64,000 bases of DNA, from assembly GCA_019096195.1 (NCBI GenBank), contig JAGTXK010000075.1:248001-312000 (forward strand), given 5' to 3'. Both the position numbers and the translations under genes were made by a program. Below are positions 1 through 64,000 of this stretch, piece by piece (within the stretch, counting starts at the first letter, position 1; every line of letters begins with the position of its first letter). This DNA is from Boletus sp. NGJ. Lineage: Eukaryota; Basidiomycota; Agaricomycetes; Boletales; Boletaceae. Below the pieces are notes generated by a model. That model did not search any database. It had not been told where the DNA came from and saw nothing but the letters and a program-made list of their open reading frames with translations.

Positions 1-1
1 C

Positions 2-3000
2 CATTCTAAAATCGACGACCTGGTGCGTGCTCTGGCGGCAAGAGACGCTTCTGCCTTTGATCGCGAGGTGGTTGTCCAGCAGTCTATCTCCGGCTTCTGT
101 CAGCGCATAGAATCTCTTTATGCTGAGTTCGACGACATCACATGCATTCTCCGTTTGGCATTTGCGGAACTTCGGTTGGGTCTCCACCTCATGCGCTGGG
201 CTGCGCAGCAATCATCTTCGCAGAAGGATACCACAGAATTAGTGGCCAATCTGGTTGCATTTCCTTCTGCACGCAGTGCACAGCTGTCTCAGGCCCTACT
301 TGCTCCCAGTGCGAATCTCCCTATCGCTGACCTTGTCATATTAAGGGTCGCCGCGGCAGTGCATTGTACCCAAATTTCATCAACACCGGTGACAGTTAGG
401 ACTGCCTATGAACAAGCTTATCGCCTCTGGTCGATAGATCGTACCCGTGACAGTAAAAGAGATCAGGCACTTAGCTCTTTATATCGCACAAACACGACGA
501 CGTATGACATTTCGACGGAAGCCGAAGCCGAGGAAAGGGAGTTTTTGGAGCTATTTCCCACTTTTGAGGATGCTCTTCAATCTACCGACGTCTTAGATGG
601 ACATATCAGCGACAAGCTAGCACATCATATGACTCCGGATCGGCAACGCCAACTGCTCGCACTTCATTTGGAACTCATGGGCGACACGGTCGATCTGGCC
701 AAAATTTGTCACACTACAAGCAAATTCAATGCTCTACGACAGACCTTTCTGCGATCCTGGATCAGCACCCATCAATCATCGTTGACAGATTCACTGGAAA
801 AACAGTCATTGCCTCTCCAGCTCGCTGTTCTTCACGGACACCTCACAGAGATATGCGGCAGTTCCAATTCTTCTTCAAATTCCTTCAACTTCTACACCGA
901 TGCAAATATCCCAGAGGCCAAGAAAGCGTCAAGCGTGATCCAATCCCTTCGCGCTCGGCTTGTTTCCATACTCCGAGATTGGCCAGATCAGATGGTACTC
1001 CAACATCTCATTGATCGCTCTGATATTATATTAGCATTCAATTTCGCCGCTCCTATTGCCAAGTTTTTGTCCGCCCTGGAACAATTGCTGATGCAGATGG
1101 AAGACTGGGAGATGTATGCAAACCGTGACAATAGCCTCAAGGAGCATCAACATGGACTGACCACTCTCATCGTTGGGTGGAGAAGGCTAGAATTGTCGTG
1201 TTGGAAGAGTTTACTGGAATCTCAGAGCCAGACATTCATTGGTGATGTGGCAGAGTTTTGGTTCCACTTATACGAAGTCTTGATACAAGGACCGTTGAAT
1301 GCTGTGGAGGAAAGTGCAATTGACGATGCTAGCAGCATACATGGATACCTCAGACAACTCCCACCGCTACTGGACCAATTTATTCAATCCAGCTCACTCG
1401 GTCAATTCCAAGTCCGCCTAGACCTTCTCCGCAGCTTCGAGGGTTTCATCCACTACGTTGCACCTCGAGAACCTCATACTCATCAAGAAGCTCTGCTTCG
1501 AGTCGGTCGTATCGTCCACTCCTCCTGGCGGTACTTTCACCTTTTCGTTCCCCAACTCTCGACCTTGTTAGTGGACCAAAGACGGGCGCTGGAGAAAGAA
1601 GTTGAAGCATTCATCAAGCTTGCTAGCTGGAAAGATGTTAACGTCCAAGCCTTGAAACAAAGCGCTCAAAGAACGCATCATCAGCTATACAAGATCATCC
1701 GCAAGTTCCGCGATGTTCTAAGACAACCTATCATAGACAAAATGAACCCGTTGTTTGCTGGAGATGCCGAGGGTCACCATCAGGCGGAGCCGACTACCTT
1801 CCCAACTTCACCTTCTCTGCCATACGTGGTCACTTTCATGGATGTTTCCTCGGGTTTGGCTTCCATGCCTTCTCACCTCGTGGATCTCCATCAGACCTTC
1901 GCCAGGTTCAACGGCTTCATAAGCAACTCAATCCGTCAATTCCTCTCGAAGTATACCGCCGATGATGTAGAACAACTTTCTTTGGATATTATCTTGACTT
2001 CCAGAAACCTCGCAAGTCATACCATCCCTCCGGATCTAACCAAAGAAAGGCGGGAAAAGTACAAGAAGAACCTACTTCTACGAAAAAGAAAGGCCTGGAG
2101 CGATCTCCTCAAAGAGCTCAAGCGCGGTGGCTTGTCCTACAATGTCAAACCCGAAATTCTCAACAAGCTGAGAGAGGAATGCTGGATACGAAACCAGCCT
2201 TTGATGCCCGCGAGGAGTGCGTTGGCATCCGCGGAGAAAGCGGAACACTACTTTGATCGGCTACGCGGATGTCTTCCAGCGCTCAGGAACGTACTTTCGG
2301 ATCACCATTCAGACTTGGGGACACGCGACCTTTCTCGAGGCATATCTGTGGTGGAATCAGGGTACGCTTTGGCCCTCGAGGGCAGATCTGGGTAAGCATC
2401 CAGCTCTATAATGCTACCTGGCGTTTTGATCAGTGTTCATAACCCCTAGATTGTGCCGAGCCCTTTCTGAATACATGGCACTTCGCCAGCAAGTAGATCG
2501 CCTCCAGACTCTTTTGGAACATTCGGAAACAATCATATTTGACGCATCTGACGAAATTGAACCAATGTACAACGCACTGAATTATTCCGTTCGCGCGCTG
2601 GAGGAGCTGGCTGAGGGCATGAAGGTTTTCTCTGAGATAGAGAAGAGCATCAGTGCCGTTCCTGATCTCATTGGGAGGTGTCAAATTCTTGCTGCTTCAG
2701 CATGTATGTGGCGAGACCGTGTGTCCAAGGTGCTACAATCCTGTCAAGTCGTCATGCCATCCGTACTCCATCGAGGTGCGTTTCCAACATCGTGATTAGA
2801 AAATAGAATGAATAATCAGACCATCTCTAGATGATTACAATAGCGTCGTGGACGCTGCAAGGTACCTGAACGAGCTCCCAGGACTACTCGAAGAGATGTC
2901 GACGACCTGTCCTCAGCTGATATATATCCTCCAACCTACCCGAGAGTGGATCTGCGAACAAGGCAGTTTTTCATTTTCCCAGTTAATTCAGCCTTTGCTG

Positions 3001-6000
3001 GAGGGCAGCGCTGACGGAAATGCAGACAATGTCATCGACGCGCTCCTCGTCACTGTCCAATCCATGCTTCGCCAATGCTCCGAGTCGGCTGCGCTCCCAG
3101 AACTAACCCCCGAACTCAAAGAGGCTGAGGATAACTACATTCGACTCGGCGTTCAGACAACATCACTATTCACGGCCCTCCTCGACCTTCCTACATTGCG
3201 AGACCAACTGAGTAACGCTAGTTCACATCTTTCATCTCTCCCGCACGCCTCGCGTCAGCGAGCGTTAAGGAGAGTAATGCCTTTCTTGTCGTGTTTCTTG
3301 TCCTTTGCAGGCGAACTGCTTGAAAGTCAGACGAGGTGGACCCGCGCACTTTTCAAGTTGGATTACGTCGTGTGCTCCGTCGTACACACCCTCGGAACTC
3401 AAGGTTTCTGTATCCCCCCTGAAACAGAAGAGGGCGAGGCCGCCGGTGATGAGAAAGGGCATGCGTCAGAGCTCGGAGGAACGGGTTTGGGTGACGGGGC
3501 TGGGAACGAAAATGTGAGCAAGGAGATCGAGGACGAGAGTCAAGTGGAGGGGCTCCGAGATGAAGATGACGATGGTGGCGAGTTGCAAAGGGAAAGAGGC
3601 AAAGACGAAGAAAATACGATTGAAATGAGCGAGGACTTTGGAGGTGATATGGAGGATGTGCCCGAGACTGAAGGTGATGAAAATGAGGAGGCGGAAGAAG
3701 AAGGGGAGGAAGGGCCAGATGAGCAACTGGGTAAGCTGGACAAGTCGGATCCATCCGCGGTAGACGAGAAGCTGTGGGGGGATGAGGGGGGAGATGACGA
3801 TGGAAAAGGCGAGGATGAGCTGCAGAACGACAGGTCGCAAGAAGATCAACGGAAGGACTCGGACGTCATGGCGAAGGAGAGAAAGAAAGGGAGAAAAGGG
3901 AAGGATGGAAAGAAAGCAGAAGACGCAAAAGAGGAACAACAGGACGAAAGAGGCGAGGAGGAGGAGGTCGATGTAGGCGACGAGAATCCTCCCGAGGAGA
4001 TGGAACCCCCCAATGCCTCCGGTGCCCCAATGGACCAGCATGTTCCAGATGCCGATACCCTTGACCTTCCTGATGACATGCACCTCGACGAGGATCAGGA
4101 CAAGCAGGATGATCACGAAGATGACCAAGGAATGGAAGACATCAGCGACGAGGAACATCTATCGGATGATCAGATGGGCGAAGATGTAGGTGAGGAACGG
4201 GAAAGAGATCACACACCCAACGACGATCCAACGACCGGCGAGCATCAGGATAGCGATCAGCAACTACCTCGAGCTGTCGATGAGAGCAACACAGACGAGG
4301 AAAAAGACAATCCTGACGAGGAGGGAACCGAAAACAACGCGATCGCTCAGCCCGATCTCGCCGCTGGCGATGCTGATGCTGGGATGTCCGAGAACGAACC
4401 ACATCCCAGTAACAGTGCCCAAGAGGGGCAACAAGGTTCTGCACCCACCCAAGCCGAAATAGACATTGATGGGGGCAAGAATCCCAAAGAACCTGAGCCC
4501 GGAAAAAAGCAGTATGTCTTCGACGTCGCTTGACCATTTGATCACTTAGCCAACGCTATATCGACTATTCCAGGTCCAGTGACGCTCTTGAAAACAAACC
4601 TCAACCTCCCTCGGCGTCCGACACTCGACCTCAACCTTTAGATTCTAGCACCGCTCCTGAAGGTACGCAGCGTGGTCCTGCCTACGCCCTTCAGCCACCT
4701 CCTGCTCCATCTCCTAACCCTCTGCGATCCCTTGGGGACGCACTCAAAGAAGTCCAACAACGCCTCGATGAGATTTTTGGACCAGCCGATCAGCCACAGC
4801 CCTTACTAACTCTCCAACATGGCGATGCAGAGCAGGTCGAATATGCCCACCAGGAGGACGTACCCGAGGGTGATGACATGCAGGCACTCGGTCCTGCGGA
4901 CGAGGAGCAGGTTGCAAAAATGAGAGAACTCAAGCTGGTCGATGAGGGAAACAACAAGACAGATACCGATGCCATGGATATTGACGAGTTCGACTCCCTG
5001 GATAAGAAACAGGATCTGAAGGAGGCAAAAGACGTCGCGATGGAGAGGTTGGAAGCTGAAAGAACGGCTGAGCGTCCCGCTCCCGACATCGAGGGTGCCA
5101 TTGTACACGCGGAACGAGATAGCGGCGTCACCAATATCCAACACCATCGTCTTCCTGACCCTTCCGCAGCTAAAGCCGAGGACGACACAGAACCGGACCC
5201 AGAGATACCCTCCTCCGAGCTCGTTCTTAGTACCTTGACAAATCACGCTTCAAACCCCACTCCCGCCTCTGCCTCGCATCTTTGGACCCTCTATACGACG
5301 CTGACTGCATCTCTCTCTCTCGCTCTCTGTGAATCCCTCCGCCTCATCCTAGCCCCAACTCGTGCAACGCGCTTGAGAGGTGACTTCCGGAGCGGCAAAA
5401 GACTAAACATGAGGAGAGTAGTAGGATGGGTGGCGAGCGAGTACACCAAGGACAGGATCTGGATGCGAAGAGTAAAACCCAGCGGGCGGGAGTATCAGGT
5501 CCTTTTGGCCGTCGACGACTCCGCGTCCATGCGCAACGGGGGTGCTTCGAGCGGTGGCGCAGTTCATCTAGCATATCAAACGGTCGTGTTGGTCGTCCAA
5601 GCGCTCGGGAAGCTCGAGGTTGGGGAGGTGGGCGTGGCGAGGTTTGGAAAGGGATGGGAACTCATTCGTGGATTCGGCTCGGATGTGACGGGGGCGAAAG
5701 ACTGGGGATCCTCGCCGACCGAAGGCGGTCGCGTCCTAAACGCGTTCACGTTCTCTCAGTCACGCACGGACGTCGCCACGTTCCTCGAAGGCTCTCTGTC
5801 CGTGCTCGAAGCTGCACGCGAGAGTTCGGGCAGCACGAGCGGGAGGGAGCTCTGGCAACTCGAGATCATCATCTCGGACGGTATCTGTCAGGATCACGAG
5901 AAGTTGAGGAGGATGCTGAGGAAGGCGAGAGAAATGAGAGTGTTGGTGGTTTTCATCGTCCTCGATGCGCTCAACAACGCGTCTTCCACTTCGAATTCAT

Positions 6001-6236
6001 CCGGCGCCACCAGCACTACTTCTTCTACTTCAGGCGAGAACCAATCTTCCATCCTCACACTTTCCCAAGTCTCCTACAAGCCCTCCCCCACTACCGGCCA
6101 GCTGGAACTTACGATGGAACGTTACCTGGATTCTTTCCCTTTCGAGTACTATGTCGTGCTCCGAGATGTGGAGGCATTACCAAGGGTCTTGGCAGATACG
6201 CTGAGGGAATTCTTCGAGAGAGTAAATGAGGAATAG
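2..6236 (+). CDS. MDN1: Midasin, C-terminal part (AAA+ ribosome-assembly ATPase), 5' truncated by window
   Basis: Midasin (Rea1/Mdn1) is the giant nuclear dynein-like ATPase that strips assembly factors from pre-60S ribosomes. Only the last 2,019 residues are here; the AAA ring lies left of the window. Visible parts are the helical linker, a long Asp/Glu-rich stretch (about 3,450-5,150) and a C-terminal von Willebrand A domain with the MIDAS motif DDSAS (about 5,515) that grips Ytm1 or Rsa4. Exons 2-2391, 2450-2775, 2831-4511 and 4574-6236 join in one frame with GT-AG introns of 55-62 nt. It ends 140 bp from the convergent phosphodiesterase gene. The family call is firm; the start is outside the window. 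Confidence 0.96.
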
Positions 6237-6375
6237 GTGGCGAGAAATGATTATTTACATGCTTTCACCAGTATTCATTTAGTTAGAACTCAAGCGAAAC
6301 ATTAGCTCTGCGTGCTAGATGGTCTTTATTCTACATTCTGGTTCCGTCTTACCCGGCTTCTTTGCCCAGAATGCA

Positions 6376-8513
6376 TTACATATCAACATACTTGTCCCAA
6401 AAGCCAGCCGTCCCGTTGGTCGGCGCAGCCCATGCTTCGATATCAAGTAATCGCATGACGAGGTTATACAGCTCAATATTTGCGAACCCAGGTATGATAT
6501 AGGTGCCGTCAGTGACAGAGTGCCAAGCGGAGGGTTGGGTATCGGCTGAGCAGAGCTTGGCACCATGCGAGAAAGGACCGTGAGCGACGAATGTCGCTCG
6601 CATGGAAGCTTCCTCGTTGTCGTAGCCGTGGTTCTGTGTTGAGCAAGTAAGATCAACGCACGGATTGGTGTAGAAAAGGGTAGCTTACACCAATGCTCAT
6701 CCCATCTTCACCCATCTCCCTGCTTGTCAAGGCGTATCCAAGCTTTGGCACAACCCAAATAGGGGCGATCCGTTCGCTTGCGGAAAAGTGGTAGCGTGAG
6801 GGCATGACTGTTGCTTCCTCAAGGTAACCTATACCAGGGAATATTTCATATTTTTCAAGTCTGAAGGGCACAGATGCCTACCACCAGCATACGAATCCGT
6901 CGCATACACTTGGAACTTGCCGCTGAATTGTGGTTCGTTGGAAGCACGAATGAGCTTCTCCAAGACAACTCGCTCGTCAGTTCCTTCCGAGAAGCGAAGT
7001 CCGAAGGAAGGCCATCCATCATAGTGCGTGACATTGTTCCATGTTTCGCCTGTGCGGTCAAAGAATCAGCCAATCATCAAAGGACGGGAAAAGGTATATT
7101 GGGAGGGGAAGAAACGTACCAAGTATGTCATCTCCATCTAGATAAATCCACTCGACCTCGCTGGTATCGCCCATTCCATGGTCACTGACAAAGATCACAT
7201 CTACTATTTGAGAAAGGTTACGTGAGAGGAGCGAATGATGAAGATCACGAGCGAAAACATCGATCTTCGCAAGTGTTTCCTGCGAGCGTCACGATTAGAC
7301 ACAACATGCAGTGCAGGCATGAATATCATTGACAGACTCACATTCACAAGGGCAGACATAGGTCCAGTTGCATGTCCAGCTTGATCCAATGATGGTTCAT
7401 ATGCTATCCTTCAATGAGCAACCGCCGTGTTCTACGACCAAGATCACCTACTCAGAATGAGCTCTGGTCTCTTCTCTACATCCCCATTGTCAACCCACTC
7501 CAGAATCTGGTCTAACTTTTCCTGAAGGGGAACCTTATCGCGCCAAGGAACGAAGTAAGTCGGAGAGGCTCCCGAGCGTGTGGTGGCTGGGCCTGGCCTA
7601 TTGCGTGCGAGAATCATGCATACGGATGCGAGAGCATACATGAAGAGAGAAACACACCACATTTGATTCGCGGTAACAAGTCCCGCACGTTCCGCCGTCT
7701 CCCATATCTATTCACTGGTTCGCAAACAAAGTTACCTGTAAAGAACAACGGAGCTTACTGGCTCGCCGAACCACCACTCGGATAGGAACATGGACTCGGC
7801 ACGGTTGTACCAGAATTCTGTGTTCGTCGCAGGGTCGTAGAAGTTCTATGAGGTGATGTTGTGAATTATTGCCAGGAGACGAGTAGTTGGACGCACATTG
7901 GCGACTATGCCGTGCGATTCGGCATACAAACCAGTCCTGTAGAGTTGACCTCAGACAATGGAGAATAGATGACTAAAGGTAGCGTACATCAAAGCCCAGT
8001 GGTTCCTAGACGTCAAATCGTCAGCTGTGTGGCGACTGGGTTTCGAACGGGACTCACGGGAAAGTCAACGTCTGGCAAAGCAACTCAGTAATAGCAAAGG
8101 ATGCAAGAAGAAAATGAACTGACTGGAAAAACGGGCTGCATATACTTTGCTCTCAATCCCTGTTTGCTGATATCTAATAGATGGGGGGTCAAACCACGGT
8201 CGAGGTAACTCGCGCTGTCGTTGGAATCAGGATGTGAACCGAAGGAGCTAAAACGAGTCACTTGCCTGAGACCATCGATGGAAATGAGAATGACGGTCCT
8301 CTTGAATTCGTGTGTCCCGTTAGTGAACCGCACGGTATCTCTTGTTGGTTGCTGGGACGTCCCAGCGCTAAAGTATGCAGCTCCGCCGACGGAAAGCAGG
8401 ACGAGGGCGGAGAGAGAGGCCAATATCTTCCAGGTTGAACATTTGCTGGGCGTAGTTGGCTGGACATGGACCTCCTCGTCCTCCAGCAGCGGACGCTCTT
8501 CGTCACCGTTCAT
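6376..8513 (-). CDS. Type I phosphodiesterase/nucleotide pyrophosphatase (NPP family), type II membrane protein
   Basis: A 493-residue alkaline-phosphatase-superfamily enzyme that should hydrolyse nucleotide or phosphodiester bonds outside the cytosol or in the vacuole. It has a short acidic cytosolic tail, one membrane segment (about residues 33-55), then the catalytic domain. Family metal and nucleophile motifs are all present: ISIDG, TLTFPNHW with the nucleophile Thr, DQAGH, SDHG and NHGYD. Thirteen exons join in frame: 8266-8513, 8124-8214, 8058-8071, 7988-8005, 7897-7936, 7759-7845, 7658-7707, 7452-7597, 7342-7403, 7120-7279, 6882-7049, 6689-6828, 6376-6633. The first intron is GC-AG (8215-8265). 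Two microexons, 14 and 18 nt, encode the TLTFPNHWALM motif. The exact substrate cannot be told from sequence. Confidence 0.93.
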
Positions 8514-8611
8514 TGTCGCGTTACAACGTGAAATGACCCAAATACGGTAGTTACTTGGAATGCGGCTGTGCACATTTTACTCGCCTCTACGCCACGCAGG
8601 ACAATGGTGAC

Positions 8612-9790
8612 ATGCCTTTCAACTTCCTACTCCCAACGAGCCTCCTCGCATTCATCCGCTCGCCAATCGCATTTATCAAAACATGGCTAATATATACGTT
8701 ACTCGATATCCTCGCCACTGGACCAATGCCGAGGCACATCTCGTTTGAAATGGATGGCAACAGAAGGTATGCCAGGAGGTTAGGGAAGGAAGGAAAAGAA
8801 GGCCATCCACTTGGGTTCAAGAATCTGCTTCGTGTGTGTATCTGTTGCAAACCAACGCCACTCACACTCTCATGTACCCCCGTGTCTAGGTCCTAGAGCT
8901 CTGCCTACGTCTACGTATACATTGCGTGACCGTGTATGCGTTTGCGATTGAGAACTTTAAGCGACCCAAAGAGGAGGTGGACACAATCTTGAAACTCGCC
9001 GAGGAGAGGCTTGTCGAGATAGCGCAGCGTGGGTACGCTTCTATCTTGTTCTTATTCGGCAGGTTTCGTTGATGCTTTCGTGGCAAAGTGAGATCCTCAA
9101 TAGACATGGTGTACGCTTGAACGTGCTGGGGAGACGAGAGCTGCTTCCTCCGAGCGTACAAGCAGCCTTGGAAAAGGCAGAGAACATGACCCGGCACAAT
9201 AACGTGTGCGTTTGTTTACTTGTCGTGTTCACACAAGTCCTATAGCAGCATGATAGTGCTATCCTCAACGTCTGTGCACCATACGCGTCGCAAGACGAGA
9301 TCACGACGGCTGTTGAAAGTGTTATTCAAGAAGCCCTCGACAGCGGCGATCTAGATGGCAGGTGAGTGTCCTCGCCCCCCCCTTGCATATTGTTCAATTA
9401 ACCTCTGGCTCTGGATCATGTCGGTGAACGCCGTTCAGCACGATTACGGAAGATTCCATCACCTCCCATTTATCCACTTCCCTTGCAGGTAGTCCCCCAC
9501 TTGACATCTTTGTACGCACAAGTGGGGTAAAACGGCTAAGTGGGTTCTTGACTTGGCAGGTGAGTTGTTGGCTACGCGTCAGTTGACTGGTGTTGGCCCG
9601 ATATGTTTCCTCCCGCACAACCACTTACCAACTAATGCAGTGCTGTGAACACACGCAAATACACATGGTGGACGCATATTGGCCAGAATTTGGACTGTTT
9701 GACCTTGTTCCTATATTACTCGAGTACCAACGGAAAGTGTGGGCCAGGGACGTTGCCCCAGCTCGAAGCGGACATGATAAAACTGTGTAG
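8612..9790 (+). CDS. RER2: Dehydrodolichyl diphosphate synthase catalytic subunit (cis-prenyltransferase)
   Basis: This enzyme adds cis-isoprene units to farnesyl diphosphate to build the dolichol chain used for protein glycosylation, at the ER membrane. The 288-residue product has an N-terminal hydrophobic stretch, the substrate-binding signature FEMDGNRR, the FAIENFKR block, and the C-terminal pair VRTSG and RLSGFLTWQ typical of the Rer2/DHDDS catalytic subunit. Exons 8612-8833, 8890-9032, 9089-9203, 9246-9361, 9439-9559 and 9641-9790 join in frame. The start of exon 4 is ambiguous by 3 nt (9246 or 9249). The chosen ATG is the first in frame after the 5' stretch shared with the divergent phosphodiesterase gene, 98 bp away. 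RER2 versus its paralogue SRT1 cannot be separated here. Confidence 0.93.
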
Positions 9791-9886
9791 AGATAGCTAT
9801 AGACTGCGCCTTATGATTATGTAACGCATATACGGCCTGACTCTAAGCGCCAAATTCGCTGCAACACACTCTAACTGAACGCGACG

Positions 9887-10915
9887 ATGTCTATGCTTGA
9901 CAAGTTCAGGCGAGGAGCTCAACGAGCAGGCATCCAAGCCACTGCGCTCGTCAAAGAGGGCTCTTCGCGTGTTGCCTCTGGCTCGCGAGATTTCGTGCAG
10001 GGTTTCACCCTCCCCGGCGAGGCAGAGAAAGCAGCCAAGATTCTCGCAAGTTTCCTCGGTGGGTACTCTCCCAGACCCGTCTGACCTCTATCCGTAATTG
10101 AATGAAACGTGCACTCCGTACCTGATACAGCCGATCCTAATCACCCCGAGTCTGCACTCAACTCCATCCCCAAGGCAGTTCTACAGCATGCACGAGGTAC
10201 GTCCGACATTCCTCTTATCCATACTTACTTTTCACCCTCGCGCCGCCTCCCCAGGTCTCGCCGTCTTCCAAGTGATCAAAGCCGGGTTCGTGTTCTCCGG
10301 AAAAGCTGGCTCTGGTCTCGTCATTGCCCGTCTCCCAGACGGCTCCTGGTCTGCCCCCTCATGCATCGCCACAGGCGGTCTCGGATGGGGCCTCCAAATC
10401 GGCGCTGACATCACCGACTTTGTTATCGTCCTCAACTCTGAAGACGCCGTCCGCGCGTTCTCCATGGGCGGGAACGTGACGATTGGGGGAAACGTCAGCG
10501 CCGCGGCGGGGCCTATCGGGACCGGTGGAAGCGTCCAGGCGAGCTTGGCGCATCCCGCGAGCATGTTTTCGTATTCCAAGAGTAAAGGTGGGCAACATGT
10601 GTTTCGGTTTCGGGCATTGGATGCTGATTGGATGTCGTGCTAGGTCTCTTTGCGGGTGTCTCTCTCGAGGGCACCGTCTTGATTGAGCGCAAGGATGCGA
10701 ATCGCGATTTCTATGGTTCACCTGTACCAGCGCGGGATATTCTTGGAGGGCGGGTTCCCCCGCCGGAAGTGGCCTCGAGACTCTATGAGATCATCGAAGC
10801 TGCCGAGGGTCTAGACGAGACTGGTGTCCCCGACGCCGCGTATTACCCGGGTACCATCCACCAACATATACCGTCAGAAGGCCATCAGACCGTGTTCGAT
10901 TCCGAGGGGCACTAA
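9887..10915 (+). CDS. SYLF-domain (Ysc84/SH3YL1-like) lipid- and actin-binding protein, no SH3 domain
   Basis: The product (280 residues) is a single SYLF domain, the module that binds phosphoinositides and actin at endocytic patches in yeast Ysc84/Lsb3 and animal SH3YL1. Family blocks are visible: KAGFVFSGKAGSGLV, the GGLGWGLQIGADITDFV segment, and a glycine-rich stretch followed by GLFAGVSLEGT. Exons 9887-10058, 10131-10196, 10255-10587 and 10644-10915 join in frame. Unlike yeast Ysc84 it ends about 50 residues after the SYLF core, and I see no SH3 domain or proline-rich linker, so it would need another partner to reach Las17/WASP. Family is secure; the actin role is inferred from homologues. 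Confidence 0.92.
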
Positions 10916-11165
10916 ACGTGCAGAATATGAAGGGCAAGAATGATAATATTCATGACGTTTCTTTTTTTGCATACTGGTGTTCCATTTCCAATGTAATTTC
11001 CGTTGATATGTTTATATTTCTGATATCAATCTCTCTTGTTCGTTCCAAAAAAGACTGGTGTGGTATCAAGATCGGTGTCTACGACAAGACCCGGCTGCTG
11101 CCAATAAACCGAGCATCAGGTATAGTTAGATCAGGGTGGATCTTACAGACCCTCCTGAACAACGC

Positions 11166-13176
<2,011 letters not shown>

Positions 13177-13269
13177 CGCTGAGAGTGAGCGAGTAGTATG
13201 AACGGCAAATTCCGACTTGGGACTCTTACTTGGGATTCGACCAGTACTCTCACCGCAACCGTTGGCAAC
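13177..13269. promoter_or_regulatory. Very short divergent promoter, glucoamylase / RING ligase
   Basis: The two start codons are 93 bp apart on opposite strands, so transcription of each must start inside this spacer or inside the other gene. I see no clear TATA box and no CreA-type SYGGRG motif. A start for the RING gene at an in-frame GTG-less upstream ATG (13198) would leave only 21 bp, which is why 13270 is preferred. Confidence 0.6.
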
Positions 13270-14753
13270 ATGACCCGCTTCCTCATACTCTTTCTATTTC
13301 TCCTCCTCCACTCCTCATCGGCCCACTCGAGCTCCCTTTTCTTCCTCCACCAGTTCTCTCCCACCTCCCCAGACGGCTCCTGGCTCTGGGGTTGGGTATG
13401 GGGACCAGAGAGCTCTGTCTCTGTCGTCGATCGCTCTCCCCCGCTCTCCTTCCACTCTCGTCCAGCTGCATTCGGTCCTGACCTCGACGATCCCCTCCTC
13501 GGCTACGTCCTCCCCCTCTCCTCCTTCACCTCCCCCTGTCCCTCCATCCACGCCCTTCCCAACGTCTCAAACTCGGCCTGTCCACCCCTCTGTCACATCG
13601 GCCCCCATCATCCAGATCCAAAGGAGCCCTGGATCGCCCTCGTGCAGCGCGGTGACTGTCCTTTTGCCGACAAGGAAGGTCTTCTTTACTCTCTCTTCAT
13701 TCCCTCTTGAACATCCAGATCAGGTCAGAGAAGCCCAACGTCTCGGTGCAACCGCCGTCGTCGTAGGCGGTCAAGACCCCGAGCTCACCGGTCTCCCTGA
13801 TACCCTCATCAATATGTACAGTAAAGGTCCTCCGCCCTCATTCATCCATCCCAGAATACCCCTTGACACTTTCCTCTCCCAGGCGATGCTTCAGACATTA
13901 TCACCACTTCTACCTACATCACCTATTCAGACTACTATGATCTCATGCTCTTAATCGATTCTTCCACCACTCGCCATGCTGGCTTGAAAACTCTTTCCCT
14001 TCTCATCACAACTCAGTACTCTACTTGGGAATGGTACTCGTGAGCCTCTTCTCCACTCTCGCCCTCCATCACATTTCTCAGTCCGATCTAGCCCTATATT
14101 GACCTTCGTCGTCATTCTAATCCTTCCCTCTTGTCTCACTTTCGTCACCCTCCTCATCCATCGCGTCCGCATGGCGCGTGCAGCCCAGCGCGATCGCGCT
14201 CCAGAGCATGTTGTAAAAGGTCTCCCTTGGAGAGTTTGGACTGGCACTGCTTGGGAAAAGCACGAAGGGACCATCCCCATCCACCCAGATCCCTCCTCTC
14301 TTCCTACCACCCTCGACGTCGAGGCAGCCGACCAGGATGCTTCAAGACCTTCCGGCTCTCACGACTCACCACGTTTAGTACCATGGTGCGAGACACAAGT
14401 CGAATGTGCAATCTGCCTCTTCGAATTTGCCAAGGGCGATCGTGTCCGCGAGTTGCCATGTCACCACATCTTTCATCTTGACGAAGTCGACGCCTGGCTG
14501 ATCAATCGCAAGAAACTCGTACGTCTCCTCTGCTCGCAGGCTTTCCTTGTTCATCATTTCCTCCATTCAGTGCCCCGTCTGCAAGGCAGATGTCACCCAG
14601 CCATGGCAACTCTCCCTGATCCAAAAGGTCTCCAATGCCGCCTCGAGTCCCGACACAAACCGCCCACCAACACCCACCACGCCGTCACCACCCACCGAAC
14701 GTACCCCACTGCTTCATGACCGACATGACGACGTATCTTTGCCGAATGCATGA
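13270..14753 (+). CDS. PA-TM-RING E3 ubiquitin ligase (RNF13/GRAIL-like)
   Basis: A 425-residue endomembrane ubiquitin ligase. In order: a signal peptide ([13 protein letters not shown] start), a luminal protease-associated domain with the [10 protein letters not shown] motif, one membrane span ([18 protein letters not shown] region), and a cytosolic RING-H2 domain whose ligands are spread as CAIC, CHHIFH and CPVC. The tail is Ser/Thr/Pro-rich. Exons 13270-13678, 13719-13820, 13883-14039, 14092-14518 and 14571-14753 join in frame. The first intron is only 40 nt. The last intron separates the third and fourth metal pairs of the RING, so the domain is complete only after splicing. Substrates are unknown; the family usually acts on endosomal or vacuolar membrane proteins. 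Confidence 0.92.
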
Positions 14754-15258
14754 CTCTGTGTTTGTATTGTTGTACGATAGTCTTACTGCTATATTTGAGC
14801 CTGTTCCGAGGAGCGGACAAGGTTTTGACTTTAGGACATGTGCTACTTCTTGTCTTGATCACGCGGGCTTTTATCAGTTTTTATCGCGCGCGAATGATAA
14901 AGTTTCATATACCAAAACAGGTTCGTGGTGAACCATCATCTCCGCGCGAACAATAAGTGATAGACAAGGTTCGCCGCCATCCCCAATGTTCGAATGGAAA
15001 CAAATTTGACATCTGAGCCTGTGTTATTGTTGTCCAGTCACCACGCTCGCTCTTATTCGGAGCTCAGCTGCATACCCGCGGTGGCGACCGCGTGTCCATT
15101 CCTATTGTTTCTCCATTATATTTGACCGCCAACCACGCAATGTCCCCTTGTTCTCCTCGTAAGTACACAGCCATGTTCGCTGAGGGAGGCATGTAAAGCT
15201 TATGTTCTTCACTTCCGCCAACGGTGGTCGGTCCCTTTGCCTGAACTTTACCAGTAAA
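14754..15258. other. Intergenic, 3' side of the RING gene
   Basis: I see no convincing gene. It holds the 3' untranslated region of the RING gene and the 3' flank of the small minus-strand gene that ends at 15259. Confidence 0.5.
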
Positions 15259-15447
15259 CTAGTCCGGCTCCCAAATATCTTCGTGAGCGAAATGCGGATT
15301 ATCTATATCACCCTGACCATCATGGACCTTCGGAACTAGACCGGTTTCGGATATAGCCATTGTCCTGTTCTTGAACTTCGGCGCGCGTGGATGGGTGATG
15401 TGACGATATGAACTGACCAACCCAGACTGAGGAGATTTGCCTCTTGA
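15259..15447 (-). CDS. Small hypothetical protein, possible two-exon gene
   Basis: A minus-strand frame opens with ATG at 15447 and ends at 15259. The last part is an acidic, low-repeat peptide ending HFAHEDIWEPD, which looks like coding sequence rather than noise. A possible 42-nt in-frame intron with a GTCAGT donor and an AAG acceptor lies in the middle, so the product would be about 48 residues if spliced and 62 if not. I do not recognise the family. It sits in the gap before the CCCH gene on the other strand. It may be a small conserved fungal protein or a chance frame. Confidence 0.35.
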   Translation of the reverse strand, partial: SRGKSPQSGLVSSYRHITHPRAPKFKNRTMAISETGLVPKVHDGQGDIDNPHFAHEDIWEPD

Positions 15448-15592
15448 CATGTCTTTGCATTGATTCCCTCTTTGTCTCACCGTGCTTGCTACCTTGTCTT
15501 GCGTCCCAACAAGCAGCGAGAGGTGGTTTCAACCGTGCCGTCTTCCACGTGCCATTCCTCTCACAGATTCTATCACGCTATCCCTGGAACGC

Positions 15593-17403
15593 ATGACTCC
15601 TGTGGGCTATATTCACGAAGACCAGTACTGCGCTGTGTGCAACGGTGAGCCTGCTCTACTTCGAGTCACTGTGGGCGTGCTCTCATAGGGCCCATCATCA
15701 TCATGTGGCGCACGTCAGGCAGTCGGGACCTGTCCCCAGCAGGCTTCCATAAGGAACAAGCTGCTTGTCGATACTACCAGGCAGGCGATTGTAGGCGTGG
15801 CTCTAGCTGTCCCTTTGCACACTCTTCCGTCGCAGATCAAACAAACAGTCAGTGTCCCAATCTACTCCACGGTTCGTTCAGCTGGGGCTCACCCAGGCTA
15901 GCGCCCACTTTACCTCATCCAGCGTACCAAGCAGAACACATGTTTGGTGAGTCATGCGCGTGGTTTGCGCGAAACGCGGCACTCTGACCACCTTTGATCG
16001 ATAGCTTACCATCCTCTTGGGCAAACCCCTGTCTATCCCCCTCCGGGCCCCCAAACGCATCCAGTTTTCCTATGGCAACCATACCTTCCCCCTTCCCAGC
16101 CCCTTTGATCCGCGGTACAGACCTGCCCCACAGGCAGAGGCAGTCTCGGATTACCCGGATGATAAGAGTGACCCGTCCTCTGCTGAATCATCGTCCACGG
16201 CGACGAGCATGGACTACCAGCTTCGCATGGTGCTCGATACAGCACGGTTGGAAGGGGCAGAATTAAGGGTCGTCCGAAGCATCGCGAGTCCGTCTGGCGA
16301 TTTCGGGATCAATTCGTCGCCGGGATATGGGGACTATAGATATCCGGTTTTTCCCGTCAAGGCCACGTATGTGGTGGGACGGGGACGCACAACGTCAGGG
16401 CAATGTCTTGATCAGGGCTCGATGGTAACGCTTCCATCTCCATTTTCGCTGTCACGGCAAGATGACATGAAAAAACCGCTCGCGTATAAGAGTATGTCTC
16501 CTTATTTTTTGACCCGAATCGTCTTTTGACGCCATCTATGCACTTTGTAGCGAAGCCGTGCAAGTTCTACACGGCGAATGGTAAATGTTCAAATGGGGAA
16601 AAGTGTACATTGTAAGCACCAAACTACATGTCCATGTTCCCTGTCCAATGCGCAGGCACATCAGCATCCACGACCCAGAGTCTATAGGACGTGCGAATAA
16701 ATCACCTACAGAACTAACTCCTCCAATGGACGCAACACTACCTCCAAAGCCACTCAGCAGATATGAAGAATGCCGAACAAAAGATTTTTATCCCATAGCG
16801 TGGCGTGTGATCGGGGGTGGCGTGATGATGGGAGGGCAAAGTGAGTTCCACACGAGCCCGATCCCCGACTCCTTCTAAATAATACCCAGGACAAATATGT
16901 CCAGCGTTTGCTACTACTGGTCACTGCAACTATGGGAACGACTGTAAGCTCGCGCATGAGACGGAGCTCCAAACAGACCGTGAGTGTTGTGGCGTTTTTT
17001 TGATGGATGGGACCCGACGAGACTCGCCTTTCAGAGGTCGGTTTCATCGAGCCCAAGAATGAGACCCTTGGAAACGCGGAAGGATTGCTACACCAGCCTG
17101 TAAAGGGTACAACTCCGAAACGTTTGCAAGGACGCAAGTTCATCAAAGTGCCGTCCCCGGAGGCACAACAACGGGAAAATTTTCCCCTCGACAACGCCGC
17201 ATCCACACAGACCTAATGTGCCCGCTCTCGAGGTAAAGAAAGATAATGAAGTGGTGGTACCTCCCGCTCGAGATGCTCCAACATCGCCGGTGCATAGACG
17301 AACGCAGTCGATGTCTATGGTCCTCACCCCACCGTCACCCGTGGAAACGACACACGCTAACGTGCGTTGCTCCTGCATTCCCCTTGCTCGGATGTGGCAC
17401 TAA
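15593..17403 (+). CDS. CCCH zinc-finger protein with three fingers; one frame break
   Basis: Probable RNA-binding protein. Three CCCH fingers can be read: one at about 15,760-15,820 (C-x7-C-x5-C-x3-H), one split by an intron at 16612-16664 that is complete only if the acceptor at 16664 is used (C-x8-C-x5-C-x3-H, KCTFIH), and one at about 16,900-16,960 (ICPAFATTGHC onward). Between fingers is proline-rich spacer. The reading frame moves by one base near 16,085-16,105, in a C-rich run, with good coding sequence on both sides and no canonical intron to explain it. The last exon is unsettled: the frame can end at 17216, or a short intron near 17,100-17,148 leads into a Ser/Pro-rich tail ending by 17403. 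Function beyond RNA binding is unknown. Confidence 0.72.
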
Positions 17404-17588
17404 CTAGGTCGCAGTATGCAGCAGAGCTTTAGGCTTTATTTGTATAACATTTGTACCGCTATGGAACCTTGGTAATTTTTTACACACCCTTGTCCTGACG
17501 AGACCAGGATTACACTAGATGTCAAGAATCGCATGTAGCATTTTCGATCTGTCATGCTATCCAAGTTGTTTCTCTCCCCCTTTTCAGT

Positions 17589-18965
17589 GTGGTCAGTGGC
17601 GTTCCATTGTTGCTGAGATCCACACAAGGTCATCTGTTCGATCAATGGGCCACTGCGCTTTGGTTTGTGTATCCAACGCTGGTCCACGCCCTGCCTGCAT
17701 TCCGAGTACAAAAGCATGATGGCCTCGTTGCCCAGTCTCACCCTACGGTTCCCTTTCCTCCGAAAATGAAAGACCCTTTCCCTGTTGACGCCTCTCACCC
17801 CATCGCAACATTGTTGTGCCTCGCCTCTCCAGAGACATATGACGCAGCCCAGGGTCTCAACTATTTGCACGACGGACACGCACGCAATGCCAACGGCGAA
17901 TACCTGATCTTGTTCATTACGCTATGGCACGTCTGCAGGTGAGCACGGGCCAGTCGTCACTCTCCCACACACCATTAAAAAGACACGCCCTGTCGAACCT
18001 GGGGATTTCCCCAAAACCATCTACCCTGAAACAGCCTCTTGCAACCCGACTTTTTCTTCAAGTTCCGACATGTCACCGCCGTCGTTACTGCCACGAGTGC
18101 TACAGGCCCTACGTCGTTGCTGACGTTACGACAAACGTCCGATGGCGGATTACCTGGCTCACGACGGGCACCACCCGACTTGGTGCAGATGCGGTTGTTC
18201 GACTTTGAGGTCCCCGCGCTCGGGCGCCTCGCAGCCGCATGGCCATCGCACCCCATACACGTTTCCGCCCTGACGTCACCTGATGGTGACCAACTTGAAG
18301 CTCAAGTCTGGCTGTGCGACCGTGACAGCATCCGCCGCCGAATGGGGCCTTTGGAGGATCCGGACGCAGCGCGGACACTGGCACATGCGTATGCGGGCTA
18401 CGTGCAGGACGCAGGAGGTGATGGGAATATTGGCGAACGCGTGTTGGCGTGGCTGGCAGTCGACGCGTATGATGGCCCGTTGTCGGACGTCCCACTGGCA
18501 GGAGGTTGGTCAAACGTTGGGTGTGAGAACGGCTCTGAGTCGACGCTCGTCACGGTACGGATGGACCGTGCGATGGCAGATTCGGCGCCCCTCGAGGGTT
18601 TCTGGTACGGTCATGGTCATGGTCACAGCCACGGTCCTGGGGTGGCGTCAAACTTGGATGGTCTGGACACCCTCTCCTCCGACCAAGCACAGGCTAGGGC
18701 CCAGGAAGGCCGGACTTGTCTCCAGCACAATGCGGCGGTGCAAGCTCAAGACCCACACGAGGCGCACGGGGATCAGCATGATCATCAAAGCGCTGGTTCA
18801 GCAAAATGCAGGCGCGGCGTTGTTTCTGAGGACGACGATGGCCTGCGTTGCGGCGCTGTTGTGCCTTGCTCATTCGATCTTCGTACACGGGGACCGACCG
18901 TCTTTCGTCAGACGTCGCCAGTCGTGACGAAAAGGCGCTTTATGCTATTTAGTTCCAGTTGCTGA
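17589..18965 (+). CDS. Unrecognised protein, several exons or frame breaks
   Basis: Codon use is coding-like over most of this stretch, but in three frames. The first part runs to about 17,940, a middle part continues with the sense frame EHGPVVTLPHTIKK, and from about 18,045 another frame runs for some 190 residues rich in Ala, Asp and Gly. That part includes a His-rich patch (GHGHGHSHG, about 18,610-18,635). After about 18,690 a frame ending at 18927 carries a likely C-terminal membrane segment (FLRTTMACVAALLCLAHSIFV) and looks better than the alternative ending at 18965. Candidate introns exist (for example 18605-18692) but none is decisive. No family recognised. It could be a lineage-specific gene with small introns, or a gene damaged by indels. 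Confidence 0.45.
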
Positions 18966-19219
18966 TGGACGATATGAATGTAGTATTTCAATACCTCGCC
19001 ATACGGTAAAGCAGGGGCGAAACAGACAATACAAATCAGATGTAATCTGGAGAAGTCTTCTAGACCCTCTACACGGATGCGATGGTGGTATATTTTGCAA
19101 CATGCAACTACGTGCATCTGCAGCAAGTCCATGTAGCCAGCTACTTCAAGCTTGCTCGTGGTACCTAACAAACCCGTCAGTATTTCACCATAGATATATG
19201 GATCCTTTTCGGCAGAAGG

Positions 19220-21101
19220 CTAGTGCCGTGCGAATACGTCTCCGCTATATTCCTCCTTGAAATCGAGCGTGGACTTGCGCATGGGCTGCATCACCAAGGT
19301 TGCAGTGCTCCCCGAGTCTGGTAACTGTGCATACGGCCCCGGCCCGGTGTTCGAACCTGTCTGCTGCTTTGCCGCCTTTTTCTTGGCCAGACGTTTGCGC
19401 CTGCAACAGCAGCGCCAGACGCAGTAAGCAACAAGGAGGAGAACGACGACAAGACATCCGGCAAGGATGTAGGGCCAACGACTGAGCACTTCTTCCTCGT
19501 ACTGCGCCTTCTGCTCTGCCGCGGTCTCGGGCGAGTGCTGCTCCTGCGACGCGGGCAAGAGGGCATACTGAGACGAGTTTATGAGGTTTTGACCGTTTAA
19601 TCGGACTTGAATGAAATCGTTGACCGCAGCGGTCTCGTCGGTGAGGGAGAGGAGTTGGATATAAGGGTTACTTGAGCTCGAGCCGCCCTTGAACTAGATT
19701 GCCAAAGTTGATTAGTGTGTATGTGTTCCGTACTAGAAAAAAACGATAGTCAGCAAGAGATAGAACACGAGGCAGGTGAAATGGTTATACAAAATGCCAT
19801 GCCAAGGATCATGTCGTATTCTCCGAGCAAACTAAACGCTGAGCTGATGGGTTGGAACTGACGACAAGTTAGGGAGGGAACACAAACTCTTTGAATTGAC
19901 TCACAGTCCCAAGACAGGCAGGGTTTCCATTCGAGAATGACACGCCGAAGTCACTGGAAGATACGTCGAGTGGATGCACCGGATACGATATGCCACCAAA
20001 GTTGAACGTGAGGTTGATCAACTGTCCACAGGGCACGAGCCATGCCTGACTTGATGTCGACCATTCTGCACCCTGCACACGGCCATAGATGGCGTCAGAC
20101 ACCGAACGGGGAACCTGGGGTAGTGTGAATCCGGAATCCAAAACAGCAACCGATTGACCGCTTGGTGCTTTGGGTACGATCGAAGAGTATTGGATTGGCT
20201 GTCCGTCGGGGCCGATGATGCCGATATCCTTGTCTGTCAAGATCTGCCAGTGCTGGTCCTGGTCTGTAAGCTGGTATACTTTCTCTATGGGAAGCTGGGG
20301 CTGATTCGTTATATTTTCAAAACCCGGGACGATGGATGATATTGTGAATTGGCCGGTTATCTGGCTAGCTGGGTCGCCTTCACGGCTGAGCATCAAGGTG
20401 ATGTAGTTGTCGGATGAAGAATTCTGCTGAAATATTTGGTTGATGGCACTGTTTCCCGTATCTCCGCTGAGCTTCTTGTAGATTGAAGAGCCAGAGTTTG
20501 GGCCGAAACCAATAAGACCATCGTAACCTTCTGCGTTGATATTAGTAGAGAAAGATGAGGTCTCCGCGACGAGGACTGTATTGGAGGAATAAGCCGGAAT
20601 AGAGTGACGGCAAGAGTACAAACTGACCGAATGCCTGATTTTGGACAGTGTACCCGCCAAGCTGAAATGGGGCAGTATAGACGTCACCTTTGCAGCGGAA
20701 GTGAGGGCGAGCCTGGGAAGTGGAAGACACAACATACCAGCGGCATTGCCGACGGCGTAGGATAGTGTTAGGGACGTGCCAGTGTCCTGAGCACCAGGGA
20801 CAGAGCCGGTCACCCATAAATCAGAACTATTGACGCGTGAAGGTCGGGCGAGACGAGGGAAGAAAGGTGCATACCTTCCAGTATCCAACATGACGGATAT
20901 CTGTCGACCACCGAGGGAGATATTGGAATAGTAAAAAGCATTTTGGGTATTCCCGACGGGTAGTACGCTGTTGTTGGAGGACTGCCGGGTGAGGTGGTGA
21001 TGAGTGGCTTCGGTGCGGACAGAGAATGGGATAGAAACAGCGAAAGCAGAGAAAGGAGAGAGGAAAAGAAGAAATGAGTGTATGAGTGGTAATGAGAGCA
21101 T
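19220..21101 (-). CDS. Membrane-anchored A1 (pepsin-type) aspartic protease, copy 1
   Basis: Secretory aspartic protease: signal peptide at the N-terminus, first active-site motif DTGS rebuilt by splicing (SVMLDTG plus SSDLW), second motif VLDSGFT, then the conserved MILGMAF, a Ser-rich linker, one membrane span (YILAGCLVVVLLLVAY), a basic Cys-rich juxtamembrane patch and a cytosolic tail of about 60 residues. Exons 20875-21101, 20738-20826, 20628-20687, 19905-20575, 19791-19857 and 19220-19732. The final exon carries one base too many near 19,690 (GGG run): the pepsin frame would stop soon after FGNLV, while the tail frame is fully open and clearly coding. Divergent from a paralogue. Probably plasma-membrane or wall-facing, by analogy with yapsin-like enzymes. 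Confidence 0.88.
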
Positions 21102-21271
21102 CTAGAAAGAGAGTTGGATGGAATGAAATACCTAATGAGTCGCGAGGTGCGTTACTTTGTGAGCTCACACGATGCATTCGATGCCACACGAGTTAACGTT
21201 GACCCTGTAATACCTCTTAGACTAAATATAATAGATCACTGGCGCCTACTTTCTTCCTGTCCCTTTTCTCC
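21102..21271. promoter_or_regulatory. Bidirectional promoter between two aspartic protease paralogues
   Basis: The 170-bp spacer separates the two divergent start codons. A TATA-like stretch (aaatataata, about 21,224-21,233) lies roughly 40 bp upstream of the plus-strand start. A CT-rich tract (ttcttcctgtcccttttctc) follows it, as is common at fungal transcription starts. Confidence 0.6.
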
Positions 21272-23183
21272 ATGAGGCTCTCTTCCTTCCTCCCCCTTGG
21301 TTTTCTTGCCTTGGCTGCTCGTGTCGATGCAACCCACCTTCGGCTCTCGGGTCGTCTCGGGTCCACTTCCCACCATCTCGAGCGGAGGACTTCTATGACA
21401 GGGACTGTGTCGCAATTAAGCGACTCTCAGAATCTCGTCTACTTGACCAATGTTACCCTCAACGGGGCAATGTTCTCCATCATGATCGACACTGGCAGGT
21501 ACGCATCACTCCATCACTCGAGTGATCGTCACAATTGACCCATTCTGGGCCAATCAGCTCCGACCTCTGGGTATCCTCTCCCGTGCCCGCTGCTCTCCCC
21601 CAAAAGTATCAAACCAGTGTGTCCTATGCGTCCGGTTCAGCTTCAGGTGACTGCACTGCTTCCCTTACTGTTCAGCACCATTTTATTGAGGACGAAATAC
21701 CAGGCAATGTCATGTCCGCTACCCTGAAATTTGCTGGGTTTTCTATCACCTCGCAGTTCTTCAGTGGGTCTGATCCGTACTCGTGTTATAATATTTATCT
21801 CAGTCCACCTCTTTCCAGTCGAGGCGCCACAGGGAAACGCTGCCGCCGGTGCTAATGGCTTAATTGGGCTCGGGCCCAGTTCTGGATCGAGTGTTCGAGC
21901 TCTGGGAGGCTCAGCTGCAGCGAACCCACCTCTAGACCGAATATTTACCTCCAACGCTTCCGTCTCGCCTCTCATTGCAATTCTTCTCCAGCGTTCAGAT
22001 GATTCAGACGAGCCCTATCCGGGCGATCTCGCCGTTGGAGAGGTTTTGGCGGATTACCAAGACATTTTCAATCAACCACGGCACCCTGTCACTCTCGCTC
22101 CTCTCGCAAGTGGCCAGCATTGGCAGACTTTACTTGATGTTAACGGTATCATTGGACCGAATGGCAAGCCAATTCAGATCAAGACTCAAGTCACAGGCGC
22201 GCAAACCCAGAATGCAACGGTCGTTTTTGACACGGGATTCACACTTCCTCAGGTTCCTCCGTGAGTACTTACGGTGGTGTATTTAGTCAAGCTCTGACAG
22301 TTTACCCGTAGTTATGTTGCTCAGGCATTGTATGGCGGAATCCCAGGTGCTGTCCTTACGAACCTTTCTAGTCTCGGAGAGATCTGGGTCCTCCCCTGCG
22401 ATCAAGAGGTCAACGCCACTTTCCTTTTCGGTGGCGTGGAGTTTCCCATTCATCCTCTCGACTTGAACTTCGATGGATTTGGCTTGCAGGCAAACGGAAA
22501 AGGTTACTGCATCGGCGCGGTGAGCGCGATCCTTTTACGCGTATCGACACTGCTGATTCCTCATCAGTTTCAGCCATACTCGTTCAACATTGTAGAGCAA
22601 AATGAAATCCTCTTCGATATGATTTTGGGAATGGCATTTTGTGAGTGTTGCTTCTTTTTCTCGCGGGTCATGGATCTAATATTGTTGATGTCTCCAGTGC
22701 GCAACGCTTATATGCTGATCAACTTTGGTAACTTGGTGAATGCGACGACTCCGTCAACGGACACAGCCTACATCCAGCTCCTTCCGCTCACAAATGCAAC
22801 TCAAGCGGCACATGACTTTGCAGAGATCCGCAACGGCACCAGGGAGTGCTACAGGAGACGAACTTGGGAAAATCTTCGGTTCAGGTGGCTCCGGTTCCAG
22901 TTCCGAATCCTCGCTGGCCCCGTGGGTGATCGGCTTGGTTGCTGGTATCGGTCTTGTTCTTATTCTGCTCATCGCCGGCATAACTTGCTGCTGTCGCCGG
23001 CGCCGAATCAAGAATGCCTCGGCGCCTGACACTGCCTGGGTAGGAAACCCACCGAGCTACCGGCCCATCTATGAACCCTCGCCGCAGGCTGCATATGACA
23101 TACATATGGCACCTAGCGCTCCTCCTGGCTATACCCCCATGTACGTGCCCGAATACAAGACGGCGTGGGACGCGCACTACTAA
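21272..23183 (+). CDS. Membrane-anchored A1 (pepsin-type) aspartic protease, copy 2
   Basis: Paralogue of the divergent neighbour, with the same layout: signal peptide, DTGS active site formed across intron 1 (SIMIDTG plus SSDLW), second site VFDTGFT, MILGMAF, Ser/Gly-rich linker, one membrane span (WVIGLVAGIGLVLILLIAG), CCCRRRR patch and a Tyr/Pro-rich cytosolic tail. Exons 21272-21498, 21558-21646, 21704-21763, 21819-22260, 22312-22519, 22568-22640 and 22698-23183. The first three exons (227, 89, 60 nt) have exactly the lengths of those in copy 1. The long last exon needs a one-base shift near 22,840 (AGGGAG) to connect the enzyme domain to the membrane tail. The tail holds PPSY, a possible WW-domain ligand. 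Confidence 0.88.
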
Positions 23184-24794
23184 GACTACTGAGGTCACAT
23201 TATTTATTCCTCTACTCACTCCGCTACCATCGCTCATACCACACTTGTTGATATCCGTTACTCAATAATTGAGTAAAGACAGACGTTCCTTTTGTTGTAT
23301 CCTCACGATCTCGTCATCAAGCCACGTTCTTTCCTTCAGAACACAATGCTTCCAGGAACGGAGGCGTTTCTTGGCCTTGCCTGACAACAGCCACCGACAA
23401 TGAAATTTGCGGTCCTTCATTAACCCTCTTTTTCCTTCAGGTACACTCCCCGTTTTGCAAGCGCGAAGCCCGCCTTGGCACCAGCGACGTCTTTTACCAA
23501 CCCATACGTACACCACAGGATCGTGCGCGTTCCCACAGTCGTCGAGAATTCTTTGCATCCAACACAGGGGAGGTGATTTAACCGGAGAATTTTTAAGTGG
23601 GGAATGGTCTAGCTGAGGCGGTACAGCTGCGCGGGTGGTGGTGGTCACGTTCTTGACCCTGACCAGCGTCATAAACTCGGTGTCTCCTGGGCATGCCATG
23701 GCCTACACGCGGAAGGTGTTGGCGAATGTTCAGTAACGTGCCCCTCCAAAAAAAAAAAAAAAAGGGTTGACCGAAGTGGGCGAAATTTGGGGAAGCCGGT
23801 CCTCGAGTACCTAATGTGCCTCACCATCTCCTTGACCCATGCGAGGCTAGCCTTGGTACAGAACAGTGGACGTGGATAATCCCCCTCTTCGATCTCGAGA
23901 TGCATCAAAGGAGAGGGCTCGTAACGAGTTTACTTTCCCCTGGTGACTAAACTCTATAAATTTCGTGCGTCGTCGTCCATATCCTGGGGCAAAGGCGGGA
24001 AAAAGGGGGTGAATGCCACTGCGTAGACCTGGCCCCTGAAAACAATGAAGAAACGCCCGGAAAAGAGCACAAAGGAACGGTATCAGAGGTGTCTTCGCAT
24101 TGTCGAACCGCCTGCCTTTCCGAGGTCTGTTGTACCAGCACCGAGCTGCATAACAGCTGATTGAAGAAAACTCACGTTTCGTCGCGCTCGACGCAGCGGT
24201 CGCAGCGTGGCTTTTTGGCCAACCCAACAGAGGAGAACGACGCTTTGCCAGAACCTGCCTTCCCGTGCGTCCAGTATGGACCGCCAATCCGCTGATAATC
24301 ACGGATACGGAAAGCATGCACGCGTTTCCATCGTAGAGATACCCGTACCGATCCTGCGGTCTCTCGATCTGCAACGTAGACTATTCGACACGCCACATCT
24401 TCACGCCACATCTTCACGCCCCTTGCTTTGCCGACGCCATCCCATGCGGGATCTGTACCGTTTCCTTATCGACTTTGTGGTCACCGATCATCAGCATCAT
24501 CTGTTCGACTCCTTGATCCCAACCCTGGTGGATGGAACAACATCTGAGGAGTCAGAGTCCTATCGAGATAGCGAGGCACGTGTGTTCACAGAATGGGCGC
24601 TAATTTCACCAGGCGTATCGGATAACCCGATATACGATGGTGCTGTGCAGGACGGGATCAGTGGAGGGCAGTGAAGCAGGAGCGGTACACATGGATAAAA
24701 ACGAGTCGAACATCAGGCCATAGGGTTCAAGCGGGTTGACTGAACACCGTCTACGACGCAAATCTACAGCATCGGCAAGCCTGCCATGAATGTA
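23184..24794. other. Gene-poor stretch with unresolved minus-strand frames
   Basis: No gene can be called with confidence. Short minus-strand frames look weakly coding: one around 24,172-24,417 ends in a Lys-rich peptide with CDRC, and others lie around 23,669-23,908 and 23,262-23,699. A plus-strand frame (24,207-24,674) overlaps the first. None shows a recognised domain. A 16-base A run (23748-23763) and a 13-bp tandem duplication are present. It may hold a degraded or lineage-specific gene, plus the 3' ends of both neighbours. Confidence 0.4.
24391..24416. repeat. 13-bp direct tandem duplication
   Basis: The unit cgccacatcttca occurs twice head to tail, followed by four further matching bases. 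It lies inside the overlapping weak frames of the gene-poor stretch. Confidence 0.9.
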
Positions 24795-27078
24795 TTATGA
24801 TGAAGTCGGAGAGTCCGTCATATCAACCACGAGGTGATCGTATTCAGTATCAGAGTCCTCGTTACCTCCCCAATGCCGCAGTGTGAACACGTCCCCTCCA
24901 CCCTCTTCCCTCAAAATGCTGTGTACATGTCCTTGTGAGGAATCCCCGTGATGATCGGCCAGGACTACTTACTGATCAAACAAGGAAATTGCTTCTTCTT
25001 CGTCGCCTGCCTCGTCGATTTCTTCATGCAATGTTGGATGTGGGCCCAACAACAATGTTCTCAGGAATCGAGCGGAGTCGTGGAGACCTCGGTCTCCCAA
25101 CATTCTTGTCTCGGATGGTGTTTCAGGAAGCTGAGAAGCGACTGGCGAAGTGCGTGTCGGGCTGTGCAAAAACACGTGGCGTTCAATGCCAGATGTGACG
25201 ATGTGGAGAAGCGATGGATGCATTGCAACCGCATTCACGATGGACTTGTGCCCTATGAACACAAAAAATGAGGTCGGGCGTGCATGCTGAGCTCGTTCTG
25301 ATCATTAAAACCAACCATTTAACCGGCAGAGTGGTGTGTCGATTTGAAGCGGGATGTACCGTGTTGCGCATTGGTTTTCGGCGTAAGCTGTGACCCGCGT
25401 GGAACGAAGCGATATTACATTTAAGCTGTTGATGAACTCACCGCAGACACCATTCCATTCATGCGACATCCATTCATCCGTATTAATCTCCTGCCTGAAC
25501 CCCAAAAGTGTGCTGAGTTCCGGTATTCTCCATACGTAGCCCCTGAAGTCATCGGACCCTGCACCATAAAAATTATCTTCTTCGTTCATTCCGGGTCCAC
25601 CGAATGCCCCTGACTGGTGACGTGAGAACGTTAGGGAGACTCCTGTCCACGAACTCTCACCTTCATTGTGCACGAATTAGAGTACGTTCTTTCTCCGAAA
25701 TGGACAGGCGACCCGTCGGGGTTGTTTTTGCCAGTCAGGACAGCAAGAGGGTGAGGGTCCGAAACAGCGTAGATGGTTGGAAACCAATGCTATTCCAGAG
25801 CTCGGGACAGAGTCATTCAACTGTCGAGACGGAGACTCACAAGCATCGTCACGGCCAACTTGTTCCCTAAAGGAATCTCATTGTCAATTCTACGGATGCA
25901 TTAGTGAATGGCGCAATGGGTACGGACCATTCCGGTCAAAAGCAATACTACTACTTTCGGGGTTGCTCAGGTAGCTCAGAGATCGTTTTGACAGTTTTGT
26001 GTTGTACTTTGAGTACGGTTCAGCCGGGGTTAATAGGCGGTCTCGGAACGCTCACATTTTGCACGATCCCTTCGTTGGACCGATTAGATAACGGGCCAAA
26101 CGCCATCCGGGTGTCGCGAAGACAAACCTGTCCGTGAGAGTCACTGGTGGCAAAGATATGTTCCATGATGGGATGTGTTTGCACGCCTGTAAACTCTGTG
26201 GCGTGTTGAACGGTTCCTTGTGCAGTTGACAACCTCCTATCGACACGTGCATCATGGAGGACGATCTTGCCGTCTTCACTATGCCCACGGGAGCGATCAA
26301 AATGCAAATTCGTGAACTTGGAACATCATGGGACCTACCTCGCGCTGAGGAACACCTCATCTTTGAAAGGATGTGCGCTCACGCTCCGCACGCTGTCCTG
26401 TGCCCGTTTTGGTTGGGTTGATATGGCTGATAGAAGCATGACCGGACTTACATCATGGCGTCGAAAAACGTCCTGAGCAGGACATGTTCCGCTGTCGGAA
26501 CCAACGGCTAGTCTTGATATATCAAACCTTAGTATGAGATTGTCTGCGCCGCCGCTAAGAATATCGGGAACTGGTTCCTAGGAGCAAGGACGAATCATCT
26601 GCGGACCTTATAAGATATTGGTTGGTCGCAGAGAAGTCGAGAGATAGCACATTGCCCTACAAAGTCGTTATCGCCCTCATTGAGCGGCTCAGTTATCTCC
26701 GAGGAGACAGATACTGACGGTGGGTCCTGCGTAAGTTTGGGACGGACATCGCACATCATCTTGATTAAAGTCCCAAAGTTGAACACGAAAATCTTGGCAG
26801 AAAGTGCATGTGTGCAGTCAGCTTGCGGTGGTAAGCATCGACGGATTTACCGTCTCCGGCGCTGGCCAACCATCTCCCGCCATTCCGAGAAAAGGCCAGG
26901 CTGTTCACGCAAGACTTGTGCGCCGTCAATTTCCTGCCAGGTCGCGACACTTGGACCGCCGTCACAAAGGCGACGTGGATTGATGGGCATACCTGGAGAA
27001 CGGAAAGCCGTCGGCGCACATTCCAAGCAAGATGTCCTTTCTCGTTCGTTCGATGCCATACGAGGTTAGATTGTCCAT
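24795..27078 (-). CDS. WD40-repeat protein, DCAF-like (CUL4-DDB1 substrate receptor type)
   Basis: A 519-residue beta-propeller protein resembling DCAF5/DCAF8-type receptors, which link substrates to the CUL4-DDB1 ubiquitin ligase. Blades are recognisable: LTAHKSCVNSLAFS, DDFRVQLWDF, GKIVLHDARV, the SDDFRGYVWRIP block and GHKSIVNAVAMHP with VTSGIERHV. An acidic tail follows. Fourteen exons join in frame from ATG at 27078: 26993-27078, 26851-26933, 26719-26792, 26607-26656, 26452-26554, 26339-26397, 26056-26278, 25928-26006, 25841-25866, 25661-25789, 25442-25613, 25316-25387, 24973-25252, 24795-24918. One exon is only 26 nt. The start was chosen because only that frame splices cleanly into the first blade. 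Partner and substrate are inferred from the family only. Confidence 0.88.
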
Positions 27079-27489
27079 GTGGATTGAACGCGACCTACGG
27101 AAGTGCATATGGGTCGTGCACAAAGTGGCTGCCAGTCAGAGTTCAAGCGCGTTTGCGTTTGACCCTGACCTCCTTCCGGTCGCGATGAACCATTTTGGGC
27201 AAAAGCTCCACGTGAGGAAGAAGACCGATAAGTAGATACACGGAATATTAGGACTACATAAAATACGTCCTCAAGATGCCTGATCCTTATATATGTGACG
27301 CATCTATGCGAAAGAAACACACCTGCATATGGACGATCTAAAAGTGAACTCTATGTCAAAGGAGAGGTTGAAAAGTCTTTTGGGAGAGAGGGGATGAGTC
27401 GTGGGTAAGGGGGATATGATGTTTCGACAGAACGATGGGGAGAAACATAATTAAGACATCAGACTAAGCGATACATATGCATGAGTTGG
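27079..27489. other. Intergenic: promoter of the WD40 gene and 3' flank of CRE1
   Basis: No gene seen. Both flanking genes are on the minus strand, so this holds the WD40 gene's promoter and the CRE1 3' untranslated region. Confidence 0.6.
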
Positions 27490-29630
27490 TCACCGAGCGA
27501 TACGTGTAGCAGCCTCGAATTCCCGGAAGCCTGGGAGTTCGATCTTGCACGAGTTCTTCTCTCGCGTTCCCTCGTCGTCCGAACCGTTTGTCTCTTTGCA
27601 ACTCGACAGGTCCTTGTTGAGAGATGTCGACTTGAGCTTCAGGGGTGGCAACGTGATGGGTGGAGAACCCGAACGAGAAACAGGAACCGAAGCGGACGAA
27701 AAGGTATTCGATTTTATATTTGCGCTTGGTGAGCCGTTTAGTTTCGCAGGTTTGGTGGATGGCCACGACGTATTGCGGGGAGGTCCTGACGGATTTATAG
27801 GGGTCATACCAAAGGCGAGTCGAACGGAATGAACGAGATGGTGACCATGTGCTCCATTGTTGCTGACACTATGAGAGGGTGAAGCGGGGCGGGAACTTGA
27901 TGGACTCTGTGTCATTGGCGCAGTCTCGAAAGTCGGGCGCACCGGGTATCCGCCACCCTGTAGGGGATGTGTGAAGCTCCCGGGGCTGCTCCCGCTGCTG
28001 CTGCTGCTGGGTCCGCTCGAGAGCTGCGGCGTGGGTAGAGAGTAGAAGCTTCGATCAGCTTGTGCAGCAAGCGAGAGCTGGCCCGGGTAGGTATGTACAT
28101 GGGGCAATGTGGCCATCTGGGAGACCTCGCCCGAGCTCCTCTTACGCGATGCACCAGGCGAACTTGCAGCAATGCTGGCATGTTGGCGGAGACCGTGTCC
28201 CTCTACGGGGCTGACGGGTGCATCGGTTTGGGTGTATCCGAGTGTAGGCGGCAGGAATATAGGCGACGGCGCGCGGGAGGGGTTTGTCGAGTGAAGATTG
28301 AGCGTCCGAAGTGGCCCAAGGAACGGGCTTGCGGAGGGCGTAAACGTGAACTCGGGCTTGACAGCCGACATCCCTTGCGGAGAAACAGAAACCTCGGCGG
28401 AGGGGCCAAGAGCGCGGGAACGCGCGAATGGGGCATGTGATGAGTGCTGTGTGGCATGATGAGGTAGGATAGAATCCGAGTCAGAGCTCAGAGGTGAGGG
28501 AGAATCTTCGTGGGTAGCGAGGTGGCGATATGCGGGCGGATGTGGAAGGGCTGTTGTGCGAGCTTGAGGGAGAGCGGCCGAACGGGATGAGTCCTGGGCC
28601 ATCGGGGTCATTTGCCAGCAAGGGCCGCTCATTCTCCTCCTGGCTGTCCTGCTTGGATCCTCTTCGACGGGCCAATGGCCAACATCGTTGGCTGCGCCGT
28701 TGAGGGAGAGGCCGGTGTGGAATGGAGTTGAGACTGGACTTGTGGTAGCGCTTTTGGTGGGACGGCCGCGGAAGTAGATGACCTCTGCGCTGCGGGCTTC
28801 GTATTCTGCGCGACGGAGGGCCTCTGCATGGCGGGCTTCATATTGTGCACGTCTTAGGGCTTCTTCGCGCTCGAGGGTGTAGAGTTCGTCCATTGCTACG
28901 CTAGACAGTGCGGAGAATGCGGACGGATTTGGAATGGGTAGTTGTGTTTGTGATCGCCGCGGGTGGTGGGACACCTCATATGAGCTGAGGGAGGTGGGTC
29001 TGGCGTAGGATTCGCCCTATTTGGATAGAGTGATTAGTAAGCTTATATAATATGTGGGGAGCCGACAATGGGGAGGTTGGGAGCCGAGTGTCGCGCAAGA
29101 AGCGGGGGCGTACCTCATCATCGCTGTTCGCTCTGCTTCTGGCTTTCTTCTTGACTCTGATGGTGGCGGGTTCTTGAGGACGAGGCTCTGTTCGAGCGAA
29201 GGAATGGAGAGTGATAGCAGGTTCGAGGTCGTCGGGGACGGCTGTTTCTGATTTGGACTTGGGTTTTCCTTTCGCGGGCGTGGGTGGATACGAGTGCGGT
29301 GCTGTGGTCGTTGTTATGTATTCGGGAATGTCGTGTGAGTTCGTCTGAGCGGGAGAAACGCTTCTCGCAGGACGGGTAAGTGCAGACAAACGGTTTTTCG
29401 CCTGTATGTGTACGAATGTGACGGGTCTGAGGAAGTGTGATCGGAGATGGGAGCGCAGTGAGGGGCAGATGAAAGGCACGGACCTGGTGTTCGAGTCTAC
29501 TGAAAGCGCGACCGCAGAGGGGATAAGGACATTTGTACGGACGTGGGGCAGCCTTATCCTGGGTTGGAACGGGCTGCATTGGCAGGGGAGGTGGATACGA
29601 GGACTGAGGGGGCGAGATATAAGTACACAT
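27490..29630 (-). CDS. CRE1: CRE1, C2H2 carbon-catabolite repressor (CreA/Mig1 family)
   Basis: Glucose-responsive transcription repressor. Two C2H2 fingers match CreA/Mig1 closely ([28 protein letters not shown], then [14 protein letters not shown]). A basic stretch [13 protein letters not shown], Ser/Pro-rich low-complexity sequence with a poly-Ser run, and a final [14 protein letters not shown] block follow. ATG at 29630 is the first true ATG. Intron 29427-29483 lies inside finger 1 and is 57 nt without a stop. A longer intron of about 100 nt follows the SDDE block. Just after finger 2 (about 29,290-29,345) the frame must move by one base to reach the conserved basic region, and I find no canonical intron that does it. 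Next gene upstream is SNF5 on the same strand. Confidence 0.9.
29427..29483 (-). other. Stop-free 57-nt intron inside CRE1 zinc finger 1
   Basis: GT-AG intron (GTCCGT donor, CTCAG acceptor) that splits the recognition helix of finger 1, between EHQ and TRH. Its length is 19 codons and it has no stop in frame. If retained it would insert 19 residues before the two zinc-ligand histidines. Confidence 0.85.
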
Positions 29631-30314
29631 GAGAGCGTGATGAGGGGAGGGAGGGGGGACACACGGTGACGAGGTGAAGGTGGTGTTTGGGACTGATTTA
29701 TCAAGGGATGTGGAAAGAATCAAAGGGAGAGATAGGAAAGCCCGGGGTAAGACCGGAGTCTGTTAATTGAGGAGAAGGGCAGATGTCGTAAAAGGGATGG
29801 CAGAGTCAACGACACCCTCGGAGACGAGTCTAAAACGTGGAGGAGGAGGAGGAGGAGGAGGAGGGACTGGGCCCGGCTGTGCACGGTCGAGCTCGTCACG
29901 GTCGTGCTGCACGGCTCCGCGCCCGTATCGGTCCGAGAAAAATAAAATAAAATAAAATATTGTTTATTATGTAATCAGCTTCTTCCCCGCATGCGATTAC
30001 CCCAAGACAACTCCGTGACGAAAATCAGTGCCATGGCGCCGACAGCTCGCCGCGCCGATCAACAGATACGGCTGATAGGACATCGGCGTTTCACTGCTTG
30101 TCCGCCGCGATCTGGCCATCCAATCTGCCTCGTTGCCAGCGCTCATCGCGGCGTCCGCGTAAGCTTGCCACGCTCGCCCAATCCCGCCCGCCCTGATCTG
30201 TGCAGCGCCACAAAGATCACGGTCCACGGCGAATTCCGGATGTGGCTGCGAGATCCGCGGAGGCAGACAAAGAATATTGCTCGTATTACCGAAATAATGT
30301 ACAGTAGCAGCGCT
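29631..30314. promoter_or_regulatory. CRE1 upstream region and SNF5 3' flank
   Basis: Nearly 700 bp without a gene. It holds the CRE1 promoter on the minus strand, a CT-rich tract near the start, a (GGA)n run and an (AAAAT)n run (about 29,937-29,959). Near 29,850-30,000 it changes from GC-rich repeat to an AT-rich patch. Confidence 0.5.
29839..29865. repeat. (GGA)n microsatellite upstream of CRE1
   Basis: About nine GGA units in a row, which read as a CCT/TCC pyrimidine tract on the CRE1 coding strand some 210-235 bp upstream of its ATG. Confidence 0.9.
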
Positions 30315-32226
30315 TCACCGTCGCCTCGTCCGCGTCGTCTGGAATTTCGACGTCTCCCTGCGCAAGCGTCTGTGGAAAACACGGCTCAGCGCTCGCACAC
30401 TTGCTTCAAAAATCGTCGACCCACCTGCTCGCCCTTTCCTTCTCAATCGCCCTCCTCTCCACCTCCTCTGCGCTCAGCACCTCAAATCGTGTCCTGAACT
30501 CCTCGGCCTCCGACCACTCCTTCCACACGCTCTTCAGCGTTTTCGGTCCCCTCCCATCCTTCGGAGTGCGTCCCCACCCACCAAGGCCAAGCCCCGTCTT
30601 GTCTTTCATCACCACAACACCCGGGCCGGCAGCAGCCTTTTCTTCTGTCGTCGTCGAACCCGCTTCCCGTTCTCCAGCTATCACACCCCATTCAATCGCA
30701 TCTTTCTTGTGTTTCATGAGCTCCTCGTGTATTGCATGCGCAATCAGTGGGACCGCTTCCCCAGATAGCCCAAGCTCAGCGCACAGCTGTTGCGAAAATG
30801 CCTCGGGTGTCAGGGGCGAGAGAAGATCCCACTCAATGTGGTCCAACAGGTGGTAGGTAGCTATCTGTACGTCAATCTACGTGTGTCATGCCTTAGTCAG
30901 CGAGGACAATGCAACCCACAACCACTCACGCTCAGTATCACTCTGCACTCGGGAATCTCTTCCGCGCTTTCACAATCCCTATCTCCTTGTCTGTAAACAT
31001 GTTCGTCCACTCCCAGATCCAACGAAGCAACACCCTCGTGCTCTTCGAGCTGTGCCCTAATTTGATTAGCCACGGTCTCGGCCCAAGGAACGATCGGCAA
31101 GTCGAGGTCCATGCAAAAAATCCTTGCGAATGTTTCCGGCTTGATAACCCTCTCGTAGAGGTTCCACACGAAACAGTCTCGAATTCTGTGCGTATCGGTC
31201 TCGAACTCCACTCGGATGGGAACGAGGGAGGTCCGTTTCACCCAATGGGTTTCCAGCGCATCTCCAGCGCTGTACATTCCGTCATATTAAAATCGATAAT
31301 CAATGTGCCACAGAAATGGACGATGGCACATCATAGAGGGGGAGAAGACTCACGGATATTCATGTGCAGTGGGCCCAACAGGCTTGAGTTTAATAAATCG
31401 AGACGGGGGGATCATACCCAAATAGCTCTGTTCCAGCTCCGCCCTTTCTGTTTGTACTGGTTTCAGCTGCTGCTGTGATTGAACTTGCAGGGGTTGAGGC
31501 TGAGGCGTCGATATCCCGCTCCCAGAATGGAAAACTGACATTCCACTTCCCATGCGTGATCTCGACTGTCGCAAGGCTGTCCGAGTGCCTCCACTCGCGA
31601 CAAAGTCCGAGTCGTCCGAGTCGATGGCCCCAGCATCCGGGAACTCATCCCCTGATCCTGGTTCGGCGTAGTTGACCATGCCTCCGCGACGAGTAGATGT
31701 GCGTGCAGTCGTAGAAGAAACGTTCAGCACAGGTTGCATCAGCAGAGATGTACCAGTGCGGAGGCGGGAGGGATAGGTAGAATGCAGCGCTTGGGTCGTT
31801 ACCGGGAGGGGGTGCAGGGGTGGGTTCGGTGGGGGTGGGGGTGGGGCGGGTGCTACGGGCACAGATGGTGGGGGTGGTGGCTGGTACGCCGCCGGCATGT
31901 AAGCTGCTGGTGCGGGCGTCACCGGCGTGGCCTTGGCCGCGCGAGGGCGGGAACGCGTCCCGGCCTTGGGCGTCGTCGTCGTCGTCGACCATGTGTGGAC
32001 ATTTTTAAGGTAGGCTGAGAGTTCATCAGGGCCGCCAGGACAGACGGTCAGAGATGAACTGACCCTTGGATGGAGCAGCCTGCGTGCCCATTGCGACGTA
32101 TGGCTGGAACTGGTTTGTGGCGGCATTGGACAACTGGGTGATCGTCTGCCTGAGTTGGGCGTCGGTGAGACTGGTCATGTTCGTCGTCGGGTACGACGTC
32201 AACCCTTGTGGTGGTGTGTCGGCCAT
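30315..32226 (-). CDS. SNF5: SNF5/SFH1 (SMARCB1) core subunit of SWI/SNF-RSC chromatin remodellers
   Basis: Nuclear remodelling subunit of 556 residues. The N-terminal half is Pro/Ala/Gln-rich and disordered. The C-terminal half has the two SNF5 repeats: PIRVEFETDTHRIRD with FVWNLYERVI, and DVQIATYHLLDHIEWDL with the following LTPEAFSQQLCAELGL. A Gly-rich linker with the GWGRTPKDGRGP motif and a basic C-terminus ERASRRLRRETS end the protein. Exons 32064-32226, 31354-32014, 30930-31269, 30425-30876 and 30315-30369 join in frame. Without the last 55-nt intron the frame would stop four residues later at 30406, so the C-terminus depends on splicing. I cannot tell SNF5 from its RSC paralogue SFH1. 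It shares a 131-bp divergent promoter with the polymerase gene. Confidence 0.92.
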
Positions 32227-32357
32227 CGTTCAGGGTAACCTCGGCAGCGGGTCAAGTGTCTGTAGAGAGGTGCAAGACGCGTGTTACATAATCAAACACG
32301 CCGTTCCTTTGCTTCGCGTGCTCGACGTCGTCGTCGACGAGCTCGCGTTGACTTGCC
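32227..32357. promoter_or_regulatory. Divergent promoter SNF5 / polymerase-X homologue
   Basis: 131 bp separate the two start codons. The right part contains several CGTCG-type repeats (cgtcgtcgtcgacgag); no TATA box is evident. Confidence 0.5.
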
Positions 32358-34116
32358 ATGCTGTCGACGCTCCTCAAGAGTAGGACGACCTCTTATACTC
32401 CTCTTGCACGAGCGTGCTTGAGACGCTATTCGACCTCCCCAGGCCCAAACGAGGAGTTAATCCAAGTATTGTCGCGATGCAAGTCCCGTCGTTCAAACGC
32501 GGCGAGAATGCTAACGAGCATTTTAGACATGGAAGAGGAAAAGGCCTCTGCGTCCTCGAATTCTTACAAGCTGCTGGCTTACTCGAAAGCGATCAGTGCC
32601 ATCGGTCAGCTACCCGAGCAAGTCCGGTCGGTCGAGCAAGTCAGACATGCAAGTTCATCCTTGTCCGCGTGATTTACGCTAGTCTCATGCGCCCCACTAG
32701 CTCGAAGGGATAGGTCCACGCATCGCGAAGCGCATAGACGCTTACCTCTCTGGAACTCCCTATGTCCGTGGGTGGTTCACCTCTAGTTTCATTTCACAAT
32801 TTCATACCCCTACGGGCGAAAGGAGCCACCCAGGACAAGGAAAGCTAAAATTCCAGATGCCTCTCCGACGAAGCACACGAAACCCAAACCTGCAAAGACT
32901 CTTGAGGAACTACGCAGAGAACAGGTGGTGTCCTTGTTGTCAGGTGTCAGCGGTCTAGGGTAGGGCAAATCTATTGTCGTCCACCCACGTATTTCATTTC
33001 TTTGTACACAGATCGTCCAAGGCCAACACGCTGTACGACGCAGGTTGTCGATCCTTTCAGGATCTCAGAGCACCCAAATTTCTTCAGATGCTAGGCCGTT
33101 CTCAGCAGGTGAACGCACAATATATGATTGGTCTCGATCGCCTGACTCGTGAACAAGCATCGACCGTGCGTGTACGTATCACATGATACTCGCATTCTCC
33201 CGTTGGTCACTCAATCTGCGCCTCACAACAGGACTTTGTGGCACAGAATATTTCATCCAAATATACTGTTTTGCTGAGCGGTGACTTGTGCGTCTCACAT
33301 CCTTGTGCTCGGGAGCGACTTTGAACATTCTTCCAGCCGGCGTGGAACAGCCAGCGCTCAACGGATCGCCCTTATTGTGCTTCATCCTCAAACCACTGAC
33401 ATATTTCCACCCGAAGGTTCTCCAAGCATTGACTCTACTGTGATACAAAAGAACAGATACGACAGGCTACCCTCTCCTTTTGCAAGTCACCCTGAGACCA
33501 CGGTCAAATTCAAAGTCCTACCAGACACGGCCACGTTTTCCACAGAGATTATTTCGCCACTCGAGTGCCGAGGGCTTCTTGCCACCGCTATCGCTGTTGG
33601 TCCTCAGAAGTGGGATGGAATCATCAGAGTTCCCAAACGTACCGAGACCGAGAAGGACGGAAATGGATGGGAGACAAGGACAGAGAGAATTCAGGGTGTG
33701 CAACAGCATGAAGGGCAATTTTTCAGCGCCGAGATATAGTGAGTCTGATCCGCCAACGTGTGCGTGGCCAGCGACTTGACTGTGACGTTAGCTACGTCCC
33801 ACGTCAGTGTGCAGGTGCATCGTTGATAGCGCTGACAGGCGACCTGCAATTCAACATTGCCATACGAAGAGCTGCGTCCCGACTTGGTCTCCGCCTCAAT
33901 GAATATGGGCTGTGGAGATGGCGAGTGGTGGCCACGACTGATGAAATCGACAAACAAAGGAGTATCGAGCAGCACGGTGGATATTGGGAACTGGTCGCGA
34001 GCGAGAAGGAAGAGGATATTTTTGAGGCAGTCGGGATGGAGTGGGTGGCCCCGGAGAGGAGGAATTTTGCGAATCTGAACGTTGGGTCGAAGAAACGCAA
34101 GACAGAGGCGCTCTGA
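32358..34116 (+). CDS. Family-X DNA polymerase homologue, probably mitochondrial, catalytic aspartates absent
   Basis: Homologue of polymerase beta/lambda without a BRCT domain. The N-terminus is basic and Ser/Thr-rich with RRYSTS, a likely mitochondrial presequence. Then come the 8-kDa helical domain, two helix-hairpin-helix motifs (LEGIGPRIAKRI and the GVSGLGSSKANTLYDAG region), the palm and a thumb with LTGDLQFN and LNEYGLW. In polymerase beta the palm motif GSFRRG is followed by GDMDVLL and later RIDIRLIP, which carry the three metal-binding Asp. Here the aligned segments are GDFRRGTASAQRIAL (Arg and Ala at the Asp positions) and SAEIYYVP (Glu). Introns 33288-33336 and 33739-33791 fix this frame. 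The first intron may use a GC donor. It ends 34 bp from QNG1. Confidence 0.82.
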
Positions 34117-34150
34117 AAGACACCGTTCGTCATACACCACCAAGTTGTGT

Positions 34151-35636
34151 CTAGTACCATATACTCCTTATCCTATGGGCAGGCAGGAATTCTACGCTTT
34201 TAATCCCCTCTACTCTATCTCGCCCGGCCTCGATTCTCTTGCCCAAGTCCCAAAGATAAAAATCAATCAACGCGCTATTGACTTGCACCCATGGTCCCTT
34301 CCGGACGTTGCCTCTCAGCCTCAAAATCTCGTCCCTTATACGCTCGACACTGAGGATGCTTGCTGCTCTGATACTGACCTCCACGTCCGATCCTAGCGAA
34401 ATGTCGTCGCCATTCCTCAGCATTTCCTGCAGCGACGGGGGATACACGAGGATGCCAAGGTGATGGAGGATCTGGGGAACGCGGTAGTCCGCGAACATGG
34501 TGAGGGAGTCTATGCAAGGACCGGGTCCGTGCGGGAAGAGTGGATGCGGGGCAGAGGTGTCGGGGGGAAAGAAGGCGGCCCACGTTTCGGCGACGAGAAT
34601 TTGTGCGCGTTTCCAGAAGAAGACTGCGCTCACGTGATGAGAAGAGGAGGAGGAGGAGACAGGGGCGGGTACGTACTCCGATGACCGCCGAGGGATCGCT
34701 CGTCTCTGAAAGAAGGAAAAGTGTCGGTGACGGTCTGGACGAGCTCCAACGCGGTTCCTTGTCCGCGTCGGGATCTCTGGAAGACGTCCAAGAAGCCCGC
34801 GTAGGATCCGCCAAAGCTCTGCACGTGTCATCGGACGGCGATCGATCACGGACCCGATGGATGACGTACTTTGCAGAGGATCGTGCCGACCTCCCTCATG
34901 ATCGCAATCCGCTCTTTGAGTAACGGCAATTCCTCTTTCGACGCCGCGGCAGGACGGAAGACGTGTGCGATTAGCGTGTCGGGACAGTGCACCTCGGACG
35001 CGTAAAACTCCGGATCGGTAATCGGAATGTCTTGTTCCAGAGCTGCACGTGACCAAATCAGCGTCGCGTGTTCCACCTCGATTCACTGGCAGAGACCCAC
35101 CTCGGTTCAGAGCAGCGACAAGACTCCAGTATCCCGTGTGCACAGCACGCGTCTCCGTGTCCCAGCCCTTGCGCCATTCCACCCCGTACCGTTCTGCGCT
35201 CCCTTCCCGTTCTGACCAAAAGCTAAAGTTGAGCGACGAGATCAGGAAAATCCAGTTCAGACACGCTTTCGTGAGCGGGTCCGAGGCCGAGTACGGCTCT
35301 GGTGGGACAAATGTGCAGAGGATGGGTCCGCCATGTCCGTGGTGTGTACGACTCCATGAACATCCTGAGTGAAATCTTGCAGTGTGCGTTGCGTCGTCTA
35401 GATCACCGCAAAAGGATGGACACGTACATATTCAGCAGCCTTCTTTACCCCATCCTCGCTGATGTGTACGATGTTCGTTTCCTAGTTCGACGTCCATGAC
35501 AACTTCGCAGGCCAGCTGGACGGCGACTCACCGCGAGCGCATGTTCGCAGCTAGGCACGACCGGGTTGATGGTCCTCGCGGGTGGCATCGTCGGTTCATC
35601 GCAAAACACCAAAGGGCTTTCCGCAGACGCCATCAT
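34151..35636 (-). CDS. QNG1: Queuosine salvage enzyme QNG1 (DUF2419)
   Basis: Qng1 releases queuine from queuosine 5'-phosphate so the base can be reused for tRNA modification. Recognisable blocks are WIFLISSLNFSFWSE, the YWSLVAALNR segment, SFGGSYAGFLDVF, LVQTVTDTFPSF, the FWKRAQILVAETWAAF block and the family hallmark FADYRVPQ near the C-terminus. Two adjacent ATGs (35636, 35633) are possible starts. Introns follow the ALA, AEY, ALNR, KVR and DERS regions. Near 35,300 the expected chain (YTPRTWRTHPLH into PEPYSASDPLTK) needs a one-base shift; a different splice choice (donor GTGTCC) keeps frame but gives a poorer peptide. It is convergent with the polymerase-X homologue. Confidence 0.85.
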
Positions 35637-35950
35637 GGCTCTGACTGACACGTCTCACAAAATTTACGTCATATGAATTGTGCACACCCCGTTTGGGGTG
35701 GTCGTGTTTGAGGTCCTCCGCAATATTACCCGGGGAACGAACGACGCTCCATTTGGAAGTGTCCCCGGCAGGTCATCAATTGCAAAGGAGCTGTTGGACT
35801 GTGTCGCGCGGACGAGGCGTTGATAGCGTGCGCCGTTTGCCATACGGAGAACAATCTAAATTAAAAACTTAGCCTTTAAAGCCCGGTGGATCTCGGATCA
35901 CGTCATTCGCACACCTCAAGCGCTCAAACTCAAACTTTCTACCGTACAGA
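35637..35950. other. Intergenic: QNG1 promoter
   Basis: No gene seen. Both neighbours are on the minus strand, so this is the QNG1 promoter plus the 3' flank of the small CsbD-like gene. Confidence 0.5.
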
Positions 35951-36380
35951 CTACTTGCTAGATTGCGAACCTCGGCGCGGCGGAATGCCCTGTTCCCCGC
36001 GAAGGACTCGTTTTCCCTGTTCCTTGGTGTCGGGCTGACCAAGCACCTGATGGCGTCGACCATCAGACCCTTCCTCGACAACACAGCAGCGGCGCAACTT
36101 ACTTCGCCATGGATCAACTTGATAACACACCCATCAGCAAACCCAAAGACCAAACGTAATCAGAGCAAACCTCACCCTGGCATAACCTATTGCATCCAAA
36201 GCTGTCAAAGAACTCGAAATGAATGCGACACGAAGCACACTGACCGTACACTTGCTCCTTGAACGTCGGACTGCGTTGCGGCGTTTCCACAACGTTCGTA
36301 TTTGGGGCATCTTGGATATGCTGCTGTTCTGTCTCAGCGGGCGGTTGGGTCTCTTTTGAAGGCATTGTTTCGCCAGTCAT
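35951..36380 (-). CDS. Small CsbD-like stress protein with microexons
   Basis: An 85-residue hydrophilic protein: a Thr/Glu/Pro-rich N-terminal half, then the core FKEQVYGYAR, IHGEVLGQPD and TKEQGKRVLRGE, which resembles small fungal CsbD-type stress proteins. Four exons join in frame only with two microexons: 36245-36380, 36176-36186 (11 nt), 36103-36117 (15 nt) and 35951-36046, with introns of 58, 58 and 56 nt. A TATA-like stretch (36,411-36,420) sits 31-40 nt upstream of the ATG. The microexons are below the size most gene finders call, so annotations may have this gene wrong. The biochemical role of this family is not known. Confidence 0.75.
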
Positions 36381-36584
36381 GATGAACTTGTTCAATGTGC
36401 TGACTCGGAAAAATATATACTGAAGACCCACGTGATATGACATCACTATTGGGTGGGTGGCGTCTAGAATATATAATTACGCGAATGGCATAGTAATGTC
36501 CGACCCAAGAAAACGATGGATCCAATGTCCCGCCATCTCACCAACGAGAATCCATTCGTCGGAAAAATGGGCGTAATGCAAGGT

Positions 36585-38285
36585 CTAGTGTGAGGTATAC
36601 ACAAGCTCGGACGATGCAGCGAGTTCCTCAGACGACGTTATGGATGACCGGCCATATGCTCCGAGTCCAACTCCCCTACTATCGTCGTTCCAACGATCGG
36701 TAGCTAGTCGGATGGGCACAACCATTCTGAGCTCCTTGAACGGCGACTTGAAAAGGTCAGGAGGCGTCATTGTTAGCACTAGATAGTCCTGTGCTTTGGT
36801 TTCAATACACCAATTCCATACAAATCGGGTGAACATACCCGTACGGAGAGCCCACTCGCTCTGAAACCCCCGAGCGTGACCCCGTCGCTTATAAAAATAT
36901 CGCCAGAAAACGCCGCCCAGCCAGTCCCGATCCCCTTCAGGTAGCATCAGAACAATGTACCCAAACAGTCGCTGTCTCAACACATACAACATTTCTGAAT
37001 GCACCCTCACCAATACAATCTACTCGCCAGATATCCGGTTTGGTGCCAAGAACGATAGCATTGCTAACACCGTGATCAAAATGGCGAAGAATTTTGTCAT
37101 TCCATCGGCCACAGCTCACCGAACGTCCACCGTTGTCTGTCGCATAAGTTGAATCCGTGTGACCTGTCGCTTCGGTGAAATTAGGCCACTCGCAGGAGCG
37201 AATGGCAAAAAGGCAAGCAAGGAATCGGTGTCGGAATGGAACGATAGATGGAACGGGATTGGCTGCCGAATGCAGAATACCCGTGTGTTGGGAATGTACC
37301 ACTAACATAGCGATGTTGTGACTGCGTACAAGTGATGTACTGATAAACGAACCTTGGCTACCAGATCTCGTATCCCTCGTCGATTAGCCGCAACAATCGA
37401 AGAAAGCAACTCCCATTGCGGGGTATCCGCAAAGCCACTGCTCGATGCAGTCGCCACGAGTGGGAAAGGCATTGGCACAGATGGGCGAGTACGAGGGAGG
37501 TACAAGATCGGCGTAGAGACAGTCCTGTATAAAAGGATGAACAATTTGACAGTAGGCACGCGACGCCCGCATACCAATCATCTTTACGGAAAAATGTGGA
37601 CTTGACCATGTTGGGAACGTCATTAGGCTTGACGACGACCGCGTTCACATTGTAGCTGACATGTGCCCGGAATCCCGGGAGCCCTGAAAGATGAGCTTCA
37701 AAGCTTGGTGGCAGAAACTAGTGTGACATGTAAAGGATGGTCTCAAGCTGAAGCCGTCTTGGACACCTACATACGTCTTGTCTCTATCGGAATACGTCGT
37801 GGGAAGCGAGAAGCTGAATCGTAGCGAACTGGGACACAGTGCGTCTTGAATCCTGTCCTTGATCCAGAGCATGCTCTTTTTCGAGAATAACCTGTGGGTA
37901 GATGTTCCGCCTTCTGCTATTTCTACCATCTTCAGGGTACCCTCAATCTGAAGGCGAACTCGTCGACATCCACCGCTAACCAAAGAACGACACTCACCTG
38001 TACTTCAACACTAGTGACACCCTCGGTCTTGCTGATCTCCACCATGCCTTGGACGCAGGCACCAAGACCGTAAACGGGAAGCACTGCCCGAACATCCTGG
38101 CCAACCAATCTCAGACTCACATTACCGCTTTTCGTCTGTTTCACGAATGAGCGAGGTGGCCTGTTGGGTCGCAACCGAGGATTGAGTGCCAGCCGGGACT
38201 CGTGTGTTCGCGGTATGGATGTGTACGATGGCGAAAGGAGGTGCGGTGGAGGAGCATCGTATTCGGGGAGACTTGCAGCGGGCAT
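36585..38285 (-). CDS. Arrestin-like protein A
   Basis: Two arrestin-fold domains. The N-domain shows the EGTLKMVEIAEGGTSTH segment, the LPxTYSDRDKTY block, PLPPSFEAHLSGLPGFRA and VSYNVNAVVVK. The C-domain ends with DYLVLTMTPPD and the conserved VPIRLATDRW. An LPEY motif lies at residues 6-9, a possible ligand for WW domains of Nedd4/Rsp5 ubiquitin ligases. Several short introns interrupt it. The start ATG is the first in frame. The last member of a same-strand array with B and C, from which it is separated by the phospholipase D gene. By family, it would be an adaptor for ubiquitination or trafficking of membrane proteins; no direct evidence here. Confidence 0.82.
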
Positions 38286-38610
38286 GGGAGTGCGCTGGCA
38301 AGTTGCGAATAGCCTGCACCGAGAGACGAGCAGTGGACGTGTGATTAGTGTTCTTCCACCATATGGGTTAAGCTATACTTAAAAGTGGCTTCCCACTCCG
38401 CTCGCCGCATCACACCGTATGGGCACGTCAGACAACGAGATCGCCGTATCCCATTCCTGGCGTGATGACAGTGAGCTGTTTGCCTCGCTTCATAAAGTTG
38501 ATGCTCTGTTTCACCGTGCGTTTTTGTTTTGGGACGAACGTGAGTGTGCTCATCCACATGGACGGGGCTACATTCAGTTTGCCGTACGGATGCTATTCGA
38601 CATCATGCAG
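38286..38610. other. Intergenic: promoter of arrestin-like A
   Basis: No gene supported; the plus-strand open frame here is antisense to the phospholipase D C-terminus. It holds the promoter of arrestin A and the 3' flank of the phospholipase D gene. Confidence 0.5.
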
Positions 38611-40922
38611 CTAAAATCCGCCCTTGCCACGCGCCCGAGCAATAGATCCTTGCACCCCTTTAATGATACCTTTCAGCCCACTCCCGACTCCCGTCGAGTC
38701 CGTCAGCGGATTCCCATCTTGGTCGAGGTATATACCGTCCTTCTGCAGCTCATGAAGGTGCGTGTTCTGCACTCTCCGGATCGTATCCCGCCAGTCTTTA
38801 CAGACGGATGCATTATCGATCATTACGTTCACTTCCTGGCTGTGGTACCAAGACTGCGTATCTGGCGGGTGCTATGTTCAACAGAGTGTGTTCCACCGAT
38901 GAAACTCACCCTGGTTTCCATTCCCCGCGATGCCCACAGCATCGTCGATGATCATCAGTTTGATCTTGACCGCAAGTTCCAGTCAAATGGCACACACAAT
39001 ATCAATGCAGTACATACATGGCAATTTCGTTTCTGTGCAGACGCGTTGATCGGCTTAATCTGATCTTTTCCTATGGAGAAATCGGTGCAGTCTGGCGCCA
39101 ATGCTACCATCTGATGGTGATGAAGCTCACCAGTATACCAATAGAATCTGAGTCTCTCCTTCTCCCCCTCGTCCAACCGTGCAAACATTTGTTTCGAGAC
39201 TTCCTCGTTGATCCCACCTTGCCCAGGCAATACTTCCCCTCCATCATTGTATCCGACATCTATGTATAGCGTGCACTCGATCCCACGACGCACAGCATTC
39301 AAGACACCTTCTACCACGGGTGCAGCGTTGAAGGTTGGTGACTGTATGAATACATTCTTCTTCGCATACTTCAGACCCGCAAGCCAGGCAACATCCTGAG
39401 CATTGAGTATTGCACTATCCGGATTTCCCAAATTTCCGTACGGCGCACGATTCAAGAGAACCATGGGACATTCCCCGTGTGATGCATGGAAGATGTGAGG
39501 TAAATATTCACCATCAGGTGATTCGGGCGATTCGTATTCAATGGTCCCATGCGTGTTTGGTTGATTATCTGCGTCTATAATTAAGGACATCAGCCCTTGA
39601 TGAGTCGTGCGAATGTACATAGGGACCAACTTAGATGTTCGGTAATCGTCTGGTATTTCCCCGAGACGAAGACTTTGCCATCTGATATCGCTTCAGAAGG
39701 GATTTCTTCATTCGTCAACTTGTGGTACAGTTCTGCGCCTTTCCTTCCGTCGAGGAGATGTATTGATGCATATTCATTGTCCATTCCAAACTTGTAGCCA
39801 CCCCCAGGTTTTTCAAATGGTCGATTCAACAAAGGCAGCCTCGGGTGCATCGGCCTAAACCAGCTAATGAGGGCCATGTCGTAGAATCCATCCACGATGG
39901 GACCTTCGAGGTGCACCATCATCTCCATGTTTGCACGATCTTGAATATTATTAGAGTTCACCAGCGCCACCTTCCGGTCAACAATCATGAATTTGCAGTG
40001 GAATGTTCCTAGCAAGGGTCTTGGGCGGATGTATCGAGTTATACGATCGAAACGTCCGATCCAAGATGTCACTCACTGGTGGAAATTCAGGAGCTCGAAA
40101 TCGAGCCATGGCATTTCGCTCCTCCTCGGTAGTTTGACTTCATCACTCAACCATTCTTCTTCTTCGACAAGAACGTGGCTCTCTGTGAGCATCTTCAAAT
40201 TCGCGCGGTCGTAGATCATCTTTACAACGACTTTCTTTCCCCGTTTCTCCGCACGTCTCGATAGTTCTTTGAAGGCGTCGCAGACAAATTTGGATGCTTT
40301 GGATGCTTCCCAATAGTTTGTAGCGAGAAAGACTTCGTTCTCTGCGTTGACAATACAATCGTGATAGTGTTGCATAATGTCCGGTATCCTGAAAACACCT
40401 TAGCCTTCGTATCAGGCGCCGCCTTGGAAGATCCTACAGGGATATTATAGACAAGTTTACGACTCCTCTGGAGCCCAAGAGGGGTGGAGATACGACACCA
40501 GCCCAAGGGTTGCTCTCGAGTGTAGCCAGAACGTCCACGTATATCTGAAACCTATGCATATAGAGGTGCCATGACGAGCGATGCGATATCACACTGACCT
40601 TGAGAAATAGGTCGCTAGGTCGCGCACCGAAATCACCACATTGAGCAGCTTCGTTGAGGTCCTCTTGAGTCGGTTCGATCTCTTGAATACGCTCTACATC
40701 CTTATTCCCTGTGTGCTGGAAAAGACCCTTGAACGCCTCTAGATGGCTGCTGCCAGGAAGGTTGTGGTGCTTCTTGGGATGCTCGTCATAGTAAAGAGTC
40801 TTGGCAAGATGACCCGGGGCCACATCATGCTCATCATCTGGTGCTGTCGCAGTGGCAAACGCAGCAGTCAGCGTCTTGCCTGAGTGGACGAGGGAGTAGA
40901 CCTTCTCTGAGATAGTAGCCAT
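38611..40922 (-). CDS. Phospholipase D superfamily protein with two HKD motifs
   Basis: Two complete catalytic motifs of the H-x-K-x4-D type: HCKFMIVD (about 39,985-40,010) and HIKLMIID (about 38,950-39,020), the second rebuilt across an intron. Each is followed by the conserved Asn-rich turn (NSNNIQDR and GNGNQ). The second half also has SQEVNVMID. The N-terminus (MATISEKVYSLVHSG) has no signal peptide. The form resembles fungal cytosolic PLD-domain or cardiolipin-synthase-type enzymes rather than the large PX/PH-containing Spo14. It should cleave or transfer phosphatidyl groups; the substrate is not certain. It sits inside the arrestin-like array on the same strand. Confidence 0.88.
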
Positions 40923-41234
40923 TGAAGATTATGATGGTCACCAATGGCGGTTTCACGGCGTTTATACTACCACATGGCACAGACTGCGTCGGTAGTACTA
41001 CCAGTTGCTCCACTCCGATCGCTGTCCATTTGACACATTGCGCAGTCTATACTCATTAGGCCCAAATCGAATTAGTCTCGTTATGTTCTGAGGCCTTGGT
41101 TATGTACAAAGGATTTGCTCAAATGACTCGACTTTCTAATTATCATTAAGAAATTACTGCATAAACATGTAATTTCAGACGAAAATACTTATAGCTTAAT
41201 TGATATCCTTAAATAAATGGTGCAACTATGATAT
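40923..41234. other. Intergenic: PLD promoter and arrestin-like B 3' flank
   Basis: No gene seen. The stretch 41,135-41,220 is AT-rich and is probably the 3' untranslated region of arrestin B. Confidence 0.5.
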
Positions 41235-42655
41235 TCAGGATCTGTCGATCCAAGGGTGTGTGACCAGACGAATAGGAAACGCCTGATAAAGTTGCGGAGG
41301 AATGGATTGCAGTGGACCAGGGGTGAGCAATGAAAGCACCAAAAAATCCTGATACGCGTGGTGTTCAAACCGCCAAGGTTCCGAAATACGTAGACAAGAC
41401 TTACCTTGACTTCGACCATGGACGTAGTAAAACTAGAGTATTCGATCGGTCGCTCGCAATGGATTTCACCGTCCCAGCTCTGGGTCACCGTGTTGTCTGA
41501 GATAGGCTCGATAGCTGTCATGGGATTGGGAAAAACCCTGCCTGTACCGAGGACGTCCTCTTGAATATCTTTCTGATGTCCAATCAACACGGTCGTCTGT
41601 CGGAGAAGGAATACGCGAATGGGTTTCTCGAGGCAAATATCACTTCTTGACACATGTCCGGCGATGCTGCGCAGGAATGACGCTGAAGCGCAGAATGATA
41701 TGTGAAACGGGACAATCTCCGACGACGAGAATACTCGAACTGAAGGCATGAAGAGCTTGCGGGAAGAGGTCAACTACCCACGAAGAGACTTTGCACTGCA
41801 TGACTCACATGGCATTGGGCCATAAGTGGCTCTTCACCTTCACTCGAGGGTGCTTTGGTCATTCCCCAGATCTCTTCTTGCCATTCTTCTGGGCAGATTT
41901 TTATGGAAGAGAAACAGGGAGGTGACGGCCTGGGTGGACGAACTCGGGGGCTATAGCGTAAATGCGCAGACAGACGAACATCCCTGCGTAATTCGGATGA
42001 GTCCGAAGCCCTCAATTACACACAGGTATCACTGACCTGGTTCGGGAGAAAATTGGACACGAGATCTTCCGGACTACAACGTTTAGCGAGTGCACAATGG
42101 CCACTCGGCAGGGTTTCTTGACAGACATGGAAGGCGGAAGACGACGCGAGCGACCATGATCTTTGTCTCGGTACGCAGAAGGGAAGGATAGCGAGACAGG
42201 CAACAGGCTGGGACACATGTCACTGGTCGAGTCGCTTCTCCGCCACAGCAGGCGCTCTTTGGAGAAAAGAGTATGCAATAATAATCCTGATCTTGTTTTC
42301 ACCCGAATTTGTGCCTCTAACTATGTCCAAGATCAAGAAAGATGATAAGGAGGAGAGGGGACGCGATACGAACCTTGACTGTTACGGACACGACTTTTTT
42401 CCTATCTGCTGGTGCGAACTCACCATACACAGTGCTGCATAGCCCAAAAGTAGGTATGCCATCCTCCTGCCGACAGCCTCGCAACGTGAGAGACATGCCG
42501 TGGTCTTCGTATGTGAAAGCATAGTTTTCGCGGAAGTGTGTTGTCTCCCTTGGTGCCCTTTGGATGCACTGCTCTCCGGGTAACGGCGTTGAAGAGTAAT
42601 CAGGTGGGATAGAGGGTGTATAGTCTGGAAGTTCTATATCGGTGAATATTTCCAT
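41235..42655 (-). CDS. Arrestin-like protein B
   Basis: Paralogue of A and C. ATG at 42655. The N-terminus carries LPDY (residues 9-12) and PPDY (17-20), both PY-type WW ligands. The arrestin N-domain follows (FSKERLLWRRSD and FPSAYRDKD regions), then the C-domain with PFHISFCAS and RVFLLRQTTV. The last exon, after a GTAAGT intron ending at about 41,350, reads DFLVLSLLTP and ends AFPIRLVTHPW with stop at 41,235. A longer frame ending at 41,189 is an out-of-frame read-through of that intron. Role inferred as for A. Confidence 0.82.
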
Positions 42656-43315
42656 AGTGGAACAGGACAAGGAAAGAGGCCGCAGAAATCAGCAGGCTCG
42701 AGCGGGAGATGTCTCATGGCGACGCTCAGGGTATAAATGAGGAACAGCCTACAATGTTCCAAGTAAGTACGCAACGGCTTGATGAACACGGTTGCGGTGT
42801 TGTGTGGTCCCGAACCCGGCGCTGGCTGTGGCGGTGCCTGCAACGTATGCTGATGCCACCCGAGTAGCAGTGTCTCATGCTGTCCAAGACTCTGCTCGAA
42901 TAAACACAGATATTTTGATAGCGAAAACAACGAGACTTGGCATTCTATGAGTAGTCTATGTCTAGTGATCGATGGGACCAACAGTACGGCTCAGGGTGGG
43001 GGATATGTAGGTATGACCGCTCCCACCCGCGCCGGGTTTACCCCCAGGATCCCTTCTTGGCTACACGGTACTAGACATCCGAGGGAGAATCTCATATCTG
43101 CATGAATGGAAGTAGTTGGAGTTTTCAGTTCGGTGAGAAGCTCATTTGAAGGGTCCATCAACGGACACCAGGGAGGCATGAGCAGGGTGCCTCGGCTACA
43201 AATATCAATAGACTGGACGAGTCAGTATATAAAGTAGGAGCCAAGTTCACCGGGCTCACAGTGGTTTGAAGTGTGATCACAATGTGCCACTAGATCGACC
43301 ATCCTATCCCAAGTA
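42656..43315. other. Intergenic: promoter of arrestin-like B
   Basis: About 660 bp with only short frames and no domain. A minus-strand frame at 42,991-43,179 could be an extra 3' exon of arrestin C, since C ends at a GTGAGT that might be a splice donor, but nothing else supports it. Confidence 0.45.
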
Positions 43316-44757
43316 CTAACTCACAGCATCACTCGACCAACGATCTGTCACGAGTCGTATTGGACGGGAATGTGTTACACCCAGCAGTGGTGATTTGAGT
43401 GGTTGCCGAGGAGTGATCGACAGAACGATAGAGTCCTGTGTCGAGCAAAAATACGGCACATCTGAACTCAAGTGAATGGTCATACCTTGACGGAAAATTG
43501 GTTGGTGGAGAAACTGGGAACGGTGACATCTTCGCCGCATCTAAGTACCCCGTCCCAATCGAGAGAATCCAAGTCTTCCCCGAGAGGATGCCGTAAAACC
43601 GTGCGATGTCCTGAAAGTAGGGACTGTGAAGGACCCATTTGCCCCTCACCGATGTTGCGGCACGCCGTAGCATATTGTCCGTGTATTTTGACGCTGGATT
43701 GCCGGAGCAGATATACTCTGATGACTATTCCCCCACTCTGTTGGCCAGTAGCACCCTGATTCCCGTCATAGCCTTGCTCAAGGAATGGGACAAGTGACGC
43801 GGGGCTACCACGAATCTGTAGATGAAACGGAATTGTATCTGAGAGAGCATAAGTCTGCACAGAAGGGATGAATAACTAGAGGCACTTTGTCCATTTGAAC
43901 AACTTTATCGCAAATCAACATGACTCACGAGACATTTGACATGTGCCAACCCCGAACCTTGTGACATTGGTACTGTACACATGACTTCGTGCCATTCTTC
44001 AGGGGAGGATTTTACGGTGGACATGAACGGTAAATCGCTGGAAAGTATGGGCAGATGCGGGCGACTTTGCGGGCGGTACATCAGAGGCACCTTGACACTG
44101 AAATGATGGCATATTAACCGAAAGGTGTCCTAGGTCACATAAGCATAGTACTTACGCTTCATTGCCCTTCAAAAGGGATAGGAACTGCCGTGGGCGTGGC
44201 AATTCGATTGTCAGTGAGTACGAGCAAGCCGCACGAGGTTCACTGCTCTCGAAGGTTGGGGGCAAGGCCCTCGTCTGACCACCATCATCGAAAGTGCGCG
44301 GGAACGTGACCTCAATCGGGATGGTTCGAGGACGTTGTGTATGAGATGCGTTCCACAATACGCAGGTCATAGAAAGAAAGGTAGTCGAAACAGGAATCCC
44401 GGACGCATGAAGGAGAAAGTGGCCCTCGAGCTGAGAGGTCATAAGAAACCCGATTGCACACGTATACGGATAAACTCTCACCTTCAGGATCACGGATGTT
44501 AAACCGTCCGTCACGTTGCCGAGTATCACATCTCCCTGGATGACCCCACACCGACCGTATATGGGGTATGTACTGCCAGGATGCTGGTCTCTAAGAACAA
44601 TGGTAAGGGGATCTGTTATTCTACGATACACCCCGGTGGGACGTCGCGACGAAGCACGGTGAGTGGACTCGACAGTTTGTTCTCCTGGTAAGAGCCCACT
44701 CGAATAGCGCGGCGAGGGAGTAGAGGGAGTGTATGGGGGCAAGGTATCGTTCCCCAT
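43316..44757 (-). CDS. Arrestin-like protein C
   Basis: Third paralogue. It starts MGNDTLPPY, with LPPY at residues 6-9, and has a long N-domain (PLTIVLRDQHP onward; FESSEPRAACSYSLTIELP). The C-domain contains DTIPFHLQIRGSPASL and RVYLLRQSSVK, and it ends with DSIVLSITP and the shared RPIRLVTDRW. Stop at 43,316 overlaps a splice-donor-like GTGAGT, so a further exon is possible. The LLRQ(S/T) block and the PIRLxTDxW end are common to B and C and link them as tandem duplicates. Confidence 0.8.
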
Positions 44758-44953
44758 TTTGCTCGACTCGGCGAGTGTGCCATGGCTCGGTATATGAGCA
44801 CCATGCTCGAAGCGTCACCAAGCTAAAGTTGTACATGACTCGAAATGACTCTACCGGAAAACGTCCGAAATGAGTCGAGGGAACATTGTCATGCGGCAAC
44901 CAAACAATCAGGGGCCACACAGCAAGCTGCATCTAATGTAAATTACGAGAAAA

Positions 44954-46789
44954 TTATACATTTGCGTCTGGTTTGTCATCCTTCAAAACCACACTCGGTC
45001 CAAGGTCAACGACAGTGTAGAAGGAAAATGTTTTAACTTCAGGGGCTTTTGCTGTTCTAGACGGAGTACCTGCGCCATCCTCAGAAGGGAGAGGGTCATC
45101 GGATCGGTACGTATATGAAACCATCAGATTGAACTATGTGGGAGATCAATCCGTCAACAGTCACCAACCGCAGAATTAAAGGTACAAACCTTGACGTTGC
45201 CCCTGAAGCCTGGCTTAATGCTTACCTCGCCTCCCACAATGGTTACGTTTGCCCTCCTTTCCAGTACGCCAACATTTTTAAGGCGACCGCGTGCTTCCTT
45301 ATCTCTGATCCCTCTTCCAGTATCTCCAATTCCAAGTTCGTCATCCTCTACTCCAAACATGTCTTCGTCATCGTCGTATTCCCATGCCTCTGCAAAGGCT
45401 GCAACAGAAAACGGCGTGGTTGGCAGCGACACCTGGTATGAACGCCCATCTGCAACTCTTTGGGGAGATAATCGCACTTGGATCGGGTCGTATAATGGGT
45501 TGGTCAACGCGAGCTGAAAGGGATTACTCATTCCAGCATGCATAATGCCACTCTTGGTATCTATACCGGAGCTGAGAACCTTGCCCGCCACTCGTTTGGC
45601 CGCCTGCGTTTGAGGAAAGCCAACAGAAATAGCGGGCAAGTAGTTGGCCGCCACAAGCTTGATCTTGTAACGCACGGACTGCGCCTTTTGTTCCGGCTTG
45701 ATTAATATATGTCTGCACGCTGGACATCGTTTCGAGACTTTTGAGTGTAGAGGTATCCGATGCGGTCGTAGGTCGCTTGGACACGAGTGAGTAGCTAGTT
45801 TGCCCAAACTCATTGACATTACCTCGAGCGTGGTGGTGTCATCCAGCTGTTTCCCCACCGTTGTTCAAGCTTGGCTACCTCTTCAATGGTTTCCATGTGT
45901 CTGAGAAGTTCGACATCCGCATCGTCTCCACCGCTACCGAGCTGATTGAAGACAGCAGTTTCCACCCTGCTCTTATACTCGGGCATCTCGTCTTTGTTTG
46001 CTGTTCTATCTCGACCGGCACGACTGCGGCCAAGCGGGTTATACTTGCCAACCCCAGGAATATCGCGCGCGAGCGCGGCAGAGGCAGCGGCTGTGGCAGA
46101 GGATGTGTGTAGATGATGAGATGATACTGCTGGCAAATGCGATGAAGATGAAAGAGATGATGTACGCAGAAAAGGCTCGAAGTGCTCTTTTAAACGTTCA
46201 AACTCCAGTGATTCCGGGGCAGAATCTTCGAACTTTTGTAATTGCGCTAAACACGTCATATCAACGAGATAAGAGCGAAGGATGTACCGGTGCTCCTGAC
46301 CTGCCAACCCAGTCGGTTTCTCAAACGAGATGTCGACCTCGGCCGAGTCCCAGCGACAATGACCACAATACAAAAAGTATGGGGCTTCTCCGACATTACT
46401 GAGCGAAGCTGAAGGTCGACCATCGCCATCATCTGGGGGGTCAGAAGCTACTACCGACAGAGTGGAGCGACATATGGGGCAAGAGAAACAATTGCGTGCG
46501 CATCTATGGACGATGGAATTAGACATCCACACTAGTCAAAGGCGACTCACCGGTTCTTTTCAGCCCTCACACTTGCACTAGGGACCTCGAATAAGCAGTT
46601 TGGGCAGTAATAGCCACTGACTTCAACAGAGACACATCGATTACATCGGACGGCATCACATTCTTCGCAAAAATAAAGGTTGTGCAATGGGTGAAAGCTT
46701 GCGGAGGACGAGGCCAAGGTTGGCGGTGGTGGGGTGTGCAAGTTTGACCCAGACATGCAAGGGCAGTAGTATTGGATGCTTGGCCACAT
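44954..46789 (-). CDS. DCTN4: Dynactin subunit p62 (DCTN4)
   Basis: Subunit of the pointed-end complex of dynactin, which links dynein to cargo. The N-terminus has the paired zinc-ribbon type cysteines of p62: YYCPCM, FCEECDAVRCNRC, YYCPNC, then CARNCFSCPICRS and YFLYCGHC. The middle holds the KRCPACRHILIKPEQK block and KIKLVAANYLP, and the C-terminus a beta-rich domain with acidic patch (DDDEDMFGVEDDE). The real last exon, reading FNLMVSYTYRSDD, lies after a GTTTGT-donor intron and ends at 44,954; the unspliced frame would stop at 45,154. ATG at 46,789. Confidence 0.93.
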
Positions 46790-46950
46790 CTCGTGTACAA
46801 TTGAGCAGCTCTCAGTGGAGTGAGTTCGAGGTATTGTACAGTAGTTGATAAAAACAATCGCTGTGGTAATCCCGCACGCGCATACATCTTACATAATCGG
46901 CTAGCCACCTTGATAACTTACAAGTAACTTACATCAACTTCTCCCACCTC

Positions 46951-49900
46951 TTACACATCGTACACAATTCTAGCACCAACCCAAGGGTAGGGATAGTTGT
47001 GTTGGTACCAGTTGCGCACGCTGCGCCTCTCAGCGATCCGCGGGATCGTGGTATAAGACCCTCCAAGCTGTGAAGAAGAGACATTCAACGAAGGATGATC
47101 GCAAGACAGGTTCAAGACAACGTACTACGACTTGGTGATGACCATCAAAGAAATCAGCAGAGTACCTACGGGAATGGTCACTAACCGAACACACGCCAAA
47201 TGGATTTTTCTCACCCAGGGTACAGCTGAGATGGGACAAAGCCCGCAAGTTTCTCTAATACGGTTGAGGTCCATTCCCATACACCGCCGTTGTGTCCCTG
47301 TCCACCACGGTTCTCTACACCGGTCGTAGCACTGAGCGAGCGTCCTGTTAGTACATAGTTCCAGCTGCTCAAGCGAATGTGAAGTCCTTACGGGACGGGA
47401 TGCCAGTTCCTAAATCCGATATTCGCACCACCCTCATAGCCGCACGCGAATTTATCCATGAACAGGCGAAGTTCCGGTTCAGTAGGGAGTCGTCCACCCT
47501 TGACGCTCGCATACACCGACATATTGTCGTAAGAAGTGAGAATGGGCCAGTCCCAAGCAATGGTCATCGACACGGGACCATACAACGAACGGACTCTGAT
47601 CTCCCCGTCTTCGTGCGTCACCCAGCTAGCAGGAAACTCGACTTTGTCCTTCCGGGTACCCGTGTAGAACTCGAAGAATTCGCCGTTGGTGATGGGCCTC
47701 CAAGAGATCCTAAAAGCGTCAGCAGAAACCTGGCGAGATGGACTCTCGTTATCCCAGCCAAAGATATGCCCTTCTACATCTAGCGCCTTAATAGCATCGT
47801 CGGCTTCGATGTCGTCAATGCCGAGAGTAACGGTAGTGGCTTCAATGACGACGGTAGAGTATGTGGGCTTAGGAGAAGCATTCCATGATGCGAGCAGTGA
47901 TTCCCAAGGGGGTGTAATGAAGTCTGGAGGAGGGATTGTTCCATTCCCAGCTCGTTGGATAAGCATATATAATAAAGTCTGACATCGGGTCAAAATGGCA
48001 TCCAGACATAAATGAAAACAAGACATCAACCTCAATGTGTAGTCCCTCGTGCTCGTATGTCATGAAGAGCACTCGAGCAAATTTCCTCGTCAATTGGATA
48101 TTGCCGTTGGATATATCCATGTACAGCTTCGTGAGCCGCTCTCGTACACGTCCCCCGAAGGCAAGGATGCTACTGAGCGATGGCCAATCTTCGGGGTTTC
48201 GTGGGACTTCAGAGTGCGCCTGACAAGACTCCGTTAGCATCTAGAATAGAACGGAGAGGGACACGAACATGGCATTGGGTCGGGTCGTCCACATTAGGGT
48301 CAATACCTCTCTATCCATGGGTAGGATTTTTAGCCGTGTACAGCACAAGATGAGACAACCTACTTCAAAAATGAACTACATTGCAAGGATAATTACGAGT
48401 CACTTCATGAACAGCGGTACAAAAACCAACCTTGAACTCCTCGGGCTGAGTATGAGGTTCTTGCAGCAGACGGGAAAGATGAATGTCCAAGAATGCGGGA
48501 GTGTGACCAAGATAAAACAAGCAAATGTGACGGAGGTCAATAGGCTTCTCGAAAAGCATGGACGATGGAATCATCCGGAGAGTGACGAAGTCCCATGCGT
48601 TCCATATATCTTGCCAATCCCGCATACTCGGAACACCAAACCTTTCACCGATGATTTCTTTAGTGGGCACAGTAGGTGACGACAATAAAGGAAACGCGAA
48701 TGGTGGGCGCTCGAGTAGCCACACGGAGAAGCGTGACGTGCTATCCATCCAACGCTGGATAGGTCGCAAGTTGGCATCAGTGAACAATGTATAGGCGTCT
48801 CTCTCCGAATACTAGAGAGGATGAGTATGAAAGATCTGGCGGTAGACAGCTTTCTACCTTAAGAGACATCTCGATCTTGAGAAGCTCATCTTTGGAGAAA
48901 TAGATCTCCTCGTTGGCGCCTGGGATGGTGATGCGGTGAGAGTGTAGACACTTGTAGAATGCGTCGTGGGTACCTAGAGAAGCGTGAACAAGGGAGCCGC
49001 GATTCGCCGGACCTCGAATAGACTCACGACTGCCTTCATCATAAGAGTTGGTGTATCCCCAGTTACCGAGATCAAAGAGCTCTGAGTCACCGAGAGCCAT
49101 CCCGGCTGCCTTTAGGCCATTCATGATGAAGTTTCTGGTATGACCGTGGGGATCGTTGTAAGCAATCTCGATTTCCTCGCGGCTGTTGTCATGATCGAGA
49201 CCTAGCAGGAGGGTATCTCCATAACCAGCGCGTAATGGCAACGAGCGAAGGAACTGGACATCCTCTCCGCGCGAAAAATTGCCGATAGAGGAGCCTATGA
49301 ATAGAAGGTGGAGCTGTGGTTGTCCTAGCTTCGTCATGTCGGCATCTTGCGTGACTTGTCCGGTGAACGCAGATGGTCCGGGGACAGAGCCTCGACGGGT
49401 ACTCTGAAGCGCATAGCGTTCATGTGGCACGCTGCCAGTGTCGGTATGGACCCCGTCATCAACAGTCTCCTGTAAGCCGCCTTGAAGTACAAAAGCGATG
49501 CCGTTTTCATAGGTGCCAAGCAACCCTTTTGCCTGGACCTTGCCTCCAATAGCGGAACCTGCGTCGGAGTTGCGCAACTGAATCAAAGTCCGTTGGATCT
49601 CTCGTTCTTCGAGATCGAGTGCAAAGTATGTCGCGGAAGGGATGGCGGGGGTTTCTGACACCAAAGCGGCAAGAGCATGCAGTAAATACGAGGTCTTTCT
49701 GATTGCACTAGAATATATGTATCAGCGACGCCTAAATTGTTGATAGAGAGGGTTGGTTCCCAGTGAGACCACGGGTTGGACACATATGTCAGGACAAAAG
49801 TGTTGTTCCAAATGCAGAGAATGGTCCAGATATGACGGAAACTTGACGTGACTCACCCTGCGCCGAGCTCCAGTAAGACCTGGGCTGGTGTGCTTTCACT

Positions 49901-50188
49901 GCTTGCCAGCGAACGACTTTGCATGATCCGCACAATTTCGGAAGCATGCCCGCGAAGTATTTCCTCCTCAGCGCCAAACAAATAGTACTCTGGTGCATCT
50001 GTGGTGATTTTATCATAAAGTCTGAGGCCGCGCTCGTTGTAGAGAAGTAGGGTGGGCAATGTCTTGGCGTTAAACGGTGCCTTAAGACCCCTAACAATAA
50101 TGTCGGAGAGGTCATGCTGGGGTTTATATGCACCATTTTGGCAGCTTCGGATGTCAAAAATGCGAATTGTGGCACTTGCGTCGCCCAT
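46951..50188 (-). CDS. EGT1: Ergothioneine biosynthesis fusion protein EGT1
   Basis: Fungal EGT1 carries out the first two steps of ergothioneine synthesis. The N-terminal part is the EgtD-like histidine trimethyltransferase (LLELGAG SAM motif, LLFIGSSIGNFSRGE, DLGNWGYTNSYDEGSR). Next is the DinB-like iron-binding part of the EgtB sulfoxide synthase (LFYLGHTPAFLDIHLSRL and the YEHEGLHIE motif with two His ligands). The C-terminal formylglycine-generating-enzyme fold follows (FACGYEGGANIGFRNW, NGGVWEWTS, LGGSYTTIPR), ending WVGARIVYDV. Many introns of about 50-60 nt. ATG at 50,188 is the first true ATG. A single gene is typical for fungi. The product protects against oxidative stress. Confidence 0.96.
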
Positions 50189-51458
50189 AGTCAAGAGGGA
50201 GAGTCAAGTGCTGCGGGGTTCTTGCTAGGAACTGAGTAACAGCTTGTGACGGATCTGGGGCACCCTTTATGTGGACCTCTGGGGCCGTAGAGCGACCCAT
50301 GTGCCAAGCACGAACCAGGACGCTGAAGTAAGCGAACCGTTCAAATGGACGGCCAGAAGCCAGGAAGACTGAACCAAGGGCCAAGTTAGCTCCACAGATA
50401 AGCAGAAAAGGGGCGCCATATTGGCGTCTCATGCACGCCACTGTGCCCACGGGACCTCATCTTGCCAAAAAGCGACTAGAATAAAACAAGGGACCGCTGA
50501 ATTGGGTGCACGATCACGATCTTGGGGTTTCCATGACAAAGCGCCTCTGATGCCCAGCTTGAAGCTGTTAACTGGGATGATCATCGGGATAGTTCGTCGG
50601 CCACATTATCGCGCAAGATCCATTTGCGAGCAGTAAACGTTCTTGAAACTGGCATGATGCTGGCCACGACAATGATGTCATCAGAATCTAAGTCGAAACA
50701 GATGGACGGGAGAAATACATCGAACGTGCGCCAGCCAGTTGTGCGGTGAGAGATTGCCTGTCACCGGTGAGGTAGGTGTACTTATTCGCGAGTGCGGCGG
50801 ACGGGACTCTACTATATACCTAGACCCCAATCACGCAAGATAATTCAAGATTGCGACATCTGGTAAATGTGGGATGTGAGCCTGCGCGCGCCATCCCCAC
50901 ACAGCATCGCGTACCCAAGTTACCTAATCAGGGTATAAAATTCCGAGATTGCATACCTTCCAGACAACCGATTGGACGTTGTGCTTGTAATTCTACAAAA
51001 TATCTCAGCCATCTGACCTCCAGATGTGCTTGTGAGTTGAAGAGAAAAGTCGTAGGTTAGCCTATGGGAGTTCTCCACACCAAGTATGAAAGGAAAATGC
51101 TTATCGATCGATCATGGAGGTGTAGGAGAGAGACACCAGTTTAAATCTCCCGAACTGAGCGCGTGGTCGACCACGCGCTCAACCTTGGAAGCCGCTCATG
51201 CCGAGGCCCTGACACTGGAGTTTTGAGTTTCAAGTCCTGCACCTGCTCAGATCCGATGCATGAGCAAAAGGAAACGACAATAAAAATCTAGAAGCAATCT
51301 GGTGCAGTGGGAAGTATACTGATTTTTCGAGTCGGAGTCGTGGGCCACAACGGTTGCCGTGTATTCGGCACCCTTCAGAGTCGGAGCTTGAAAGTGGTGT
51401 GGGCAACACGGACTTAGTCAGCCAAGGATCTCTTTCTCCGTCGCCCTCAACATCGACG
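50189..51458. promoter_or_regulatory. Divergent intergenic region EGT1 / PRP8
   Basis: About 1.27 kb between two divergent genes, with only short chance frames. It must hold both promoters. A 26-bp perfect palindrome lies about 280 bp upstream of PRP8. I searched by eye for tRNA A and B boxes and for U-snRNA signatures and saw none that fit. Confidence 0.6.
51156..51181. repeat. 26-bp perfect palindrome
   Basis: TGAGCGCGTGGTC is followed at once by its exact reverse complement, with no spacer. The centre is GGTCGACC. It lies between EGT1 and PRP8 and could be a dimeric factor site or a terminal hairpin in a transcript. Confidence 0.95.
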
Positions 51459-59764
<8,306 letters not shown>

Positions 59765-59958
59765 TGTATCTGTACTTGTTTGGTCTAGTATATGTCGACC
59801 ACATTTTGTAGATGTATTCGCTTCACTTAATGCTACCTCCTTTGCCATTTCGTCTTCCCCGCTATCTCTCTTGGTAGCTTACCTGTACATGCTAGGCAAC
59901 CATGCAGCTAAAAGCGATTCCAAGACGCAAAAAATTGGCAGTCAAGTATTACAATCTA

Positions 59959-62900
59959 TCATGTTGCCACGAAGCCAAGCGAAACCACGGATCCGCTGTG
60001 AGAACGTGCTGCTGGCCTCCTCTCTTCTTGCTCCACAGACCCAGACCTTTCCACTTCAAGCTTTTTTGGTCGCGCCCCCGCGACTACATGGGGTTTGGAG
60101 CCTCTCCGAGGAGGTGGAGGGGAAAGAGCTACAAAGTCCCGGTCCACCTCGAGCGACGGAATTCTCAAGCCACTCATCGTACTCGATGACGGTGGCATCC
60201 GCCGGTAAGGGCTACGAGGTGGAGGCTTGGGAATAGTCGGCGTGACGGGGGCTTCAAGTTGGAGGAAGCTCGGGTCGTTTTGAAACGTCACGATATGTTC
60301 ACCGAGCCCAAATGGGTGAGGAGGAAGTTGGAAACAAGGCGTGGGAAGGTCGTCGTCGTTGTCATCGCTGAGATCCAGTGTACTAACCTGGGCGGAAGGG
60401 ATCGAGGAGGAAGGTGATTGAACGGGAGGAGGTGAAGCGGGAGGGGTGCTCAGAATACGCAAACGTTGCCTGATGGATAGGTATCTCGGCAGAGGAGAGG
60501 TCGGTTGCATGGTATTGGAGCTTCCAGAGAGAGCCAAAGTTGGGCGTGACGATGGTGCGGGAATAGATTCAAGATCCGGCGTGCCAGTACTTGAGCTCCG
60601 GCGATCACCCTGAACAAATGCAGCTTCGTCGGGTCGAGGAGGGAGAGCGGACGAAGGGGGTGGCTTAGGTGAGGTCAAAGAAAGTCGCAGGGCACGTTGT
60701 GCGACAGAACTTCTGAGAATCTTTTGCGGCGCAGGAGCAAGCATTGTCAAGGAAGCGGGGCCCGACGCAGATTCCTGAACCGTCGGGGCAGGAGGAGGAG
60801 CAAAATTGGGCGCTGGCCGCGGTGGTGGCATTGAACGCCGTTTAGCTGTTCCAATGTGCGCCACAGGTGACGAGCCAAGAACTGACATCGACATCGGCCT
60901 CGATGACGTCCCGTTACTGACAACCGATCCCAATGATGAAGAGAAAGATTCGCCCCGAAAGGGCATCGGTCTCTGAGACCAACTTTGCGAACTAGAGGTA
61001 CTTGCTGAACTAGCGCTGTACGTTGAGGAACCACTCCTGGGGCTGATTTGAGCCTGAGAATGGGAATTGGAAGATGAACTACTGGGGGAACGGTCAGCTG
61101 TGTAAATGACCGGTATAGATATGCTCGATTCCACTGAGATACGATGGGTTTTTTCCGGTGACGGCGGAATGGAAGGCGGGGGTCCCGAAGGTGGTGTGAG
61201 CTGCTTCGGAAGGGGAACACCTTGACGAGACCATCTTTTGATGATAGCAGTGCTTTGCACTAGCCTATCTATTGATGCGGACCCACCCCCGGGGGATGAA
61301 GAATTGACAATCCCGCTTCCCAACAGAGTCGGTGTCACTTCACCACTGTGCTCGCTACCATGCGCTTCACCAACACAAGGGAACGGCGGCTCAAAGCCCG
61401 AACTCGGAGAGAAAGACTCTGGCTGTCCACCTAAAAAACTAGACGAGTCGTGGGGATACGGGCGAACTTCCCCTTGGCGTAACATCGCTGGAATCCCTGG
61501 ACGGAATTCCGAAGTTCCCCGCAACACTGCCATTACCACCAGCTTGCTTGTACATTCCCCGCGGCTCATGTAGAGACGTAGCGGGAATATTTGCAACAGC
61601 GTGTTTGCATTTCCTGGGAGGGGGCTGGAGAGACAAAGTCAATGTGCCTTGGCGTGAGTGGGAAGGAGTAGGCGGAGTGCTTGAGCCTGGGGGTGTACTG
61701 GAAGAGCTTGCTTCTGGGACGACAATCGATAGCTCTGGTGCATCGCGCTCCTTTGATATCTTCAAATCTGATGCAGTGATAACAACTGGCGCGTTGGTTG
61801 ACCGCAGACTCGGAACAGGCGAACCTTGTCCGGGTACATGTGACAGTGGCAGAACGAGTGACTGAGAGGGTGAAGAACTGGAATCTGCGGAAGATTTGGT
61901 GCGGAGCATGGTGAGAAGGCTTGTGCCTGCCGCACCAAAGGAGTCCTCCGCATGCCCAGGTGGATAGGCGAGGGTAGGTGAACCTTCAACAGAAGGTGAA
62001 CGGGGCCGCGTCCCTGAGAAGATTCCTTTCATGGCAATAGTTGGTGATGGCGACGACGGGACGTTCATCTTCAAGGAATGAAACGATGGAGGAGGCGAAG
62101 GCGAGGTCGGTATTGACGGTGACGGGAGCGAAATGGCAGTCGAGGGTTTGATTGGGTGAGTTGATACAATTCCCTGCAGACGCATTGAGAGCATGACATC
62201 CATGTCGCCCTTCGGCTCATTCCTTCCGTCCATTCGCGCCGGAATATCGAGCCCAGCATGCAGAGCCCTACACCACTTGTTAGAACTCCGGGAAACCGTA
62301 AAGCTTAACAAACTATACCTCTGGGTCAATACCGCGTTCTTGATGGCCGCGATCCAACGCTGCGACTCCGCAGGGTCCGTGATCTGCAAAAACCACGTAG
62401 TGCGCAAACTAACCTCCCCAATTCCCCCACTCTGCTTCGTAGAGAAGTCCTTTCCGGCGAATTTGACTACGTGACCCCTTCCACCGACGTTTTCTTCAGC
62501 AACAAAAATGGCGCTATCTGTGTTGACTTCTAATCTCTCAATCTCCTTCTCGTCCTTTGATGTGCCTTTAAACAGATGGACGTGTGTCTCCTGACTCACA
62601 GGATGTGATGTGAGCACGATTGTACGGAGTTTCCACTGTTTTGCAAGCGCGTAGACGAGTAATGAAGAAGGGGGAGTAAACTTTGGTAGTGTCGCAGACA
62701 ATTCTGTAAAAGGGCAGAGCGCAACCAATGTTGCAGGAAACGGCGGTATGCGTGCAGGTTGGGACGGACTTTGAGGAGAATCCAGCGATGACCGACTCTG
62801 CGACTTGCACGAGTGATGCAGAAGCTCTGGGTCGAGCCCAATCGATTGCGCGGCTACATCCCGCAACCGTTCGCGCTCCTCATGCTCGTAGTCTGTGTGT

Positions 62901-63283
62901 GCAGTTGTACCACCTACTGTTGCAGTGATAGTTGTATTATTACGAGCATTGATTTCGATGACCCCTGGCATGATATCACTTGCGTGGGGTACGGAGCGAA
63001 AGTTTGGTTTCTTTCGAGAGACAGAACCAATTTTCTTACGGAGACCGAAAGCGTCGGATGCAGCTGACAGGAAGCTCGTACGATGCCTGGACGGAAGGGA
63101 TGACGAGTATTGCTGAAAGTGCGACTGCAGAGAAACGGAAGGTGAAGAAGAATCGTGTGTAGTCACCGAGGGGGAAGAATCCGAGGACTTGGAGCCAAGG
63201 TTATCGGCATCTTTACAAAAAAAGGGGGGAGGAGTAAGCATCGAGTGAGCCGCGGGGAAACTAGGATCTAAGATACTGGACAT
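59959..63283 (-). CDS. Large disordered protein with a PH-like domain
   Basis: About 1,060 residues, mostly Ser/Pro-rich and disordered. A PH-like domain occupies roughly 62,330-62,800: LPKFTPPSSLLVYAL, HVHLFKGTSKDEKEIERL, DSAIFVAEEN and the C-terminal helix WFLQITDPAESQRWIAAIKNA. It suggests lipid or Rho-type signalling at a membrane, but I cannot name the family. Intron 62268-62318 is 51 nt and stop-free in frame. Near 61,475 the frame moves by one base at a GGGG run, with coding-like sequence (VRPYPHDSSSFLGGQ) on the far side; a GTTACG-to-ACAG intron is the alternative. ATG at 63,283 is preferred to an open frame that runs on to 63,715 through C-rich sequence. Confidence 0.72.
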
Positions 63284-63796
63284 CTCCACTGTCGTCGTGC
63301 GACGCTGGTGCGTTCGCCAGCGCGTGAGACGATAGAACATGAGCGTGAACACTCTGCAAGTATTGCCTCCGCGACGATCCCGTGGGTCCCCTGGAGACAC
63401 AGACAGAGAAAGGCACTCACTATGACCGTGTCTGTACCCGAAATCCAAAGGGTACGAGTCCGCGTTACCGAGCGAGCGGTCTTCGTCTTTCAATTTTGGG
63501 CTTGGAGAGTGTGTACTGATGAGCGCCGCATGGCTTGCGTTGGTCGCATGGGAAGTGGGCGGTGCGGAGGGACGGAGGGGGGGCCATGGGCGGGTAGGAG
63601 GGGGGGTAAGACATGCCAGAGGAGGAAGAGATGGATGGAGTGGTGGTGAGGCGGCGGTGATGGTCAAGCTGGCAAGAGACGAGTCAGATATGAGTGGAGG
63701 AGATGTTAGCATCATCAGAGGCAGTGGGCTCGCGAATAGCCACCCGAGGTCGCCGCAGAAAGGAACACTGCGGAGGGTGTATTTCAGGCTGTCGGA
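63284..63796. promoter_or_regulatory. Promoter region of the PH-domain gene
   Basis: Contains pyrimidine-rich tracts on the minus strand (around 63,575-63,620) typical of fungal promoters. The open frame through it is low complexity, so I treat it as non-coding, though 5' exons of the PH gene cannot be excluded. Confidence 0.45.
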
Positions 63797-64000
63797 TCAC
63801 TCTAACAACGCGAGGAGCACGCAAAATGAACCGCGCCAGGCCGTTAAATCGACCGCGCGGTTCTTCTGCGCGGGATGGATAGGAACACGACAGAGGATGA
63901 ATTAAAGACATACTTTCAAGTTGGTCCACTCGCCATCGACGAACTCGTCCAACAGACAGCCGTCGTACTGTGTATCGAGCTCTGACTTGGGCGGAAACGA
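63797..64000 (-). CDS. Last exons of an unrecognised gene, 5' part outside window
   Basis: Minus-strand exon 63914-64000 is open to the window edge and reads 29 residues including DTQYDGCLLDEFVDGEW. It ends at a strong GTATGT donor. A matching acceptor at 63,866-63,867 leads to a 22-residue end with stop at 63,797, in frame. Too short to assign a family, and the second exon is only a suggestion. Confidence 0.35.

Follow-up and report, generated by a model that had tools for sequence, protein, structure and literature searches.

The 64,000-nucleotide stretch of DNA analyzed here (the window) carries a gene, probably fungal, that encodes a homologue of the family-X DNA polymerases (PolX), and the two metal-binding aspartates known as the DxD pair have almost certainly been lost from its predicted product. 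The reading we prefer, to which we assign about an even chance, is that a family-X homologue has turned into a pseudoenzyme that acts as a non-catalytic binder of DNA gaps or ends.

Gene model and domain organization

The PolX gene occupies positions 32358-34116 of the + strand. The initial annotation had placed its finding at 33277-33800, a span that falls within the gene and covers the palm only. In the spliced model the gene consists of seven exons encoding 473 amino acids, all six introns are of the GT-AG type with lengths of 49-62 nt, and neither frameshifts nor premature stops occur across the 473 codons. The relevant features are listed below.

32358..32639, + strand: exon 1 (spliced model); N-terminus of mitochondrial type (MLSTLLKSRTTSYTPLARACLRRY↓STS), followed by the initial part of the 8-kDa domain
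32701..32771, + strand: exon 2 (spliced model); first HhH of the 8-kDa domain, LEGIGPRIAKRIDAYL; 3′ boundary ambiguous
32731-32733, + strand: codon of Arg105 in exon 2, at the position of pol beta Lys72
32834..32959, + strand: exon 3 (spliced model); basic linker and start of the second HhH
33012..33171, + strand: exon 4 (spliced model, Pfam DNA_pol_lambd_f); fingers, second HhH
33232..33287, + strand: exon 5 (spliced model); start of the palm, KYTVLLSGDF
33288..33336, + strand: intron 5; 49 nt, GTGCGT..CCAG; stop if retained
33337..33738, + strand: exon 6 (spliced model); palm, carries Arg241, Ala243 and Glu364
33362-33364, + strand: codon CGG of Arg241 in exon 6 (Asp190 site)
33368-33370, + strand: codon GCC of Ala243 in exon 6 (Asp192 site)
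33731-33733, + strand: codon GAG of Glu364 in exon 6 (Asp256 site)
33739..33791, + strand: intron 6; 53 nt, GTGAGT..TTGAC..TTAG; stop if retained
33792..34116, + strand: exon 7; thumb, LTGDLQFN..LNEYGLW..EEDIFEAVGMEW, C-terminus SKKRKTEAL, stop

Each of the six introns leads to an early stop if retained singly. The earlier statement that the reading frame is fixed by two of them was borne out in this model. If intron 5 or 6 is retained, translation stops at residue 244 or 366, and the donors of the two agree with the GTRNGT consensus at 6/6 positions. The donor of intron 4 also matches fully, and those of introns 1-3 match at 4, 5 and 5 of the six positions; a full match is found at 146 of the 3889 GT sites of the window. 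The borders of intron 2 are ambiguous (alternatives were identified by eye). This intron falls in the linker that joins the 8-kDa domain to the fingers, and its borders do not bear on the question of the catalytic residues.

The family-X markers that had been reported (two HhH motifs, GDFRRG, LTGDLQFN, LNEYGLW and RRYSTS) were all found, and the domains follow the order that defines DNA polymerase family X, i.e., 8-kDa HhH, fingers HhH, palm and thumb. Pfam recognized the thumb (1.1e-16), HHH_8 (2.4e-9) and the lambda fingers (1.3e-8) of the 473-amino acid protein above their cut-offs, and the palm was detected in the expected position with an E-value of 1.9e-4 and 22.1 bits, just under the 25-bit cut-off. 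Among the best 60 of 96 matches to solved structures, pol beta leads (E 2.3e-15), followed by lambda and mu. For the thumb alone, the best matches among solved structures are a prokaryotic PolX from Thermus (3b0x/3au2) and 4p4m, a pol beta entry that we take to be the Leishmania infantum enzyme. Compared with pol beta and nine prokaryotic/phage PolXs, the palm encoded by exon 6 carries long inserts. A Pfam search for a PHP nuclease domain produced no match, and the protein stops after the thumb. Pfam found no BRCT domain in the spliced model, to which an undetected upstream exon could be added. Nothing approaching a cut-off was obtained with NCBIfam and no match with PHROGs. The AlphaFold2 models of exon 7 and exon 6, each predicted alone, were too poor to use (mean pLDDT 38.2 and 34.9, respectively).

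Metal-binding triad, nucleotide pocket and lyase site

To locate the metal-binding triad, the window protein was aligned with 11 comparators, comprising the human enzymes pol beta and pol lambda and nine PolX genes taken from named records of plasmids and phages. Aspartate is present at each of the three sites in 11/11 comparators, and the window protein has Arg-x-Ala at the DxD pair. The replacement of Asp190 by Arg241 and of Asp192 by Ala243, found in this alignment, also follows from the comparison of GDFRRGTASAQRIALIVLHP with a 20-letter stretch of pol beta, which is free of gaps. A register error around the DxD pair was considered and ruled out, as the palm strand lacks any D or E; there are no acidic residues from Arg233 up to Asp253. 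The third site, that of pol beta Asp256, is occupied by Glu364, a conservative acidic change located two residues before intron 6.

A misprediction, in which the assembly is wrong or an exon has gone undetected so that the true palm is hidden, is most unlikely. The palm score slightly under the Pfam cut-off, the existence of alternatives for introns 2 and 6, and the codons of Ala243 (GCC) and Glu364 (GAG), either of which a single base change would turn into Asp, would agree with such an error. However, the codon of Arg241 (CGG) is three bases away from any Asp codon, and the absence of gaps between GDFRRGTASAQRIALIVLHP and pol beta indicates that the substitutions sit in an otherwise matching exon.

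Introns 5 and 6 were varied singly, within about 100 bases and with a minimum intron length of about 40. None of the in-frame alternatives scanned restored the DxD pair. Five in-frame alternatives were obtained for intron 6; three delete the strand of the third site and the other two, listed below, read RLDCDVSYVPRQC, with Asp at this site.

33698..33771, + strand: alternative intron 6, first form (splice scan); donor GTGCAA; Asp at the Asp256 site
33696..33739, + strand: alternative intron 6, second form (splice scan); 44 nt, donor GTGTGC; Asp at the Asp256 site

Both forms generate RLDCDVSYVP, in which an Asp falls at the position of pol beta Asp256, and raise the palm score to 23.5 bits (33698-33771) and 23.0 bits (33696-33739) versus 22.1 in the main model. 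Their donors match GTRNGT at 4/6 (GTGCAA) and 5/6 (GTGTGC) positions versus 6/6 for the GTGAGT of the main model. A branch-like site, TTGAC, precedes the end of the main intron by 12 nt, and another, CTGAT, precedes that of the first alternative by 23 nt; none was found within the 44 nt of the second alternative (33696-33739). The claim that all three aspartates are lost is thus correct for the DxD pair and overstated for the third site, because the latter is acidic in the main model and in both alternatives. Other splice sites that restore Asp residues had been named as a refutation; at the third site the two weaker forms of intron 6 would supply an Asp, and at the DxD pair no scanned variant does so. 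The triad reads R-A-E, or R-A-D under an alternative intron 6, and in either form it is altered as in the noncanonical prokaryotic PolXs.

It was also observed that the frame of exon 7 is open upstream (33772-33800, + strand) through the branch-site region, where it reads RLDCDVSYVP. This sequence may be due to chance or may be what is left of a former splice site.

The nucleotide pocket differs from that of pol beta by the changes S180D (Asp231), G189Q, Y271A, F272L and D276L in one alignment, so that the steric-gate YF reads AL. The same alignment shows other pocket residues conserved, namely Arg149, Arg183, Thr273-Gly274, Asn279, Arg283 and Asn294-Glu295-Tyr296. The residue at the Arg254 site depends on the alignment; it is Arg349, Gln (11-comparator alignment), or Ser362 if no gaps are allowed. 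The altered DxD pair, together with several changed residues of the dNTP pocket, supports the initial description of the protein as a pseudo-polymerase. In pol beta, the substitution D256A is reported to eliminate polymerase activity (PMC3483300). The absence of the DxD pair suggests that the two-metal mechanism is unavailable to the window protein; the two catalytic metals would not be bound and gaps would not be filled. As a polymerase, the protein is very probably dead.

Against a dead triad, Glu364 or the alternative-intron Asp could hold one metal. We consider it very unlikely that the active site has been rebuilt in this way, with Glu364 (or the Asp) and Asp231 of the GDFRRG turn holding one metal for another nucleotidyl-transfer or hydrolytic reaction. 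Such a site would be in accordance with the acidic nature of the third position, with the change from Ser180 to Asp231, and with the two alternatives for intron 6 that place Asp at the Asp256 site with slightly higher palm scores. It is difficult to reconcile with a DxD strand that has no acidic residue and with alternative donors that match the consensus at 4/6 and 5/6 positions against 6/6 in the main model. Furthermore, the AEE triad of the Deinococcus radiodurans PolX, with two acidic residues left, is described as metal-free in the structure (PMC9226535).

The lyase nucleophile of pol beta, Lys72, corresponds to Arg105 in both alignments, and the adjacent Lys lies one residue earlier. Lys72 is conserved in eight of the ten comparators that have letters at this position, and both phage sequences have Glu. 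At the Lys68 site the window protein has Arg101, and pol lambda likewise has Arg. Two other sites are alignment-dependent; Lys35 corresponds to Ser69 in one alignment and to Lys in the 11-comparator alignment, and Lys84 corresponds to Gly and Thr, respectively. The triple substitution K35A/K68A/K72A is reported to eliminate the lyase activity of pol beta (PMC3483300). The suggestion that the protein keeps only the lyase part is weakened by the replacement of the Schiff-base lysine in both alignments. Lyase activity by the known route is likely dead, and 5′-dRP would not be removed in the manner of pol beta. It is plausible that the gap-binding part is kept, considering that the two HhH motifs, R183, N279, R283 and NEY remain.

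Conservation was not uniform along the protein. Among the near-invariant columns of the 11 comparators, the window protein keeps 14/17 in the thumb, 3/9 in the palm and 5/12 in the 8-kDa domain. Fisher tests, in which the columns of these three domains, picked on this small comparator set, were treated as independent, gave p values of 0.020 for the thumb versus the palm and 0.007 for the thumb versus the palm plus the 8-kDa domain. These proportions suggest that the gene codes for a pseudoenzyme with DNA binding retained. With moderate confidence, the chemistry appears to have been selectively lost and the DNA-gripping shell kept. The thumb-minus-palm identity gap against prokaryotic/phage PolX has a mean of 23.1 points, within the range of 17.2 to 27.7 found for canonical phage-cellular pairs. 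Codon usage gave no clear coding signal for the PolX gene, the overall score being about 0 bits per codon, and two dynactin stretches supported by Pfam score no higher.

An alternative explanation is recent decay, in which the polymerase is no longer needed and its gene is either a pseudogene at an early stage or a paralogue under relaxed constraint, without a retained role. The many near-invariant residues gone from the palm and the 8-kDa domain, the uninformative codon usage and the fact that no orthologue was seen, though the collections searched were prokaryotic or viral, are compatible with it. We regard it nonetheless as improbable; 473 codons extend over seven exons without a frameshift or premature stop, the donors of introns 4-6 are good, and general decay would not spare 14 of the 17 near-invariant columns of the thumb. 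There is a strong likelihood that the gene is translated and under constraint.

Comparison with known systems and searches for relatives

Prokaryotic PolXs with altered triads account for 809 (27.5%) of the sequences of one study (PMC9226535). These noncanonical enzymes, e.g., that of D. radiodurans (AEE), share with the window protein the family-X fold, a substituted Asp triad, and the presence of the 8-kDa and DNA-binding domains. According to the same report, the 8-kDa domain of these enzymes is well conserved, and lyase activity may persist in most of them; the two Deinococcus triad-less PolXs tested showed no polymerase activity and were active as nucleases through PHP. An earlier report had described polymerase activity for the AEE-triad enzyme, and the authors of PMC9226535 found none. 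The noncanonical PolXs differ in that the PHP nuclease is their working activity and the palm is often shortened (PMC9226535), whereas the window protein has no PHP domain, has palm inserts, has Lys72 replaced and belongs to a eukaryote. Judged by its altered triad, it is this group that the window protein most resembles, yet it fails to show the PHP feature.

Human pol beta and pol lambda have the same order of 8-kDa, fingers, palm and thumb domains, no PHP domain, and 24-32% identity by domain; unlike the window protein, they keep the DxD pair, Asp256/490 and Lys72/312. The trypanosomatid pol beta (4p4m) is another beta-like PolX, with LNEYGLF in its thumb. Its identity to the window protein is 28% over 92 thumb residues, below the 34% with human pol beta. 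Trypanosomatid pol beta is described as mitochondrial in Trypanosoma cruzi, T. brucei and C. fasciculata and as nuclear in Leishmania, and, in contrast to the window protein, its lyase and polymerase domains are described at work in repair (PMC8375306). The thumb of the window protein (33793-34113, + strand) is 32-45% identical to prokaryotic/phage PolX (nine loci) versus 25-26% to human beta/lambda. Bacterial import of the thumb was set aside, since the prokaryote-like LNEYGLF is also present in the trypanosomatid enzyme, which makes an ancestral thumb the simpler reading.

The fungal PolXs Aspergillus fumigatus PolX1/PolX2 and Coprinus cinereus Pol lambda and mu, compared by their descriptions, represent the same family in fungi. 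They differ from the window protein in that AfPolX1 has been shown active, three catalytic aspartates are marked in an alignment legend of the same paper, and the N-termini are longer (PMC12828229). As reported in a survey of 7250 PolXs grouped in 12 clusters, two fungal clusters are near pol lambda and the noncanonical enzymes form a bacterial cluster (PMC12362244). Precedents for an inactive polymerase that is kept are the C-terminal module of Pol epsilon and inactivated archaeal polymerases (PMC2669801, PMC2527604, PMC6265327), which are members of family B rather than X.

A tblastn search produced matches in 3 phage and 13 plasmid records, all confined to the C-terminal part of the palm plus the thumb (residues 348-468). 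In the prokaryotic and in the viral contig collections, patterns of the window protein were matched and no relative was confirmed. No relative was confirmed either when the viral contigs were scanned with human pol beta/lambda and two phage PolXs as queries, which may reflect a low sensitivity of such scans for family X. Being prokaryotic and viral, these collections say nothing about fungi. No triad-less eukaryotic PolX was described in the titles and abstracts of the open-access literature searched, supplements aside. A triad-less PolX of eukaryotic origin that lacks PHP and has a damaged lyase site looks like a new form. If this is confirmed, family-X members that have lost polymerase chemistry would not be limited to the nuclease-fused ones of prokaryotes, and a eukaryote would have kept the part of a repair polymerase that grips DNA for a task other than synthesis. 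Such a natural separation-of-function protein could be used to probe gap binding alone in repair, possibly of mtDNA.

Candidate role, localization and neighborhood

The two HhH motifs and the conserved thumb suggest that gapped or nicked DNA would still be gripped, and a non-catalytic gap or end binder is the likeliest role. The protein would then be a DNA-end/gap-binding factor, engaged in gap protection or in the recruitment of other repair proteins. That non-catalytic gap binding is indeed its job is possible, at somewhat less than an even chance. A conserved fungal family of pseudo-PolX proteins can be hypothesized. In its fullest form, which we consider doubtful, the members would be mitochondrial, inactive as polymerase and lyase, and would act as a non-catalytic clamp on gapped mtDNA, e.g., as an accessory of the mitochondrial replicase.

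The first 31 residues of the protein are free of acids, five of the first 30 are K/R, and a single RRY↓S motif occupies residues 22-25, presumably as in many mitochondrial presequences. The helical moment of the N-terminus is no better than that of shuffled sequences (reached by 1300/2000), and the C-terminus, GSKKRKTEAL with KKRK, resembles what we take to be a monopartite nuclear signal. For the mitochondrial N-terminus proposed initially, the basic, acid-free composition and RRY↓S speak in favor, whereas the helical moment adds no support and the C-terminal KKRK counts against it. A mitochondrial presequence is plausible, and a mitochondrial protein is slightly favored. Mitochondrial action after removal of the presequence would be the weakest step of the proposed mechanism. 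The protein could instead be a nuclear NHEJ or BER accessory factor with a fortuitously basic N-terminus, as the presumed nuclear signal of GSKKRKTEAL and the 1300/2000 shuffles would suggest. This is rather unlikely in view of the acid-free first 31 residues and the cleavage-like RRY↓S motif. In addition, the model has no BRCT domain, and the PolXs of multicellular fungi are reported to have longer N-termini, presumed to bear BRCT (PMC12828229).

Besides a dynactin p62 gene, the window includes the following features.

34151-35431, - strand: queuosine salvage gene (Pfam Q_salvage 9.3e-58); convergent with the PolX gene
47388-49721, - strand: histidine-specific methyltransferase and FGE-sulfatase stretches, close together (Pfam)
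51710-59661, + strand: Prp8 splicing factor, several exons (PRO8NT, PROCN, RRM_4, U5_2-snRNA_bdg, JAB, PROCT)

The methyltransferase and FGE-sulfatase pair (47388-49721) is presumably as expected for a fungal ergothioneine synthase. With Prp8, dynactin p62, the ergothioneine-type stretches and the queuosine salvage gene, the window looks fungal. The reading frame of the queuosine salvage gene ends about 34 bases past the stop of the PolX gene.
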